The position numbers were made by a program, and so were the translations under genes. The notes under the pieces are model-generated. The model saw only the letters and a list, made by a program, of their open reading frames with translations, had not been told where the DNA came from and made no database searches. A stretch of 64,000 bases of DNA from Planctomycetota bacterium. Its GTDB lineage: Bacteria > Planctomycetota > UBA8108 > UBA1146. Shown here piece by piece: positions 1 through 64,000 of the stretch (within the stretch, counting starts at the first letter, position 1; the number at the start of each line of letters is the position of its first letter). The DNA is taken from assembly GCA_016776905.1 (NCBI GenBank), contig JADHSM010000003.1, positions 62,001-126,000 on the forward strand, in the 5' to 3' direction.

Positions 1-1172
1 CTGACAAGGGGGATCGATTGGTAATCCAAGGTCGCCTTCATTTTATACTTAGCAACCGTCACCGCATGAGCACTCCCGTCAGCAGGGATGGAGCTGGGAG
101 TTTTCAATTGGTATGTCACAACCCCACCTGAATCACTCTCGACCAGAGGGGCCGCTCCCCAACTATCATCAAAGTCTTCGGTGTCCATTCGAATACTGTC
201 TTCCGTCGGACTCTCATTTACAGAATCCAGCGATCTAGCTGCCTTATTCTTTGACTCAATTTCGATCGCAGTGACTTCTTGTGGAATCAACTGCCCGGAG
301 CTAAGGCCTAAGGAAGATCGCAAAGTCGATAAAGTCAATTGTACATCTTTCCAATCCTCACCCGATGACTGAATCACTTTTGCTCCATATTCCCAACTGA
401 CAAATCCCGTCGACTCGTCTAATCGGGCATCATGGAAAGGTGTCCATCTCGCAGTCGGAACATCATAGGCCAGTTCCACAGAAACCGTCCCAGAGGTCTC
501 CAATTGAAAAATCACGGTCGCTGTCCAACCGCGATCAAATTCCTGAATACTGTATGAGTTAAGATCAAAAAGAATCTCGCCTCTACGATCATTCAATTTT
601 TCCTGATCCTGCTTTAGTCGATCAACCTCAATCGCCACACTCAAATCAGAATCGAGGAGCCACTGTTGAATCTCATGGACTAATGAAGAATCAAAACTCT
701 TCCCCAACTCTCTCGCTGTTAACGAAACGGAAGTTTCGAGAATCGCTCTATACCTTTTCAGTAATTCGCTTTGCAGTTCGATTCGATTGAGGGAGAAGCT
801 GACCTCGAGAAGTTGATCTTTAATGTTATCGAGTTGCTCTTGGAGCGTGATGACCTCGTCAACCGGGGGAGTATTGAGACCTTCCCTTGTCATCCTTACA
901 CCGAGAACAAGGCCTTTGATATCTTCACTCTTTACGAGCCGGCCTCGAAGACTTGCGGGATCTAATGATGCAGGAAGACCCGAAAAAACAACTTCGCGGG
1001 TCCCCTTGGTACCCTCAACTTCTTTCTGCCGATGAACTCGAGCTTTGTCTTCAAAAACAGTGACCGCGAATGGTACATTTTCCGGCTTGGAGAGGACAGC
1101 CTGTCCACCGACAACGCCACTGAAACACAATACTACGATAGAAATAAAGGAGATTTTCATTGAGTGGATCAT
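1..1172 (-). CDS. DUF4139-domain exported protein, partial (C-terminus beyond window)
   Basis: About 390 residues are readable and the frame is still open at base 1. The protein begins with a short signal peptide (ISFIVSIV-like hydrophobic stretch, then a GQA end), followed by a beta-rich N-terminal region, a coiled-coil segment near residues 100-170 and a beta-rich C-terminal half. This is the layout of DUF4140/DUF4139 proteins related to mucoidy inhibitor MuiA; their molecular role is not known. The ATG at 1172 overlaps the stop of the upstream paralog as TGATG and sits 5 nt after a GGAG, so I prefer it over the in-frame ATG at 1160. It is the last visible gene of a yceH-DUF4139-DUF4139 operon. 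The neighbour is a paralog, pointing to a tandem duplication followed by divergence. Confidence 0.75.
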   Translation of the reverse strand, partial: MIHSMKISFISIVVLCFSGVVGGQAVLSKPENVPFAVTVFEDKARVHRQKEVEGTKGTREVVFSGLPASLDPASLRGRLVKSEDIKGLVLGVRMTREGLNTPPVDEVITLQEQLDNIKDQLLEVSFSLNRIELQSELLKRYRAILETSVSLTARELGKSFDSSLVHEIQQWLLDSDLSVAIEVDRLKQDQEKLNDRRGEILFDLNSYSIQEFDRGWTATVIFQLETSGTVSVELAYDVPTARWTPFHDARLDESTGFVSWEYGAKVIQSSGEDWKDVQLTLSTLRSSLGLSSGQLIPQEVTAIEIESKNKAARSLDSVNESPTEDSIRMDTEDFDDSWGAAPLVESDSGGVVTYQLKTPSSIPADGSAHAVTVAKYKMKATLDYQSIPLV

Positions 1173-3088
1173 CAGTTCTCCTCCCCTTTTCTTTCTGGTG
1201 CATCGCGCTTCACCAATCCCGTGCCTTCAGGCGTTTCCAGTGTCCATAAAAGGCGGACTTCTATTTTTTCTCCAGGAGGAACCTCTACATTCCAACGAAG
1301 TATTCCATCTATTGGATCTGTGTTCACAGGGAGTGGATTAGTAGCATTTTTATTCATCTGAATTGAAACTCGCTCATCATCGGTAAATGGAATTCTTTCC
1401 ACTATTTGAACGAGCTCAGCATTGCTCCCAAAATTTTCCAGATTGATTTTCAGATCTGTTCGATACTGAATCACTTTTGATAATAAGCCGCGAGTCTCTT
1501 CTGTTTCTTGAACCGACCGTTTAAGTGCAATCGTGTCAAAAGTCCCCAGTTCCAAGACTAATTCTTCACCGGGTGCTACAGTTTTCTTCATACGAGTTTT
1601 GCCAAGATAGTTTCCACCAACAAATACAGAGACGTCTCCAGCCAGTAATGGAGCATCTCCAGATAACTCCGAAATAATCCTTCGAAAAACAGTCGTATCG
1701 ATTTCGGGTAAACAGCGAAGTTCATTTCGGAATGACAAACTTTTTATCGAATAAAGAAGACGATGTGTTTCTCCGTCAGAGGGAATAGATTCTGCTCGTA
1801 TCGACCTAAACACACTGAGAAAACCTCTATCGTCAAGACGTGGAAAATTCCACCATTGTGAAATCCCCTGATCTCTACCGGATTTGGACTGGGTGACTAA
1901 TCCACCCACCAATGCACTTGATTTGTCCTCTTCTAGGTAAAAGGACAACTCACCTCGTAACTCCTCAAGTTGCTCATGAAGAACATCTCTTTTCAGAAGT
2001 TCTTTCTCTTTTTTCGCGACGAGTCGACCCATTTTTGGAGCCGCCGCAGAACGAGGAGCTCGACGACCATTGGCATCTTCGGAACCCGGGCCCCTCAATC
2101 CGTATCGAGCTCTCTCCAACGGTGTCCCTATCGAAGTGTCCACATAACGATCACGTTGAATCTTCAGTGCAGAGAGCTGCGGAATATCGGCTCCCATTTC
2201 TGGAATACTGGTCGAGAATTGAACTGGAATCTGTGGCCAATTTTCACCTGTCAGTTGCTGAACATTTGCGAATGAACGAATTCGAATTGTCTCATTACTC
2301 GTATCCACATCTATCTCATATGAGGGATACCAAAATGCATCTGGGAGAAGGTACTGCACAGTGAAGACTCCCCCCTCTCCACTTGCATCGAGTAGATCCA
2401 CCTCAATATAGGTCCGGACTCTTGCCTGGGATCCGGTCGCTTCCCTTAATTCCAGAGCGACTTCATTCCATTCAGCTCTCGCTTGGCGAAGAGAAGGCAA
2501 CAGTTCAAGAATTTGTTGAGCAACAGTCGTCATTCCTGTCATGACGTGAGTGGATAGGGATTTCCATGAATCTAGATTCACTCCCGGTATCTGTTTTTCG
2601 TCCACAGCTGCGGGAAGTAAGTTTTCATAATGATCATGCAGTTGAAGAAGCGTTTTTTCTCTTCTGGCGATTTCTTTCCAGCGTTGCTCTAGACGATCAC
2701 TTTCTTTTCGAAGTTCTTCTATTCTCTCTGGCTCAATGGGATCTCCGCTAATTCTTTTGATTTGAACCGCGGAAACCTCAAGATTCCCGGTCGCTTCAAC
2801 CTGCACTCCCCCATCAACGAGTGAAGCAGGAAGTGGCCCGACCAATAGCTTTCGCAGTCCTGCTTCTCCGTTCGGGAGTGCCAGAGTTCTCTCTACCCGT
2901 GCATTGCTTTGATAAAGTGTCACGGAGGTGATGGTGCCAACAGATTCCATTTGATCCTGCGCAATGGCAGGAGCGGAAAACAACAGCAAAGCCAGTAATA
3001 GTGACGCACTGAATAAACCAATTGCACGATTCTGGCTCTCGTCGATTTGGAACAGTGCATGACATTCATAATTCAGATCTTGCTGCAT
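1172..3088 (-). CDS. DUF4139-domain exported protein (MuiA-like)
   Basis: A 638-residue protein with a signal peptide at about residues 22-43 ending in PAIAQ. A DUF4140-like N-terminal segment follows (TSVTLYQSNARVERTL, residues ~53-68), then a long charged coiled coil near residues 120-200, and a DUF4139-like beta-rich half. That half includes the family-typical IPSDGETHRL stretch. A second charged helix precedes the C-terminal part. The family is widespread in bacteria with no settled biochemical function; MuiA was named from a mucoidy phenotype in E. coli. The start at 3088 lies 1 nt after the yceH stop and is preceded by AAAAGGAG. The downstream gene is a shorter paralog reading in the same operon. 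Function is left open. Confidence 0.8.
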   Translation of the reverse strand: MQQDLNYECHALFQIDESQNRAIGLFSASLLLALLLFSAPAIAQDQMESVGTITSVTLYQSNARVERTLALPNGEAGLRKLLVGPLPASLVDGGVQVEATGNLEVSAVQIKRISGDPIEPERIEELRKESDRLEQRWKEIARREKTLLQLHDHYENLLPAAVDEKQIPGVNLDSWKSLSTHVMTGMTTVAQQILELLPSLRQARAEWNEVALELREATGSQARVRTYIEVDLLDASGEGGVFTVQYLLPDAFWYPSYEIDVDTSNETIRIRSFANVQQLTGENWPQIPVQFSTSIPEMGADIPQLSALKIQRDRYVDTSIGTPLERARYGLRGPGSEDANGRRAPRSAAAPKMGRLVAKKEKELLKRDVLHEQLEELRGELSFYLEEDKSSALVGGLVTQSKSGRDQGISQWWNFPRLDDRGFLSVFRSIRAESIPSDGETHRLLYSIKSLSFRNELRCLPEIDTTVFRRIISELSGDAPLLAGDVSVFVGGNYLGKTRMKKTVAPGEELVLELGTFDTIALKRSVQETEETRGLLSKVIQYRTDLKINLENFGSNAELVQIVERIPFTDDERVSIQMNKNATNPLPVNTDPIDGILRWNVEVPPGEKIEVRLLWTLETPEGTGLVKRDAPERKGEEN

Positions 3089-3089
3089 A

Positions 3090-3791
3090 CTATGAACTCC
3101 TTTTTTCGAGATCGTCGATTCGTGCCGCTAACTCATTAATACGTAATTCAAGATTTTTGACCGTTGTTGCCAGACTTTGATTCTCCGGAACAGAAGCGAC
3201 GCTTCCCCGTTCAACCCTGGGCACCGGGGTGGTCCCTGCTACAGGATCTAGGTCTTCCTGTTCGAACTCTGACATACTTTTGATGCGCTCATCCGATTGA
3301 AGCAGATGTCCCCAACGCACTCCTCTCTGAATACCAGGAGGAGTCAATCGACGCGCGAGTGGGGGTTGATGTTGAGCCAATCCTTCCAGTACGCGATTCA
3401 GTTCACCCATGTCAGCGATCGCCTTCATTCGTGAAGCACGGGTTCGCAACTCTCCAACTGTCTGCGCACCTCTTAACAACAACTCCGCCAAGACAGCCAT
3501 CGATGGACCATCTAATTCCAATTCGGACGTCAATTCCTGACGCCATTTCCCCGCTCGTGATCCAGAAACAAAAACCTGTGTCGTCATGGCCCGTCTTGCC
3601 AATCGAGAAAGAATGGCATCGACCTCATCTTCCATCATAGAAACCACAGGGTCCCTGTTGGATTTTTGATTACAGGCGGTCACCACCTGATTCAGGGTGA
3701 GTGGATAATACTGGGGAGTCGCCAGAGATTTCTCGATCAGGACTCCGATGACTCGTTGTTCTTGTGCATCCAGTAATGGGATCTCAGACAT
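3090..3791 (-). CDS. yceH: YceH family protein (DUF480)
   Basis: A 233-residue protein matching the YceH/DUF480 family over its first ~170 residues. Family hallmarks are visible: LDAQEQRVIGVLIEKSLATP, YYPLTLNQVVTACNQKSNR and a paired winged-helix layout with the LAELLLRGAQTVGELRTRA stretch. The C-terminal ~35 residues (ENQSLATTVKNLELRINELA) form a predicted coiled coil, as in many YceH proteins. Family members are tandem winged-helix proteins of unknown role that probably bind nucleic acid or protein partners. It heads an operon with two DUF4139 genes, only 1 nt before the next start. Family identification is firm; function is unknown. Confidence 0.9.
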   Translation of the reverse strand: MSEIPLLDAQEQRVIGVLIEKSLATPQYYPLTLNQVVTACNQKSNRDPVVSMMEDEVDAILSRLARRAMTTQVFVSGSRAGKWRQELTSELELDGPSMAVLAELLLRGAQTVGELRTRASRMKAIADMGELNRVLEGLAQHQPPLARRLTPPGIQRGVRWGHLLQSDERIKSMSEFEQEDLDPVAGTTPVPRVERGSVASVPENQSLATTVKNLELRINELAARIDDLEKRSS

Positions 3792-4094
3792 GATTTGGGC
3801 TTTCCATCGACTCTTCTGACCTATTCATGATTCATGACAGCAGAGAATCAGGTTTCAATGAGTGCGATTCGCGGTCCTATTTCAAGGCCGCAAAGTCAAT
3901 GACATACGTTACTTCCCGAAGGAGCCTTTTTCGAGAGACTGTACAAAACTCCATATGGGGTCTCAGCGTAGTTCTCCCTCCCCTCCCTGATATGAAATCC
4001 TTTTACGGATACGAAGAGTCAGGGATCGATGAACACGTATTCAGGGGATAGGCTGTTCCTTTGAGCCCATATCGAAACTCAACAGGGAGGTGCT
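3792..4094. other. intergenic region between divergent yceH and SpoU methyltransferase genes
   Basis: About 300 bases with no convincing gene. It must hold the promoters of the two divergent transcription units. A 74-residue open frame on the plus strand has no family resemblance. I see no clear riboswitch, terminator or recognisable -35/-10 pair. The only plain signal is the GGGAGG ribosome site at 4085-4090 serving the GTG start at 4095. Confidence 0.6.
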
Positions 4095-4673
4095 GTGTCT
4101 AGGAAACGAAGAATCGATCAGCATCGTGCCGATGCCGACTCCCGTTCCCAACGTCCTCGCCCTGAATTGGTGCTGATTCTCGATAATATTCGAAGCCTTA
4201 CAAACGTCGGATCCATCTTCAGAGCGGCCGACGGCTTTGGCGTACGAAAAATATATCTTTGCGGTATTACTCCGACTCCGCCCCGCCCCGAGATTGCCAA
4301 GATCTCATTGGGAGCAGAGGACACTATCGAATGGCAACATCTGGAGGATCCTGCTGTCGCCGTTCGAAAACTTCAAAACGACGGATATACAGTGTTGTCT
4401 CTAGAACAAACAAAAGAATCCGAGTCTATATACGACTATCAATACCCACATCCCCTCGCCATCGTCCTCGGTCATGAGGTCGTGGGAGTAGATGAGCAGA
4501 TTCTGTTTCTCGGCGATGGGAGTATTGAGATTCCCATGTTTGGATCGAAGCACTCTCATAATGTGGCGACGTCGTGTGGAATCCTTCTCTCTGAGGTTCG
4601 AAGACATTGGCTGGGACTTGGAGATTCTCCTCCCTGGTTAACACCCTCAGATACCTCTGGAGGTCAAGCATGA
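4095..4673 (+). CDS. SpoU/TrmH-family RNA 2'-O-methyltransferase
   Basis: A 192-residue SPOUT-fold methyltransferase. Motif 1 (SLTNVGSIFRAADGFGV) supplies the catalytic Asn and Arg, motif 2 reads IVLGHEVVGVD, and motif 3 reads IEIPMFGSKHSHNVATSCGI. Together these form the knotted SAM-binding site. Family members methylate a ribose 2'-OH in tRNA or rRNA; the exact target cannot be told. There is no N-terminal L30e-like RNA-binding domain, so it resembles the short TrmH/TrmL-type enzymes. Motif 3 has SHN where most relatives have SLN. The GTG start is set by a GGGAGG site 4 nt upstream. Its stop codon (TGA, 4671-4673) lies inside the first copy of a triplicated ribosome-site/start repeat that leads into the next gene. 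Confidence 0.87.
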   Translation: MSRKRRIDQHRADADSRSQRPRPELVLILDNIRSLTNVGSIFRAADGFGVRKIYLCGITPTPPRPEIAKISLGAEDTIEWQHLEDPAVAVRKLQNDGYTVLSLEQTKESESIYDYQYPHPLAIVLGHEVVGVDEQILFLGDGSIEIPMFGSKHSHNVATSCGILLSEVRRHWLGLGDSPPWLTPSDTSGGQA

Positions 4674-4729
4674 CTCACTTTTTTGGAGATCAAGCATGAC
4701 TCACTTTTTTGGAGATCAAGCATGACTCA
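4659..4729 (+). repeat. 26-bp tandem repeat that triplicates a ribosome site and start codon
   Basis: Two full 26-bp units (4659-4684, 4685-4710) and a partial third (4711-4729). Each carries GGAG, a 7-nt spacer, ATG and ACTCA. The ATGs fall at 4670, 4696 and 4722. Because 26 is not a multiple of 3, the first two ATGs each open an identical 9-codon frame (MTHFFGDQA). Each of these ends in a TGA that overlaps the next ATG as ATGA. The third ATG opens the RNase HII-like gene. The units differ at one base (GGAGG versus GGAGA). Confidence 0.95.
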
Positions 4730-5693
4730 TTACATCGCAGGTCTCGATGAAGCGGGTTATGGGCCTTGGTTGGGTCCCATGGTCATTGGATTCTCAGCTT
4801 TTGAAGCCCCCCCCGGCACCTCTCCCAGTGCTCCTTGGGACGAAGTGCCAGCCCTCGGCCGTGCTGGCCGGCGCGAAAAGGGAGTGATCTCTGTTGCAGA
4901 CTCCAAAAAACTACACCGATCCGGAACTGGAGATCTCACTCGCTTAGAAGAAGCAGTCCTCGCATTTGTCACATTGGAAAAAGGGGAGACCCCTCGCTCC
5001 TTCAGAGAGCTCGTCAATCATCTGACAGCAGGTCGCTCGGAATACTTGGAAAAGTATCCTTGGTATCGCGATCAGGATCTCCAACTTCCCTACTCAGTAG
5101 ACTCACTCGAACTTTCTGGCAAGACACGAAAGCTCGCGAGAGGACTGGAAGCCGCCCAACTTCAATTTCAAGAAATCCGTGCGATTCCCCTCGAAGTGCT
5201 TGAGTTCAATTCTGAAGTCAAAGCGAGAGGAGGAAAGGGAGCGGTCGATGCTTGGGCCATGGGAAGATTCCTTCACTGGCTATGGAATCAAGATCATCGT
5301 CCGAGTGTTGAAGTTTGGACCGACCGCCTCGGAGGGCGAGAACGATATGGTCCTCTTCTCTACCCCCTGTTTCCGGGATGTCAGTTTAAGATTCTTGAAC
5401 AAGATAAAGACTCACAGTCCTATCGTGCATCTCGGGCTGACGGAAAAAATGTCGAAGTACATTTCAGAAAAGAATGTGAAGATCACAGTTTTTGTACAGC
5501 TCTAGCATCGATGACAGCGAAGTACCTTCGAGAGCTTCACATGGTGTTGCTCAACCGTTGGTGGGCAGAGAAAATCCCAGAATTGAAGCCCACTGCGGGT
5601 TATCCACAGGATGCTAGACGGTTTATCGCAGAAGTTGAAGAAGCCAGAGAACACTTAGGAATCGAAAAACAAATCTTGATCAGGAGCCGCTGA
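4722..5693 (+). CDS. RNase HII-like nuclease-fold protein
   Basis: A 323-residue protein resembling RNase HII but about 100 residues longer. It has IAGLDEAGYGPWLGPMVIG near the N-terminus (compare the RNase HII DEAGRGP-GP motif), DSKKL at about residue 70, and VWTDRLGGR for a third acidic residue. Next come a Glu/Asp pair before ALASMTAKYLREL (compare AAS-LAK-RD) and GYPQDARRFI near the end (compare GY-T-H). The four acidic positions expected for metal-dependent RNA:DNA hybrid cleavage therefore appear present. The insertion between DSKKL and the third acidic residue is unusual. Substrate and role are inferred only. The ATG at 4722 is chosen because it precedes the motif closely and has its own GGAG; two short copies of the same start lie upstream. 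Confidence 0.7.
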   Translation: MTHYIAGLDEAGYGPWLGPMVIGFSAFEAPPGTSPSAPWDEVPALGRAGRREKGVISVADSKKLHRSGTGDLTRLEEAVLAFVTLEKGETPRSFRELVNHLTAGRSEYLEKYPWYRDQDLQLPYSVDSLELSGKTRKLARGLEAAQLQFQEIRAIPLEVLEFNSEVKARGGKGAVDAWAMGRFLHWLWNQDHRPSVEVWTDRLGGRERYGPLLYPLFPGCQFKILEQDKDSQSYRASRADGKNVEVHFRKECEDHSFCTALASMTAKYLRELHMVLLNRWWAEKIPELKPTAGYPQDARRFIAEVEEAREHLGIEKQILIRSR

Positions 5694-5787
5694 ATCCCTC
5701 AATGGGCTTCATATAAGGCCGAAGTTGATCCTGAATCGCCTCTCGGCTAATTTCTCAGATCGACATCTACTAATTAAGGAGCACTTC

Positions 5788-7500
5788 GTGGCTGATAATA
5801 AACCCTCCTCCGATCTGGACATTGCACGCTCGGTACCGCTCAAAGAGATCCGTGAGATCGCTGAGAAATACGGTATTCATGAGTCTGAATTAACTCCTCA
5901 TGGTCGCTACATGGCAAAAGTCCCTCTCTCCATCCTCGACCGACTCCAAGATAAACCAGATGGAAAGTACATCGATGTGACCGCCATCAATCCTACCCCT
6001 CTGGGTGAAGGAAAAACGGTAACGACGATAGGACTAGGATTGGGACTCAATCACATCGGTAAAAAAGCGGTGTCAACGATCCGCCAACCATCGATGGGTC
6101 CAGTGTTTGGTATTAAAGGAGGAGCAGCTGGCGGTGGAAATAGCCAAGTGATCCCTATGGAAGACTTCAATCTTCACCTCACTGGGGACACTCATGCCAT
6201 CGGGTTGGCCAATAACCTTCTCGCAGCGTGGGTCGATACTTCCATATTGATGGGGAATCCTCAGAAAATTGATCCTGCGACTGTCACCTGGCGACGCTGC
6301 ATCGATGTGAATGACAGAACTCTGCGTCAGGTCATATCCGGTTTAGGTGGCTCAAAAAATGGAGTCCCCAGAGAAACAGGATTTGACATCACCAGTGCCA
6401 GCGAAGTGATGGCGATTCTCGGCCTCTCGATGGATGCGAAAGACCTCAGAAAACGCTTGGGCGACATCGTAGTCGCAACTGATACCGATGGTCAGCCTGT
6501 CACAGCCGAAGCTTTAGGCGCAGCAGGGGCAATGGCTGTCGTCCTCAAAGACGCCATTCATCCCACATTCATGCAAACCCTGGAAGGCACGGGCTGCTTC
6601 GTTCACACCGGGCCATTTGCAAACATCGCCCATGGTAATTCCTCCATCGTCGCCGACAAAATCGCTCTTAAACTCTGTGACTACGTCGTTACAGAAAGCG
6701 GATTTGGCGCGGATATGGGTGCTGAGAAGTTCTTCAACATCAAATGCCGCGTGAGCGGACTAAAGCCAGATGCCGCCGTCGTCGTGGCAACGATTCGAGC
6801 ATTGAAGGTCCATAGTGGACGCTTCAAGATTTCACCAGGAAAGCCACTTCCTGAAGAAATGCTGAAGGAGAACATTCCGGCAGTTGAAGAAGGGATTGTG
6901 AATCTCAAGCGTCATATCGAAAACGTCGGCAAATTCGGCGTACCAGTTATTGTCGCTTTGAACAGATTCCCCACTGATAGCGATGGCGAAGTAGAAGTTG
7001 TACTGAATATGGCTCGCAGTTTTGGAGCGTTCGACGCCGTGATCTCCGACGTGCATGCACGTGGAGGAGAAGGTGGAGCTGAACTTGCAGAAGCCGTCGT
7101 CAGAGCATGTGAAGAAGTACCCTCAAAATTCTCTGTGCTGTACCCCGATGACATGCCGGTGAAAGAAAAGATCTCAACGATCTGTAAAGAGATATACAGG
7201 GCGGATGGAGTGAAGCTACTTCCGGCGGCCCGTAAATCCATACGCAAATTTGAGAAAATGGGCTTGGGTCATCTGCCGATCTGCATGGCCAAAACTCAAT
7301 ACTCATTTTCTGACGATCCCAAAAAGATTGGTGCCCCTGACAACTTCCAAATGACTGTCAGGGATGTTCGTCTCTCTGCCGGCGCTGGTTTTCTATACGC
7401 ACTGACGGGAGACATCATGACGATGCCGGGGCTGGGTTCAAAACCTGCGTTGCTCAACATTGATCTGGATGAGCAAGGTCTCCCTGCAGGTCTCTTCTAA
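5788..7500 (+). CDS. fhs: formate-tetrahydrofolate ligase
   Basis: A 570-residue enzyme that makes 10-formyl-tetrahydrofolate from formate, THF and ATP in the cytoplasm, feeding one-carbon metabolism. The nucleotide loop TPLGEGKTVTTIGLGLGL is present near residue 70. Other family blocks are GPVFGIKGGAAGGGNSQVIP, LNRFPTDSDGEV and the C-terminal SAGAGFLYALTGDIMTMPGL. Length matches the usual 555-580. The GTG at 5788 is preferred because AAGGAG lies 6 nt upstream and it leaves the normal N-terminus; an in-frame ATG at 5725 would add 21 unconserved residues. It sits 94 nt after the RNase HII-like gene. A functional link with metH at 56.8 kb (methyl-THF use) is plausible but the genes are distant. 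Confidence 0.95.
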   Translation: MADNKPSSDLDIARSVPLKEIREIAEKYGIHESELTPHGRYMAKVPLSILDRLQDKPDGKYIDVTAINPTPLGEGKTVTTIGLGLGLNHIGKKAVSTIRQPSMGPVFGIKGGAAGGGNSQVIPMEDFNLHLTGDTHAIGLANNLLAAWVDTSILMGNPQKIDPATVTWRRCIDVNDRTLRQVISGLGGSKNGVPRETGFDITSASEVMAILGLSMDAKDLRKRLGDIVVATDTDGQPVTAEALGAAGAMAVVLKDAIHPTFMQTLEGTGCFVHTGPFANIAHGNSSIVADKIALKLCDYVVTESGFGADMGAEKFFNIKCRVSGLKPDAAVVVATIRALKVHSGRFKISPGKPLPEEMLKENIPAVEEGIVNLKRHIENVGKFGVPVIVALNRFPTDSDGEVEVVLNMARSFGAFDAVISDVHARGGEGGAELAEAVVRACEEVPSKFSVLYPDDMPVKEKISTICKEIYRADGVKLLPAARKSIRKFEKMGLGHLPICMAKTQYSFSDDPKKIGAPDNFQMTVRDVRLSAGAGFLYALTGDIMTMPGLGSKPALLNIDLDEQGLPAGLF

Positions 7501-7501
7501 T

Positions 7502-8263
7502 ATGAAAGTTCACCGATCCACCTCCTTCGATTGCCCCCTTCCTCACCTGAGTTACGGCATCCTTTTTCTTTTATGTCTCCCAGGATTATTGCTGGTCCCT
7601 ACCAGTTCCATCCTTGGAGAAGAGCGTCCCTTCGTGGGTTCAGCGACCATCAAAGAGATCAAGAAGGGACCTGAATCAGAGACCCTTCTGAAGGTGAAGG
7701 AGAAGAAAGGTGACGTGGAGGTCAAGATCACTGGCAAAACAGTGATCGAACTTCATGAAATCGTGTCGATCAAAGAGCTCGAACTAGGCTCCTCGATTCA
7801 TGTGCTCGGCAAAAAGCAAGGAGAACAGCTTGGAGCGGGCGGTGCACGTTACCCCCCCATGATTATTCAGATTCATGCCATCGTATCGGGTTCCCTGAGG
7901 CCGCCGGCTCTTCCAGAAAAACTCCGAGGAAATGGACTGATTTGGATCAGCGGAACTCTCAAGTCTGTCAACAACGGTACCGAGCGCGAAGTTGCAGAAC
8001 ACCGGCTAGGCACCTCTCTCGGAACAGAAACATTGCGGATTAAAAGGGTAAAAGCAAACACCTTGAAAAAGCGAAAGAAAGTTTTCCTTGGTGGGTACCT
8101 CGACGATTCAGATCGAAAAAATAGAACTCTGGAAGCTGTCGAAATCTTGCAACTCGCGCCACGGTGGAAGAAATATGAATCCACTCATAATCTTGCGAAA
8201 AGACTCCCGAAGAAAAGGAAAAAAGAAGGCGACGATAAAGACGACGACGATCTGCCTTTTTAA
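7502..8263 (+). CDS. exported protein of unknown function
   Basis: A 253-residue protein not recognised as a named family. It begins with a signal peptide (YGILFLLCLPGLLLVPTSS). Two repeated beta-rich segments follow, of the kind 'V-G-x-I-K-x-I', with AKT/GKT-V and LGSSIHVLGKK. These suggest OB-fold-like domains as seen in DUF5666-type proteins, but this is only a resemblance. The C-terminus is very rich in Lys and Asp (KRKKEGDDKDDDD), which would be extracellular or periplasmic after export. The ATG at 7502 lies 1 nt after the fhs stop, so it is likely co-transcribed with fhs. The 3' end overlaps the convergent SprT-like gene by 4 nt. Confidence 0.65.
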   Translation: MKVHRSTSFDCPLPHLSYGILFLLCLPGLLLVPTSSILGEERPFVGSATIKEIKKGPESETLLKVKEKKGDVEVKITGKTVIELHEIVSIKELELGSSIHVLGKKQGEQLGAGGARYPPMIIQIHAIVSGSLRPPALPEKLRGNGLIWISGTLKSVNNGTEREVAEHRLGTSLGTETLRIKRVKANTLKKRKKVFLGGYLDDSDRKNRTLEAVEILQLAPRWKKYESTHNLAKRLPKKRKKEGDDKDDDDLPF

Positions 8264-8865
8264 TCTTTCTCTGAAAATCCGAAGAGAATCCCCTGCTTCA
8301 AGCGTTGAGACATCTTACTGAACCAACCGAGCTCCGACTTTGGCGTTTTTATAGAATCGACAGAATCTTCGATCACCTCCACAAGGATTCCCCCGCATCC
8401 TACGTGTTGATAATTCCTCTGCCCTTTGGCAATACGTCGAGACACTCGAATGCCCACTTCAAGCTCTTCGCGGCATGATTCGCAATAGACCATTTCTCTT
8501 CGGTGTCGACCTTGGGCACGCATCTGATGTGTTCGTTCCCCATTACCGCCGATTTCGAGAAAAATGCTTCTCCACTCCTCACCATGAGATTTCACATCCG
8601 ACCCCGCAATGATGTGGGCTAACTCATGAAGAACAGTGTTTCGATACTGGTCGCGGTTTTCCTTCAGGCTGAATATGGGAAGACTCAGCCCCACCTGCTT
8701 ACGCTTAGGACAGGCATTTCCAGCACTACTGGTCAATCGTCGACTCAGCCTGATGTCAGTTCCGATCAAGCGACTTCTGTATTTAGGAAATTGCTCATAC
8801 AGTTCGTCAAAGATCAGTTTTGCTTCAGATTCAAGCTCAGTCATACAAGAGGAGGCCTCACTCAA
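8260..8865 (-). CDS. SprT-like zinc metalloprotease-fold protein
   Basis: A 201-residue SprT-family protein. The zinc site HELAHIIAG is at about residues 92-100, with the third ligand probably in the following SHGEEW segment (H at ~109). A zinc-ribbon-like tail follows (YCESC ... HVGCGG). SprT/Spartan relatives are SprT-fold proteins; eukaryotic Spartan cleaves DNA-protein crosslinks, while the bacterial forms are poorly characterised. The TTG at 8865 is preferred because AGGAG stands 8-9 nt upstream and it overlaps the upstream dehydrogenase stop; an in-frame ATG at 8844 lacks a clear ribosome site. It is translationally coupled to the dehydrogenase gene, with no obvious functional connection. 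Confidence 0.8.
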   Translation of the reverse strand: MSEASSCMTELESEAKLIFDELYEQFPKYRSRLIGTDIRLSRRLTSSAGNACPKRKQVGLSLPIFSLKENRDQYRNTVLHELAHIIAGSDVKSHGEEWRSIFLEIGGNGERTHQMRAQGRHRREMVYCESCREELEVGIRVSRRIAKGQRNYQHVGCGGILVEVIEDSVDSIKTPKSELGWFSKMSQRLKQGILFGFSEKD

Positions 8866-9760
8866 CGGAATCTCTCCTACTCATCTTATCCACAGCATCG
8901 AACAACGCCTGAGTTCCTAACTTGCCACCGCCAGACTGCATCACTGCGTCGTAGAGTTCTTTCGCCAATGTCAGCCCTTGAAGTTGGATTCCCATGCGCT
9001 CGCACTCTTCTAGTGCGATCTCCATATCTTTGACAAAGTGCTCAACGAAAAAACCTGGATCCATATCTCCACGCAATATGCGTGGTGCAAGATTTGTTAA
9101 AGACCATGATCCGGCAGCTCCTCCTGACACACTTTCAAGAACGACTTCCGGATTCAAGCCTGATCGATTTGCGTAAACCAAACCCTCGCACATTCCGATC
9201 ATCGTGCTCGCAATGATGGTTTGGTTGACCATTTTTGTGTGCTGTCCCGATCCTGCTGCTCCTTGGAATTTGATCTGACTACCGAGCACTTCAAAGATGG
9301 GAGCGACCTTATGAAAGGTTTCTTCAGCTCCTCCAACCATGATGCTCAAGGAACCATTTTTGGCACCGACATCTCCACCAGAAACAGGTGCATCTAAAAA
9401 AGAAAGTCCCTGCTGGCTCCCCTCTTGAAAAAGTGATGCCGCAAGAGAAGGACGACTCGTCGTCATGTCGATCGCAATTTGGCATTGTCTTTCTTCGGCT
9501 GGACAGCTCAGCACACCACTTTCACCTCTATAAATCTCTTCGACATCATGGGGATATCCCACAATAGAGATGATGACGTCATGGTGGCGTGCCAAGTCCC
9601 TTGGATTTTCAAACCACTCTGCGCCATCTTTCAAGAGAGGCTCTGCCTTTGCAGGAGTGCGTGTATAAATACCCATGGGGTAACCTTCGGATAACAAGTG
9701 ACGTGCCATGGACTCTCCCATGACTCCCGTTCCAATCCAGCCGACGCTGGGTTTCATCAT
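8858..9760 (-). CDS. 3-hydroxyisobutyrate dehydrogenase-family oxidoreductase
   Basis: A 300-residue NAD(P)-dependent beta-hydroxyacid dehydrogenase. The N-terminal Rossmann motif is VGWIGTGVMGESMARHLL. The substrate-binding signature reads FLDAPVSGGDVGAKNGSLSI (residues ~122-141), and the catalytic-lysine segment is GSGQHTKMVNQ (K at ~177). A helical C-terminal domain follows. The family covers 3-hydroxyisobutyrate, tartronate semialdehyde and glyoxylate/succinic-semialdehyde reductases, and the substrate cannot be settled from sequence. It is followed by the overlapping SprT-like gene. Upstream lies an intergenic region with a 15-bp tandem repeat and a divergent methyltransferase gene. Confidence 0.88.
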   Translation of the reverse strand: MMKPSVGWIGTGVMGESMARHLLSEGYPMGIYTRTPAKAEPLLKDGAEWFENPRDLARHHDVIISIVGYPHDVEEIYRGESGVLSCPAEERQCQIAIDMTTSRPSLAASLFQEGSQQGLSFLDAPVSGGDVGAKNGSLSIMVGGAEETFHKVAPIFEVLGSQIKFQGAAGSGQHTKMVNQTIIASTMIGMCEGLVYANRSGLNPEVVLESVSGGAAGSWSLTNLAPRILRGDMDPGFFVEHFVKDMEIALEECERMGIQLQGLTLAKELYDAVMQSGGGKLGTQALFDAVDKMSRRDSVE

Positions 9761-9917
9761 TCCCCCAAACTCTTCAAATATTACAATTTCCGGAAATGTT
9801 TTCTGGAAGTGCAGTCTACACCTTAGTTTCGGTCAATACAGTACGCCCCAAGGCTCGACTTATGTCCATCCCTATGGCATGATCGACCTTTGCGATTCTT
9901 GACTCACCTCGTCCATT

Positions 9918-9975
9918 GACTGATTCGCTGTCGACTGATTCGCTGTCGACTGATTCGCTGGTGACTGATTCGCTG
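9918..9975. repeat. tandem repeat, four units of 15 bp
   Basis: The core GACTGATTCGCTG starts at 9918, 9933, 9948 and 9963, an exact 15-bp period with only the linker bases varying. It lies between the divergent hydroxyacid dehydrogenase and phospholipid-methyltransferase-like genes, ending about 20 nt before the latter's start. It could sit in either gene's 5' region. No dyad symmetry strong enough to call an operator is visible. Confidence 0.9.
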
Positions 9976-9994
9976 TGTCCCCCGAAAGGACTTC

Positions 9995-10576
9995 ATGCTG
10001 GCTTCCAAAGTGAACTTCCTTAGAGAATATCTCTCAAACCCTGCATTGATAGGAGCTGTCGCTCCGAGCGGCCCTGCCTTGGCAGCGCGAATGCTGGATG
10101 GAATTTCGCTCACTCAAGCGAAAACAGTGATGGAGTTAGGACCGGGTACGGGAGTCTTCACGAGAGAGATCTTGAGCCGTATCTCTGATTCTTGTCGATT
10201 CATGGCCGTCGAAAAGAACTCTACCTTCGCAAAAAGACTGCAATCAGAACTTCACTCTGTGGAAGTTATCGATGGTGACGCCGGTATGCTGGGCTCCATG
10301 CTCGATGAGCGAAATCTGGAAGAAGTGGACTTCGTCATCTCCGGGTTGCCCTGGGCTGCTTTTCCGGGACCACTGCAGGAACAGGTACTGAGCCAAGTGT
10401 CTCAACGTCTTTCCCCCGATGGTTGTTTTGTAACCTTCGCTTATGGCGGGATTCATCTGCTTCCCAAAGCCCGAGCCTTTCGCAAGCAGTTGGAAAAGCA
10501 CTTCTCAAATATCAGCAAGACTCGTACCGTCTGGAGAAACCTGCCGCCCGCCTTTGCCTATCAATGCAGAAAGTAA
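9995..10576 (+). CDS. class I SAM methyltransferase, phospholipid N-methyltransferase-like
   Basis: A 193-residue methyltransferase related to the PmtA / rRNA adenine dimethylase superfamily. Hallmarks are FLREYLSNPALIGAVAPSG near the N-terminus and the SAM motif VMELGPGTGVFTREIL. ISGLPWAAFP occupies the catalytic-loop position and VWRNLPPAFAYQC forms the C-terminal block. The combination of SNP---GAV-PS with SGLPW and NLPPAFVY-C is typical of small soluble phosphatidylethanolamine N-methyltransferases and their relatives. The lipid substrate is inferred, not shown. The start follows a GAAAGGA site. It is followed by a membrane-anchored gene interrupted by an amber codon, possibly in the same transcript. 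Confidence 0.78.
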   Translation: MLASKVNFLREYLSNPALIGAVAPSGPALAARMLDGISLTQAKTVMELGPGTGVFTREILSRISDSCRFMAVEKNSTFAKRLQSELHSVEVIDGDAGMLGSMLDERNLEEVDFVISGLPWAAFPGPLQEQVLSQVSQRLSPDGCFVTFAYGGIHLLPKARAFRKQLEKHFSNISKTRTVWRNLPPAFAYQCRK

Positions 10577-10588
10577 AAGGTGCGAACC

Positions 10589-11263
10589 ATGGATTCATGG
10601 GAGTGGATCGTCTTTTCGGTAGGCCTGAGCGTATCATTCGTCATTGCCGGGATCGTGATTCTCAAGGCAATTGCCCGACAGACTCAGGCGAAAACGAATG
10701 AACGACTGGAAGCTTTAAACAAACTGAACTTCAAGTTTACGACCAAAATCGATGCCGAAAAATCGAAGCAGCTGGACTCGGTTCTTTAGATCCAGAAATT
10801 ACAAAGTCATTCAAAAAAATCTCTGGCGAGCGGTGTCTACCGTGATCACCCCGTCCAGATCCTGAATCTGGAATCGATCATGTACACCGGAAATGCCGTG
10901 ATAACCGTTCGACAATCGGTCGGCATGATTCCCCTGAACCGATCTGTTCCGAAAATGATCATCACTCCAAAAAATGTGCTTCACGGACTCGGAAAACTGT
11001 TCGGCTCAAAGTCGCTGTCTTTTCCGACCCACCCGGACTTTTCCAGAAAATATACGGTCAAAGGGCGGCAGCTCGAGTTGATCGAAGATTTCATGACTCC
11101 ACAGATCCTCGAGTTTTTCGAAGCGCGTCCGGGAATCTTCTGGGCAGTTTCCAAGAATACGCTCCTGTATTTCAACTCACAAAAAGAACTATTTTCATTC
11201 AAGGACATCGAACGTTTCCTCAAACGCGGGACCCGCCTGGCTTCACACCTGAACAAATCCTGA
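10589..11263 (+). pseudogene. membrane-anchored conserved protein split by an in-frame TAG
   Basis: The frame from ATG 10589 gives a transmembrane helix (residues ~5-28), a charged linker and then TAG at 10787-10789. Translation in the same frame continues without another stop to 11263. The downstream part (HPDFSRKYTVKGRQLELIED, FMTPQILEFFEARPG) resembles the C-terminal half of a widespread family of one-TM proteins. In that family a cytoplasmic domain carries the pattern 'PEFS-RY-L-G-DE--VR-LF-P-LL-FFE'. The stretch between the TAG and the first internal ATG (10880) also reads as family-like protein (SGVYRDHPVQILNL). I therefore read this as one 224-codon gene with a single nonsense codon, for example CAG to TAG. 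The ATG at 10589 follows AAAGG. Readthrough or a sequencing error are alternatives. Confidence 0.65.
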
Positions 11264-11271
11264 GTTCATTC

Positions 11272-12447
11272 TTAGCGGAGCTTTTCGAATCGCTGATCCA
11301 GGTCATCCATCGTCATGCGGCGACAAGCGATCCACGGAGATTCTCCTGGTGTCCAATGCCCATAGGTAATGGTCACAATTGTCCCATCCTTCTGCTTCAG
11401 CACAGCAGGGTATGCACAATCACCCCGAACATGGTTATCCAGTAAGCGGATGCGATACTGTCCTTCGCGCCCCTTCACGATGTCATCCCAAGAACCTACC
11501 CAGGCCACCCAATCGCCTTTCGTGGAGCTCTCATGAGTCGTATCCCTGAAGGATATGAAGAGCCTCCCATCGTCGGTGTAGACCGCAGTATGTCGGTCCC
11601 CCGTCAATGAGCCCGGTAACTCGCGTGGTTCAGACCACGTCTTGCCCTCGTTCTCACTGAAAATCACATAAGAATTTTTTCTGCGACTATTTTCACGCAA
11701 CAGTAGAGCCAGCGTTTTCCCATCGGGCGATCTCACAACACCGGGTTCACAAAGATGAACAGCTGGCATATGGGCAATCGCCACAGGATTCGACCAGGTC
11801 AAACCTCCGTCGCCCGAATGTGTTTGAAATACATCAAAGCGAGAACTTCCTTTTGAAGCACTGAGAAAGCGACCATCGTCATGAAACCAAGCGGCATGTG
11901 TTCCATCGGACAGACGAGCCAGCGCCCCCATGACCACGATGCCACCCCAATCTCCTACAGGATTCAAATCACTCCAGGTATCTCCGGCGTCCTCACTCAC
12001 TGCCAGCCTCGCAGGATAAAGCCCTGACCACATGATCAATCGTTCAGTTCCATTTTTATCCATCACCCTGTGAATCGTAGGAACTTCCAATGAGGACTTC
12101 CAGTTCTCCGGAGTGGCCAATCGCTCGCTCCAGGTCGCTCCGCCATCGGTACTCTTTTTGTAGACGATGCCGCCTTTACCGTGCCCTTTGGGGTAAACAC
12201 ACAAGATGGTTTTATCATCTTCCAGCAATACCGCAGTCGGGTGTCCCAAATATTGCCCCTTCTGACGATCCACAGTGATCACATCTTCGACACCATTCAG
12301 ATCGATAACAGGAATAGAATATCCACGTGAAACAGGCGGAAGATCTCCACTGATGTGAGTATCTATCGGACTAGCAAAAGAACTCACGACAATGCCGCAC
12401 AGACCCGAAAAGATCACCCCTACAAATGCTACGTAGTACTTAAACAT
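11272..12447 (-). CDS. exported sialidase-like (BNR/Asp-box) protein
   Basis: A 391-residue six-bladed-propeller protein with a signal peptide (residues ~1-26). Four Asp-box repeats are visible: STDGGATWS, SEDAGDTWS, SGDGGLTWS and SENEGKTWS. A conserved GHPTAVLLEDDKTI segment near residue 67 and RHTAVYTDDGRLFISFRD near the end resemble sialidase-like exo-alpha-sialidases of aquatic bacteria. Neighbouring active-site Arg and Glu residues cannot be assigned with certainty, so the substrate may be sialic acid, another sugar acid or none. The protein would act in the periplasm or at the surface. It lies 10 nt downstream of nothing on its own strand except the yedE-type gene that precedes it at 13.5 kb, with a 3' end facing the amber-split gene. 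Confidence 0.75.
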   Translation of the reverse strand: MFKYYVAFVGVIFSGLCGIVVSSFASPIDTHISGDLPPVSRGYSIPVIDLNGVEDVITVDRQKGQYLGHPTAVLLEDDKTILCVYPKGHGKGGIVYKKSTDGGATWSERLATPENWKSSLEVPTIHRVMDKNGTERLIMWSGLYPARLAVSEDAGDTWSDLNPVGDWGGIVVMGALARLSDGTHAAWFHDDGRFLSASKGSSRFDVFQTHSGDGGLTWSNPVAIAHMPAVHLCEPGVVRSPDGKTLALLLRENSRRKNSYVIFSENEGKTWSEPRELPGSLTGDRHTAVYTDDGRLFISFRDTTHESSTKGDWVAWVGSWDDIVKGREGQYRIRLLDNHVRGDCAYPAVLKQKDGTIVTITYGHWTPGESPWIACRRMTMDDLDQRFEKLR

Positions 12448-12457
12448 CTATCGCCTC

Positions 12458-13531
12458 TTAGTCTGTTGCCGGAGTTGACCTTAGCCATCCGTATCCTGCA
12501 GCGATCACAAGCCCGATGACGATGGCGACTCGACCTGCTTCAGTCGTCCCGGCTCCACTTGACGCCAAACCTAAACCATGACTGAGGGCCCCTCCGAAAA
12601 GGATTCCCATCACTGCCATCGCCGCATCTCCATTTCCCTCACCGGTCATCACTAGTTGTCGCACCGGGCATCCTCCGGCAAGACATCCACAAAGCCCGAC
12701 AAGAGCCAAGGCAAGGGCGGACCACAGATAGTCTCCATGGGCGGCGGGTTGCCCAGCAAAGGAGAGTTGCCCTTTACCGGCACCAAAGACGACGACGGCA
12801 TAACCGATCATCATCACGAGTGTCGCCAGCAACATGCGGCGGTCTTTTTGGAATATCTGTCGAGCAGCGGTCACCGCACAGAATCGTGTGGCTGAGAGCA
12901 ACGCTCCTCCCACCAAGCCGATTCCCAATGAGATCAGCCAGGGTGCATGAGCTGGACTTCCATCCCCTCCAGGCCCCGGACCAGAAAGCAGCCCAAATCC
13001 CCAGAGAACGCCACCCCCCAATAATAAGAGAGGACCTAATAGTCCTACTGCTGCTGGAGCCTCTGAGGTTTTGCCGACGTTATATCCCCTTTTCTCTAGA
13101 AATAATCCAAAGGCGACTCCGACAACAAACCCAGGAAGACCGACCCAGGCTGAGAGATCTCCTCCAGCCAACCGCTGAATCATCCGAAATGGGCAACCGA
13201 GAAAAACGAGACTGGAGATGCCCATCCAGACACCAAAGAAAAAGCGGGTCGAAGCATGAGAACCCGATCTTGCTTGCCACTTGCCTCGAGACAGCAGCCA
13301 GACCATCGCTCCAAAGACAACACCCAGAATTTCTGGCCGAAAGTATTTCAACTTGGCGGGTTCGCCAAAGAGGTTCAAGGCTCCTGCACTATCGCGCAGG
13401 AAACAAGCTCCACAGATCCCCATGTTGCCTGGATTTCCAAAAGCGACGAGTGTTCCGCAACTGACACCGACGACAAGCATCGCCAATAATCCTTTTATAA
13501 AACGACTTCGCTCGAATTCTCCTCTGAGCAT
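12458..13531 (-). CDS. yedE: YedE/YeeE-family membrane protein, putative selenium transporter
   Basis: A ~357-residue polytopic membrane protein with about ten hydrophobic segments and the Cys motifs of the selenium-linked YedE subfamily. These are GNMGICGACFLRDSAGAL near the N-terminus, FLGCPFRMIQRLAGGDLSAW, ATRFCAVTAARQ and LAGGCPVRQL. Family members of the YeeE/YedE group carry thiosulfate or related sulfur species through the membrane with essential Cys residues. The YedE subfamily is found next to selenium genes in many genomes and is proposed to import selenium. The window also encodes selA, selD and tRNA-Sec, which fits. ATG 13531 is preferred (AAGGGG upstream) over GTG 13558. The next gene, the sialidase-like one, starts 10 nt downstream. 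Confidence 0.82.
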   Translation of the reverse strand: MLRGEFERSRFIKGLLAMLVVGVSCGTLVAFGNPGNMGICGACFLRDSAGALNLFGEPAKLKYFRPEILGVVFGAMVWLLSRGKWQARSGSHASTRFFFGVWMGISSLVFLGCPFRMIQRLAGGDLSAWVGLPGFVVGVAFGLFLEKRGYNVGKTSEAPAAVGLLGPLLLLGGGVLWGFGLLSGPGPGGDGSPAHAPWLISLGIGLVGGALLSATRFCAVTAARQIFQKDRRMLLATLVMMIGYAVVVFGAGKGQLSFAGQPAAHGDYLWSALALALVGLCGCLAGGCPVRQLVMTGEGNGDAAMAVMGILFGGALSHGLGLASSGAGTTEAGRVAIVIGLVIAAGYGWLRSTPATD

Positions 13532-13595
13532 CTCGACCGACCCCTTCTTCCTGTGCACTCTCTTGTGAGTTTATCTACCCTGATTTCAACCCGGT

Positions 13596-14630
13596 TTACT
13601 GAAAAACGATCTCTAACACAAACAGGGTTGAAACATCTCTTTCTTCCGATGGTTTCCCCGGCCAAAACAGCCTGGGAGCGATTTCTCCATAGAGCCAATC
13701 AAAGTAAATTTTCTTGCGTAGTGCGGCCTCCAGCGTGACGCCCTTAATAGCAGGCTCAGTTCCCAAAAAACCCGCCAAACTCGTTGAAAGTCGGAGGTTC
13801 GCTTCATCATTCAATGGGATGAAGACTTCTGTCGAAAATACAGACTGGAGAGGTTCTTTTTCGAATCGCACACCTTCCAGTGAAAATCGCAATAGGTGGT
13901 CAATGAATAACCGCTCAAGTCGAAACTGGGTTCTCTGACCTGTACCCAATTCCTCCCGGTACTCTAGGCTTTGAATCGAGAGGAAATTCCACTGCTCGAA
14001 AACCGGAGCCCCATACTTCCAGCGTATTCTCACTCGCGTCTTGGGATTAGAAGAAAGCTTGATGCCTCCATCCAGATTCCAACTCCCCGGCAAATTCCGA
14101 AACAACGATAATCGAATTCCCGAGACATTTTCGTCTTCCAACAAATTGTTCAACTCAGAGTCCGTTCCCTCTGAGCCCAATACTTCGTCGAAATTAGTCA
14201 GAAAATCCTCACGCATCGATTCCAAATACAACCCCAGGCGCTTTTCTGTTCGAGGAAGAACAGCATGCCCTCTGATTTTAACTTGGAATTCAGATTCGGA
14301 TTTTTCCAAAACCCGAAATTCGGAGCGCACTTTAAATCGGGTCTTCTCACTATCGTCATCCAGATCTTCATCGCCAAAAAACTCATCCAGATCCCTGCTC
14401 ATTCGGAGAACTCGATCTCCAATTCTTCTATGGATCCTGGACACTACATTGGGAACATCATCAATCTTTATGATCTCATTCGTCGAGCTCGCCGAGTCCG
14501 ATTCATGAGGTGCCTCAGAGCTCGGCGGGATCTGAGAATCCTGTCCGAATACTGAGTGAGAAATGACAATCAGGACGACAATCGTGATTGCCTGGAGGTT
14601 CGAGAAATGTGTGATCATAGGCGAAAGCAT
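13596..14630 (-). CDS. exported, probably outer-membrane beta-structured protein of unknown function
   Basis: About 344 residues, family not recognised. The N-terminus holds a hydrophobic signal (AITIVVLIVISHSVFGQ). A Ser/Glu-rich linker and an acidic segment (FFGDEDLDDDSE) follow, then a long C-terminal region of alternating polar/hydrophobic residues ending in TLFVLEIVFQ. An aromatic C-terminal residue after beta strands is typical of outer-membrane barrel proteins. I infer an envelope location on this basis only. The start is uncertain: ATGs at 14648, 14645, 14642, 14630 and 14618 are all in frame. 14630 has AGGTG upstream. It stands alone between the yedE-type gene and the UbiD-type gene. 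Confidence 0.65.
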   Translation of the reverse strand: MLSPMITHFSNLQAITIVVLIVISHSVFGQDSQIPPSSEAPHESDSASSTNEIIKIDDVPNVVSRIHRRIGDRVLRMSRDLDEFFGDEDLDDDSEKTRFKVRSEFRVLEKSESEFQVKIRGHAVLPRTEKRLGLYLESMREDFLTNFDEVLGSEGTDSELNNLLEDENVSGIRLSLFRNLPGSWNLDGGIKLSSNPKTRVRIRWKYGAPVFEQWNFLSIQSLEYREELGTGQRTQFRLERLFIDHLLRFSLEGVRFEKEPLQSVFSTEVFIPLNDEANLRLSTSLAGFLGTEPAIKGVTLEAALRKKIYFDWLYGEIAPRLFWPGKPSEERDVSTLFVLEIVFQ

Positions 14631-14668
14631 AACACACCTCATCATCACTGGTATCCCGACCTCAAAGA

Positions 14669-16468
14669 CTAGTTGTCGAGATGCCCCACGTCACTGTCAC
14701 CCATCTCGACTTTCTCATTCGGGAAATACTCATTCCATCTTTGAGTGACACGTCGTGCTGTATCGTCATCACAGAAAAGTTCATCCGGATACCCCGGCTT
14801 CATTCTTGAATCGATAGCAACGGGCCCCGAATAAGCGATGTGATTCCTGCGAACTTCACTCGACTTGGCATGAATATCTGCAGCAGGCTCAAAGCGTGTA
14901 AAGGTTGACCAAAGGAATCGAGCTTCTGTCGCAGTCGCAGTACGGGCATCGTCGACAAGGACGACTAATGGCCAATCATTGAACGCCGAGGACTCTAACA
15001 GCCTTTTTGCAGCACCGGGTTCCTGACTGTATTTCGGTGCTTCGACCACCAAGCAACCTCTACAGAAAACTTCTGCATGATGAAAACCCTGGGGCAGTTG
15101 GCCTTGGAATTGCCCCGGAAGATCACGGATAGGATCGCCTATTCCCATAAGGAATCCCTTCGATCCTTCATTCACAGAGGGCCCGGCATAATCAAGAGTG
15201 TCCATGCTGGTACAGCCGATCACATGGAGATCGGTGGCGAAGTTTGTTCTCGCCAGTACATATTCCAATGTGCCCGTAAAATCTTTGAGGTCGACAGCAC
15301 CATCCGTCATCAGCAAAAATTTTGTCAGCGAGAGTTGTCCTTCTCCTAAAATTCGGAACGCCGAGACCATCGCTTCTCTCGGATACCGATCCTTTACCAC
15401 AGCACCCGCCAAAGAGTGATATCCCGTTTCCCCATAAGACCAGAGATCTTTTATTGTGGGCATCACAAGAGGGAATAAGGGAGAGAGCAACTCCTGTAAA
15501 AAGTCGCCGAGGAAAAAGTCTTCCTGCCTCGGCTTTCCAACCACTGTGGCAGGGTAGATGGCATCGCGCCTATGGGCGATCTCCTTAATCTTCATGACGG
15601 GATAATCATGTTGCAAAGAATAGTATCCATAGTGATCACCGAAGGGGCCCTCAGGCCAACGCTCACCAGGCAAGGCGTGTCCGTGAATCGCGAACTCACA
15701 CTCCGAGACAAAGGGATGATCTAGGTCACTAGATTCTGACAACTTTAATGGAGCATCCTGAAGTAGCGAAGCCAGTAACAATTCAGGAACATTCTCCGGC
15801 AGCGGCGCTATAGCACTAGCGATCAGAGCAGGCGGGCCTCCCAAGAAACACGTCACAGGAAATGGTTTTTCTAATCTCTCTGACTCCATCAGATGATAGC
15901 CACTTCCCTTGTGAATCTGAAAGTGAAGCCCCAAGTGATCGGAGTCGTGGGCTTGCATTCGATACATGCCCAAATTATGTCGCCCGTCTTCAGGGTGTTG
16001 CGTGTAAACGAGTGGCCATGTGATAAATGGTCCACCGTCTTCAGGCCAACTGGTGATGATGGGCAAATCTCCAAGATCCGCATTTCTATTGCGGACCTCC
16101 ATCACCGGTCCATTTTTTCTTCTTCGCATTCCCACTTTGAAAGCGGCACCCGCCACATCTCTGGCAGCCCAAAGTTTACTGGGTGTCGGTGGCACGATGG
16201 TCTCGACGATGTGAACTAATCGGCGCAGAAAATCTTGTCCATGCCGACCAAATCCCATATCGACCCGTTTTTGGGTACCAAATAAATTCATCACTAATGG
16301 AAAACGCGATCCCACCGGATTCCGGAACAGAATAGCGGGCCCACCAGCGGCGATCACACGACGGTGAATCTCTGCGGCTTCGAGGCGAGGATCGACAGGA
16401 GCGTCGACCTCGATGAGATCTCCCGATTTGCGAAGGTCTTCAAGAAATGTACGAAGGTTGCGATGCAT
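14669..16468 (-). CDS. UbiD-family decarboxylase
   Basis: A 599-residue UbiD-family (de)carboxylase, which uses prenylated FMN to remove a carboxyl group from aromatic or alpha,beta-unsaturated acids. Visible family blocks are GGPAILFRNPVGSRFPLVMN, the NLGMYRMQ core segment and GPFGDHYGYYS (prFMN/metal region). The ERWPEGP preceding it supplies one of the catalytic Glu/Arg set. The length of about 600 is closer to the menaquinone-biosynthesis decarboxylases of the futalosine pathway than to the ~490-residue UbiD of E. coli. A role in quinone synthesis is therefore likely but not proven. No ubiX-like flavin prenyltransferase is nearby. A small unknown gene lies 71 nt upstream on the same strand. 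Confidence 0.88.
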   Translation of the reverse strand: MHRNLRTFLEDLRKSGDLIEVDAPVDPRLEAAEIHRRVIAAGGPAILFRNPVGSRFPLVMNLFGTQKRVDMGFGRHGQDFLRRLVHIVETIVPPTPSKLWAARDVAGAAFKVGMRRRKNGPVMEVRNRNADLGDLPIITSWPEDGGPFITWPLVYTQHPEDGRHNLGMYRMQAHDSDHLGLHFQIHKGSGYHLMESERLEKPFPVTCFLGGPPALIASAIAPLPENVPELLLASLLQDAPLKLSESSDLDHPFVSECEFAIHGHALPGERWPEGPFGDHYGYYSLQHDYPVMKIKEIAHRRDAIYPATVVGKPRQEDFFLGDFLQELLSPLFPLVMPTIKDLWSYGETGYHSLAGAVVKDRYPREAMVSAFRILGEGQLSLTKFLLMTDGAVDLKDFTGTLEYVLARTNFATDLHVIGCTSMDTLDYAGPSVNEGSKGFLMGIGDPIRDLPGQFQGQLPQGFHHAEVFCRGCLVVEAPKYSQEPGAAKRLLESSAFNDWPLVVLVDDARTATATEARFLWSTFTRFEPAADIHAKSSEVRRNHIAYSGPVAIDSRMKPGYPDELFCDDDTARRVTQRWNEYFPNEKVEMGDSDVGHLDN

Positions 16469-16539
16469 GTTGGACTCCCAGACACATTGTGGTCTTGATC
16501 CAATGATGCTGACTCTGAGGAGGGGGAGTGTCCAGTCCT

Positions 16540-16797
16540 TCAGGAAGAGTGGTTTGGAAGGACCAGAATTCCTTCAATACGATCCAGTTTAATCTCCTCG
16601 CCGTCGAATCCCTCGACGGTCAAAGAGCAATTTTCGAACAGTTCACCCTGTAATCGCTGTTCTAGAACGATTTTGAGCTGTTCTGGGGGGATGGGCCCAT
16701 AATGCCCCGCTGAGACCCAGGCATGCGTCACATACCGGAATCCTCGGATCATCGCCTGAAATCTCAGGTTTTGAATCAGTGCTTCTACGGGGGCCAA
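16540..16797 (-). CDS. small protein of unknown function
   Basis: An 85-residue frame between the M20 amidohydrolase and UbiD-type genes, all on the minus strand. The composition looks protein-like, with the pattern SLTVEGFDGEEIKLDRIEGI near the end, and it opens at a TTG with AAAGGTG upstream. No cysteine motif, signal peptide or membrane segment is seen, and I do not recognise a family. An overlapping frame (16643-16876) is considered a shadow. Its position between two enzymes suggests co-transcription with the UbiD-type gene. The call rests mainly on spacing and composition. Confidence 0.4.
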   Translation of the reverse strand: MAPVEALIQNLRFQAMIRGFRYVTHAWVSAGHYGPIPPEQLKIVLEQRLQGELFENCSLTVEGFDGEEIKLDRIEGILVLPNHSS

Positions 16798-16917
16798 AAC
16801 TCACACCTTTCCGGCCCTCGAAGATCCCAGGTGGATCATGGCGGGCCAAAGGATGTGATCGGCCGCTGAGCGACACATATTGAGGGTTTCCTCAAGAACC
16901 TTTTCAGGTCAGGGAAT

Positions 16918-18099
16918 TCATGCCTGATCAGCGCCCAATGCCAAGGCAATCCAAGATCTCACTCCCACCGACATCGCCTGATCGTCGACCTGAAATTTGG
17001 GATGGTGACAGAAGTAAACGATGCCCTGATCCTCGTCCCGATTTCCGAGGAAGAGGAACGCTGCTGAGACTTTTTCTCCGTAGTATGCGAAATCTTCGCC
17101 TCCGAGGACCGGGTAACCCTCATCTGTTAAAGGAACCTCGCGAGCGAGAGATCTCTCTGCTTCTCTGCAAGCATCCGGATGATTGAAGGTCACGGGATAA
17201 CCTTCGATAATCTCAACCTTCGCTGAACACTCATGGGACTCTGCCACTGAGGTAGCAATGTCTTTGAGTCTTTTTCTAGCAACATCGCCGACTTCTTTTT
17301 CAAAAGAACGAATGGTGCCATTCAATTTTACCTTTTCAGGAATCACATTGTCGGCACTGCCGCCATGGAATTGAGTGAAGCTGACCACACAGGATTTCAT
17401 CGGATCGGTATTTCTCGAGACAATCTGCTGAGCAACATTGATGATCTGACTCGCAGCAACGATGGGATCCCTCGTCATATCAGGACCGGCAGCATGACCA
17501 CCGACTCCCTGAACTTCAATATTAAAGGTATCGGGCTGAGCCATCGTTGGCCCCTCCACAATACCGACCTTGCCTGTATCAAATGCAGGCCACACATGCA
17601 TGCCAAAGATACGATCGACGCCATCTAGGCATCCATCTGCGATCATTGCTGGCGCTCCTCCGGGGAGCGCTTCTTCATTGGGTTGAAAGATAAAGCGAAT
17701 CGAACAGGGCAATCGATCCCGGATGCCTGCGAGAGCACGTGCCGCTCCCACCAGCATCGAGGTATGAGCATCATGACCACACATATGAGCCGCACCGGGG
17801 ATCGTACTCTTGTGAGGAAGATCAGCTTCTTCATCCATCGGTAACGCGTCCATGTCGGCCCTGAAGGCAATCCGACGGGTCGCGCCAGGAACGTCGATGT
17901 CGCCGACAACCCCGGTTTTCCCGATCCCTTCCCGTGTCTCGATTCCTGCGGCTCGCAGTTGTTCCGCCACAAGAGCCGCAGTTCGAACCGTATCGAAGCC
18001 GATCTCCGGATGCATATGGATATCTCGTTGCAGATCGACGACACCGCCGATCACCTCGTCTGTCAGCTGCTGAACGTCAATTTCACGAATCGTTGCCAT
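16918..18099 (-). CDS. M20-family amidohydrolase (hippurate / N-acyl amino acid type)
   Basis: A 393-residue metal-dependent amidohydrolase of the M20D group. Metal and catalytic motifs seen are DIHMHPEIGFDT (residues ~25-36), AAHMCGHDAHTSMLVGAARAL (~98-118), PNEEALPGGAPAMI (~140-153, catalytic Glu) and GGEDFAYY near the end. A dimerisation/lid domain sits between residues ~185 and 300 (VGGHAAGPD). Family enzymes cleave N-acyl or aromatic amides of amino acids; the substrate here cannot be named. The start at 18099 has AAGGAGG 4-5 nt upstream. It is divergent from proS, about 130 nt away. Confidence 0.88.
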   Translation of the reverse strand: MATIREIDVQQLTDEVIGGVVDLQRDIHMHPEIGFDTVRTAALVAEQLRAAGIETREGIGKTGVVGDIDVPGATRRIAFRADMDALPMDEEADLPHKSTIPGAAHMCGHDAHTSMLVGAARALAGIRDRLPCSIRFIFQPNEEALPGGAPAMIADGCLDGVDRIFGMHVWPAFDTGKVGIVEGPTMAQPDTFNIEVQGVGGHAAGPDMTRDPIVAASQIINVAQQIVSRNTDPMKSCVVSFTQFHGGSADNVIPEKVKLNGTIRSFEKEVGDVARKRLKDIATSVAESHECSAKVEIIEGYPVTFNHPDACREAERSLAREVPLTDEGYPVLGGEDFAYYGEKVSAAFLFLGNRDEDQGIVYFCHHPKFQVDDQAMSVGVRSWIALALGADQA

Positions 18100-18140
18100 G
18101 GGGCCTCCTTGGGGGGTCTTGTTCCCCGATTCTGGACTAA

Positions 18141-19658
<1,518 letters not shown>

Positions 19659-19661
19659 TCG

Positions 19662-21545
19662 ATGGGGATCATCGGACTGATTCTGGCAACCTTTCTGGTA
19701 GCGGCTCCGACAAAGCCTGCCAGCGACCTCCTCGGACCTCCAGCGGCGAGCTACGTCATCGATCTGAAAGATATATCCCGACATCGCATCCACGTCGAGC
19801 TGGCCTGCCCACGCAAAGCGAATGAAGATCTCGAAATCTGGATGCCGGTGTGGACTCCGGGCTCTTATAAGGTTCGTGATTACGCCCGTCACATCGAAAC
19901 CATCTCGGCGACAGATGAGACTGGGACAGAAATCCCCATCACAAAAGTTCGCAAAAACACTTGGAACATCTCTGCCGGGACAGGGAAGGTTCGTGTCAGC
20001 TACACCCTCTACTGCAGGCTGTTGACGGTCCGCACCAACTTTGTCGAAAAAGACGGAGGATTTCTCAATGGTGCCCCCACTTTCCTGATTCCCAGAGGAA
20101 CAACAGGCCCCTTCGATTTCGCCTTCGCCGACCTCCAGCAGGAATCTGGTTTTCAGAAAATCTGTACACTCCCTCGCATCGGCAACAGCTGGCGCGCTGC
20201 GGATGTCGACACTCTCTGCGACTCCCCCATTCTCATCGGCCAGCCGAAAGTGCTGCCCTTTGTCGTCGAGGAGATCCCCCACGATCTGATCCATCTCGGT
20301 GATACTTCGACTTGGGATATGGAAGGTAGCCGCGAAGCCATCGAATCCTTAACAAAAGAGATGGTCTCCTTTTGGGGACAGATCCCTTATTCCCGCTACC
20401 AATTCATGAATGTCATCGCCGAAGCAGGAGGCGGACTTGAACATAAGGATTGCACTCTGATGCTCACCAGCCGCTGGAGTTGGAACGATGAGGATCGTCG
20501 CCGCGGCTGGTACGGCCTTGTGAGCCACGAATTATTCCATGCCTGGAATGGGAAACGACTACGTCCCGTGGCCCTCGGCCCTTTCGACTACGAACGAGAA
20601 GTACTGACTCCAGATTTGTGGATGGTCGAAGGCTTCACCAGTTACTACGACGACCTGATCGTCGCGCGTGCCGGTCTCATGAACAGCGATCAGTACCTCA
20701 AGCGTCTCTCCGATCAGATCGAAGACATCCGTACGACTCCTGGCCGTCAGGTGAGGCCTCTTTCAGAAGCCAGTACCGATGCTTGGATTCGCTATTACCA
20801 GAGTGATGAAAACTCAGTCAATAGTCAGATCTCCTATTACACCAAAGGAGCACTGGTCGCCTGGCTTCTCGATGGCACCATCCGCGAAGCGAGTGACCAT
20901 CAACGCAGCCTCGACGACGCCATGCGTCTCGCTTATGAACGCTATTCAGGAACCGCTGGATACACACCGGAACAGTTGCGTGAAGTTTTCGAAGAGGTGG
21001 CGGGTAAATCCCTCGACGAATTCTTCAGCAATTACCTCGATGGAACAATGGACCTCGACTACGACGTCGTTCTCAAAACATTTGGCTTAAAATTCAAATC
21101 GCCAAAGAAAGACGATGACGAGGATAAAAAGCCCGACGCAGGCTGGCTCGGCATCGACGCCCGAGATTCATCCGGTCGCTGGGTCGTGCGTGCTGTTCCT
21201 CGGGGAACTCCCGCCTATGAAGTCGGACTCAATGTCGGCGATGAAATCATCGCTCTCGATGCCTACCGTGCTTCCGCCAAAAGTTGGTCCAACATCTGTC
21301 GGCAGTATTTGCCGGGATCTAGCGCAACCTTGACGATTGCTCGCCGGGGTCGCCTCGTAACGCTCAACGTCGAGTTTTCGACGAAACCAAAAGACCTGTG
21401 GAACCTCCAGATCGACTCTGAGGCTCCGGAAGAGGTCGCCCTGCGCCGCTCAACGTGGTGGGGCAAGGCTGAGCCCGAGAAGACGGAAGAGCCGGAGACA
21501 GAAGACCCTCCTCTAGAAACCGACTCCGAATCGACACAGGATTAA
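19662..21545 (+). CDS. M61-family (glycyl aminopeptidase-like) peptidase with PDZ domain
   Basis: A 627-residue peptidase with a hydrophobic N-terminus (GIIGLILATFLVAAP) that likely exports it. An N-terminal beta domain carries IWMPVWTPGSYKVRDYARHI (compare the M61 W-PGSY-VR-YAR signature). The zinc site SHELFHAWNGKRLRP has HELFH at residues ~289-293 with the third ligand Glu in MVEGFTSYYDD. A helical domain is followed by a PDZ domain (~490-580, WLGIDARDS, VGLNVGDEIIALD). The C-terminus is acidic and rich in Glu/Thr. M61 enzymes release N-terminal residues from peptides. The gene is translationally close to proS (3-nt gap), possibly only by chance. Confidence 0.88.
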   Translation: MGIIGLILATFLVAAPTKPASDLLGPPAASYVIDLKDISRHRIHVELACPRKANEDLEIWMPVWTPGSYKVRDYARHIETISATDETGTEIPITKVRKNTWNISAGTGKVRVSYTLYCRLLTVRTNFVEKDGGFLNGAPTFLIPRGTTGPFDFAFADLQQESGFQKICTLPRIGNSWRAADVDTLCDSPILIGQPKVLPFVVEEIPHDLIHLGDTSTWDMEGSREAIESLTKEMVSFWGQIPYSRYQFMNVIAEAGGGLEHKDCTLMLTSRWSWNDEDRRRGWYGLVSHELFHAWNGKRLRPVALGPFDYEREVLTPDLWMVEGFTSYYDDLIVARAGLMNSDQYLKRLSDQIEDIRTTPGRQVRPLSEASTDAWIRYYQSDENSVNSQISYYTKGALVAWLLDGTIREASDHQRSLDDAMRLAYERYSGTAGYTPEQLREVFEEVAGKSLDEFFSNYLDGTMDLDYDVVLKTFGLKFKSPKKDDDEDKKPDAGWLGIDARDSSGRWVVRAVPRGTPAYEVGLNVGDEIIALDAYRASAKSWSNICRQYLPGSSATLTIARRGRLVTLNVEFSTKPKDLWNLQIDSEAPEEVALRRSTWWGKAEPEKTEEPETEDPPLETDSESTQD

Positions 21546-21679
21546 CCTGAAATCGCCCCAGCGCGGTCCAGCAATTCGCCGAATTCCTTTCAGCATCCTA
21601 TTCTCTTGATGGAGTGGTATCGCCAGCGATATCACTAACGGAGCCCGCCCGGATCCGTGATTAAACAGGAGGACCTCAC

Positions 21680-22087
21680 TTGAACACCATGACCGAGAGT
21701 TTTACCCAGCGAAAAGAATTTGTCCGCCTTCATGCGGAATTCCCTGTGCGTTACAAATTTCTATCCAATGAGGTGGAGATTCCCGAAGAGAATATCTTCG
21801 AGGGTGTCACCGCTCGCATGGGTGGCGACGGCTTGCTGCTGCACGGCAAGATTCCCAGCTTCAACTGGATCCCTGCCCTGTTGATGGGAAAGATCCACAT
21901 CGGCGTCAATCTGCTGATCCCTTCCCTCGACACCGCCATCAAAGGTTTGTGTCAGGTCGCATGGATCGAAGAAATCCCAGAAAATAAGGATCGCTGCAGC
22001 ATGGGACTCCGCTTTATCGAGATCGCCAAGGAAGATCAGGACCTGGTCATGAAGTACCTCATTCGCTCGCAGGTTCGAAAGTCCTGA
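21680..22087 (+). CDS. PilZ-domain protein
   Basis: A 135-residue single-domain PilZ protein. The motif RKEFVRLHAEFPVRYKFL provides the R-x(3)-R-like start, and TARMGGDGLLLHG stands where D/N-x-S-x-x-G is usual. CSMGLRFIEI closes the fold. PilZ domains typically bind cyclic di-GMP and control motility, secretion or polysaccharide synthesis. Here the second motif reads GGDGL rather than DLSxxG and Arg spacing is not canonical, so ligand binding is uncertain. The TTG start at 21680 is preferred because AGGAGG lies 6 nt upstream; the ATG at 21689 is too far. It is followed by a strong terminator. Confidence 0.75.
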   Translation: MNTMTESFTQRKEFVRLHAEFPVRYKFLSNEVEIPEENIFEGVTARMGGDGLLLHGKIPSFNWIPALLMGKIHIGVNLLIPSLDTAIKGLCQVAWIEEIPENKDRCSMGLRFIEIAKEDQDLVMKYLIRSQVRKS

Positions 22088-22100
22088 TTCCTCGATTCAA

Positions 22101-22151
22101 CACGAAAAAGAAAACCCCTCCGTGCCAGTGGCTCGGAGGGGTTTTTTCGTG
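22101..22151 (+). terminator. intrinsic terminator after PilZ gene
   Basis: The arms AACCCCTCCG and CGGAGGGGTT pair perfectly around an 11-nt loop and run into TTTTTT. The surrounding CACGAAAAAGA / TTTTTTCGTG flanks can extend the stem, so it may work in both directions. Confidence 0.93.
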
Positions 22152-22215
22152 AACAATCAGACCCTTACGTCAGCTGGCTCTCAATCATGACCCGCTTCGA
22201 CTCAGAGGGAAAATT

Positions 22216-23811
22216 TTGCCCGCACTCGGTACCTTTTTTCTAGCTTTGATTCTTTGGAATGTTCTTCCGGAATTTCTTCCAGACGAATATCAACAACTGC
22301 ATACCTTTCCAGCTCCATTTGATCTGCTGCTGCCGTTTATCATGTTGTCCTTATTGCCACCTTTCATTGAGTGGTGCCTTTTACTCTTGGCGGGAGGGCG
22401 ACGCTTTCGCCAAAAAATGCCGTTGCCACGTGCGCTCCTCCGACGTGCTCACATGGCAGGATCTCTGACCACGCTCTTGCTTTGGATACTGCTTCTCGGC
22501 CCATTGGGCTGGGCAGAAGTATCACGTGCAAACACGTCAGTTCTATTCCCAGGCGCAGCGTTACTCCTCGCCATATTTCCACTCATTCTCGGCATCGCAC
22601 TCTCTGCAATTCCTTTAGCCATCGCAGTCGGTCATCGATCTTGGATCAGCTTGCGAGGTGAGTTCTGGCAAAGCCTTCGTCCCAATTTCTTTCTTGCCGT
22701 ACCTTTTTTACTCATCGGTACCATCGAAGAGTGGATTTCTCTGAATCCCGATACCTTCGCATTACTTCATCCTACAGCGCAATTAAGCTTCACCGTGATT
22801 CCTGCAGTCTTACTGATCCTCTTCGCTCCGTTTCTCTTTGAAGTGATCCTCTCCAGCAAAAGACTTCCAGCTGGAGTTCTCAAAGACCGGTTTAATCAGC
22901 TGTGCCAAAAATCTGGTCTTCGAGACATCTCTTTGAGAATCTGGCAGACCGGAACTCGACCGGTCGGAAATGCCATGATGACCGGACTGTTTCCATTTCA
23001 GAGGCGTGTTTTTATCACAGATGTTCTCATCCAAAATATGTCGGAGGACGAACTGGATGCCGTCATCGCCCATGAGTTGGCTCACGCCCGTCGATATCAT
23101 CTGTGGCTCTTTATCACAGTCACATTGTCTGTCGCCTTCTGGTTACTTATCGCTCTTGACTCTATAGAGAACCCCCTCTGGCCCTCTCTCATCGCTATCG
23201 TCAGTTTCTATTTTCTGTTTCGAATCGTCTCTCATCACATGGAACATGAGGCGGATCTCTTCAGTGAAAATCTGACGCAAAAGAAGGGCGCCATCGCGCA
23301 AGCATTACTACAATTACGTCGGGGTGGGCGTCATTTCAAAGAGAAGGGCAGCTGGAGACACCCTTCCATCATCGATCGGATTCAGGTGCTTCACCGCTAT
23401 CAAGAAGACATTGATTTCCGTCAACGCTTCGATAAGAAGAGCCAACGGATCCGTGCCGTCACGGGTATCTCATGGCTTCTGGGACTGGCCCTCGTGATTG
23501 TTCTAGACCAACAAGCTATTCCGGCCCCTGCTTGGAGTGAAGGCCTCTCTCGGTCTTCTAACCTCTTGCTGGCGCTTCAACAGCGAACCCAGAGATCAGG
23601 GTCGCCGCCGGAACGAATCCAAAGTCTTCTCGCTTCGACCGAAGCCGCCCTGACGAGCTCGCTCGTTCAGTTGCGAGGAATTCAAAATCAACAGAAAGAT
23701 ATGCGCTGGGTCCTTCTCAATCTGGCAGAAATCTACCGCATGCAGAACAAACCCATGCAAGCGACCCGATGCCGCCTCGAAGCGCAATCACTCCTCGATC
23801 CAATGGACTGA
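22216..23811 (+). CDS. M48-family membrane metallopeptidase
   Basis: A 531-residue integral membrane protein of the M48 (HtpX/CAAX protease) family. Hydrophobic segments near residues 5-25, 30-60, 80-105, 110-140 and 160-215 precede the catalytic part. The zinc motif is IAHELAHARRYH (~residue 283), with the third ligand in HHMEHEADLFSENL (~345). Two further TM segments flank this. A C-terminal ~100-residue TPR-like helical tail ends in LLDPMD. Family members degrade misfolded membrane proteins or process prenylated peptides; the substrate is unknown. The TTG at 22216 has GAGGGA 5 nt upstream and follows the PilZ terminator, so the gene has its own promoter. Confidence 0.83.
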   Translation: MPALGTFFLALILWNVLPEFLPDEYQQLHTFPAPFDLLLPFIMLSLLPPFIEWCLLLLAGGRRFRQKMPLPRALLRRAHMAGSLTTLLLWILLLGPLGWAEVSRANTSVLFPGAALLLAIFPLILGIALSAIPLAIAVGHRSWISLRGEFWQSLRPNFFLAVPFLLIGTIEEWISLNPDTFALLHPTAQLSFTVIPAVLLILFAPFLFEVILSSKRLPAGVLKDRFNQLCQKSGLRDISLRIWQTGTRPVGNAMMTGLFPFQRRVFITDVLIQNMSEDELDAVIAHELAHARRYHLWLFITVTLSVAFWLLIALDSIENPLWPSLIAIVSFYFLFRIVSHHMEHEADLFSENLTQKKGAIAQALLQLRRGGRHFKEKGSWRHPSIIDRIQVLHRYQEDIDFRQRFDKKSQRIRAVTGISWLLGLALVIVLDQQAIPAPAWSEGLSRSSNLLLALQQRTQRSGSPPERIQSLLASTEAALTSSLVQLRGIQNQQKDMRWVLLNLAEIYRMQNKPMQATRCRLEAQSLLDPMD

Positions 23812-23900
23812 TGTCGAGTACTTAAAAAAACAGATCCCCATGCGGTGAAGCAAAGGGACCTGGAGATCTTCTTCATGATCAGTAGAAATTAGATCTGTTC

Positions 23901-24632
23901 TCAATTATTGAAAATATAGAACGATCCAAAATTCTGTGCAGCGAGCAATTGCATAAAACTGATGCCTTCGCTGTCATTGTTGATGTAAATAGTGTGAATC
24001 GGTACTTGCTGCCAGTTCGCAGCAGTGATCTCAGACAATGTCTGATTGGTCGTATCCACACCATCACAGGTCGGTACTCCATCACTCAATATCAACATTT
24101 GTCGTGCAGGCTTACTGGACTGATTACAAATTTGTAACGTCGTAATTGCTGCAGGCGCCAAACAAGTCCAACCGTCAGGCACGAGACTATTGACCCAAGC
24201 AATCGCTGCTGCTTTTTGCGCCGTCGTCGCCGCTTTCGGCGTGGTCGACCAGGTCACTGTATTGGAACTGAAAGCCACAATACTGAATTCTGCTTGTGGG
24301 CTCAGCGAATTGACCGCCTCTGTCACCTCTTGTTGTAAATCCTCCATCGCCCCGCCCCATTCCATAGAGCCGGACTTATCGAGGCACCAAAAGAAGGCAT
24401 CCCCTTCATAATCATTCCCGTAAAAAATGATCGTTTCAGGGGCATCTTCTTCGTCGTCATCGGCCCCTCTTCCGCCCGAGGGCATATCGAGAGGCTTTCG
24501 CTCTCCAGATGCGGCTTCTGCTTCGAATGGATTCAGCCCACCCAGCAACAGAGCCACGAAGACCATACTCATTATGACAGCGAAGAAGTCTTTGGATTCA
24601 GGGTCCTTCATCTTTGTTTCATTCATGGGCAT
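23901..24632 (-). CDS. exported VWA-domain protein (paralog A)
   Basis: A ~243-residue exported protein. After the signal anchor (FFAVIMSMVFVALLLGG) comes a short acidic pro-region (PLDMPSGGRGADDDEEDAP). A single von Willebrand A domain follows. The MIDAS motif DKSGS (in FFWCLDKSGSM) and the later TCLAPA and LSDGVPTCDG blocks complete the metal-binding site. Cys pairs (CLDK, TCLAP, TLQIC, TCDG) suggest disulfides outside the cytoplasm. It is 60% or more alike in layout to the VWA gene at 25948-26628, with the pfkB-type gene lying between. The ATG at 24632 follows GGAG at a long spacing; an ATG at 24626 is also in frame. Ligand and role are unknown. Confidence 0.78.
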   Translation of the reverse strand: MPMNETKMKDPESKDFFAVIMSMVFVALLLGGLNPFEAEAASGERKPLDMPSGGRGADDDEEDAPETIIFYGNDYEGDAFFWCLDKSGSMEWGGAMEDLQQEVTEAVNSLSPQAEFSIVAFSSNTVTWSTTPKAATTAQKAAAIAWVNSLVPDGWTCLAPAAITTLQICNQSSKPARQMLILSDGVPTCDGVDTTNQTLSEITAANWQQVPIHTIYINNDSEGISFMQLLAAQNFGSFYIFNN

Positions 24633-24828
24633 TACGATTCCCACTCCTCTCACACAGCAATCCGACACGGGATGTGTGTGTCTCAGAGAACTCTTCTCTA
24701 GATCTTGCACATCCGGGAATTTCGGCGGAGTCTCCGCCAGAGAAGGATCCCCCATCAACAGGAATTAGGCCTGCTGATAAGGGTTTTAGCGGGTATGGGA
24801 TTTGCCCTCCGGAAAAATTATCCGGGGA

Positions 24829-25785
24829 TCAGGAAGGATCTACCAGTAAGGAAGAATTATTGCGGAACATCGAATTGAGCTGTGACCTGTCGGGGAGCCC
24901 CGCTATCGCTCCCGGTTTCAACGCTGCAGATGCCCCCATGAGGGATCCTCGCAACATTTTTTCACGGATCGTTAGACCATCCAGATGAGCATCTATCCAT
25001 CCGGCGACAAACGCATCTCCACAGCCAGTGCCATCCACCTCGTCCACCTCAGGAGCTTGAAGGTCTCCTACCCCATCGGAGTCTTGCCAGATCACTCCGT
25101 TTTCGCCCCGAGTGATCACCGCTGTTCCGACACCCATATCGAGACAGCGTTGCAAAGCACGATCCGGAGCCATTTCTCCGAACAACTTTCGAATCTCTTC
25201 ATCGTTGGGAGTGAACACGTCGACATATGGAAGGAGCTCTTCTAATTCTTTGAGGAGATTTCTACCTGGGATATAAATCACATCGAGAACGGTGAGAGTT
25301 CCTTGGTCACGGGCATCTTTGAACCAGCGTAGAAGGTCTTCGACATGAGGTCTTTCAGAGAGACCATGAGCATGAACCGACAATACAGCAACGTCGGCGA
25401 GGGCTTCTGAGGGCACTTCTTCGGGCCACGCGCAGTCATTAGCGCCTGTATCTGAGATAAATCGACGATCTTCACCATCCGTATTAATCACAAAAGTCGT
25501 TCCAGTTCTCTGCCCTATCTTCTGCTGAAACAGGTCTAGTCCAACACCTTCGGCGGCAAGGGCTCTCGCGAGGTAGTTTCCGAGATCGTCTTCCCCGACC
25601 GCGCCACACAACTGAACGTCTCTGCCGAGTCGCGCCAGGCCCGTCGCCGCATTTGCAGCGCAACCTCCAATGTTGAGTGAGATCTCAGGGGTTTTTGCAG
25701 AAGCACCCGCAGCAGGAATCGCCGGAATGGAGCGAGCCACCATATCCGCCACGATCGCACCGGCGCAGATCACTTTCCCTCCCAT
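24829..25785 (-). CDS. PfkB-family carbohydrate/nucleoside kinase
   Basis: A 318-residue ribokinase-like kinase. Substrate-side signature SLNIGGCAANAATGLARLG sits at residues ~35-53, and the ATP-side signature VDGTGCGDAFVAGW at ~255-268 includes the catalytic Asp in GCGD. The second signature reads DGTGCGD where DTTGAGD is usual. Many PfkB members phosphorylate sugars such as ribose, fructose or fructose-1-phosphate, and others nucleosides; the sequence does not decide. It sits between two paralogous VWA genes on the same strand. A five-unit 14-bp tandem repeat lies 20 nt upstream of its ATG. Confidence 0.85.
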   Translation of the reverse strand: MGGKVICAGAIVADMVARSIPAIPAAGASAKTPEISLNIGGCAANAATGLARLGRDVQLCGAVGEDDLGNYLARALAAEGVGLDLFQQKIGQRTGTTFVINTDGEDRRFISDTGANDCAWPEEVPSEALADVAVLSVHAHGLSERPHVEDLLRWFKDARDQGTLTVLDVIYIPGRNLLKELEELLPYVDVFTPNDEEIRKLFGEMAPDRALQRCLDMGVGTAVITRGENGVIWQDSDGVGDLQAPEVDEVDGTGCGDAFVAGWIDAHLDGLTIREKMLRGSLMGASAALKPGAIAGLPDRSQLNSMFRNNSSLLVDPS

Positions 25786-25804
25786 GACTCCACCTCAACT
25801 CTCA

Positions 25805-25873
25805 ATGTTTACCAACAAATGTTTACCAACAAATGTCTACCAACAAATGTCTATCAACAAATGTCTATCAACG
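25805..25873. repeat. tandem repeat, five units of 14 bp
   Basis: Units ATGTTTACCAACAA / ATGTCTACCAACAA / ATGTCTATCAACAA start at 25805, 25819, 25833, 25847 and 25861 (the last one degenerate), an exact 14-bp period. It lies between the start of the pfkB-type gene (25785) and the terminator of the VWA gene downstream. Confidence 0.92.
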
Positions 25874-25882
25874 CTTGTTGTA

Positions 25883-25925
25883 AAATGGAAGAAGGGCCGA
25901 AATCCGGATTGGACTTCGACCCTTC
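25883..25925 (-). terminator. intrinsic terminator of VWA paralog B
   Basis: GAAGGGCCGAA (25891-25901) pairs with TTCGACCCTTC (25915-25925) over 11 positions with one mismatch. Read on the minus strand, the stem is followed by TTCCATTTT. It ends the VWA gene at 25948. Confidence 0.7.
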
Positions 25926-25947
25926 GCCTGAACGTCTTGTTCCGTCC

Positions 25948-26628
25948 CTAGTTGGGCTGGAAGAATGTTCCATTGTTTTGTGCGGCCAGTTGCTGCATGA
26001 ACGAGATTCCGCCGGTGTCACTGGCGATGTAAATCGTGTTCACGGGAATCTGTTGCCAGTTGGCGGCCGCCACGTCGGTCAGACACTGGGAGGCGGTATT
26101 GGTCCCGTTGCAGTAAGGCTCACCGTCCGAGAGGATGAGAACCTGCTTCATGGCTTTCGAGCACTGGTTCGCAATGTTGAGTGTCTCCACTGCGGCAGGG
26201 CCCAGACAGGTCCACCCGGCAGCATTCAGGTTGAGCACCCATGCGGTAGCGGAACCCTTATTGGCGGGGTTCGCACGCTGCGGCATCGGATTCCAAACAG
26301 AGTGACCTTCAGAGAAAGCCACGACACCGAACTCGGCTTGTGAGGAAAGAGAGTTCAATGTTTGCGTGAACTCTTGCTTCAAATCTTCGATCTCACCGTT
26401 CCAACTCATAGAGCAGGACTTGTCGAGACACCAGAAGAAGGCATCACCTTCGTACTCGCCACCCCAGAAACTGATCGTTTCAGGAGCGTCTTCTTCCTCA
26501 TCTCCGTCTCCGGCACCTCCGGATGGGAGATCCAGTGGACGACGAGAAACTTCATCGGACTGACCGACGAGCCAGCCAGCTGTGCTCATTACAAAAAGAA
26601 AGGCAATCATGAGGGTCAAGATGCGCAT
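25948..26628 (-). CDS. exported VWA-domain protein (paralog B)
   Basis: A ~226-residue exported protein. The signal peptide (MRILTLMIAFLFVMSTAGWL) is followed by a pro-region almost the same as in paralog A (PLDLPSGGAGDGDEEEDAP) and one VWA domain. The MIDAS motif is DKSCS in FFWCLDKSCSM; the fifth position carries Cys where paralog A has Gly, while both Ser residues are kept. TCLGPA and LSDGEPYCNG follow. Start at 26628 is chosen because GAGAGG lies 6 nt upstream; the ATG at 26634 is too close to that site. The two paralogs bracket a sugar-kinase gene, all reading leftward. No partner is evident. Confidence 0.78.
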   Translation of the reverse strand: MRILTLMIAFLFVMSTAGWLVGQSDEVSRRPLDLPSGGAGDGDEEEDAPETISFWGGEYEGDAFFWCLDKSCSMSWNGEIEDLKQEFTQTLNSLSSQAEFGVVAFSEGHSVWNPMPQRANPANKGSATAWVLNLNAAGWTCLGPAAVETLNIANQCSKAMKQVLILSDGEPYCNGTNTASQCLTDVAAANWQQIPVNTIYIASDTGGISFMQQLAAQNNGTFFQPN

Positions 26629-26896
26629 GGCCATCCTCTCAAAACAGGTCAGTTTGGGACCAACCGGTATCTCTTGGGGCTCTGAACAAGATCTTGAAAC
26701 CAAGACCTGTTCCACTTCTGCAGATCAATCTGCACGTCATCAGGAAGACGCAGAGAAAGTGTGAATCCCTCGCGGGATTTTGAACTTTTTCTTCTTTTCC
26801 TGAATTCCCATTGTCATGCAGATTCGATCGAATTTGTAGCCCTTTCTCGAAGTGACCCTGCAGGATATGGTGACTTTTGAAATGAGGAAATCACCG

Positions 26897-27442
26897 ATGA
26901 ATCAGGCTCTCTCTACCAAAATTGGTGTCTTAACAGTCTCTGACAGGGCTTTTAGGGGTGTTTATGAAGATCGGGGAGGCCCCGAAGTGCGAAATTGGCT
27001 CACCCCCCGAATTCCCAATTGCCCTCCCTTTGAGATGCGAATTGTCTCGGATGACCGCTCGTTGATCGCGGCCGCCATCGAGGAAATGGCCGCTGAATGC
27101 TGCCTGATCATCACGACAGGAGGAACTGGCTTCGGCCCCCGAGATATCACCCCCGAAGCCACTGCGGATGCCTGCGAAGTGCTCATTCCCGGTTTTGGCG
27201 AGAAGATGAGAGCCAAAACCTGGGATCAGGTGCCCACGGCCATTCTCTCCCGAGCCACCGCCGGGCGAAGAGGGACCTGCCTCGTGATCAATCTTCCTGG
27301 AAATCCAAAAGCGATCTCGGAGTGCCTCGACGTGATTTGGACCGCCATTCCGCATGCCATCGAGACCGCTGGAGGGCCCGATCTGGAAGCGGAAGATGCC
27401 GCTCCTGCTCCTCATGATCCGCCGGAGAAAAGTCCTTCGTAA
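26897..27442 (+). CDS. mog: MogA/MoaB-family molybdopterin adenylyltransferase-like protein
   Basis: A ~181-residue MPT-binding-domain protein of the MogA/MoaB type. Motifs seen are KIGVLTVSDRAFRGVYEDRG near the N-terminus, IITTGGTGFGPRDITPEAT in the middle and LPGNPKAISECLDVI near the end. MogA adenylylates molybdopterin in molybdenum-cofactor synthesis. The C-terminal ~20 residues (Ala/Pro/Glu-rich) are outside the domain. The ATG at 26897 follows GAGG at 9 nt; ATGs at 26852 and 26867 are also possible but would add unconserved residues. Its last ~31 nt overlap the 3' end of the convergent bshA gene. No other cofactor genes are nearby. Confidence 0.88.
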   Translation: MNQALSTKIGVLTVSDRAFRGVYEDRGGPEVRNWLTPRIPNCPPFEMRIVSDDRSLIAAAIEEMAAECCLIITTGGTGFGPRDITPEATADACEVLIPGFGEKMRAKTWDQVPTAILSRATAGRRGTCLVINLPGNPKAISECLDVIWTAIPHAIETAGGPDLEAEDAAPAPHDPPEKSPS

Positions 27443-28542
27443 GCCTGCTCATATCTTTCGATCACTGGGGCCCAACGGAACAGATCCATCACCCGTTGTC
27501 GTCCCTGCTCTGAAAACTGATTTCGTTTTTCAGAATTGAGCAACAGTTCGCGTGTGCCCCGAGCCAGAGATTCGATATCGCCCACAGGGGATAAAAATCC
27601 GGTCTCACCATCCACGACCACTTCTGGGATCCCCCCCGAGTCTGTGGCTATCACGGGTAACCCTGATGCCATCGCCTCTAGGGCTGCCAGTCCGAATGAT
27701 TCGCTCTCGCTCGGAAGTAAAAACAGATCAGTACCGGCGAGCAACGGTGCTGTGTCATCGATGATCCCGAGCCACTCCACCCGATCCTGAATTCCCAGTT
27801 CACGTGCTTCAGCTTGTGCGGAAATCAACTCAGGACCGTCTCCGATCATCAACAACCGTGCAGGAATATCCTGTGCTGCGAGAGCAAAAGTCTTCAGTAC
27901 GTCTTTAGTTCTTTTCACCGGGCGGAAGTTACTGACATGGGAGATCAACAATTCTCCTCCGGAAGCAAAGCGTTCCCGCAACTCAGAACACGCCTGATCT
28001 CGAGAGAACACCTCAGCATCGACGGCATTGGGAATCGTATTGACGAAGAGATCGTCACCGAGTTCTTTGCGCGTAACCTCTGCAAGCCAATCACTCACTC
28101 CAGTGACATAGTCACTCTCCTGCATCGCCCATCGTGTGATATCGGTGTAGGAAGGATCGGATCCAATGAGAGTGATATCGGTTCCATGCAGGGTAGTCAT
28201 CACCTTGACGTTGCGATCGGCATTCATGTTTCTCGCCAAAATACCTGCAAGTGAATGGGGAATGGCGTAGTGAGCATGGATCACCTGGATGTCGTGATCC
28301 TGAATCACTTGCGACAATTGATTCGCAAGTGCCAATGCGTAAGGAGGATATCTAAACAGCGGATATGAACTGACATGGACCTTGTGAAAGCGAACTCCAA
28401 AAGTCAGAGGATCCAAACGGAAGGGACGTTCATGGGAAACGAAGTGAACTTCGTGTCCTCTTTTTGCCAATCGCATTCCCAATTCTGAAGCGATCACTCC
28501 GCTTCCTCCATGTGTGGGATGGCAGACCATGGCGATCTTCAT
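27412..28542 (-). CDS. bshA: N-acetyl-alpha-D-glucosaminyl L-malate synthase
   Basis: A 376-residue GT4-family glycosyltransferase that catalyses the first step of bacillithiol synthesis: UDP-GlcNAc plus L-malate gives GlcNAc-malate. Hallmarks are CHPTHGGSGVIASELGMRLA at the N-terminus, HAHYAIPHSLA, GTDITLIGSDPSY and LISHVSNFRPVKR. The ES-ESFGLAALEAMA nucleotide-sugar block is also present. These fit BshA rather than a generic glycosyltransferase. It is the last gene of a methyltransferase-bshC-bshB1-bshA operon. Its ATG (28542) overlaps the bshB1 stop by 4 nt. Confidence 0.93.
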   Translation of the reverse strand: MKIAMVCHPTHGGSGVIASELGMRLAKRGHEVHFVSHERPFRLDPLTFGVRFHKVHVSSYPLFRYPPYALALANQLSQVIQDHDIQVIHAHYAIPHSLAGILARNMNADRNVKVMTTLHGTDITLIGSDPSYTDITRWAMQESDYVTGVSDWLAEVTRKELGDDLFVNTIPNAVDAEVFSRDQACSELRERFASGGELLISHVSNFRPVKRTKDVLKTFALAAQDIPARLLMIGDGPELISAQAEARELGIQDRVEWLGIIDDTAPLLAGTDLFLLPSESESFGLAALEAMASGLPVIATDSGGIPEVVVDGETGFLSPVGDIESLARGTRELLLNSEKRNQFSEQGRQRVMDLFRWAPVIERYEQAYEGLFSGGS

Positions 28543-29309
28543 GAAGATATCCCCTTTGGGTCAACAGCTGAGAGACCTGAACCAGCGATCATGTCCACCG
28601 GATTCGCCACTGCAGGAGGATCTTGCCAAACGATGGCCTCCCCCAACTCAACGCCGCCACGTCCTCCCAGATCTCGAGCTCTGCCTTCAACAGCAGCCAT
28701 AAATCCAGGCTTCGAAATTTTCGTAGGCGGACCATCGTTTTCAGGGTCGAAAAATTGCGACGCGTAACACTTCACAACTTCCACCTTTTGGCTCCAATGA
28801 TCTGAGACATCGACAATCACACTCGGCTCGAACGGAGTATGACACATGTAATAACCTAACGTGGCGGGACGATGCTGTACGGAAGCAGGTTTCCCATGGG
28901 GATACATCTTCACACCACCGAGATAAAGACTTCTATAGGCAAGGAGACCCGCTCCCGCATGATCGGGATGAAGGTCATCTCTCCATGGAGCCAGCAACAC
29001 TCGGGGTCTTGTTTTTCGAATCACACCTACGAGTGCTTCTCGAGCATCATCCGTATCCCTCACAGAACCATCTGGAAGATTCAGGCATGTTCGAAAATGT
29101 ACTCCGAGAAGTTCAGTTGCCGCCTTCGTTTCTTCCGCACGCAATTCGGGGGTACCCCGACTCGAGAGTTCTCCACGGGTTAAATCAACGATACCCACTC
29201 GTTTACCGGCAGCGATGGTTGCCAAAATCGTCCCGCCGATGGAAATTTCTGCATCGTCAGGGTGTGCTGCAACAACCAGAAGATCGAGAGGTTCAGCAAG
29301 ATGAGACAT
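28539..29309 (-). CDS. bshB1: bacillithiol biosynthesis deacetylase (BshB1-type)
   Basis: A ~256-residue zinc-dependent LmbE/PIG-L deacetylase. The metal motif AAHPDDAEISIGG is at the N-terminus and HPDH (in DDLHPDHAGAGLLAYRS) supplies the third ligand. The family acts on GlcNAc-malate to make GlcN-malate. RGELSSRGTPELRAEET and YPHGKPASVQH-RPATLGYYMC are the BshB1-like blocks. The ATG at 29309 is chosen because AAGGA lies 5 nt upstream and it leaves the normal N-terminus; an upstream in-frame start at 29399 would add a basic tail. It overlaps bshC by 17 nt and bshA by 4 nt. Confidence 0.93.
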   Translation of the reverse strand: MSHLAEPLDLLVVAAHPDDAEISIGGTILATIAAGKRVGIVDLTRGELSSRGTPELRAEETKAATELLGVHFRTCLNLPDGSVRDTDDAREALVGVIRKTRPRVLLAPWRDDLHPDHAGAGLLAYRSLYLGGVKMYPHGKPASVQHRPATLGYYMCHTPFEPSVIVDVSDHWSQKVEVVKCYASQFFDPENDGPPTKISKPGFMAAVEGRARDLGGRGGVELGEAIVWQDPPAVANPVDMIAGSGLSAVDPKGISS

Positions 29310-30915
29310 CGGAATCCTTCTCTTTGGGGCTCTTTTGCGGGGCGTTCGCCCTCGGATGCGTACAATTCTCAGAAATGATCCACGGACAAACACAACCATC
29401 CCAACGACGAATTGCAGTGTCTAAAACTGCCGCGACTTCGCTCAAACAGTTGAAACCTTGCCAGCTGATCAAATCCAAAAGGTTTCGAGACCTTTCCGGT
29501 TCCAAACCTCCGGGAAAGATATCTTCCAGCACGGCCAACACTTTTTGCCGTCGGGCTTCCACGTCTCGATCCAGTCCCTCTTCGACAGAACGCTTCAACG
29601 CGTTCAATTGTTGCCGCCACCGAAGCGACATCCTTGCCGCTTTACGGTTCAAAGTCGGATTGGAGTGTTGCTCATGGGCTAAAGAATCAAGGATCTGTAA
29701 TAACGGATCCGCCGCCAGACTTAATTCTTGCCCACGCAACTCTGCTTTGGGAGAAGGAACCACTTCGATCGGATCGAGTTTTGGACCGAGTCGATCGAGA
29801 CCTATTCCGAGTTCCTCCAGTCGGTCCAAATGATCTCTTTGAACAGGCCTGACAGCAGGACGAGGGAGCAATAGAGGCCTTGGCAAGTTCCAAAGTTGAC
29901 GAAGACGGCGCGTCTGAAGTGTGTAACACAACTCGGTGGGACCCACTATGACAGCCGCAGGATCCAGCAGAACATCCTGAACGATTCCCCGAAATAATGC
30001 ATCCGGCGAGAATGCTTCTGGATCTCCTAGAAGTTGAGCAGTGGATCGGGTTGCCGTCTTTTCGAGTCGAACCCTGTCCCCATTCTCATCATGCCAAAAG
30101 AAAGGTGAACCCGACCGCACTCTGACGGGGGCAGGAATTCCGAGAGCTTCCTGATCCATCGAAGCCTGCTGAATCTCTGCTTGGAATTCTTCGGCTTTCT
30201 CATGGGCCATTTTCATCAACGGCATTTGAAGTTCACGAAGAGCTCGTGGGAAAACGGGTAACCAGCCTTCATCGGGCAACAACTCCAGCAGCAACTCGAC
30301 AAATTCCCGGCCCGGATCGACCTCTTCAGAGATGAGTTTCTCACATTTTTGAAGAACGCTTTCAGCATGAGGAGCAGCGCCGAGGCTCACCTTCAACGCT
30401 TCGAGTCGCTCACTTGCTGATGAGGCAGGGGTCAATGAGTAGAAAGGACGAAGTCCCGGTTCAAACTCGGCGGGGATCGATTTGTTTGATACAAATTCCC
30501 CAGGGTCCAACTCACTCACATCATGATCATCGTCAGCCACCCAGAACAATGGTACGGCAGGGATACCCTGACTATTCAAGTCAGCAGCGAGCCTTGTGGC
30601 CGCCAATAACTTTGTCGTACAAAGAAGAGGACCTCCCCAAAGAGCCGGTTGTTGCCCTGTAACGATAATACGGCACTCAGGGTCATTGAGTCGTTCCTGT
30701 GCCAGCCGTGAAGACTCCGGCAAATCAAGCGTCGCCCACAGCGGGCGAAGCGCTTGAATCAATCGTTCTCGGGTTTCGGGGTCAGAGTGGTGATCCCCGA
30801 CATCACGTGCGACATCTTCAGATCCCAAAGCCAACTTGCCAAACAGATCTTCAGCAACGGCACCTCCTCGTAATCTCAAGTCGAGGGCATTTTGAGGTGA
30901 TTTCTTCATGGTCAT
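29293..30915 (-). CDS. bshC: putative cysteine ligase BshC (bacillithiol synthesis)
   Basis: A 540-residue protein of the BshC family, proposed to add cysteine to glucosamine-malate to give bacillithiol. Family blocks seen are IVTGQQPALWGGPLLCTTKL, PLFWVADDDHDVSELD, VGPTELCYTLQTRRL and a long helical C-terminal domain with coiled coil. Length is close to the usual 530-540. The ATG at 30915 overlaps the methyltransferase stop as ATGA and follows a GGGGGG site; an in-frame upstream start at 31017 would extend into the methyltransferase gene. This completes a bshA-bshB-bshC set in one operon. Confidence 0.93.
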   Translation of the reverse strand: MTMKKSPQNALDLRLRGGAVAEDLFGKLALGSEDVARDVGDHHSDPETRERLIQALRPLWATLDLPESSRLAQERLNDPECRIIVTGQQPALWGGPLLCTTKLLAATRLAADLNSQGIPAVPLFWVADDDHDVSELDPGEFVSNKSIPAEFEPGLRPFYSLTPASSASERLEALKVSLGAAPHAESVLQKCEKLISEEVDPGREFVELLLELLPDEGWLPVFPRALRELQMPLMKMAHEKAEEFQAEIQQASMDQEALGIPAPVRVRSGSPFFWHDENGDRVRLEKTATRSTAQLLGDPEAFSPDALFRGIVQDVLLDPAAVIVGPTELCYTLQTRRLRQLWNLPRPLLLPRPAVRPVQRDHLDRLEELGIGLDRLGPKLDPIEVVPSPKAELRGQELSLAADPLLQILDSLAHEQHSNPTLNRKAARMSLRWRQQLNALKRSVEEGLDRDVEARRQKVLAVLEDIFPGGLEPERSRNLLDLISWQGFNCLSEVAAVLDTAIRRWDGCVCPWIISENCTHPRANAPQKSPKEKDSDVSSC

Positions 30916-31679
30916 GAATTCCCCCCCACTCGAGACGAAACAAATATCATTCGAGGAGAGATTCCATCCTCGTGCCCATTGCCGTCCCAGTCTCCATAAC
31001 AAAACTTCGATTCCCAACCACTCGCCTGCAGTAGGGTCTCAATTTCTTCGCGCGAAAAGAGACGCACCGATTCCGTGTAGTTTCGATTTTCGCCAGGTCC
31101 CGTGATGGTCACTGTTTTTTCGACCCTCATTTTATCCGCTGTCATGGATCTCTCTTCACGGATAGTCCGGTCACCCACACGTCTTTCACTGCTCGGAATC
31201 AATTGTTCGATCGTCGTTGCACGATCAGGGAGGTCGAGTAGAAAAAGCCCTCCGGGAGAACAAACCCGGGCCACTTCAGCCAAAACTCGACGATTTTCTT
31301 CGTCCCCAGCAAAATAGCCAAAGGAGGTGAAAAACATCATCACGTGGTCAAAGAAATCTTGTTCGAAGGGCAGGTCACGCATATCTGCCCTAGAGAGGGA
31401 AACATCTTCACTCAAATGGCGACGTGCTTCGGTGAGAAGATCTTTGGACAAGTCCACGCCATACAACTGACACTGTGACTCCTGGAGCCAAAAGGAGTGT
31501 CGGCCGGCACCACAACAAAGATCTAACAACTTTTGACCGGGAGCAGGCGAGAGCCATTTCAGAGCAGCGAGAGCTTCATTTCGAGCCGACTCGACCGTTC
31601 TGGCCGGATAGACTTCGAGATAGTCGGCGACGAAAGCCTTCTCGAACCAGTACTCGTGTTCCGTATCTTGACGATCCAT
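30912..31679 (-). CDS. class I SAM methyltransferase heading the bacillithiol operon
   Basis: A ~255-residue methyltransferase. SAM motif I is LLDLCCGAGRHSFWL and the acidic motif II position reads YGVDLSKDLL. ADMRDLPFEQDFFDHVMMFF forms motif III/IV, with CSPGGLFLLDLPD after it. The C-terminal half has a beta-rich insert seen in small-molecule methyltransferases. ATG 31679 is chosen because GGAG lies just upstream; an in-frame start at 31739 is less likely. It overlaps bshC by 4 nt, so it is part of the bacillithiol operon. In Chlorobi a SAM methyltransferase converts bacillithiol to N-methyl-bacillithiol; this gene is a candidate for a similar step. Confidence 0.8.
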   Translation of the reverse strand: MDRQDTEHEYWFEKAFVADYLEVYPARTVESARNEALAALKWLSPAPGQKLLDLCCGAGRHSFWLQESQCQLYGVDLSKDLLTEARRHLSEDVSLSRADMRDLPFEQDFFDHVMMFFTSFGYFAGDEENRRVLAEVARVCSPGGLFLLDLPDRATTIEQLIPSSERRVGDRTIREERSMTADKMRVEKTVTITGPGENRNYTESVRLFSREEIETLLQASGWESKFCYGDWDGNGHEDGISPRMIFVSSRVGGNS

Positions 31680-31862
31680 ATTCTCCAGATTTGCTGAATG
31701 GGGCCATTTCCTATCATCCCGCTGATGAGGCCCCTCCACAAGGGAACCGATTGGCCTTCTTCTGACGTTTTCTTGCCACTTGCCTGCCCCCGCTGTTCGA
31801 GTTACTCAGGGGGGTCTGCAGGAATACCGATGCTCAGAGAAGTCCATGGAAGGGAAACCCGG

Positions 31863-34079
31863 TTGAAAAACGTCGCTCGCGTCGCCATCCCAGTTCCTTT
31901 GCATGAACCCTTTGATTATCGGATCCCAGACGAACTTCTGAGTGAAATCGTTCCGGGAGTCCCAGTTCTCGTCCCATTTGGCAGAACTCAGCGATATGGC
32001 TGGGTCGTCGAGATCACAGATACTTCTCCGCATCCTCGTTTGAGAAAGATCCTCTCCAGAGTCCCCGAAGGTGCAGAACTCTCGTCAGATCTGCTCAAAC
32101 TATTGCAATGGACCTCCCATTACTATGTCGCGGGTATCGGGGAAACGATCGAGTCCGCCCTTCCAAAACCGGTGAGAGAAAGAAAGATTCGCCAAGTCCG
32201 TTGGGTGAAAACTATCGAATCCGGAGACCACTCTCCCGAAAAAGGCGGCGGCGCTGCAACCCGAAAAAAGGTTCTCGAATATTTGAATCAATCCCCGGAC
32301 CCGGTACCGATGCGACGCCTTCTCGAAGACTGCGAAGTCAGTGATAGCCCTGTCAAAACTCTCCACAAGCGAGGCCAACTCGAAATCTTTGATGGTCTTC
32401 CGCCGGAGTTCGGTGTTCCTGGACAGAAAAAACCCGACTCTCCTCCCTGGGAAGCACCTCCCCCCTTCGAACCCAATGAGGAACAAAAAGTTGCGATCGA
32501 ACTCATCTGTAAACAGATGGATACAGACAGTTATAAAACTTTCTTACTCCACGGAGTCACGGGCAGTGGGAAGACGGAAGTTTATATTCGCAGCGCTCAA
32601 AACGCTTTGGCAAAGGGACAAGGAGTACTCGTCTTACTGCCAGAGATCGCTTTGACGCCTCAAGCCATCGAGAGATTCACTGAGCGCTTAGGCCCAGTAG
32701 CAGTTCTCCACTCGATGCTTTCTGATACGGAGCGTGCTGTTCATCATGAACGTCTACGATCAGGAGAGGTCAAACTGGCTCTGGGAGCCCGAAGTGCGGT
32801 CTTCGCACCTGTTCAGGATTTAGGCCTGATTATCGTCGACGAGTGCCATGAGAGTTCCTACAAGCAGGAAAACAGTCCCCGATATCATGCCCGCGATGTT
32901 GCAGTCATGCGTGCTCATCAAAATGACATTCCATGCGTTCTCGGTTCAGCGACACCATCGATGGAGTCACTCGAAAATGCACGTCAGGGACGATTTGAAA
33001 AAATCTCTTTGAATCACCGTGTGAATCAGCGCGAACTGGCGACCATTGAAGTTATTGATCGTCGTCACGAAAAAGGCGCGGGGGCCTCTCATGGGCTTCT
33101 ATCACGTCGATTGATCGACTTGATTCGTGAAACCATCGACCGGGGCGAACAAGTCTTACTCTTTCTCAATCGTCGCGGATTCGCACGAGATGTCCAATGC
33201 AGACAATGCGGATATTCATTTCGTTGTGCCAGTTGTGATATCCCTATGACCTATCACAAAGCGAAAGACTTGGCACAGTGCCATTATTGCGATGAAAAAA
33301 GAGGTATCCCAGACCGGTGCCCTCAGTGTGAATTCACAGGTTTTCGCCAACGCTCACCGGGCACAGAGAATATTGAGGAAACTCTGGTGACACTCTTTCC
33401 AAATGTCGAAATCGATCGTCTCGACAGGGATACAGTCACTAGCGCCAGTCGTATGCAGCGCATCCTTCAGAAATTTAGGGATGGAGAAACCCGTATTCTG
33501 GTAGGCACCCAAATGGTGGCTAAAGGCCATGATATTCCGGGAGTCACCCTGGTCGGGGTTCTGGATGCAGATGTAGCCTTGGGATTGCCCGATTTCCGCT
33601 CTGCAGAAAAAACAGCGCAGTTACTGTGTCAGGTTGCAGGTCGCGCAGGAAGAGGCGATTTGCCGGGACACGTGGCACTTCAAACCCGACAACCTGAACA
33701 CTACGCCATCGCCTGTGCTGTTCGACAAGATCTCGAACTTCTTCTGGAACAAGAAACAACTGTCAGAAAAATGCTGCGTTATCCTCCGCATGGATTTCTG
33801 GCTCGCATCGTTTTTGAAGATGAAGATGAATCCCGTGTGAGACAAACAGCGGATGAAATCGCACATGTGATCAAAGCTGCTGCCCGAGAAGATTCGCAGA
33901 TACTTGGACCCGCTCCTGCCCCATTCGAAAAGTTACGAAACAGGTATCGACTTCATGTTTTGTTGAAGAGCACTTCTCGAGATGCGCTCCGAGAGTTGGG
34001 GAAAATCGCACAGACCGAAAAGGCACGCTGGTCTTCGACTCGCATCACTCTTGATATTGATCCCCAGAACTTGCAATAA
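31863..34079 (+). CDS. priA: primosomal protein N' (replication restart helicase)
   Basis: A ~738-residue PriA helicase. The DNA-binding N-terminus begins VARVAIPVPLHEPFDYRIP and has PVLVPFGRTQRYGWV. The helicase core has Walker A GVTGSGKTEVYI, DECHESSYKQENSPRYHARD (DEAH-type box) and a two-zinc Cys block (CRQCGYSFRCASC ... CHYC ... CPQC). Motifs V and VI are in VGTQMVAKGHDIPGVT and LLCQVAGRAGRGDLPG. It restarts stalled replication forks. The TTG at 31863 (AAGGGA 8 nt upstream) gives the usual N-terminus; ATG 31830 adds 11 residues and cannot be excluded. It is divergent from the bacillithiol operon, about 180 nt away, and ends in a shared terminator with HU. Confidence 0.94.
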   Translation: MKNVARVAIPVPLHEPFDYRIPDELLSEIVPGVPVLVPFGRTQRYGWVVEITDTSPHPRLRKILSRVPEGAELSSDLLKLLQWTSHYYVAGIGETIESALPKPVRERKIRQVRWVKTIESGDHSPEKGGGAATRKKVLEYLNQSPDPVPMRRLLEDCEVSDSPVKTLHKRGQLEIFDGLPPEFGVPGQKKPDSPPWEAPPPFEPNEEQKVAIELICKQMDTDSYKTFLLHGVTGSGKTEVYIRSAQNALAKGQGVLVLLPEIALTPQAIERFTERLGPVAVLHSMLSDTERAVHHERLRSGEVKLALGARSAVFAPVQDLGLIIVDECHESSYKQENSPRYHARDVAVMRAHQNDIPCVLGSATPSMESLENARQGRFEKISLNHRVNQRELATIEVIDRRHEKGAGASHGLLSRRLIDLIRETIDRGEQVLLFLNRRGFARDVQCRQCGYSFRCASCDIPMTYHKAKDLAQCHYCDEKRGIPDRCPQCEFTGFRQRSPGTENIEETLVTLFPNVEIDRLDRDTVTSASRMQRILQKFRDGETRILVGTQMVAKGHDIPGVTLVGVLDADVALGLPDFRSAEKTAQLLCQVAGRAGRGDLPGHVALQTRQPEHYAIACAVRQDLELLLEQETTVRKMLRYPPHGFLARIVFEDEDESRVRQTADEIAHVIKAAAREDSQILGPAPAPFEKLRNRYRLHVLLKSTSRDALRELGKIAQTEKARWSSTRITLDIDPQNLQ

Positions 34080-34118
34080 AAAAAGGGTGAGCGCCCACTA
34101 GGAGCACTCACCCTTTTT
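34080..34118. terminator. bidirectional terminator between priA and HU
   Basis: AAAAAGGGTGAG (34080-34091) and CTCACCCTTTTT (34107-34118) form a perfect 12-bp stem with A-run and T-run on either side. It serves the convergent priA and HU genes. Confidence 0.95.
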
Positions 34119-34137
34119 ACAAAGTTGCTTCGTAGAT

Positions 34138-34407
34138 TTAGACCATGTCCTTGAAAGTCTTCGAAGGCTTAAAGGCAACGCTCTTTGAAGCCTTGATCTT
34201 GATGCTCTCACCCGTCTGTGGGTTACGACCCGTACGAGCCGCACGCTTGCGGATGCTAAAGGTTCCGAAGCCGACCATTTGAACGGTCTTGTCCTTCTTT
34301 ACTCCCTTTTTGATACCATCGATGACAGCGTTAACGCAGCGCTCTGCTCCCGCTTTGGTCTCGTCTAGTTCCTTTTGCACGAATGCAATGAGTTCGCCTT
34401 TGTTCAT
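34138..34407 (-). CDS. hup: HU-family DNA-binding protein
   Basis: An 89-residue histone-like protein. The family signature is GFGTFSIRKRAARTGRNPQT (residues ~46-65) and includes the DNA-intercalating RNPQTG arm. The N-terminal MNKGELIAFVQKEL and C-terminal SKSVAFKPSKTFKDMV match HU/IHF-type proteins. HU bends DNA and organises the nucleoid. ATG 34407 is selected because AAGGAAGGAG lies 6 nt upstream; an in-frame start at 34470 would add 21 unconserved residues. It stands alone with a long 5' region. Confidence 0.95.
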   Translation of the reverse strand: MNKGELIAFVQKELDETKAGAERCVNAVIDGIKKGVKKDKTVQMVGFGTFSIRKRAARTGRNPQTGESIKIKASKSVAFKPSKTFKDMV

Positions 34408-34748
34408 GAGGCTCTCCTTCCTTCGAGAATTAATATCTGAACACTTCTTTACGACGTGCCAAACCGGCAACGTCGCCCCTCGATCCTGATCAGACCCAAA
34501 CTCCTGAGATCGGCTCAGGGACTGGGCTGAGCCCTAGTATGTTGCCCCGATTCGATCCTGCAAACACATCCTGACAAGAATTACTGCTTCAGAGAGACAA
34601 GTTAGTCTTCTGGGAACCAAAAGACACCGTTCCAGCGTTGGCAAATATGTGTCTTTGGGTATAACATCCTCTGTAACACGATCTTGGGGGAGATCAGCAA
34701 GTATTCTCCCTCCTATTATAAGTTGACCTAGTTAGATGCGGAGTACTC
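34408..34748. promoter_or_regulatory. divergent promoter region between HU and the selenocysteine locus
   Basis: A 340-nt stretch without a gene. It holds two small inverted repeats: CCTGAG-ATCGG-CTCAGG (34503-34519) and GGGCT-G-AGCCC (34524-34534), partly sharing the CTGAG/CTCAG core. They may be operator or RNA structures for HU or the DUF3108 gene. No -35/-10 pair is certain. The GGAG at 34741-34744 serves the TTG start at 34749. Confidence 0.45.
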
Positions 34749-35882
34749 TTGGAAAGCCTAAGGTTCAGGTGTTGGCCCCACCTGCTCATAGTGGCATCCG
34801 TGATTCTTTTGATGAAAGACTCACTGATTGCCCAAATTCCCCTTGCCGATTTATCGCCTATCCCTATCACGGATCAGGCGCCTCAAAATCCAGCGGAGGG
34901 GAAGATCGATGAGGACGATGGTCGCGATGACCTCGGACGCCTTGAAAAAGGCGTGGCTGTGGAATCATTCTCCGGAATCGTTCCAGCTTCATTACCACTA
35001 GGAGAACGCCTGGTCTTCGAAGCCACTGTCGAGTGGAAAGGGGCCCAAGTCCTCGTCGGTCATTTGGAATTGGCCTCATTTCAAGAGGACCTCGAAACCA
35101 CCATTCTTCATGCCCGAGGAAAAGGTGAGAGATTCGGTTACTTGATCGATCAACAAATTACTTCCCGACTTGATCGCATGACCGGGCAACCCATCGAGTA
35201 CATCAATGTCCAAAGAGGCTCAGAATATCACACGAAAAAGTTGCTCTTTGAGAATGGCTCTATCAGCTACAAAAAACGAGAGCACTGTAGGAAATCAGAT
35301 TGTTCTCATCCAAAACACAACATTGCGGAGGTCTCTTGGAAAGGTCCCATTCCTTGGGGGACAAAGGATCAACATTGCGACGACAAGAAATGTGGAAATC
35401 CTACTCATGAGTCATGGGTCGTAAAAAAGGTCCATCAAGTCGATGAGCCTTATGTTGACTTGCTCACCTCTATCTTTGTTGCAAGAACAGCCAAATTTCC
35501 GAGCGATGATGAAACCATCATCATTCCAGCGATCAATGACGACTCACGCTGGTTTGTCGAAGTGAAGAAACTGCAGACGAAAGAGATCACTGTTAAAGAG
35601 GGCACGTACGAAGCCATCGAACTCAGCCTCTCTCCCCTATCTTCCGATGGGAATGAAAAGAAACGCTTCAAGGGGCTTTTTGGAATCCATGGCACTCTCC
35701 GGGTTTGGATCGACTCTATCTCTCGCAAACCACTCCTCATTCAGGGTACACTTCCGGTCTCGGTTCTCGACCTGAAGGCCAGAATTGAACTGATCTCTAC
35801 TGGGGACGCCGAGATCGTTAAGCTACGTAGGGCCTCAACACAGAAGGCCCTTTTAGAGAAATCTGCCGAAAGGCCTCGATGA
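34749..35882 (+). CDS. exported DUF3108-domain protein with duplicated Cys/His motif
   Basis: A 377-residue protein. A signal anchor (LLIVASVILLMKDSLIAQIP) leads to a beta-rich DUF3108 domain, which begins LPLGERLVFEATVEWKGAQV and ends near KARIELISTGDAEI. Inside it, two copies of HC-x4-C-x2-P-x-H stand exactly 30 residues apart (His179-His190 and His209-His220), a possible metal-binding insert. DUF3108 proteins are mostly periplasmic with unknown function. TTG 34749 follows GGAG at 5 nt. Its TGA overlaps the selA ATG by 4 nt, so it is translationally coupled to selA. This coupling is the only evidence for a link with selenium. Confidence 0.75.
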   Translation: MESLRFRCWPHLLIVASVILLMKDSLIAQIPLADLSPIPITDQAPQNPAEGKIDEDDGRDDLGRLEKGVAVESFSGIVPASLPLGERLVFEATVEWKGAQVLVGHLELASFQEDLETTILHARGKGERFGYLIDQQITSRLDRMTGQPIEYINVQRGSEYHTKKLLFENGSISYKKREHCRKSDCSHPKHNIAEVSWKGPIPWGTKDQHCDDKKCGNPTHESWVVKKVHQVDEPYVDLLTSIFVARTAKFPSDDETIIIPAINDDSRWFVEVKKLQTKEITVKEGTYEAIELSLSPLSSDGNEKKRFKGLFGIHGTLRVWIDSISRKPLLIQGTLPVSVLDLKARIELISTGDAEIVKLRRASTQKALLEKSAERPR

Positions 35883-37285
35883 CCCCCACCGAAATCGGTG
35901 CATTGCTCAGAAAACTTCCACAAGTCGATCGACTGATGAAGTTCGACAAGATGGAATCTCTCAGCCAACAGCACTCAAGATCACTCGTTCTCGCAGAATG
36001 TCGGTCATTGCTGGATTCACTGCGTGCCCGGGCACTCGCTGGAGATGCTGGGGAAGAGGACTTTTCAGAAGACATCATCATCCAGCGACTGTCTGATCGT
36101 CTTTCAGAAAGACAAACACCCTTCTATCGCAGAGTCATCAACGGGACAGGAATCGTGCTCCACACCGGGCTTGGAAGAGCACCTCTGGCATCGGAGGTCG
36201 CAGATTCTCTCGTCGAGCAACTGAGGCATCCGGTCCGGGTAGAAATAGATCTAGAATCTGGACTTCGCGGAAATCGCGATGAAGGCTGTGTGGATTTGAT
36301 CAGGGAGCTGACGGGTGCTGAAGATGCCACCGTGGTCAATAATAATGCCGGAGCAACACTGCTTCTATTATCTGCCCTTGCCAAGGATCAGGAAGTCCTC
36401 GTCTCTCATGGGGAACTCGTAGAGATCGGCGGTTCATTCCGTATTCCAGACATCATGGAACAAGGTGGAGCGCGCTTGAAAGCAGTGGGAACTACCAATA
36501 GAACCCGAGCCCGTGATTACGATGAAGCCTGTTCCAGTGACTCGGGAATGATCCTGAAAGTTCACACTTCAAATTACAAAGTCGTCGGCTTTACTGAAGA
36601 AGCTGAGATATCCGAATTGTGCACCGTTGGAAAAACTCATGGAGTCCCCGTCGTACATGACATGGGCTCTGGCTGCATGGTCGATCTGGCATCCCGGGGA
36701 TTACGTGGAGAATCTTGGGTTCGTGACAGCCTAGAGAGTGGCTGTGCCCTTGTCTGTTTCAGCGGAGACAAACTCTTAGGTGGACCTCAAGCGGGTATTA
36801 TTGCGGGTAGTGCTGATCTTGTTCAAAAGTGCAGAAAGCACCCTCTATACAGAGCGATGAGACCCGGTCGCATGACCTATATTGCCCTTGAGCAAACATT
36901 GCGTATTTACCTCCGAGGCGAAGAAGAGTCGATCCAGAGTATTCCTTCCTTGAGAAGGGTTTTGGATACTCCCGAAACGCTGAAAGAGCGACAGGAAAAA
37001 CTTCACCATGATTTATCCCGCTTATCCGACCTTCAAGTTCACCTCCTAGACCATGACGGATACGCAGGAAGCGGCTCATTGCCCGCACAGCCCATTAAAT
37101 CTCTGGGCCTAAAGATCACCTCTCCCCTTCTGGCCACTGCTGAGTTAGCTCGAAAACTGCGCACTGGGGAGCCCTCCATATTGCCGACAGTTCAGGATGA
37201 CGCCATCATTCTGGATGTTCGCACCCTTGAGGATGAAGAACTGGACGTGATCGTCGCCCGATTCTCCGAGATCCTCGCTTCCTGA
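35879..37285 (+). CDS. selA: L-seryl-tRNA(Sec) selenium transferase
   Basis: A 468-residue PLP enzyme that converts seryl-tRNA-Sec to selenocysteyl-tRNA-Sec using selenophosphate. The PLP lysine lies in CFSGDKLLGGPQAGIIAGS (K298). The N-terminal SelA domain (LLRKLPQVDRLM), GTGIVLHTGLGRAPL and the VNNNAGATLLLL block fit the family, and length matches the usual 460-470. It shares a 4-nt overlap with the DUF3108 gene upstream and is followed after 91 nt by selD and tRNA-Sec. Confidence 0.96.
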   Translation: MTPTEIGALLRKLPQVDRLMKFDKMESLSQQHSRSLVLAECRSLLDSLRARALAGDAGEEDFSEDIIIQRLSDRLSERQTPFYRRVINGTGIVLHTGLGRAPLASEVADSLVEQLRHPVRVEIDLESGLRGNRDEGCVDLIRELTGAEDATVVNNNAGATLLLLSALAKDQEVLVSHGELVEIGGSFRIPDIMEQGGARLKAVGTTNRTRARDYDEACSSDSGMILKVHTSNYKVVGFTEEAEISELCTVGKTHGVPVVHDMGSGCMVDLASRGLRGESWVRDSLESGCALVCFSGDKLLGGPQAGIIAGSADLVQKCRKHPLYRAMRPGRMTYIALEQTLRIYLRGEEESIQSIPSLRRVLDTPETLKERQEKLHHDLSRLSDLQVHLLDHDGYAGSGSLPAQPIKSLGLKITSPLLATAELARKLRTGEPSILPTVQDDAIILDVRTLEDEELDVIVARFSEILAS

Positions 37286-37376
37286 TCAGATCAACAATCT
37301 GAACCAGATCGACTCTGAACTCTTGACCAGAGAGTGCCGCGGGGTGATCTTTCACTTTGAAAGAGAGGAGGCCAAG

Positions 37377-38432
37377 ATGTCTGATACACCGATTCGCCTG
37401 ACAAATTACGCTTCGTGTGCGGGCTGAGCGGCCAAGCTCTCCCCCGGGGACCTGGTCGAGGTCCTCTCTAACTTTAAGATGCCCAGTCGGGAAGAAGTCC
37501 TACATGGCCCCGGTACTCTCGATGATGCTGGCGTAGTTCGCATCCCGGGAACCGACAAAGCCATCGTTCAAACTGTCGATTTCTTTCCGCCTATCGTCGA
37601 TGACCCCCGAGAGTTCGGACGCATCGCAGCCGCCAATAGTCTTTCAGATATCTATGCCATGGGAGGATTACCTCTCAGCGCTCTCAACATCGTGGGATTC
37701 CCAGAGGAATTACCGATGACCATCCTCGGAGAAATACTTTCCGGAGGAGCAGAGAAAATGGAAGAAGCAAATTGTGCCCTTCTCGGCGGTCATAGCGTCA
37801 GGGATGCTGAGATCAAATACGGTCTTGCAGTCACCGGGACCATCGATCCTGATCATATGCTGACCAATGGTGGAGCCCGGGCAGGAGATGTTCTCGTCCT
37901 CACCAAATCTCTGGGAACAGGAACCGTCAGCACCGCTCTCAACAAATCAGAAGTTGACGCAGACATTCTTGCAACAGCCACGACATCCATGTCTACATTG
38001 AATGCTGCTGCGGCTCAGATCGCCATGAATCATGGCGTAAAATCTGCGACAGATGTTACGGGCTTCGGGTTGTGCGGACATGGATCTGAAATGGCTCTCG
38101 CCAGCAACGTCGACATCTATTTTCACGCTTCAAAGCTTCCCCTTCTCCCAGGTGTCGCAGATCTTGCGAAAGCAGGATTTTGCTCTGGAGGCTCGGGGAG
38201 AAATAGAGCTCATTTGGGTGATCGACTCTCCGTCGAACAGGGCATCGAAGAATCTCTCGTTTCGCTCTGCCTAGATTCTGAAACTTCAGGAGGCTTATTG
38301 ATCGCCATTCCAGAAGATCGAGTCGATGGATTGTTGTCAGACCTTCAAGACTCCGCAGGGGTGGCAACCCATGAGGTGATCGGCGAAGTCAAAACATCGA
38401 CAGGCACCCCGAGAGTATCGATTCTGAATTGA
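37377..38432 (+). CDS. selD: selenide, water dikinase containing selenocysteine
   Basis: A 351-residue SelD that makes selenophosphate from selenide and ATP. The frame runs from ATG 37377 (AGAGAGGAGG upstream) through an in-frame TGA at 37425-37427, which reads as selenocysteine 17 in YASCAGUAAKLSPGDL; this is the catalytic Cys/Sec position of the family, followed by the conserved Lys. The rest is uninterrupted: FGRIAAANSLSDIYAMGG, GGHSVRDAEIKYGLAVTG, the KSATDVTGFGLCGHGSEMA ATP block and SETSGGLLIAIP. A start at 37479 downstream of the TGA would remove the catalytic residues. tRNA-Sec lies 97 nt downstream. Confidence 0.96.
37425..37466 (+). promoter_or_regulatory. UGA(Sec) codon and probable bacterial SECIS region of selD
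   Basis: TGA at 37425-37427, immediately followed by a GC-rich stretch. GGCCAAG can pair imperfectly with CCTGGTC, enclosing TCCCC/GGGGA. Bacterial SECIS hairpins sit right after the UGA, which fits, but I cannot verify a conserved apical GU loop. Confidence 0.6.
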
Positions 38433-38528
38433 CACCTAGAGGGCGTCTTCCCAGTGTCCAATCTGGCCGATAATTGAATGTGTATCTTGCCAAACCGGAA
38501 TGCTGTGCCAAACTTAATCATCCACTGA

Positions 38529-38626
38529 GGGGGTGAATGGGTACCTGGTGGGCCTCCTGGGTTTCAAACCCATGGTGCGGCGCGAACAACGTCGTAGGTC
38601 GGTTCGATTCCGATGCACCCCCGCCA
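38529..38626 (+). tRNA. selC: tRNA-Sec (anticodon UCA)
   Basis: A 98-nt tRNA with encoded CCA. The acceptor GGGGGTG pairs with CACCCCC, followed by discriminator G and CCA. The anticodon loop TTTCAAA gives TCA within a TGGG/CCCA stem. A long variable arm (TGCGGCG / CGTCGTA, 7 pairs with two G-U) and a T-arm TCGG-TTCGATT-CCGA follow. Extra length and long variable arm match selC. It completes a DUF3108-selA-selD-selC locus; no selB is present in this window. Confidence 0.95.
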
Positions 38627-38627
38627 T

Positions 38628-38807
38628 TTTTCCTGAACTCAGTTTTCCTGAACTCAGTTTTTCTAGATACAGTTTCTCTGAACTCAGCTTTTCTGAACTC
38701 AGTTTTTCTAGATACAGTTTTTCTGAACTCAGCTTTTCTAAATTCAGCTTTTCTAGATACAGTTTTTCTGAATTCAGCTTTTCTAGATACAGTTTTTCTG
38801 AATTCAG
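38628..38807. repeat. tandem repeat, twelve units of 15 bp, just after tRNA-Sec
   Basis: Twelve exact 15-bp units. Two unit types share TTTTTCT-x-CAG: type A has TGAACT/TGAATT and type B has AGATA. Their order is A A B A A B A A B A B A (the eighth unit is an A variant reading TAAATT). The array begins 1 nt after the tRNA CCA end and runs to the 3' end of a convergent membrane-protein gene. It has no stop codon in two frames only because the unit length is a multiple of three. Confidence 0.95.
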
Positions 38808-38814
38808 CTCTCCG

Positions 38815-40671
38815 TTAGAGCTTTCGTGGAATCCAAACTTGGCGCCCCACGAGATAATAATCCGTGACCTTTTCTATAAACTCAGACCCCTTCACCATCT
38901 TGTAGTGCTTGTCTAATAGAGATTGGATCTTCGGAGGGAACGAGCGAACATTGTTGAAAGTCCAAGGTCCAAAGTAGGGCAATTTTGTAGTCGGATCGAT
39001 CCCTGCGAAGACTCTTTGCTTGGAGCGAATAACAGCAGGAAATCGATGCTCCATGATCGCTTTTCTCAGTTCCTCAGCTTGCCAGAGATCTTTTTCATAC
39101 ATTTGCCTCGCCGTGTAAGGCTCAATCACAAGCGGCCTACCCGATTCGACCAATACCCAAGGCTCTTCACTCAAAATAGGATCGCCGAATGCTTCGAGAT
39201 TCTTGAGAACTCTGGTTCTCTCACTGATCTCCTGAATCCTGTCAGCAGGAAACTCTTTCTGCCCCGTATTCTGATAAACACAAACTGAAATCTGTCCCAT
39301 CAATAATAAGATGATCAGCCCACTAAAGAACCAAGTCTGACGACCTTCCCTCACGAGAAAGCAAGTCGGGACAAGTATCATCAACAGACTCGGCTCGAAG
39401 AGGTAGTTCAGATCTGAACCATCTCTGGCAATCAAACTTGTGAAAGCCAACAACACGATCACTTTTATGGCATCGAGGCGTGCATTCCGGGAACTGCTGA
39501 AGACCAACAAGAAAAGTGCGGCAAACAATAGCACCCCATGCGCAATCAGCAATGAATCAATATCCCATTCTATGTTGATCCTCCCCTGAACAATCACGGA
39601 TTGCACAGGTCTATAAATCGTCAATAGCATCGTTCCAATAAGAGTCGCCCCTAACGGCTTGGCGAATGCTCCCTTACGAATGTGAGCGATCAAAGTTATG
39701 AACATCGCTAAGAAAAGAAACAACTTCCCTTGAGTGAATGAACCCAAGTATTTCTGTGCTCCATAATCCCAGTTCATCGGAAATAAATTGGAAGTCACAG
39801 CATGGGTCAAGAATCTTCCATCTGTCCCATAATTCAAGAGCCCTGCGAAGATGAGCCCTGTTGCTAATAAGCCCAAAGGCCATCTGAGAGTCGTCTTCCC
39901 TTCTCGCATGAACAATTCTACATAAGTCAGTAGCATGATCGCGAGCATGGTTTGGCGAGTATATACAGCACAGAAAAAACAGAGCGCTCCGACAAGACGA
40001 AACTTCGATTCCGGGCGAAGAGTCAGATACGCACCGGCCAATGTGAACATCAATGCAAAGGCATCGACGCGCGCCATCATTCCAAACTGCATTATTTCCA
40101 GCAGTGAGAAAAAGACTCCAACGGCAAGAATCGGTGCAATACGAGATTGCCTTCCGACGACGTGGTTCTCCTCTTTAGCGACTGACTCTTTTTGTAATGC
40201 CTCGGCCGCTTCTTCCGGATCGAGAGCATCACGTGCTCGATAAACGATGCCTGCCAGACAAAGTGCGGCGAGTAGCGTGGAGATCACAGAGACCCAGCGC
40301 CCCCCTCCATAGGGAGACTCGAAGATATCTTTGACAAGGTTGACGACAATCGGATACCCGGGTGCATATTGGTCGAAGAGCCAAGGCTCTTTCCCGATTT
40401 CGGGATACAGGCCTGGATCCTCAGAGACCCTGCGGGCCTGATCCATAACCACCGCTTCCCCATATCGAAGTTCATGAGGGAAAGAGGCGAATTCTATCGC
40501 TCTGGGTAAATACTGCCCTACCGACAAACTGATCAGGATAAGGCTGAAGTAAAACCCGGGCATACAGGAGGTTTCTCGCAGGACGATGAGTGGAGCGATC
40601 ATCACACGCGAAAAAAATGTAATCATCGGACCCTGCGAATGATCGTCATTAGATTTTGTATCACTCGACAA
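38815..40671 (-). CDS. polytopic membrane protein, probable GT39/ArnT-like glycosyltransferase
   Basis: A 618-residue membrane protein with about twelve hydrophobic segments between residues ~40 and 470, and a soluble C-terminal region of about 150 residues. The first loop carries charged residues and an aromatic patch (EPWLFDQYAPGYPIVVNLV), resembling GT-C glycosyltransferases that use a lipid-linked sugar. The D/E pattern (RYGEAVVMDQ at ~residues 70-79) could be the catalytic acidic site, but I cannot confirm the family. The TTG start (40671) has GGGGAG 6 nt upstream. It follows fliA by 64 nt on the same strand, so co-transcription is possible, for example for flagellin glycosylation, but no data support this. 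Its 3' end faces tRNA-Sec across the 15-bp repeat array. Confidence 0.7.
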   Translation of the reverse strand: MSSDTKSNDDHSQGPMITFFSRVMIAPLIVLRETSCMPGFYFSLILISLSVGQYLPRAIEFASFPHELRYGEAVVMDQARRVSEDPGLYPEIGKEPWLFDQYAPGYPIVVNLVKDIFESPYGGGRWVSVISTLLAALCLAGIVYRARDALDPEEAAEALQKESVAKEENHVVGRQSRIAPILAVGVFFSLLEIMQFGMMARVDAFALMFTLAGAYLTLRPESKFRLVGALCFFCAVYTRQTMLAIMLLTYVELFMREGKTTLRWPLGLLATGLIFAGLLNYGTDGRFLTHAVTSNLFPMNWDYGAQKYLGSFTQGKLFLFLAMFITLIAHIRKGAFAKPLGATLIGTMLLTIYRPVQSVIVQGRINIEWDIDSLLIAHGVLLFAALFLLVFSSSRNARLDAIKVIVLLAFTSLIARDGSDLNYLFEPSLLMILVPTCFLVREGRQTWFFSGLIILLLMGQISVCVYQNTGQKEFPADRIQEISERTRVLKNLEAFGDPILSEEPWVLVESGRPLVIEPYTARQMYEKDLWQAEELRKAIMEHRFPAVIRSKQRVFAGIDPTTKLPYFGPWTFNNVRSFPPKIQSLLDKHYKMVKGSEFIEKVTDYYLVGRQVWIPRKL

Positions 40672-40735
40672 GGCATACTCCCCAAAAAAATCTAATGGCT
40701 CTGGGGTACCTTTATAATCGAGGACTCAACAAAAC

Positions 40736-41581
40736 TCAATCTGTGGAAAAATCCATCTCCCGGTGTCCAAACAACTGTCTTAGTTTCAGTACAGTTCTAC
40801 TGTGCAGTTGGCACACACGGGATTCAGAGAGTCCCATACGCGATCCGATTTCTTTCATCGTCTCACCCGCCCAGTAATACCGGGTAAAAATCTCGCGCTC
40901 TCTCTCATCTAGTTTTTCGTTGAGCGCTTCCATGATGGTTTCCATCTGAAGATTGGCCTCAGGAGCAGGAGTCTTCGCATCATTCAACATATCGATTTTT
41001 CGAAGTGATCTGGAATCGGTTTCTTCTGAGACGTGATCAGTAAGAGAGACGATAGATGCAGCAGAAGCTTCTCTCTGCAGCTGGTCAAACTCCGACTCCG
41101 TCACACCGAGATAATTGGCCATCTCGAGATCAGTAGGCTCTCTACCAGAAGACAATTCGAGTTCCTTGTAGGCTTTATCCAATCGACTGGCAGTACTTCT
41201 GACCAATCGGGGAACCCAATCCTGAGCACGGAGAGAATCGATGATCGATCCTTTCACCCGTGTATTGCAGTAGGTCTCGAATTTCACGCCACGTTCTAGA
41301 TCATAGTTTTCAATGGCGTCCATCAATCCAAAGACGCCCGCACCATACAAGTCATCAACGTCGACCTGCTGTGGCAGTTTCCTATGAAGGCGATCTGCGG
41401 CATATCTCACGATGGGGAGATATCTCTCTAACAAATCATTTTTTATATCAGTGGACCTTGTTTCCTTGAATGAGATCCACTGCTTCTCTAGATCGGGGTC
41501 GTCACTCAGTCGGGTTTTGCCGACTAGGGATTTCATTCCGTGAAGATCTTCCCGGGTATCGCTGTTCTCAACCTGAGTCAA
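40736..41581 (-). CDS. fliA: flagellar sigma factor, sigma-28 (FliA/WhiG family)
   Basis: A 281-residue sigma-28 factor that directs RNA polymerase to late flagellar promoters. Region 2 shows LPIVRYAADRLHRKLPQQVD and DLYGAGVFGLMDAIENYD (residues ~52-95), region 3 LRAQDWVPRLVRSTA, and region 4 TRYYWAGETMKEIGSRMGLS-ESRVCQLHS. The TTG at 41581 follows AGGAG at 6 nt; an ATG at 41536 is the alternative. It lies 138 nt downstream of flhG at the end of the flagellar operon. Confidence 0.95.
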   Translation of the reverse strand: MTQVENSDTREDLHGMKSLVGKTRLSDDPDLEKQWISFKETRSTDIKNDLLERYLPIVRYAADRLHRKLPQQVDVDDLYGAGVFGLMDAIENYDLERGVKFETYCNTRVKGSIIDSLRAQDWVPRLVRSTASRLDKAYKELELSSGREPTDLEMANYLGVTESEFDQLQREASAASIVSLTDHVSEETDSRSLRKIDMLNDAKTPAPEANLQMETIMEALNEKLDEREREIFTRYYWAGETMKEIGSRMGLSESRVCQLHSRTVLKLRQLFGHREMDFSTD

Positions 41582-41692
41582 ATCAGTCTCCTGTTCCTGT
41601 AATAGCTGCTCTTAGTTAGGATCCGGGCTATCCATTTTTTTTGAAGTCAGCCCAGTCGTTTCCCTATGGCAAGTATTGGGCCGGAATCTTGA

Positions 41693-41730
41693 GTTCTCCA
41701 AAGAACACTATTGTTTCCATTATGGAGAAC
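41693..41730. promoter_or_regulatory. inverted repeat at the flhG stop codon / upstream of fliA
   Basis: GTTCTCCA (41693-41700) and TGGAGAAC (41723-41730) are perfect 8-bp arms around a 22-nt loop that also holds the palindrome TCCAT-T-ATGGA. One arm includes the flhG 3' end (stop TAA at 41722-41720). There is no T-run, so it is not a standard terminator. It could be an mRNA element or binding site between flhG and fliA. Confidence 0.6.
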
Positions 41731-42607
41731 GCTCACGACCCCTTCCGAGATCCCCTACAAACACTTCTTTTAACCTATGCAGGAATCCCCTATCCACCGG
41801 ACGGGGCTGCTTCATTCCAAGGCCATCCGACAATTCCCTAATGCTTCTCGCAGCGGGAGAGGTGGGATAGGCCATAGTGAAATGTTGACGCTTACGGACT
41901 GAAGCAGAGACCCTTGGGTCGTACAACACTGCGCCGCCATCTTGTAAATCCATCGATAAGAACTTCTTCGCCAAACTTTTTATTCGGCTGGTTACCTGCT
42001 GAGCTTCTCCCCTCGACTGCGCTTGATTGACGGTCAACCAACAGTTCGGGATTCTCACTTCACATGAAAAGACTTTCAACATCGCATAAGCATCCACGAT
42101 GGCTGTCGGCTCTGGTGTCGTCACAACCAATACTTCTCCAGCGGCATGACAGAGATCAACGACCGACCTTGAGATACCCGCTCCTGTATCAATGATCACG
42201 AGATCGTGATCACTGACCAATTCTCCAAGAGCGTCCAGTAATCTCTGTTGACGGGAGTGTCCCATATCAGCGATACGGCTGAGGCCACTGGCTCCGGGAA
42301 GAATCTGGATTCCTTCCGGCCCCGTGATCAGGACCTCTCTCAGCGATGCTTCCCCGTCGACAAGATGCCCCAAATTTTTACCCGGATGCAAATCGAGGAG
42401 AACGTCAATATTGGCGAGACCTAAATCACCGTCGATCAAGGCAGTTCGGATACCAGATCTTGCGGCACTCAGTGCGAGCCCCACAGAGATGTTGGTTTTA
42501 CCGACCCCGCCCTTGCCACTGGTTACAGCGAGAACTCGCCCCCTACCTTCAACAGGGGAGGCTTTCTCCTCGATCAATGATCGCAGTTTCCAGGCCTGAT
42601 CTCTCAT
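41720..42607 (-). CDS. flhG: MinD-like ATPase FlhG (flagellar number regulator)
   Basis: A 295-residue P-loop ATPase of the MinD/ParA group. The deviant Walker A motif AVTSGKGGVGKTNISVGLA is present, with switch DGDLGLANIDVLLDL and IDTGAGIS. Typical of FlhG is the short basic N-terminal helix before the P-loop. In other bacteria FlhG works with FlhF to set flagellar number and position. Its ATG (42607) overlaps the flhF stop by 4 nt. fliA lies 138 nt downstream. Confidence 0.94.
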   Translation of the reverse strand: MRDQAWKLRSLIEEKASPVEGRGRVLAVTSGKGGVGKTNISVGLALSAARSGIRTALIDGDLGLANIDVLLDLHPGKNLGHLVDGEASLREVLITGPEGIQILPGASGLSRIADMGHSRQQRLLDALGELVSDHDLVIIDTGAGISRSVVDLCHAAGEVLVVTTPEPTAIVDAYAMLKVFSCEVRIPNCWLTVNQAQSRGEAQQVTSRIKSLAKKFLSMDLQDGGAVLYDPRVSASVRKRQHFTMAYPTSPAARSIRELSDGLGMKQPRPVDRGFLHRLKEVFVGDLGRGRERSP

Positions 42608-44187
42608 TCAACTCCGAGGATCATATCTCTGATTTTTTCGCGAGACGCCACTTCAATGTCTTCTGGAACTTCCTGACCACACGTCACATAGGAAACAGGA
42701 ACCGGCATGACGCCAAAGAGATCCCAGAGGAATCCTTTTCTGTAGGACTCATCTTTCTTGGTAAAGATCACCTTGTCATATCCCACAAGTCGGAACGCAT
42801 CGGCCGTCGCCATGAGTGCTTCTGGTGAAGCACCCAGTGACAAACAGAGATGGACCTCAAGGTCTTCGACATTAGCGAGACAATCCCGAACTTCGGTGAT
42901 TCGATCCACGTCTTTTTGGCTACGACCAGCGGTATCGATGAAGACAACGTCGTGGTTATCGAAGGAATTGATTTCCTCAGTAATCTTCCCTGGCTCACTG
43001 ATGGTCTTAAAGGACAAGCCAATGATGTCAGCGAATCTACGCAGTTGCTCGATGGCCCCCAGTCGATACGAATCGAGAGTGATCAAGCCGACTCTCTTTT
43101 TCTCGACGACGTGGAAATGTGCAGCAAGCTTGGCAAGCGTCGTTGTTTTTCCAACTCCAGTCGGCCCGACCAGCGCAATGATGCGAGTTTTACCTTTAGT
43201 TTTCCCAAGATCGATCGCTCCAGGAGCTGGGATTCTTCCATAGATACATGCGCCCACTCGCGATTTAATCAGATCGTCCAACTGCTCAGGACTTAAGTTG
43301 CTTGGAACTTCAGACGAGATCACCGCGGACAGAATCCCATTCTTGGCATGCTCGGGAATCCCACATTTCTCAAGGAAAGTGGCGACTCTACCGAAGAATG
43401 CAGGATCGTCATAAGTCGTACTTGTCTGAGTAATCTCTTCGGAATAACTGCTCACTGTATCGTTGATCTGTGAAATCGACGGGTGATCAAAGACGTCTGT
43501 CGCCACCTTTAGATCACTGTCTGTTTGCCAAGAGTCCGGCTGCCTATGAAAAGGAGAAGACGAGTTAAAGTCTCTCAGTTCATCTGCGATTCTCTGGCGA
43601 GATCCCTCAAGTCTTGAAGACAAGTCTTTCAAGATGGAACCCTTGGACACATTGTCAGTTGTTTTATTCATCTCACGCGCCTCTATACCGGAAATGAATG
43701 AATTTTCTTCCGCCATTGAATCCTGCTCCAATTCAATTCCTGACTCATGCTTTGAAGCATGAGATTCGTGACGAGTGCTATTTTCAAAATTATCTGATTC
43801 GACAGAAGCCATCGGTTCTGTTGAGAAATCACTACCGTAATTGGCATCTACTGGGGTGCTATCGACTTCGTCTTCATCGGAAGCCATCTCTCCAGCCAAG
43901 ACAGGAACCTCGACCGACGTCTGATTGTTGACCGGAGATTTGTTGACCGAAGATTCGACGACTACAGGTAGAGGAAGGATGTCATGGCTAGATTTTTGTG
44001 TTCTTACGATCACGACAACATCAGAAAAACCGATCCAGCCTAATAGCCCAGACCTTCTGACTTTTCGAGAATGAACGACTGTCCAGTCACTTCCGAATCT
44101 CTCTTGGAGGATTCGAACTGCAGTCGCATAGTCCGGTGCCACGACACGGGTGTGCTCCGCATCGATAAGATCCTTATTGTCATTCAA
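42604..44187 (-). CDS. flhF: flagellar SRP-family GTPase FlhF
   Basis: A ~527-residue SRP-type GTPase that targets the flagellar pole or site in relatives. The N-terminal B domain (TRVVAPDYATAVRILQERFG) is followed by an acidic, low-complexity segment (~residues 90-240), longer than usual, and then the NG GTPase domain. G1 is ALVGPTGVGKTTTLAKLAAH, then GLITLDSYRLGAIEQLRRF and VFIDTAGRSQKD. TTG 44187 is preferred: it starts at the family N-terminus and follows GGGAAAGGGA. The ATG at 44286 overlaps flhA by over 100 nt and adds 33 unconserved residues. Confidence 0.93.
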   Translation of the reverse strand: MNDNKDLIDAEHTRVVAPDYATAVRILQERFGSDWTVVHSRKVRRSGLLGWIGFSDVVVIVRTQKSSHDILPLPVVVESSVNKSPVNNQTSVEVPVLAGEMASDEDEVDSTPVDANYGSDFSTEPMASVESDNFENSTRHESHASKHESGIELEQDSMAEENSFISGIEAREMNKTTDNVSKGSILKDLSSRLEGSRQRIADELRDFNSSSPFHRQPDSWQTDSDLKVATDVFDHPSISQINDTVSSYSEEITQTSTTYDDPAFFGRVATFLEKCGIPEHAKNGILSAVISSEVPSNLSPEQLDDLIKSRVGACIYGRIPAPGAIDLGKTKGKTRIIALVGPTGVGKTTTLAKLAAHFHVVEKKRVGLITLDSYRLGAIEQLRRFADIIGLSFKTISEPGKITEEINSFDNHDVVFIDTAGRSQKDVDRITEVRDCLANVEDLEVHLCLSLGASPEALMATADAFRLVGYDKVIFTKKDESYRKGFLWDLFGVMPVPVSYVTCGQEVPEDIEVASREKIRDMILGVE

Positions 44188-46372
44188 AGGTCGATTCCCT
44201 TTCCCCTGAGAGGGTCGATTCTGTTGAACAGAAATCAGCCCTCGCCATCCCCCCGGATACCACGGAGAACCCGTGTGCGATCTCATTGTAGGAGAGGACA
44301 GACGCCTTTGGCACTTCCTTCTCCAGTAACTTCTTAATTGATACTCTCAGCTCAGGCGGACACAGAACCACTGCCGGATATCCACCCCGCTCCAGTTGAT
44401 CCACCTGGTGGCTGACAGATTGCAGGATGGCCCGGTAGCGCTCGGGAGCCAATTCCGGAACAGCTCCCGGAATCCCCTGATTGCGAGCTTCAAAGAGACA
44501 CTGCTCACTTTCGGGATCGAGAGTCACCACCCGAATCACTCCCTCAGAATCGGCCAAAGGCCCACAAATCGACCGAGAAACCCTGTTTCTGACCTTTTCC
44601 ACCACCGCTTCGACCGGGCGCCGAGAGGCCTCTGGCCACTCGATAGCCACCTCTCCGAGAGCTTCCAGAATTTTTTCGAGATCCCTCAGTGAGACTTTCT
44701 CGGAAAGAAGGGCCTGAAAAACCCTCTGAACCTCGGCGACGCTGAACACCTCTGGAATCAATTCCGCGACCAGTGGGCGAGCCCCAGGATGGATTTCCTC
44801 CAAGAGAATTTTCGTCTCATTACGAGTCAGGAGATCTTGAGCATAGTCAATTGTCATCTGGCGAAGCTGTCCGATCAAAATCTCCTGGCCACTTTCACAG
44901 TGATATCCCAGGCTTCTCCTCATCGTCGCTTCGTCTTCATCTATCCACTTACCGGATTTACCGCTGACGGGATGAGGCGCAGGATCACCCGGAACAGTAT
45001 TCAAAGAGCGATCTGTTTCGGTGACGAAATACTTTCCCCTTTTAAGCTCCGTTAAGCAGGTGGGGATTTCTCTCAACAATATTCGATATTCTTGCCTACC
45101 CAAATTTCGCTGAATTGAAACCTTCACAGGAGGAAGATCTATACCGAGTTCCTCTCGGATTTCATTTCTTAAATTTTCAATCGAGGCCGAGAGAGAAGAT
45201 TCTTCTTTGGAAGAGATCAGTCCTCTCAGGCCTGGACCCAACTCGATGACGAGGGGTCGCTGAAATGCGTTTTGTCCCTCATGGGATATCGCTGCGCTGG
45301 AAGGCTCTACTTCATGGTCGTGAACTTGTTCCGCTGGAACGGTACTCACAGAATTCTCGTGCGATTTTTTCCTGCTCGGGGAAAGACTGTAAGCCAGGTA
45401 AACCAACACTAAAGACAATGATCCCAGTGCCATAGGAGACAAACCAACGGAGGCCAGAGATAACAGCACCATCGCAGTGATCAACAACGCTCTTGGATTG
45501 GCGAAGACCTGCCCCACCATGACGTGCCCGATTTGCCCCTTTGATGAAGCTCGTGTCACCATGAGTCCTGCCGCCACGCTGATGAACAATGCTGGAAGTT
45601 GCGTGGCGATTCCATCGCCAATGGCTAAGACCGAGAATACTGATACGGATTCCCCTATCGACATCCCAGACTGGAAAACTCCGATCGCGATGCCTCCGAA
45701 AATATTAATCGATGTGATTAACACCGCCGCAATGGCATCTCCTCGAACAAATTTACTGGCGCCGTCCATCGCTCCGTAAAAGTCCGCTTGATGGGCTAAA
45801 TCTTCTCTCGCTAATCGTGCCTCTGAGGCGCTGATGTTTCCCGCTGTGAGGTCGGCATCGATCGCCATTTGTGCACCAGGCATACGATCGAGCGTAAACC
45901 TAGCAGCGACTTCTGCTATTCGAGAAGCTCCTTTGGTGACAACAACAAACTGAATAACAGCCAATACAGCAAAAATGATAAATCCAACAACGGCATTAGA
46001 TGCCGAAACGAACTCACCAAAGAAATTCACAACTTTTCCAGCCGCGAAGCCACCTTCTTGCCCCGCTTTACTGAGAATCAATCGAGTTGTCGCAATGTTC
46101 AATGCCAGTCGATACAGAGTGGCAATCAATAACATCGAAGGGAAGGCCGCAAACTCCAGAGGACTTTTAAGGTAAACCACCGTGAGCAATATCAACACCG
46201 AGATGGCAATGTTGACTCCAAGCAACACATCCATCACTGGCCCCGGTAAAGGAACCAAAATCGCCATCAATATTCCGCCCAAGGCGAGAACGAGAACTAA
46301 ATCCCGATTTTTTTGAACGGAGCCCTTCCAGTCATTCGGAGCGCTCAAATTATTCAATGGGGTTGGGTTCAT
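44180..46372 (-). CDS. flhA: flagellar export gate protein FlhA
   Basis: A 730-residue protein of the type III export gate. About eight membrane helices occupy residues ~22-330, with the FHIPEP signature near RLALNIATTRLILSKAGQEG and the GNISASEARLAREDLAHQAD loop. A cytoplasmic domain (~residues 345-730) binds export chaperones. Length is slightly over the usual ~700. Its ATG overlaps the flhB stop by 4 nt (ATGA). It lies in the flhB-flhA-flhF-flhG order common to polar and other flagellar clusters. Confidence 0.96.
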   Translation of the reverse strand: MNPTPLNNLSAPNDWKGSVQKNRDLVLVLALGGILMAILVPLPGPVMDVLLGVNIAISVLILLTVVYLKSPLEFAAFPSMLLIATLYRLALNIATTRLILSKAGQEGGFAAGKVVNFFGEFVSASNAVVGFIIFAVLAVIQFVVVTKGASRIAEVAARFTLDRMPGAQMAIDADLTAGNISASEARLAREDLAHQADFYGAMDGASKFVRGDAIAAVLITSINIFGGIAIGVFQSGMSIGESVSVFSVLAIGDGIATQLPALFISVAAGLMVTRASSKGQIGHVMVGQVFANPRALLITAMVLLSLASVGLSPMALGSLSLVLVYLAYSLSPSRKKSHENSVSTVPAEQVHDHEVEPSSAAISHEGQNAFQRPLVIELGPGLRGLISSKEESSLSASIENLRNEIREELGIDLPPVKVSIQRNLGRQEYRILLREIPTCLTELKRGKYFVTETDRSLNTVPGDPAPHPVSGKSGKWIDEDEATMRRSLGYHCESGQEILIGQLRQMTIDYAQDLLTRNETKILLEEIHPGARPLVAELIPEVFSVAEVQRVFQALLSEKVSLRDLEKILEALGEVAIEWPEASRRPVEAVVEKVRNRVSRSICGPLADSEGVIRVVTLDPESEQCLFEARNQGIPGAVPELAPERYRAILQSVSHQVDQLERGGYPAVVLCPPELRVSIKKLLEKEVPKASVLSYNEIAHGFSVVSGGMARADFCSTESTLSGERESTFE

Positions 46373-47193
46373 TGTGAACCTCTCTCTAGTGAAGTCTGGG
46401 AATACTGACTTTTTCGAATCAAGCTATCTCTGAGTACATGCTGGAATCTCCGACGGCGATGACGAAGACGAGGATCTCCATATTTTTCTCGATATTCGTC
46501 CTTCGCTTCCTGAGGAGTCATCTTCATTGAATTCCACCAGCTCCATCTGCGATAGATTCCATCGAGGACTGCGAATGTAAGGATGACGAGGCACACCTGA
46601 AAAATTGTGGTTGTGGCCACATGAATCAGTTCAAACTTACGCTCGAGACCAAACACTGCTTTATCGCCAACCTCGGCGACAAGGCTCTGAAAACCATTCA
46701 TGAATACCCAAACGACCATGCATAGCCTCACCACTTGGAAGCAAAGCCTTCCTGTCGTTTTTAGTGAGAACAGATTCCTCCACTGGTGAAGAGGATTCCA
46801 CGTCCCAGACCTCATCGGAAAGACGTCCACTCGGATTCCTCTGGGAGACTGCAACCATGAACATGCCACAGAAGTCAGGAGGATTATCAAGAGAACGGGT
46901 CCGACAATCTGAACAATGATCATGGGCAAGGATCCGAATATTTCTTCTAACATCACACCGCTGCCAATTTTTTGATTTTCTGTACCAAGAAGAATCTGGA
47001 AATCGAATGCGGATCTCATTATTTCACTAAATTTTGCCATGAGGGTATCTGCGTATATGTACAAGGTCGCAAAGCTACTCAACATCACTGCTGATAACAC
47101 AAAATCAGAACTGTGTGCAAAGTAACCCTCTTCGGCTGCTTTCTGTAATCGACTGCGCGAGGGATTCACTGTTCTCTCTGCTCCACTAGACAT
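46369..47193 (-). CDS. flhB: flagellar export protein FlhB lacking the C-terminal autocleavage domain
   Basis: A 274-residue protein with four membrane helices (segments near residues 30-55, 90-112, 148-172 and 190-214) and the amphipathic MKMTPQEAKDEYREKYGDP region that precedes the cytoplasmic domain. Typical FlhB is 350-380 residues and continues into a domain with the autocatalytic NPTH site. Here the frame stops after RRRRFQHVLRDSLIRKS..., before NPTH would occur, and the stop overlaps the flhA ATG. No frame on either strand restores the missing domain. The domain controls substrate switching in other flagella, so its absence is notable; it may be encoded elsewhere. The start (ATG 47193) follows GGTGGG after fliR. 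Confidence 0.88.
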   Translation of the reverse strand: MSSGAERTVNPSRSRLQKAAEEGYFAHSSDFVLSAVMLSSFATLYIYADTLMAKFSEIMRSAFDFQILLGTENQKIGSGVMLEEIFGSLPMIIVQIVGPVLLIILLTSVACSWLQSPRGIRVDVFPMRSGTWNPLHQWRNLFSLKTTGRLCFQVVRLCMVVWVFMNGFQSLVAEVGDKAVFGLERKFELIHVATTTIFQVCLVILTFAVLDGIYRRWSWWNSMKMTPQEAKDEYREKYGDPRLRHRRRRFQHVLRDSLIRKSQYSQTSLERGSQ

Positions 47194-47195
47194 AT

Positions 47196-48023
47196 TTACC
47201 CACCCACCAATCCATTGAGGATGAGGTCTGTCCCTTGAAGTCCCATCTCCACGACCAACGCGAATGCATCAGCAATGAATGGCAATGTGAGAAAGATGGT
47301 AATAAACCCAACACTTGTCCTGAGAGCGAAGCCCGTAAAGAAGATATCTAATTCGGGAATCGTTCTCGCAGCTATACCAAGAATCAACGTGATGAGTAGA
47401 ATCGCCAACACTGCTGGTAAAGCCAACTCCAGACCGATCAACCAACTTTGACTTCCCGCGACAGAAACAAATCCACTTACAGGATCTATGGCTCCAGTAG
47501 CAGTTTCATGGGTTCCCAATACGACCGAGGAAAATAATCCCGCAGGAACTTTCTGAAATGAACTCAACAGAGTAAGCATGATCAAGCGGTGACCATCGAG
47601 AGCAATGAAGATCAATGTTGCCATCAAGGTAAACAGTGTTGTGAGTGGAGATTCTTGTTCAGAGTTCTCAATCCCGGATTCTAATCCAGGAGAACCGATC
47701 ATGGCACCGATCCATGTGGCCGCTAATCGCGTGCCCCAGATCAAAAGTGCAATCACCCCTCCCAGTACCCAACCCAATGTGAACTCACCTAATAATCCGA
47801 CAATGGCGGTTATTGGAGATCCTATGAGGTGAGGTGAGGGAGTCTCAGTCACACCCATTGGTGCAACGACAAGAGCCAAGAGCACCGCGAATGCGATTCG
47901 GAACCTGACAGGGATCTGTGCAACAGAGAAGAATGGTAAAATCATCAAAGCGCCCAATATTCGGGTACTGACAAATAACCATTGGGACCATGAAGCAGTG
48001 GTGATCTCTATCAATTCTTCCAA
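47196..48023 (-). CDS. fliR: flagellar export gate protein FliR
   Basis: A 275-residue membrane protein of the export gate with six hydrophobic segments. MILPFFSVAQIPVRFRIAFAV-type N-terminus (TRILGALMILPFFSVAQIP), GARIAATWIGAMIGSPGLE-like loop and a C-terminal helix pair fit FliR. It opens with TTG (48023) behind a GGGGGG site, and follows fliQ by 3 nt. Partners are FliP and FliQ, with which it forms the gate complex. Confidence 0.93.
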   Translation of the reverse strand: MEELIEITTASWSQWLFVSTRILGALMILPFFSVAQIPVRFRIAFAVLLALVVAPMGVTETPSPHLIGSPITAIVGLLGEFTLGWVLGGVIALLIWGTRLAATWIGAMIGSPGLESGIENSEQESPLTTLFTLMATLIFIALDGHRLIMLTLLSSFQKVPAGLFSSVVLGTHETATGAIDPVSGFVSVAGSQSWLIGLELALPAVLAILLITLILGIAARTIPELDIFFTGFALRTSVGFITIFLTLPFIADAFALVVEMGLQGTDLILNGLVGG

Positions 48024-48026
48024 TGA

Positions 48027-48305
48027 TTACCCCCCCGACAAAAACCATGTCGAGGACGAGATAGATTCCCGCGTGAAGTTCACTATCCAATCAAGGAGCG
48101 TAGGAAAAACCAATCCCATGATGACTGCAGCAGCTAAAAGTCGAGGAACTATTGAAAGACTTTGATCTTGGATCTGGAAGATCGACTGAATGAGGTTCGT
48201 AACAACCCCAACAACGACAACCGCTATGAGTACTGGTACCGACATCTGGATCGCCAGCAACAAACCTGACCCTAGGAATTCGACAACTCTGTCAAAGTCG
48301 ATCAT
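48027..48305 (-). CDS. fliQ: flagellar export gate protein FliQ
   Basis: A 92-residue two-helix membrane protein. Helices lie at ~17-38 (LLLAIQMSVPVLIAVVVVGV) and ~52-75. The NLIQSIFQIQDQSLSIVPR loop is the family hallmark. It belongs to the FliPQR gate. Its ATG overlaps the fliP stop by 4 nt. Confidence 0.95.
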   Translation of the reverse strand: MIDFDRVVEFLGSGLLLAIQMSVPVLIAVVVVGVVTNLIQSIFQIQDQSLSIVPRLLAAAVIMGLVFPTLLDWIVNFTRESISSSTWFLSGG

Positions 48306-49135
48306 CCTGCCACCGCCGACCCTGAAGAAATCAACAGTTGTTGAACAACAAGACTCCAGCCGTCAACGAGGACAAAAACCAAGATCTTGAATGGAAGCGA
48401 GACAAGAATGGGTGGCAACATGAACATTCCCATTGATACGAGAATGGCAGACACCACCAGATCGATGATCAAGAATGGGATGAATATCATCACTCCCATC
48501 TCGAATGCTCTTTTCAACTCACTCAATACAAATGCAGGAACCACTACCGTCGCAGGTAATGCATCTACGAAATTCTTCGTGATGATTCCGTTACCATCGT
48601 AAAGAGTAGCGAATTCTTGAGGAGCTCCGACTTGTGCTAGCAGGAGTAGATCTGATTCATAAATTGCAGGATACATAAACTCCCGCATTCGTTGCTCTGC
48701 GTAGGCCATCGTTTGTTGGCCATCTGGGACATCCCCCGTTACAGGAGAGGGTACTTGTTCGGAGTAAGGCTGAATCGCGTTTGTGTAAATATCGTTCCAG
48801 GTGGGCCCCATCACAGCCATCGTCAACAACAACGACAGGCCTACGAGTACCGTATTTGGCGGAGCATCTTGGGTACCGATCGCACGCCTGACGAATCCCA
48901 GAACTACAATGATCCTCGTAAAACTCGTCGTCAGCAGAAGCAAGGCGGGAGCAATGGCAACGACTGTTGTTACCAGTAACAAACGCAATGATACTCCGAC
49001 ATTCTCAGGCTCTCCCCCGAGAACACGATCTACGATATCAGTGGTAGCTTCTCCAGCATGTACGATCGGTGCATTGATCACCAAGATGATCAATGTGGAC
49101 AACATGCAGAGAAGGATTCGCCTTTTAAGATTCAT
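48302..49135 (-). CDS. fliP: flagellar export gate protein FliP
   Basis: A ~277-residue gate protein with a signal peptide (LLCMLSTLIILVINAPIVHA), as is usual for FliP, then four membrane helices. Family blocks seen are TSFTRIIVVLGFVRRAIGTQ, PPNTVLVGLSLLLTMAVMGP and the LPFKILVFVLVDGWSLVV terminus. The ATG at 49135 overlaps the fliO stop as TGATG and is preferred over the adjacent TTG at 49138. It forms the export pore with FliQ and FliR. Confidence 0.95.
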   Translation of the reverse strand: MNLKRRILLCMLSTLIILVINAPIVHAGEATTDIVDRVLGGEPENVGVSLRLLLVTTVVAIAPALLLLTTSFTRIIVVLGFVRRAIGTQDAPPNTVLVGLSLLLTMAVMGPTWNDIYTNAIQPYSEQVPSPVTGDVPDGQQTMAYAEQRMREFMYPAIYESDLLLLAQVGAPQEFATLYDGNGIITKNFVDALPATVVVPAFVLSELKRAFEMGVMIFIPFLIIDLVVSAILVSMGMFMLPPILVSLPFKILVFVLVDGWSLVVQQLLISSGSAVAG

Positions 49136-49752
49136 CAACTTCGTACTTCTTCTTCCACCCGATCACCGTAGCCATCGAGGCGATCTCTGAGCCATTGGAT
49201 TTCATCCCGGACGTCCGAATCGTTCTCATTTGAATCTGATTGCTCAGGAAACGCTTCGTTCTGTGTCTCTACGTGGACGCGCTCGATCTCTCTCGAAAAA
49301 TCAGTCCCATAACTGAGGGCTTGTACCTCTTCGGGATCCGAAATCTCGGTTAACAAATCAACTCTATTGGAAGACTGCGCAACCACGAGGACACGATCTC
49401 CGACTCGGAACACAACAAGGTTTTGACGATTACCAATCGCCAATCGAGTCAGCACCTTCATCCGAGCGTCAGTACCAGGAATGACACCTGGGAAAAACTT
49501 TCTCGCCAGAAGCACAACAGCGACACTGATTCCAGAAATTATCAGAATGAACCCGATGGCTTCGAGAAGCCCCTCGAGCGAAGCTGGATTTGCTCCTGCA
49601 CTTCCTCCAACAATGCCTCCATTAAAGGTACGCGCATCAGGCTGCGCGCCTGATTCTCCACCAAATGGGATCTGTTGTGCCATGAGATTTCCAGTGCACA
49701 GAAATGCGACAAGTAACACTGCCACGACTGATCTGATTCCCTTGTTTTTCAT
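49135..49752 (-). CDS. fliO: flagellar biosynthesis protein FliO
   Basis: A ~205-residue protein with an N-terminal signal (SVVAVLLVAFLCTGNLMAQ) and one membrane helix (IGFILIISGISVAVVLLARKF). A short FliO domain follows (MKVLTRLAIGNRQNLVVFRVGDR). FliO helps assemble the FliP ring. The 3' portion is acidic and predicted to be coiled. The ATG at 49752 is chosen since the signal begins there; an upstream frame extends into fliJ. It is 56 nt downstream of fliJ, the largest gap within the operon. Confidence 0.85.
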   Translation of the reverse strand: MKNKGIRSVVAVLLVAFLCTGNLMAQQIPFGGESGAQPDARTFNGGIVGGSAGANPASLEGLLEAIGFILIISGISVAVVLLARKFFPGVIPGTDARMKVLTRLAIGNRQNLVVFRVGDRVLVVAQSSNRVDLLTEISDPEEVQALSYGTDFSREIERVHVETQNEAFPEQSDSNENDSDVRDEIQWLRDRLDGYGDRVEEEVRS

Positions 49753-49808
49753 TTCCTCGACTCCATTTCCCCTACTCAACACTGCTTCGATTGTTGCTCT
49801 AACAATCC

Positions 49809-50270
49809 TCAAAAAATGTCCCTGTTTGCGTTTCTTCCTGAAAATCTTTGACAAGAATCGCCATCTATTTGTCGCTGCTCTTCAAGGACTTGTTCTTTTA
49901 TTTCACTCTCAACTCTTCGATCTCTAAGCAACTCAACAGACCCATGAATTCCAAAGGCTGCTTTCACTTCGTTCATCGCTTGCTCTACGTGTTCCTGAAG
50001 ACCCGTTACTTCTCGAGACAACTGGGTTAACTCTTTACGCATTCGGGAGAGATATCTGCCATAAAGGATTAAGTCGTCTTCTCCCTCATCCGTCAGGTCT
50101 GAACCTCGAAGCTCATTCGTAACTCTTCGCTGTTCTTCTTTCTTCTCGTCTAGTTTCTTAATGCCTATCTCTAGGCCTGCTTTTTTTTCGCTGAGAGCAT
50201 TTATGGCTTTGTCTAATTTTTTTTTCTTTAGAGACAACAGCGTGCTCAATCTGTCTGAAGAGGATTTCAT
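49809..50270 (-). CDS. fliJ: flagellar export protein FliJ
   Basis: A 153-residue, almost wholly coiled-coil protein. Charged heptads (LSLKKKKLDKAINALSEKKA) and a C-terminal conserved segment match the FliJ/YscO group by size and position between fliI and fliO. FliJ links the ATPase to the gate. The ATG overlaps the fliI stop by 4 nt. Family similarity is weak in sequence, as usual for FliJ. Confidence 0.8.
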   Translation of the reverse strand: MKSSSDRLSTLLSLKKKKLDKAINALSEKKAGLEIGIKKLDEKKEEQRRVTNELRGSDLTDEGEDDLILYGRYLSRMRKELTQLSREVTGLQEHVEQAMNEVKAAFGIHGSVELLRDRRVESEIKEQVLEEQRQIDGDSCQRFSGRNANRDIF

Positions 50271-51592
50271 AGCGTGTTCTCCGAACTATCTTCAGCGACA
50301 AGCGCCTCGAGTGCGGATACCGTGGTATGGAAATCAGACTTTTCCTCGGGTGTCTGCTTGAGAAAACTCTCAATCAATGGTCGAAGTTCCACCGACCTGT
50401 CAGACCGAAGATCATGTCCTTTTTTGTAAGCACCCAAACGAATCATGTCTTCGATCTCAGAGTAAACAGAAATTGAAGCAGTCATGGCACGTGCAGCTTT
50501 TAAGTGTTCTTCAGTTGTCACTGCTGGCATGGTTCTGCTTCGACTTGCACAAGGATCTATAGGTGGGAACCAGCCCTTACTGGCGAGATCTCTTGAAAGC
50601 CATATCTGGCCGTCCAGGATTCCTCTCACCGCATCTCCAATAGGATCATTTTGATCGTCTGCCTCTACCAGGACTGAGTAGAACGCAGTGATACTGCCAA
50701 CAGTTCCCGGCCCTGTTCTCTCCAACAATTTGGGAAGCATGGCAAAAACACTGGGTGTGTAGCCTTTTGTAGTGGGAGGTTCTCCTGCACTGAGCCCGAC
50801 TTCTCTTTGAGCAAGGGCAACTCTGGTCAGAGAGTCGACCATGAGTAGGACATCTTTTTGCTGATCCCTAAACCACTCCGCAATCGCTGTTGCGACTCTT
50901 GCGGCACGCAGGCGCAATACTGCAGCCTCATCACTGGTTGCAACGACCACGACGCTGTTAGCAAGGCCTTCTGGTCCAAGATCACGTTCTACAAATTCAC
51001 GAACTTCTCTTCCTCGTTCACCAATTAATGCAATCACTCGAATAGGAAGCTCAGTATTTCTGGCAATCATTCCCAGCAATGTTGATTTTCCAACACCACT
51101 TCCCGAAAAGATGCCCATTCTTTGACCCCTACCGGCGGTCAAGACTCCATCGATCGCTCTCACACCTGTCGCCACTGAATCCTCAATGAGTTGCCGCTTC
51201 AGGGCATGAATAGGCTCATTATTGATAGGAACCCGTACAGTCCCTGGAATTGGACCGAGACCGTCGATGGGGTTCCCCCGTGCATCGATCACCCGACCCA
51301 ACAAATGCTGAGATACCGGAATGTTTGGAACTTCTCCATCATGAACAACAACGTCCCGAGGTCCGATGCCGTCGATTCCCGACTCTGGCAAGATGTGAGT
51401 TCTATCACCGGAGAAACCGACAACTTCAGCGAGAACTTTCTCGCCCGATCGCATTTCTATCGTGCACTCTGCGCCGACTGGCAGTGACAGCCCCTCTGCC
51501 TCAACGAGGACACCTGTCACGGCAACAACTCTTCCCTGTACTCGAACAAGATTGTTTGAGTCTAGAGATTCCAGTGCAGAGATCAGGCTCAT
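50267..51592 (-). CDS. fliI: flagellar export ATPase FliI
   Basis: A 441-residue ATPase that drives flagellar protein export. The Walker A loop is GIFSGSGVGKSTLLGMIARN, with VLLMVDSLTRVALAQREVGL and GEPPTTKGYTPSVFAMLP as family blocks. The N-terminal beta-barrel (VRVQGRVVAVTGVLVEAEGL) is complete. The ATG at 51592 overlaps the fliH stop as ATGA and gives normal length; the longer frame up to 51691 overlaps fliH. Regulator FliH lies immediately upstream. Confidence 0.96.
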   Translation of the reverse strand: MSLISALESLDSNNLVRVQGRVVAVTGVLVEAEGLSLPVGAECTIEMRSGEKVLAEVVGFSGDRTHILPESGIDGIGPRDVVVHDGEVPNIPVSQHLLGRVIDARGNPIDGLGPIPGTVRVPINNEPIHALKRQLIEDSVATGVRAIDGVLTAGRGQRMGIFSGSGVGKSTLLGMIARNTELPIRVIALIGERGREVREFVERDLGPEGLANSVVVVATSDEAAVLRLRAARVATAIAEWFRDQQKDVLLMVDSLTRVALAQREVGLSAGEPPTTKGYTPSVFAMLPKLLERTGPGTVGSITAFYSVLVEADDQNDPIGDAVRGILDGQIWLSRDLASKGWFPPIDPCASRSRTMPAVTTEEHLKAARAMTASISVYSEIEDMIRLGAYKKGHDLRSDRSVELRPLIESFLKQTPEEKSDFHTTVSALEALVAEDSSENTL

Positions 51593-52398
51593 CCAGCCAC
51601 CTGAGAATTCTTTACCAGTGCAGATTCGATAAGGTCCAGTTGCGTGTCGATACTCATATCGACAAAACCGGTTTCGCTTCGAACTCTGCAACCGCCTCTA
51701 CGGATTGAATCTTCACCTACGACTTCAGCAGCTTCAGCACCCTTAATTTTTCTATTCAAGTCCGGAAGGAATTGAACAACAAGTGCAAGGTCTGCCGGAT
51801 GGACTTCGATTCTAAGCTGTCGCTGGTCAGAGATTCTCTGAACAGCGATATCAATGTTTTCAATGACAAGATTTGGTAACTCAGGAAGTTCTCTTCGTAG
51901 AATTCGTTCTGCGATTCCACGAGATAACGCGACCGTATCTCTGCGCATTTCGCCCACAGTTTCGTGCCAGCAACGTTCAAAATCTTCAATACACCGTTCC
52001 AAAAGACCTGGGAACTTTTCACAAGCAGACTCAAGGAGGCCTCTCGCTAATAACTCAGCTTTTTCTTGAGCAAGACGACGACTCTCTTCGAGCCCTCTTT
52101 GCCGGCCTTCTTCTATTCCACTTTTCAAGCCCTGCTCGTAACCATCCTTGATCGCTCGCTGTCTCAACTCATCCAGATCTTTGGTGGCAGAGATTTTCGA
52201 TTCCTGAATCTCTTTAGTCACCATTTCGTATTTTGCTGAAAGTTCGGCCTTCAGTTTTCTCCGGCGTTCTTCACCTTCTGTGACCAACCTCTCCCTGAGG
52301 TCGCCATAGGCTTCACGAAGAGCTTCGAGCTCCATACGGGCCTCGATAATTTCTTCCATGCGCCCCTCCGTCCCAGGTTCAGATCGATCAATGGTCAT
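51589..52398 (-). CDS. fliH: flagellar assembly protein FliH
   Basis: A 269-residue FliH: long charged coiled coil (residues ~12-120, with GYEQGLKSGIEEGRQRGLEE, the glycine-repeat pattern of the family) and a C-terminal FliH/HrpE domain (IERILRRELPELPNLV and RRGGCRVRSETGFVDMSID). It binds and restrains FliI. It starts 1 nt after the fliF stop with GGAGAGG upstream. Confidence 0.92.
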   Translation of the reverse strand: MTIDRSEPGTEGRMEEIIEARMELEALREAYGDLRERLVTEGEERRRKLKAELSAKYEMVTKEIQESKISATKDLDELRQRAIKDGYEQGLKSGIEEGRQRGLEESRRLAQEKAELLARGLLESACEKFPGLLERCIEDFERCWHETVGEMRRDTVALSRGIAERILRRELPELPNLVIENIDIAVQRISDQRQLRIEVHPADLALVVQFLPDLNRKIKGAEAAEVVGEDSIRRGGCRVRSETGFVDMSIDTQLDLIESALVKNSQVAG

Positions 52399-52399
52399 T

Positions 52400-54337
52400 T
52401 CAGGAAACCTCTCCTGATTTATTGTTACTTCGGTTCTTTTTGATCAGGTCAGCGAGTGCAGGATTCGTCGAACGAATATCTTCCATGACTCGATCATCAA
52501 TCTCGGGTCGTGTTTCTACTGTTGTGACGAGAACCGGCGATTCTGATTCGACAAAAGAAGCGGCACTCAATAACTCAAATGCCGCAAAAGCATCCTCGAT
52601 GTCATCTTCGTCAATTCTTGTTTCAATTTTGTCGACGAGAGAAAAGAGAACTTCACATTCCGATTCCTCAAGTTCTTTAAAGATTTCTTGACGACTTTCC
52701 GCTAGATCAAAAATCATCAACGCCAAAACACCTGTACCAGGAAGCTCGTCGATGTTCTTTGCTATCGCCTTCAGAATTTCAATGCGCTCGAAGAACGACT
52801 TTTTCAATATCTGCTGAATCACTGGGGGTTCTTCATCGGAACTCAGTTGGCTTACGAAACCGGCGAAACTTCCAGACGAAGCGAAATCGTCTTTTTCAAT
52901 GTACCCGCCGTGAAATCCTGCAACGGAGAATCGTTTTTCTTTATTCTTGGGTCCTTCTTTGAACATCAAGACGACCATGAGAATTGAGAAAAATGTGAAG
53001 AAGAATATTGTTGAGTTCTGATTATTTTCAACCGGAACGCTAGCAGCGAAATTCGTATCAGCAAATTGGAACGAAGAGCCTACCCATTTCCCTTGTGCAC
53101 CGATCAGATTGACCGGGATCAACTTTGCTGTCACATGAGCGGATTCAGCAAAAGTTGCATTCAAGTGCTCTTCCAAGTTCACAGAGATATCCTGCATTAC
53201 AGACTGAAAACTATCTGCATGAGGCACTGCTATGACAGGGCTAAAGTTCAAGGGATCATCGTATTGACCGGGATCCAAAATCGATTTGGTAATCTCTCTA
53301 TCGACAAAAACGGTGACTGCGATATCTCCCATTTGACGATTTCTTTGATTCACCAGTTGAGCTTTTGCATTCTGAATCGACTGACGATTGACCACCGATG
53401 GGGGCAATGGTCCTGTTACTGGAGCAAAATTAATGATGGCATCTCGAATATTCAAGATACCCGGCTCCAACGTAATGGCTGATTCGACACTCACTGATTC
53501 GATTTCGGAGTATCCAATATCAACTTGGACTTTAAAATTCCCCGGCTCAAGAATCTGCCCCATGTACCTAGATACCTGGTCAGTGATCAACTTCGATTTT
53601 TCTTGAATATCAGCACTCGTAGGAGTGTTTATCGCGATGTCGTATGACCGACCTACGGTGTCGAATATGTCTATGTTTCGCTCTGGAACATCAAACGCAA
53701 CGCTGATGAGTTTAGATATCGCTTTAGTGATGTTGCTAGAGAGCCCTAGTGATTGAGCATCCGAATCTAGGGTCAACGTCACATTTACGCGACTAACGGC
53801 TTGAGACAGCCCTATACCTTGCTTCCCAATGGACTTTCTATTGGGAACAATGTTAACCGCCGTGACCCCCTCAAACTGGGAAACATCTTGCTCTGTTTCC
53901 AGAACAATCTCTTTTATCCCTGTTACTTTTCGAGTTCTTTGTGGGAGGAAAAAGTTATTCAATGGCGGTAGTATTTTGGCAGTATCCACAGCTTCTTTTT
54001 CGCGTGGGACATACTGATCCAGAATACTGAGGACTGCAGCGACGTCTTTTTGACGTACTTGCAACACTCCATCTTTGTTGTACTTGTATTCAATGCTGTC
54101 GTTCGAAATTTCCGAAACAACTTTTTCGTGCGATGCATCACTCGCTCTCGCTTCATTCACATCAATCCAGGTTCCGGAAGAAGTGCCTCCGAAAATGTTG
54201 TAGGCGAGAAAGAATATAAACAGGCTGAAAATTAATTTTCCGCCCTGTCCCAACTCTTCCCACATTTTCGTGAATTCATTGGTCTTCTCTGCCGTTGGCT
54301 GAGACTGACGACCTGATTCACTGTTCTGCTGTTCCAT
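52400..54337 (-). CDS. fliF: flagellar MS-ring protein FliF with a long FliG-N-like cytoplasmic tail
   Basis: A 645-residue MS-ring protein. Membrane helix 1 is at ~33-50 (GKLIFSLFIFFLAYNIFG) and helix 2 at ~443-459 (STIFFFTFFSILMVVLMF). The periplasmic ring-building domains lie between (DVPERNIDIFDTVGRSYDIA, NFAPV region). After helix 2 there are ~186 residues, against roughly 80-100 in a typical FliF. Residues ~534-595 (ALMIFDLAESRQEIFKELEE then DEDDIEDAFAAFELL) resemble the FliG N-terminal domain, and ~617-634 (VMEDIRSTNPALADLIKK) resembles FliG middle-domain helices. No separate fliG follows, as fliH starts directly after. A partial FliF-FliG fusion is the likely reading. Confidence 0.85.
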   Translation of the reverse strand: MEQQNSESGRQSQPTAEKTNEFTKMWEELGQGGKLIFSLFIFFLAYNIFGGTSSGTWIDVNEARASDASHEKVVSEISNDSIEYKYNKDGVLQVRQKDVAAVLSILDQYVPREKEAVDTAKILPPLNNFFLPQRTRKVTGIKEIVLETEQDVSQFEGVTAVNIVPNRKSIGKQGIGLSQAVSRVNVTLTLDSDAQSLGLSSNITKAISKLISVAFDVPERNIDIFDTVGRSYDIAINTPTSADIQEKSKLITDQVSRYMGQILEPGNFKVQVDIGYSEIESVSVESAITLEPGILNIRDAIINFAPVTGPLPPSVVNRQSIQNAKAQLVNQRNRQMGDIAVTVFVDREITKSILDPGQYDDPLNFSPVIAVPHADSFQSVMQDISVNLEEHLNATFAESAHVTAKLIPVNLIGAQGKWVGSSFQFADTNFAASVPVENNQNSTIFFFTFFSILMVVLMFKEGPKNKEKRFSVAGFHGGYIEKDDFASSGSFAGFVSQLSSDEEPPVIQQILKKSFFERIEILKAIAKNIDELPGTGVLALMIFDLAESRQEIFKELEESECEVLFSLVDKIETRIDEDDIEDAFAAFELLSAASFVESESPVLVTTVETRPEIDDRVMEDIRSTNPALADLIKKNRSNNKSGEVS

Positions 54338-54646
54338 CCCGATCCTCTTTCCCGATCATGCTCCTCCGAAGAAGGAGACTGTCCCCCTGAATGCTTTTTT
54401 CTCAAATCAAGAAAAGGGGCCTAGTTCACCAAGCAGTTCTCATGCCAAGGTCGAAAGATTCGCTCTTGGTACTCTGAACCCGAACTGACCTTACTTTCCT
54501 CCTCATTGTGTTCACGTTCAGGCAATCCTGATGCCCTGACATGACACAACCTTGCTCGGAAACGCACATCGAGTGCTCTTCCCTGTGAAAGGGTGACATA
54601 TAGTTTATAAAGTGTAAAGCGCAATAGAGGGGTAGTTGTTCCGGTA
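54338..54646. promoter_or_regulatory. divergent promoter region of fliF operon and CNNM gene
   Basis: About 310 nt with no convincing gene. It must hold the promoter of the flagellar operon and that of the CNNM gene. AT-rich stretches near 54600-54615 (TATAGTTTATAAAG) are candidate promoter parts for either direction. No clear sigma-54 (TGGCAC-N5-TTGC) or sigma-28 box is found. A 67-residue minus-strand frame (54421-54624) is probably spurious. Confidence 0.5.
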
Positions 54647-55819
54647 ATGTCTTTTAGGCCCGTGCTGGCGAGTTCTCATCGCCCCGAGTCCGAAATTGGG
54701 TATCCTGAATTGCTCTCTCAGATTGAAAATTGGAGACCCGTGACCGAACTTTTGGTCGTCATTGCATTAACGCTGTCGATTTCTTTTCTGTGTTCTCTTC
54801 TAGAGGCAGTTCTGCTGTCGGTCTCTTTACCCAGTCTCGAAGAGAGACGGGAATCGAGCCGTGGAGTCTCTCTGCTCTATATATTGAAGAAGGAGCGCTT
54901 GGAAGACGCGTTGGGTGCCATTTTGATACTCAACACCATTTCACACACGGCTGGTGCTTCTTATGCCGGGTATCTGGTCGGTCAGTCCTACCCCGCCTGG
55001 GTGGGTTTTTTCTCGGCGGTTCTGACCTTTTTGATCCTGACCACTTCTGAAATCATTCCGAAAACCTTAGGGGCGATTCACTCCCGCAAATTATCCTCAT
55101 CGGTCGGTTACATCCTTCAACTGATGACGTTTTTACTCAAGCCGATCCTCGCCTTCACCGGCAAGATGACTCGTTTCTTTGGTGGAAGCGGCGGAGAGAT
55201 CGTCTCCAGAGGTGAAGTCGAAGCCATGATCGACATGGCCGGAAATGAAGGCACCCTCGCCAGCCATGAAAAGGCGCTCTATCGCAACATTTTGCGTCTC
55301 GACGAGATTCGGGTGGGCGACGTGATGACCCCCAGAACTGTCATGGTCGACCTCTGGGAAAACTCGACAATGCAAGACCTGATCGCTGAAAACAAAAGGG
55401 GTAAACTCCCCAGCAGAATCCCGATTTATGGTTCAACCCGTGATGGGATTACCGGTTACATACTTCTGCGAGAAGTCCTCACAGCAGCTCTCGATAAAAC
55501 TCAACACAAGATCCCACTCACGGAATTTCGCCGGGAAGTCCGGTTTGTGCCAGAAGTGGCCACCTTGAGACAAGCTCTCCATGATCTCACCAGCGGTAAA
55601 GATCCTATCGCTATGGTGGCAGATGAGCATGGGGGCACATGTGGGCTGATCTCCACAGAGGACCTATTTGAGACAATTCTCGGTATCGAAGTTGTAGATG
55701 AACTGGACCAGGTCACAGATCTAAGAGACTTTGCCAAAACTCTGAGAGAGAAAAGGATCGATCGCCTTAAAGGCGAAAGAAGTTTTCGGGCTCAAGCCGA
55801 TGACAATGGTGAAAAGTAA
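54647..55819 (+). CDS. CNNM/CBS-domain membrane protein (HlyC/CorC-like)
   Basis: A 390-residue protein with a CNNM transmembrane domain of four segments (~38-60, 88-110, 112-130, 145-165). KTLGAIHSRKLSSSVGYILQ and SEIIPKTL are CNNM hallmarks. A CBS pair follows (VGDVMTPRTVMVDL at ~225 and GKDPIAMVADEHGGTCGLIS at ~325), with LFETILGIEVVDELD closing it. Relatives transport or regulate Mg2+ or act in ion homeostasis. The usual C-terminal CorC_HlyC domain is reduced to ~30 residues. It is transcribed with tRNA-Ser downstream. Confidence 0.85.
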   Translation: MSFRPVLASSHRPESEIGYPELLSQIENWRPVTELLVVIALTLSISFLCSLLEAVLLSVSLPSLEERRESSRGVSLLYILKKERLEDALGAILILNTISHTAGASYAGYLVGQSYPAWVGFFSAVLTFLILTTSEIIPKTLGAIHSRKLSSSVGYILQLMTFLLKPILAFTGKMTRFFGGSGGEIVSRGEVEAMIDMAGNEGTLASHEKALYRNILRLDEIRVGDVMTPRTVMVDLWENSTMQDLIAENKRGKLPSRIPIYGSTRDGITGYILLREVLTAALDKTQHKIPLTEFRREVRFVPEVATLRQALHDLTSGKDPIAMVADEHGGTCGLISTEDLFETILGIEVVDELDQVTDLRDFAKTLREKRIDRLKGERSFRAQADDNGEK

Positions 55820-55863
55820 CGAGACATACAGTAACCTGAGTCTCCGAAACAGAAGCACAATGT

Positions 55864-55953
55864 GGTGGGGTGGCAGAGTGGTCGATTGCGCTGGTTTTGA
55901 AAACCAGTGGGGTGTAACAGCTCCCGTGGGTTCGAATCCCACCCCCACCGCCA
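55864..55953 (+). tRNA. tRNA-Ser (anticodon UGA)
   Basis: A 90-nt tRNA with encoded CCA. Acceptor GGTGGGG/CCCCACC, discriminator G and CCA; anticodon loop TTTGAAA between CTGGT and ACCAG gives TGA; long variable arm as expected for Ser; T-arm GTGGG-TTCGAAT-CCCAC. It reads the UCN serine codons. A 14-bp tandem repeat starts at its last bases. Confidence 0.97.
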
Positions 55954-56032
55954 ACTTACTAACGCCAGCTCACGAACGCCAGCTCACGAACGCCAGCTCA
56001 CGAACGCCAGCTCACGAACGCCAACTCACTGA
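55949..56032. repeat. tandem repeat, six units of 14 bp, in register with the tRNA-Ser 3' end
   Basis: Units begin with CGCCA at 55949, 55963, 55977, 55991, 56005 and 56019. The first CGCCA is the tRNA's own discriminator and CCA end. Four central units read CGCCAGCTCACGAA; the outer two differ at two or three bases. The array fills the gap to the coiled-coil gene. Confidence 0.95.
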
Positions 56033-56048
56033 CCTCTAGGGGGTATCG

Positions 56049-56729
56049 ATGAAGACTGCTGCGATCACAGGTACTCTAGCCCTGATCATATGTGCAGCTT
56101 TCATGATTCTAGGTGATTCAAGAATCTCATCCCGCTTGAATACCGTGGAAGAAGAACACAAGAATACGTTGCTGCTTCTCAAGTCGACGGTGACAGACGT
56201 CCAGTCGATAGACACCAGAGTCCAAAGCAATACCGATGCGAGTCTCAAAAACCAGCAACAGATTCTCTCCACCCAACAAGAGCATCAAGAACTGGAAGAT
56301 ACAGTTACTGAATTGGAATCTTCCCATCAGGAAATAGCTTCACGCGTCGAAACGGTTTCTCAAGAACTATCGACACAGTTGGAAGACCTCGCTCAGCAAA
56401 AAAAACTCTTGGAGGGCCAACTTTCCAAGCTAGAAGAAAGTCACTCTGCGGAATTTTCGAAACTCAAAGAAGAGTTTGAAGCCCTGAAGAGTGAAATGGA
56501 TTCCGTCTCTCAATCGCTACAATCTGAACGTAAAGAACATGAAGTAGCGATGAGTGCGCGCATGAGAGATTTGGAACAGCAACTCAAATCTGCCCATGAA
56601 GATCGGGTCGATATGGTAGTCCGCCAAGGACAGATGCAAAAACTCTTAGAAGACCTCATTCGTTCACAAGAGGATCTCCAATATGAGCTCGAAAGACTGA
56701 AACCATTACCGATTCCAGAGTCACGATAA
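56049..56729 (+). CDS. membrane-anchored coiled-coil protein of unknown function
   Basis: A 226-residue protein with one N-terminal membrane or signal segment (ITGTLALIICAAFMILG) and then an almost continuous coiled coil (residues ~30-215) of Glu/Gln/Lys-rich heptads, ending in a Pro-rich tail. No catalytic motif or named family is visible. It could be a periplasmic or inner-membrane spacer protein. The ATG follows AGGGGG. The 14-bp repeat array and tRNA-Ser precede it; metH follows after 91 nt. Confidence 0.7.
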   Translation: MKTAAITGTLALIICAAFMILGDSRISSRLNTVEEEHKNTLLLLKSTVTDVQSIDTRVQSNTDASLKNQQQILSTQQEHQELEDTVTELESSHQEIASRVETVSQELSTQLEDLAQQKKLLEGQLSKLEESHSAEFSKLKEEFEALKSEMDSVSQSLQSERKEHEVAMSARMRDLEQQLKSAHEDRVDMVVRQGQMQKLLEDLIRSQEDLQYELERLKPLPIPESR

Positions 56730-56820
56730 GACCAGATTATAGACGAGAACACTTCCCCCTAGCCCTCTTCACTCTTATTATTCAGACTATCCCGATTTAA
56801 CTGATTCAGGAGTAACCTCG

Positions 56821-59800
56821 ATGACTTTTGATCCGTCGAAATTTACAAAATCAGAAATCAGAGCTCGATTCATGGATCAGTTGGCTCAACAGATTCTCAT
56901 CATCGATGGTGCAACCGGAACTGCGCTGCAAGAGCTCGATCTAACAGCCGAAGACTTTGGCGGTGAAGATCTCGCAGGATGTAACGAAAATCTCATCCTG
57001 ACCCGCCCCAACGTGATTCGCTCAGTCCACAGGAAATATTTGGAAGCGGGTGCAGACTGCATCGAAACCAATACCTTTGGAGCGACTCCCATTGTTCTAG
57101 ATGAATATGACCTGGGATCCCAAGCATATGAAATCAATGAAAAGGGAGCGCGGCTTGCTCGCGAAGAAGCGGATGCTTTTTCAACTCCTGAACGTCCCCG
57201 TTGGGTATTAGGTTCGATGGGTCCTACTACAAAAACACTTTCAGTGACGGGTGGAATTTCATTTGATGAACTCGTCGATAATTTCCGAGTTCAAACACTA
57301 GGGCTTCTCAAAGGTGGCGTGGATATTCTTCTTTTGGAAACAGTTCAAGATGGATTGAATCTAAAGGCAGCACAAATCGGAATTGAAGAAGCAGGAAAAG
57401 AACTCGGCTACTCAAGACCCGTCGCTATTTCATGCACCATTGAACCGATGGGGACGATGCTCGCGGGTCAAACCATTGAGGCTTTCTACTCAAGCGTCGA
57501 ACATTTTGAGCCAGTTTTCATCGGTATGAATTGTGCGACCGGCCCACGCTTCATGACCGATCACTTGCGGTCTCTCTCTGCCATCTCCTCATTCCCGGTC
57601 TCCATTTACCCGAATGCAGGATTACCCAACTCTGATGGACTCTACGAAGAGACTCCCGAGATATTGTCAGCGAATCTACAGCCCTTCCTAGATCAAGGTT
57701 GGGTCAATGTTGTTGGAGGATGCTGCGGGACAACACCTGATCACATACGCGCCATATCCGCTATTGCGAAAAATGCGACCCCAAGAGTGATCAAGCCATT
57801 TAAGACACTCACTCTCTCAGGAATAGAATCCGTCGACGTTACTGAGGATACCGTTCCGCTCATCGTAGGAGAGAGAACGAATGTCATCGGTAGCCGTAAG
57901 TTCAAGAAACTGATCGCTAAGGATGAGTTTGAAAAAGCCGCCGAACTAGGAAGAAAACAAGCTCGCGGAGGAGCGCACATCATCGATGTGTGCATGGCAG
58001 ATCCTGATCGAGAAGAACTAGACGACATACTGAAGTTTCTTCCGGTACTCACAAGGATGACCAAAGCCCCTCTCATGATCGACTCGACCGATTCCAATGT
58101 CATCGAGCAATCGCTAAAGCTCTGCCAAGGGAAATCAGTCATCAACTCCATTAACTTGGAAGATGGCGAAGAGAGATTCGAATCTGTAGTGCCGATAGCA
58201 CGACGCTATGGTGCAGCATTGGTCGTAGGTTGCATCGATGAGGACCCAGATGACGGCATGGCGGTAACTGTCGAAAGAAAACTGGCCATCGCGGAGCGAT
58301 CTCATGATCTCTTGACTCGTAAATACGGGATCCCAGAACAAGACATCATCTTTGATCCCTTAGTCTTCCCTGTCGGAACAGGCGACCAAAAATACACCGC
58401 CTCAGCATCTGCAACTATTGATGGAGTTCGGGCGATCCAGGAGCGATTCCCAAATTGCAGCACTGTCCTTGGTATCAGTAACGTTTCATTTGGACTTCCT
58501 CCAGCAGGAAGAGAAGTTTTAAATTCGGTCTTCCTATACCACTGTGTTCAAGCGGGCCTCTCGATGGCCATCGTCAATTCTGAACGCATGGAACGGTACG
58601 CTAGCATCCCGGAAAACGAACGTGCTCTTTCAGAGAATCTCATATGGCAACGCACCGCAGACCCCATCGCGGAATTCACCGAGTTCTATCGCGGCAAAAA
58701 GATTGCAGCGGAAGGCCAGTCCCCTCTTCTTGAGCTCCCCATCCCTGAAAGACTTTCACAAAACATCATCGAGGGAACGAAAGAGGGCCTTGAGGATGCA
58801 TTGGCCATCGCTCTAGAGACATATGACAGCCCACTCGCCATCATTAATGGTCCCCTCATGAACGGAATGGCCGAGGTGGGGCGACTCTTCAACGACAATG
58901 AACTGATCGTCGCCGAGGTCCTTCAAAGCGCAGAAGCCATGAAAGCTGCTGTCGCATTCCTTGAACCGCACATGGAGAAATCAGAGATCATCTCAAGAGG
59001 AAAAGTTCTCCTTGCGACTGTTAAAGGGGATGTTCACGACATCGGGAAGAATCTAGTTCAAATCATTCTTTCCAATAATGGATTCGAAGTCGTCGATCTG
59101 GGGATAAAAGTTCCACCTGCACAACTGATCGATGCCGTCAAAGAGCACAATCCAGACGCGATCGGGTTATCGGGACTCCTCGTGAAATCTGCGCAGCAAA
59201 TGGTTGTGACTGCAGAAGATCTCCAGAGTAACGGAATCAATTTACCTATCCTTGTCGGCGGAGCGGCTCTTTCAGAAAAATTTACTGCGACAAAAATTCA
59301 GCGTGTTACTGATTCAACAGTGATCTATTCCAAAGACGCTATGGATGGACTTCGAATCGTAAATGAGATTCTCGACGACGAAAAACGAGATGACTTCATC
59401 GCTTCCGTAAAAAGAGATCAACAACGAATTACTGTCGGTGGATCCGCTTCATCTACTGTATCGGTAGCAGAGATTACACTTCCTGAACGATCTCCTGAGA
59501 TCTCTATTTTGGAAGAGGTTCCTGCACTCATTGATTTCGAAATGAAATTTGAGACCAGTATCGATCCCAGAGAGATTTATCCACTGATCAATCCTCAAAT
59601 GCTTTACGGCAGACATATGGGGCTTCGGGGGAATTTCACAAAGAAAATCTCTGCAGGTGATGCCAAGGCAGTTCAACTCAAAGAGTTGATGGACAACTTA
59701 CTGGACGAGGTCACTCAGAGAGATCTGCTACTTCCACGTGCGATGTGGAGACATTTCCCTGCCAGTTCGAGTTCTGATTCCCTCTTCATTCACTGTCCTG

Positions 59801-60333
59801 AGAATGGGCAGATCATTGAAACCATCAGTTTGCCGCGACAACCCAAGCCACCATTTCAATCCATCTGTGACTACATTCTTCCTGCCGCGGAAGATGGAAC
59901 TGCCAGAGATCATCTCGCGATGCTCGTGACCACTTCTGGATCTGGGGTCAGGGACCAATCACGAGTCTGGCTTCACGAGGGTGAATATCTTAAATCCCAT
60001 GCGATTCAAGCGTTGGCAGTAGAACTCGCAGAGGGCCTTGCAGAGAGAATCCATAAAAAGATTCGGGCCAGTTGGGGATTCCCTGACGCAGAAGACATGG
60101 CTCCGTTGGATCTCTTCCGTGCACGATATCGCGGTAAAAGGTACTCATTTGGCTACCCAGCCTGTCCAGATTTATCCTGTCAGGAATCGATCTGGAGACT
60201 CCTCAAGCCCGAGGAGCATTTGGGAGTCGAGTTGACGGAAGGATTCATGATGGATCCGGAAGCGAGCGTCTCCGCATTGGCGTTCCATCATCCGGATGCC
60301 AACTACTTCGGAGTCGGCGGACGAGAAGTTTAG
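56821..60333 (+). CDS. metH: cobalamin-dependent methionine synthase
   Basis: A 1170-residue MetH that moves a methyl group from 5-methyl-THF via cobalamin to homocysteine. The homocysteine domain (residues ~20-330) has the zinc cysteines at ~238 and the CC pair at 301-302 in VVGGCCGTTPDHIRAI. The pterin domain (~350-620) has GERTNVIGSRKFKKL and the MIDSTDSNVIE block. The cobalamin domain has DVHDIGKNL (His739 is the axial ligand) and GLSGLLVKSAQQM. The AdoMet activation domain (~890-1170) includes the RYRGKRYSFGYPACPDLSCQ region. All four modules are complete. No B12 riboswitch is seen in the 91-nt upstream region. Confidence 0.96.
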   Translation: MTFDPSKFTKSEIRARFMDQLAQQILIIDGATGTALQELDLTAEDFGGEDLAGCNENLILTRPNVIRSVHRKYLEAGADCIETNTFGATPIVLDEYDLGSQAYEINEKGARLAREEADAFSTPERPRWVLGSMGPTTKTLSVTGGISFDELVDNFRVQTLGLLKGGVDILLLETVQDGLNLKAAQIGIEEAGKELGYSRPVAISCTIEPMGTMLAGQTIEAFYSSVEHFEPVFIGMNCATGPRFMTDHLRSLSAISSFPVSIYPNAGLPNSDGLYEETPEILSANLQPFLDQGWVNVVGGCCGTTPDHIRAISAIAKNATPRVIKPFKTLTLSGIESVDVTEDTVPLIVGERTNVIGSRKFKKLIAKDEFEKAAELGRKQARGGAHIIDVCMADPDREELDDILKFLPVLTRMTKAPLMIDSTDSNVIEQSLKLCQGKSVINSINLEDGEERFESVVPIARRYGAALVVGCIDEDPDDGMAVTVERKLAIAERSHDLLTRKYGIPEQDIIFDPLVFPVGTGDQKYTASASATIDGVRAIQERFPNCSTVLGISNVSFGLPPAGREVLNSVFLYHCVQAGLSMAIVNSERMERYASIPENERALSENLIWQRTADPIAEFTEFYRGKKIAAEGQSPLLELPIPERLSQNIIEGTKEGLEDALAIALETYDSPLAIINGPLMNGMAEVGRLFNDNELIVAEVLQSAEAMKAAVAFLEPHMEKSEIISRGKVLLATVKGDVHDIGKNLVQIILSNNGFEVVDLGIKVPPAQLIDAVKEHNPDAIGLSGLLVKSAQQMVVTAEDLQSNGINLPILVGGAALSEKFTATKIQRVTDSTVIYSKDAMDGLRIVNEILDDEKRDDFIASVKRDQQRITVGGSASSTVSVAEITLPERSPEISILEEVPALIDFEMKFETSIDPREIYPLINPQMLYGRHMGLRGNFTKKISAGDAKAVQLKELMDNLLDEVTQRDLLLPRAMWRHFPASSSSDSLFIHCPENGQIIETISLPRQPKPPFQSICDYILPAAEDGTARDHLAMLVTTSGSGVRDQSRVWLHEGEYLKSHAIQALAVELAEGLAERIHKKIRASWGFPDAEDMAPLDLFRARYRGKRYSFGYPACPDLSCQESIWRLLKPEEHLGVELTEGFMMDPEASVSALAFHHPDANYFGVGGREV

Positions 60334-60339
60334 ATACTT

Positions 60340-60981
60340 TTATTCCCAGGCTTTGAGATCACACTGCTCCGACAACGTTTCAATATCCGTGCGTAGAATC
60401 TCGGTCAACTCTGTTTTGTTTCCACTCCAATAGCGTGGTTCACCGATGACGGCATCTACAAAAAACGGTACGAAGATCGCTTCTCCTTTGGGGAGCGCTT
60501 TTCCACAACCATGAAGAAAGATGGGATAGACCGGTGTTTCAGGTAGTTTTTTTGCAAGATGAGCCACGCCATTTTTGAAATCACTGACCTTCTCTGCTTC
60601 ACCCCTACTTCCCTCTGGAAAAACGATCAATATTTGACCGTCACCGAGAGCGTCAATACAGCCACTGAGTGGATCTCCACTTGAAGCGGATAGCTTTCTT
60701 TGGATCGGAAGAATCCCCATCACATTCACAGAGAACCACGCTAACCAACGGTATCGCATAAAATAATCCGCGGCTGCAACTGGTCGAATATTACTTTGCA
60801 TACTGAGTGGAAAGAGTGACTGCAAAATCAATGTGTCCAAATGGCTGTTATGATTAGCCGCCAAAATAGCAGGACCCTTTTTAGGCAGATTCATCCGCCC
60901 TCGTACATTCATACCAATCACCACCAATACCAGTGGGCGCACAATCAGCAGATGGAATAAGAGCTTGAGAATCTTGGTCAT
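60340..60981 (-). CDS. 1-acyl-sn-glycerol-3-phosphate acyltransferase-like (PlsC family)
   Basis: A 213-residue acyltransferase with an N-terminal membrane segment (LLFHLLIVRPLVLVVIGMNV). The family motifs are LAANHNSHLDTLIL (NHxxxxD catalytic) and VFPEGSRGEAEKVSDFKNGV. YPIFLHGCGKALPKGE closes the block. It acylates lysophosphatidate or a related lysolipid. It is the last gene of a CDP-alcohol phosphotransferase-CdsA-PlsC operon, 3 nt from the cdsA-type gene. Confidence 0.85.
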   Translation of the reverse strand: MTKILKLLFHLLIVRPLVLVVIGMNVRGRMNLPKKGPAILAANHNSHLDTLILQSLFPLSMQSNIRPVAAADYFMRYRWLAWFSVNVMGILPIQRKLSASSGDPLSGCIDALGDGQILIVFPEGSRGEAEKVSDFKNGVAHLAKKLPETPVYPIFLHGCGKALPKGEAIFVPFFVDAVIGEPRYWSGNKTELTEILRTDIETLSEQCDLKAWE

Positions 60982-60984
60982 TGA

Positions 60985-61929
60985 TTAAGGCATTATGTAG
61001 TAAGTGAAGTGAAAAAAGAGTGGAGCGGTGTAAAGCAAACTATCGATACGATCGAGAACTCCACCGTGCCCGGGCAAGAAAGTCCCTGTGTCCTTCACCT
61101 GCATATCTCTCTTGATCGCGGACATCACGAGATCACCAAAAAAGCCACAAGTGGCGATGAGGAATCCGGCCATCAGGGTTTGGGCCAGACTAAACCCCGT
61201 AAAAATCGGCCCCAATAAATATGCCATCACCATCGTCGTCAGCAGGCCGCCAAGAAATCCTTCTGTCGTCTTATTAGGGCTGATTTTGGGGATGATCTTG
61301 TGTCTCCCCAGCGACTTCCCCCAAACATACTGGGCGACATCATTCCCCTCGGTCAATATCAATAGGAACATGATCAATCCACTTCCTCCGGCTGGACCAC
61401 AGATATCACCGGAGAGTCTTCCCAGATATGCAAGATGACTGAAGCCAAAGACACAAGTCATCAAACCCCATTGCGTAGTGCTGACAGATCTCAAAAATCC
61501 TTCAGTCTCTCCAACAAGAACCAAGCGCACTGGTAGCAGGAGAAACATATAGACCGGAATGAAAATAATGAAAACTTCATACCAACCAATGTGGACCCAG
61601 TAGTACTGAACAGGAAGGGAAAGATAAGCCCAAAAGAGCATTCGGCGATCAGCACGCCTCGTCGAAATCATTGAATAGAATTCTTTGATCGCTAGGAAAC
61701 TGATAAATCCAAAAAACCACAATGCGATGTGATCTTCCACTGCCAATGCAATAAAAAGAAATGACACAATATAGAACCATGTCTTCAAACGTGGTGGAAC
61801 ATCTCCCAGGTCTTTATCGGGATTTGTCTTTCTCTGTATTAATACGTAGAGACCTCCTAACACTAGGAGACTAAATATTATCAAAAATGCCTGAGTGACA
61901 GGCTTCGGATGCTGAGAAAGAAAATCCAT
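60985..61929 (-). CDS. phosphatidate cytidylyltransferase-like protein (CdsA family)
   Basis: A ~314-residue membrane protein with about eight helices. The CdsA signature is present across the C-terminal part (SAIKRDMQVKDTGTF and LPGHGGVLDRIDSLL), so catalysis of CDP-diacylglycerol formation is likely. ATG 61929 overlaps the upstream stop as TGATG; a GTG at 61938 is also possible. It is between the CDP-alcohol phosphotransferase and PlsC genes. A second, housekeeping cdsA would be expected elsewhere. Confidence 0.85.
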   Translation of the reverse strand: MDFLSQHPKPVTQAFLIIFSLLVLGGLYVLIQRKTNPDKDLGDVPPRLKTWFYIVSFLFIALAVEDHIALWFFGFISFLAIKEFYSMISTRRADRRMLFWAYLSLPVQYYWVHIGWYEVFIIFIPVYMFLLLPVRLVLVGETEGFLRSVSTTQWGLMTCVFGFSHLAYLGRLSGDICGPAGGSGLIMFLLILTEGNDVAQYVWGKSLGRHKIIPKISPNKTTEGFLGGLLTTMVMAYLLGPIFTGFSLAQTLMAGFLIATCGFFGDLVMSAIKRDMQVKDTGTFLPGHGGVLDRIDSLLYTAPLFFHFTYYIMP

Positions 61930-62579
61930 CAGTTGCACTCGGCTAGTCCTTTACGTGATCGCTGAACTATTGTCAAAATTTCTAGCAACACGATTCCCCA
62001 CAGTATCAGCTCTACCCCATCTCCAAGTGGTACTCCCAATCCCAGCAGCAAGGATAGGCCTCCCAATATAAATGCACGGTCACTCTTACCCATGGGACCG
62101 TCATATCGGCGACTAGATCCAATCTGAACCGATACGACACCGGCCATTTCGACAACGATGCCCAATAAGACGACAAGAACCACGGCCAGAGGATCAAAGA
62201 CTGGAACCCATGCTAAAGGAAGGTAAAGGGCCGCATCGGAGACGACATCGCCCATCTCATTGAGAATCGCACCTAATCGAGATTTCATATGATGTTCCCG
62301 GGCCAACATCCCATCGATAGCATTCAGTGCCATACGGATGAAGAGAACTCCAGGAATCATCAATAAAATTTGAGGAACTGTTTCAGCTTGTCCTGAAACA
62401 TATCCAGGGAGTGTAGAACCGGTACCACGATCGATCGCCAACCAAGTTCCAGCTCCGAAGGAGAGCAGTACCGCAGCGATTGTGACCTGATTAGCCGTTA
62501 CACCTGAACGAGCCAAGAGCTTCACCAGAGGACGCAGCAATTTCTGGAACCCTGGTTTTACGTCATAAACACTCACCAT
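61929..62579 (-). CDS. CDP-alcohol phosphatidyltransferase-family protein
   Basis: A 216-residue membrane protein with about five helices. The CDP-alcohol motif D-G-x2-A-R-x8-G-x3-D-x3-D is complete (DGMLAREHHMKSRLGAILNE, then MGDVVSD). Family members transfer a phosphatidyl or related group to an alcohol such as glycerol phosphate, inositol or serine. The substrate cannot be told. It heads the three-gene lipid module; its ATG has a gap of 123 nt to the M28 peptidase gene. Confidence 0.87.
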   Translation of the reverse strand: MVSVYDVKPGFQKLLRPLVKLLARSGVTANQVTIAAVLLSFGAGTWLAIDRGTGSTLPGYVSGQAETVPQILLMIPGVLFIRMALNAIDGMLAREHHMKSRLGAILNEMGDVVSDAALYLPLAWVPVFDPLAVVLVVLLGIVVEMAGVVSVQIGSSRRYDGPMGKSDRAFILGGLSLLLGLGVPLGDGVELILWGIVLLEILTIVQRSRKGLAECN

Positions 62580-62702
62580 AGTTTTCTCCTGAAAAGAAGA
62601 ACAAGGCCTGTTAGATGAATTCCGATTTTACTCTACAACTGACGCTACAATTTGATTGACGCTAAAATTGACACACCGCTATTTATCGATTCTCAGTACA
62701 AA

Positions 62703-64000
62703 CTACCTTTTGGTGGGGAGGATAGATATTATTTTTCTTTCTCCTTCGCGCTCAATTTCAAGCAAGACTTCAATACCTGGCTCTAATTTCTTCAACAATT
62801 GTGAATACATTCGTAAATCAATCACGGATTTCCCGTTCAAGGCCATCAATCGATCTCCTGTGCGAAGGCCTGCTTTCTCTGCAGGAGAATCCGGCATCAC
62901 ACTATCAAAGCGAACTCCAGGACCTGGGTCTGTAAAATCGGGGACTGTTCCCAGATAGATCTTTCTGGCACCGGTCGGCACAGTTCTCTCTGCACCATTC
63001 TCACTGCCTTGTTTCAAGGTCGAAGTCAGTGGTTCTTTTCGATCTCCTAGGTAAGCCAAAGTTTCTTTGAGCCACTTGCAAACTTTGACGAGACCTTCGG
63101 CATTCACCTTTTCTGCAGTATCACTCGGTCGGTGATAATCAGCATGAGGTCCTGTCGTCAGCTGGATTCCAGAGATCCCCATCTGATGGAATGTGACATG
63201 ATCTGAACCACCAGGATCATCATTGACCGATATGGCCTCAACGCCTGTTGTGAAACCTACACCCCTCACAATATGAACCCATTCGGTTGCCGTTCCGGTT
63301 CCAAGAGCCAAGAGTTGATTTTCTCCAAATCGACCCACCGCATCGATACTGATCGCTGCAAGAGCATTTGTCAGTGGGTATGCGTTCCCTCCGGAGACCA
63401 GTCTCCTTGAACCTTTCAACCCCCACTCTTCGCCACTTGTGGCAACAAATAGAATCGGTCGCTCCGGTTTGCTCACACGCTTAAGCCAACGTGCGGTTTC
63501 GATCAAGACCGCGACACCTGAAGCATTATCATCTGCACCGGGATGAATCTTTCCCTCATTCCCTGCTCTGACATCGGGCCAACCATTTCCCAAATGATCG
63601 ACATGAGCCATCACGACAACCGGCTTTTGATTCAACTCCGGATTTGACCCGGGGATGATTCCCAAAACATTCTCCAACTTGATGTCATTTCCATCCTTCA
63701 CCTCTTGCCATGAATCGATGAATGATCCGTCTGGAGCCGCGGGTATAAGACCCGCTTTTTCAAACTCACCAGCGACGAATAGAGTCGCAGACTGCAAGCC
63801 TTCCGAGCCAACTCCACGGCCCTCTCTCTCAGGGTCTGCTAACCATTCAACATGCTTCATCACCTGACGAGGATCGATCACCTCTCCTGGACGAGCCAGT
63901 GGGGATCGCTTTTCAGAGGGCAGTAATTGCCTCGATCCTGGGCTGTCCCAAAAGAGTGGCGAGCCCACTGCAGACCACTGGCCTTTCATGAAATTGGCAG
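62703..64000 (-). CDS. M28-family metallopeptidase with C-terminal PDZ domain, partial (N-terminus beyond window)
   Basis: At least 432 residues are visible, and the frame stays open to base 64000. A start at 63989 is possible but leaves no signal peptide, so the gene probably continues upstream. M28 zinc ligands are visible: VVVMAHVDHLG, the PGADDNASGVAVL block, TSGEEWGLKGSRRL, SIDAVGR and HADYHRPSDT. A C-terminal PDZ domain (ARKIYLGTVPDFTDPG to the end, with AGLRTGDRLMALNGKSV) completes it. Such proteins are aminopeptidase-like exported enzymes. The N-terminal region in the window (SPLFWDSPGSRQLLPSEKRS) is not assigned. Confidence 0.85.
   Translation of the reverse strand, partial: ANFMKGQWSAVGSPLFWDSPGSRQLLPSEKRSPLARPGEVIDPRQVMKHVEWLADPEREGRGVGSEGLQSATLFVAGEFEKAGLIPAAPDGSFIDSWQEVKDGNDIKLENVLGIIPGSNPELNQKPVVVMAHVDHLGNGWPDVRAGNEGKIHPGADDNASGVAVLIETARWLKRVSKPERPILFVATSGEEWGLKGSRRLVSGGNAYPLTNALAAISIDAVGRFGENQLLALGTGTATEWVHIVRGVGFTTGVEAISVNDDPGGSDHVTFHQMGISGIQLTTGPHADYHRPSDTAEKVNAEGLVKVCKWLKETLAYLGDRKEPLTSTLKQGSENGAERTVPTGARKIYLGTVPDFTDPGPGVRFDSVMPDSPAEKAGLRTGDRLMALNGKSVIDLRMYSQLLKKLEPGIEVLLEIEREGERKIISILPTKR

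Follow-up and report, generated by a model that had tools for sequence, protein, structure and literature searches.

A probable N-methyl-bacillithiol operon with an NmbA-type methyltransferase in a planctomycete

Nearly all cells rely on small thiols to keep their redox balance and to detoxify, and in 2018 Hiras et al. placed the Planctomycetes among the major lineages without a documented or predicted low-molecular-weight thiol (PMC6282198). That remark was all that we found on planctomycete bacillithiol in the literature; the supplement of a 2025 survey (PMC12719100) may already count some planctomycetes. The window, by which we mean the whole 64,000-nucleotide stretch of planctomycete DNA analysed here, carries a SAM methyltransferase gene at the head of a set of bacillithiol genes, and raises the question of which thiol these genes make and what the methyltransferase methylates. 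From the sequence comparisons presented below we consider it highly likely that the locus is a complete planctomycete N-methyl-bacillithiol operon with NmbA, whose product would be the main small thiol of the cell and would be used with a bacilliredoxin. The methyltransferase is very probably the known enzyme NmbA, of the ordinary type.

The four genes lie on the minus strand in the order methyltransferase–bshC–bshB1–bshA, running from 31679 to 27412. The leading gene, nmbA (30912..31679, 255 aa), encodes a class I SAM-dependent methyltransferase, predicted to be a bacillithiol N-methyltransferase, and is followed by bshC (29293..30915, 540 aa) for a divergent form of the bacillithiol cysteine-adding enzyme, bshB1 (28539..29309, 256 aa) for the GlcNAc-malate deacetylase, and bshA (27412..28542, 376 aa) for the N-acetyl-glucosaminyl L-malate synthase. 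The methyltransferase gene overlaps bshC by 4 nt (ATGA), bshC overlaps bshB1 by 17 nt, and bshB1 overlaps bshA by 4 nt. A preliminary description of this DNA had listed the same four genes, coordinates and overlaps with the strand unstated, and all were confirmed. It had also described the bshA, bshB1 and bshC set as complete, which is borne out by curated models and PDB searches: each of the three genes is present and intact in the operon. BshA scored 473 bits with TIGR03999 (cut-off 274) and matched the BshA structure 5D00 (E 5.6e-92), while BshB1 scored 233 bits with TIGR04001 (cut-off 182.5) and matched 6P2T, named deacetylase 1 (E 1.3e-37). For BshC, of which the operon copy is the only one in the genome, TIGR03998 gave 185 bits (E 2.8e-54), under the equivalog cut-off of 265.8, with an alignment covering positions 16-519 of the 529 in the profile; Pfam PF10079 gave 132 against a cut-off of 27, and the structure 4WBD was matched with an E of 1.9e-15. 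Its full length and a Pfam score above the cut-off, set against a score under the NCBI equivalog cut-off, lead us to call it a divergent BshC. In the PDB searches, structures of BshA, BshB and BshC ranked with the top hits or were the only ones.

On one side of the operon lies a convergent molybdopterin-adenylyltransferase-like gene, and on the other a divergent priA. Matches to the priA model begin at residue 55-61 of the open reading frame at 31698, and the probable start of priA is at about 31832, leaving a gap between operon and priA (31680..31831) that likely holds the operon control region; a promoter scan of this gap found no sigma-70 consensus. Elsewhere in the window, positions 23901-26634 encode a PfkB sugar kinase between two VWA-domain proteins, and in relatives the kinase and the nearer VWA protein still adjoin the bsh operon. 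Positions 35879-38622 form a selenocysteine cassette composed of selA (35879-37285), selD and tRNA-Sec (38529-38622). Our reading of selD begins near 37374 and passes through an in-frame TGA where Sec is usually encoded (SCAGUAAKL); because of this codon a plain list of open reading frames starts the gene too late. Further on, the genes at 40736-44286 resemble, by sight, a cluster for flagellar regulation that encodes FliA (a sigma factor), FlhG and FlhF.

When the methyltransferase was compared by phmmer with all sequences of solved structures, the top match was 9RI2 (133 bits, E 8.6e-38), the crystal structure of the Chlorobaculum tepidum bacillithiol N-methyltransferase, CtNmbA (PMC12719100). 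The second match, the sugar N,N-dimethyltransferase 3BXO, scored 63 bits. A search of the window's genome with CtNmbA returned this methyltransferase first (E 8.8e-38) and the next protein at 1e-5, so that the two are best matches in both directions, with 36% identity over 236 aligned residues. The 2025 survey recognised NmbA by an E below 1e-20, coverage above 80% and identity above 25% (PMC12719100), and our protein lies within these thresholds, its E of 8.6e-38 coming from phmmer rather than BLASTP and its alignment covering residues 10-248 of 255. The class I SAM features are conserved (LLDLCCGAG as motif I, D76, D99, Y122, F123 and G144). Many family models match weakly, and no NCBIfam model specific for another function reached its cut-off. 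The preliminary description had held that clear homology to RNA or protein methyltransferases would speak against a role in thiol methylation, and the family and structure-sequence searches revealed none.

An AlphaFold2 model built from a 54-row alignment (pLDDT 92) confirms, at the level of a predicted structure, a fold of the class I small-molecule methyltransferase type. Foldseek placed CypM first with this model and 9RI2 fifth (TM 0.66-0.73, rmsd 7.8), a ranking to be read with the report that AlphaFold misplaces the Cap strands of CtNmbA itself, giving a wrong topology for a Cap whose strand order in 9RI2 is unusual (PMC12719100).

An alignment of 54 planctomycete copies, with CtNmbA left out when the columns were chosen, contains 19 invariant columns; 18 are comparable with CtNmbA, which is identical at all 18, as is the window protein. 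A five-residue signature (Y20, Y24, R27, K188 and E203) is complete in CtNmbA and in 63 of 64 planctomycete copies, is common to copies adjacent to bshC and copies elsewhere in the genome, and is complete in none of six related paralogs; as these residues were chosen after the alignment had been seen, the signature is a description and no independent test. Some of the paralogs lacking it are about as close to CtNmbA (30-35%) as the window protein is (36%). In a phylogenetic tree, a branch with support of 99/86 separates the paralogs from CtNmbA and the planctomycete copies; short PDB fragments and distant methyltransferases of the same genome were left out of this tree, both having given meeting long branches earlier.

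Two genes with in-frame TGA codons deserve separate mention. In one relative (G057) a selenocysteine reading of the codon was rejected, and the TGA is a plain stop. In another (G072), the gene for a methyltransferase related to NmbA, on contig C120, contains two in-frame TGA codons; this contig has 64% GC and a 1562-codon frame that is open only with TGA read through, and with the standard code long frames are present on two other contigs of the same genome. C120 may be recoded or foreign.

We then turned to 118 genomes, comprising the window's own and its relatives and covering 94 genera, counting the methyltransferase at an E of up to 1e-25. Both the methyltransferase and BshC were found in 62 genomes, the methyltransferase only in 4, BshC only in 10 and neither in 42; Fisher's test, which takes no account of relatedness, gives p 8e-18. 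The two genes are less than 1 kb apart in 42 genomes, and this linkage reaches from the window's family to another family of its order, to other families of the class and to other families of the phylum. Of the 20 longer loci, 19 have nmbA-bshC-bshB-bshA in this order on one strand, with bshC and bshB some 3 kb apart in one of the 19; such conservation goes far beyond what chance would give. The nearest named genome, a near-identical metagenome-assembled genome called 'Planctomycetia bacterium', has the same gene order and a methyltransferase 97% identical to ours. That the window's own genome belongs to a planctomycete is also seen in its 16S rRNA gene, which fits the planctomycete probe sites PLA46 and PLA886 with no mismatch.

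Among planctomycete relatives the four-gene arrangement is not rare, and it differs from that of Bacillus. Bacillus subtilis shares the three core enzymes BshA, BshB1 and BshC, but there bshC lies apart from bshB1-bshA, whereas the window has a divergent bshC placed after nmbA; to our knowledge B. subtilis is without nmbA. Chlorobaculum tepidum, which belongs to another phylum, has bshA, bshB and bshC in its genome together with NmbA (CT1040), a class I SAM methyltransferase sharing the 36% identity and the signature mentioned above. The activity of this enzyme is biochemically proven, whereas that of the window's NmbA is predicted. In C. tepidum the locus tags of the four genes are scattered (CT0548, CT1419, CT1558 and CT1040; PMC12719100), in contrast to the single overlapping operon described here.

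Taken together, its nearest relative CtNmbA (9RI2), its signature residues, its co-occurrence with BshC and its usual adjacency to bshC support the proposal of the preliminary description that the methyltransferase may methylate bacillithiol. That description had left room for the same thiol or an intermediate. The first part stands; the second is less likely. As its gene leads the operon, immediately upstream of bshC and overlapping it, and as BshC is divergent in this family, the methyltransferase might act on GlcN-malate or, ahead of BshC, on free cysteine, and not on completed bacillithiol (BSH). We consider this quite improbable, as the window protein and CtNmbA carry the same signature residues, and CtNmbA methylates reduced BSH in vitro, and not BSSB, glycine or GSH; PpNmbA of Paenibacillus polymyxa likewise methylates BSH and is inactive on glycine and GSH (PMC12719100). 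Moreover, C. tepidum was never seen to contain N-methyl-cysteine, and deletion of nmbA in this organism leads to loss of N-methyl-BSH and accumulation of BSH (PMC6282198).

A substrate unrelated to bacillithiol, such as an antibiotic sugar, a RiPP or RNA, would make the methyltransferase a member of the operon by position only. The generic class I domain, with its weak matches to many family models, and the first rank of CypM in the fold search would agree with this, but no specific family model reached its cut-off, the methyltransferase gene stays beside bshC in different families and classes, and its presence follows that of BshC also in genomes where the two are unlinked, all of which leaves such a substrate very unlikely. 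It is more unlikely still that the operon has decayed, or that it yields only bacillithiol next to an inactive methyltransferase: BshC does fall short of the NCBI equivalog cut-off, yet all SAM-site and signature residues are intact, the frames are intact with 97% identity in the second genome, and nearly all relatives within the family have intact orthologs.

Our preferred reading, then, is an N-methyl-bacillithiol operon. Gene identities, operon layout, orthology signals, linkage and co-occurrence are what the sequences show, and from them we infer catalytic activities, an order of steps and a thiol present in the cell: BshA, BshB1 and BshC would make bacillithiol, NmbA would methylate it, and the N-methyl-bacillithiol formed would serve as the main small thiol, working with a bacilliredoxin encoded elsewhere. 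The genome, about 2.9 Mb and 94% complete, encodes a bacilliredoxin of family PF06491 (186 bits, G000:C9:12156-12560) with a CGC motif in VNSVCGCAAGG. Among 14 control genomes this family was found in Bacillus subtilis only, and among the relatives PF06491 and BshC occur both in 62 genomes, one alone in 3 and 10, and neither in 43. The gene just upstream of the bacilliredoxin gene encodes an ArsP-type permease whose tail contains Cys, which may point to a link between metals and the thiol. No glutamate-cysteine ligase (PF04107 and PF04262) was found in this ~94% complete genome, nor did any Bdr/YpdA exceed the cut-off in it (best score 130 against 340 bits). Bdr/YpdA is typical of BSH users and unnecessary for synthesis. 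The best candidate under the threshold (around G000:C24:247558-248370) is a protein of 768 aa in which a TrxB/YpdA-like reductase seems to be fused to a ferredoxin-type membrane domain.

The enzymes and the pathway were already known, and the planctomycete carrier is the new part. The linkage of nmbA to the bsh genes offers independent genomic support for the role of NmbA, and a phylum-wide operon with a co-occurring bacilliredoxin predicts N-methyl-bacillithiol. Much of Planctomycetota probably has N-methyl-bacillithiol as a main small thiol, by inheritance of an old operon with the order nmbA-bshC-bshB-bshA. If true, this would close the gap named in 2018, when no low-molecular-weight thiol was documented or predicted in Planctomycetes (PMC6282198).
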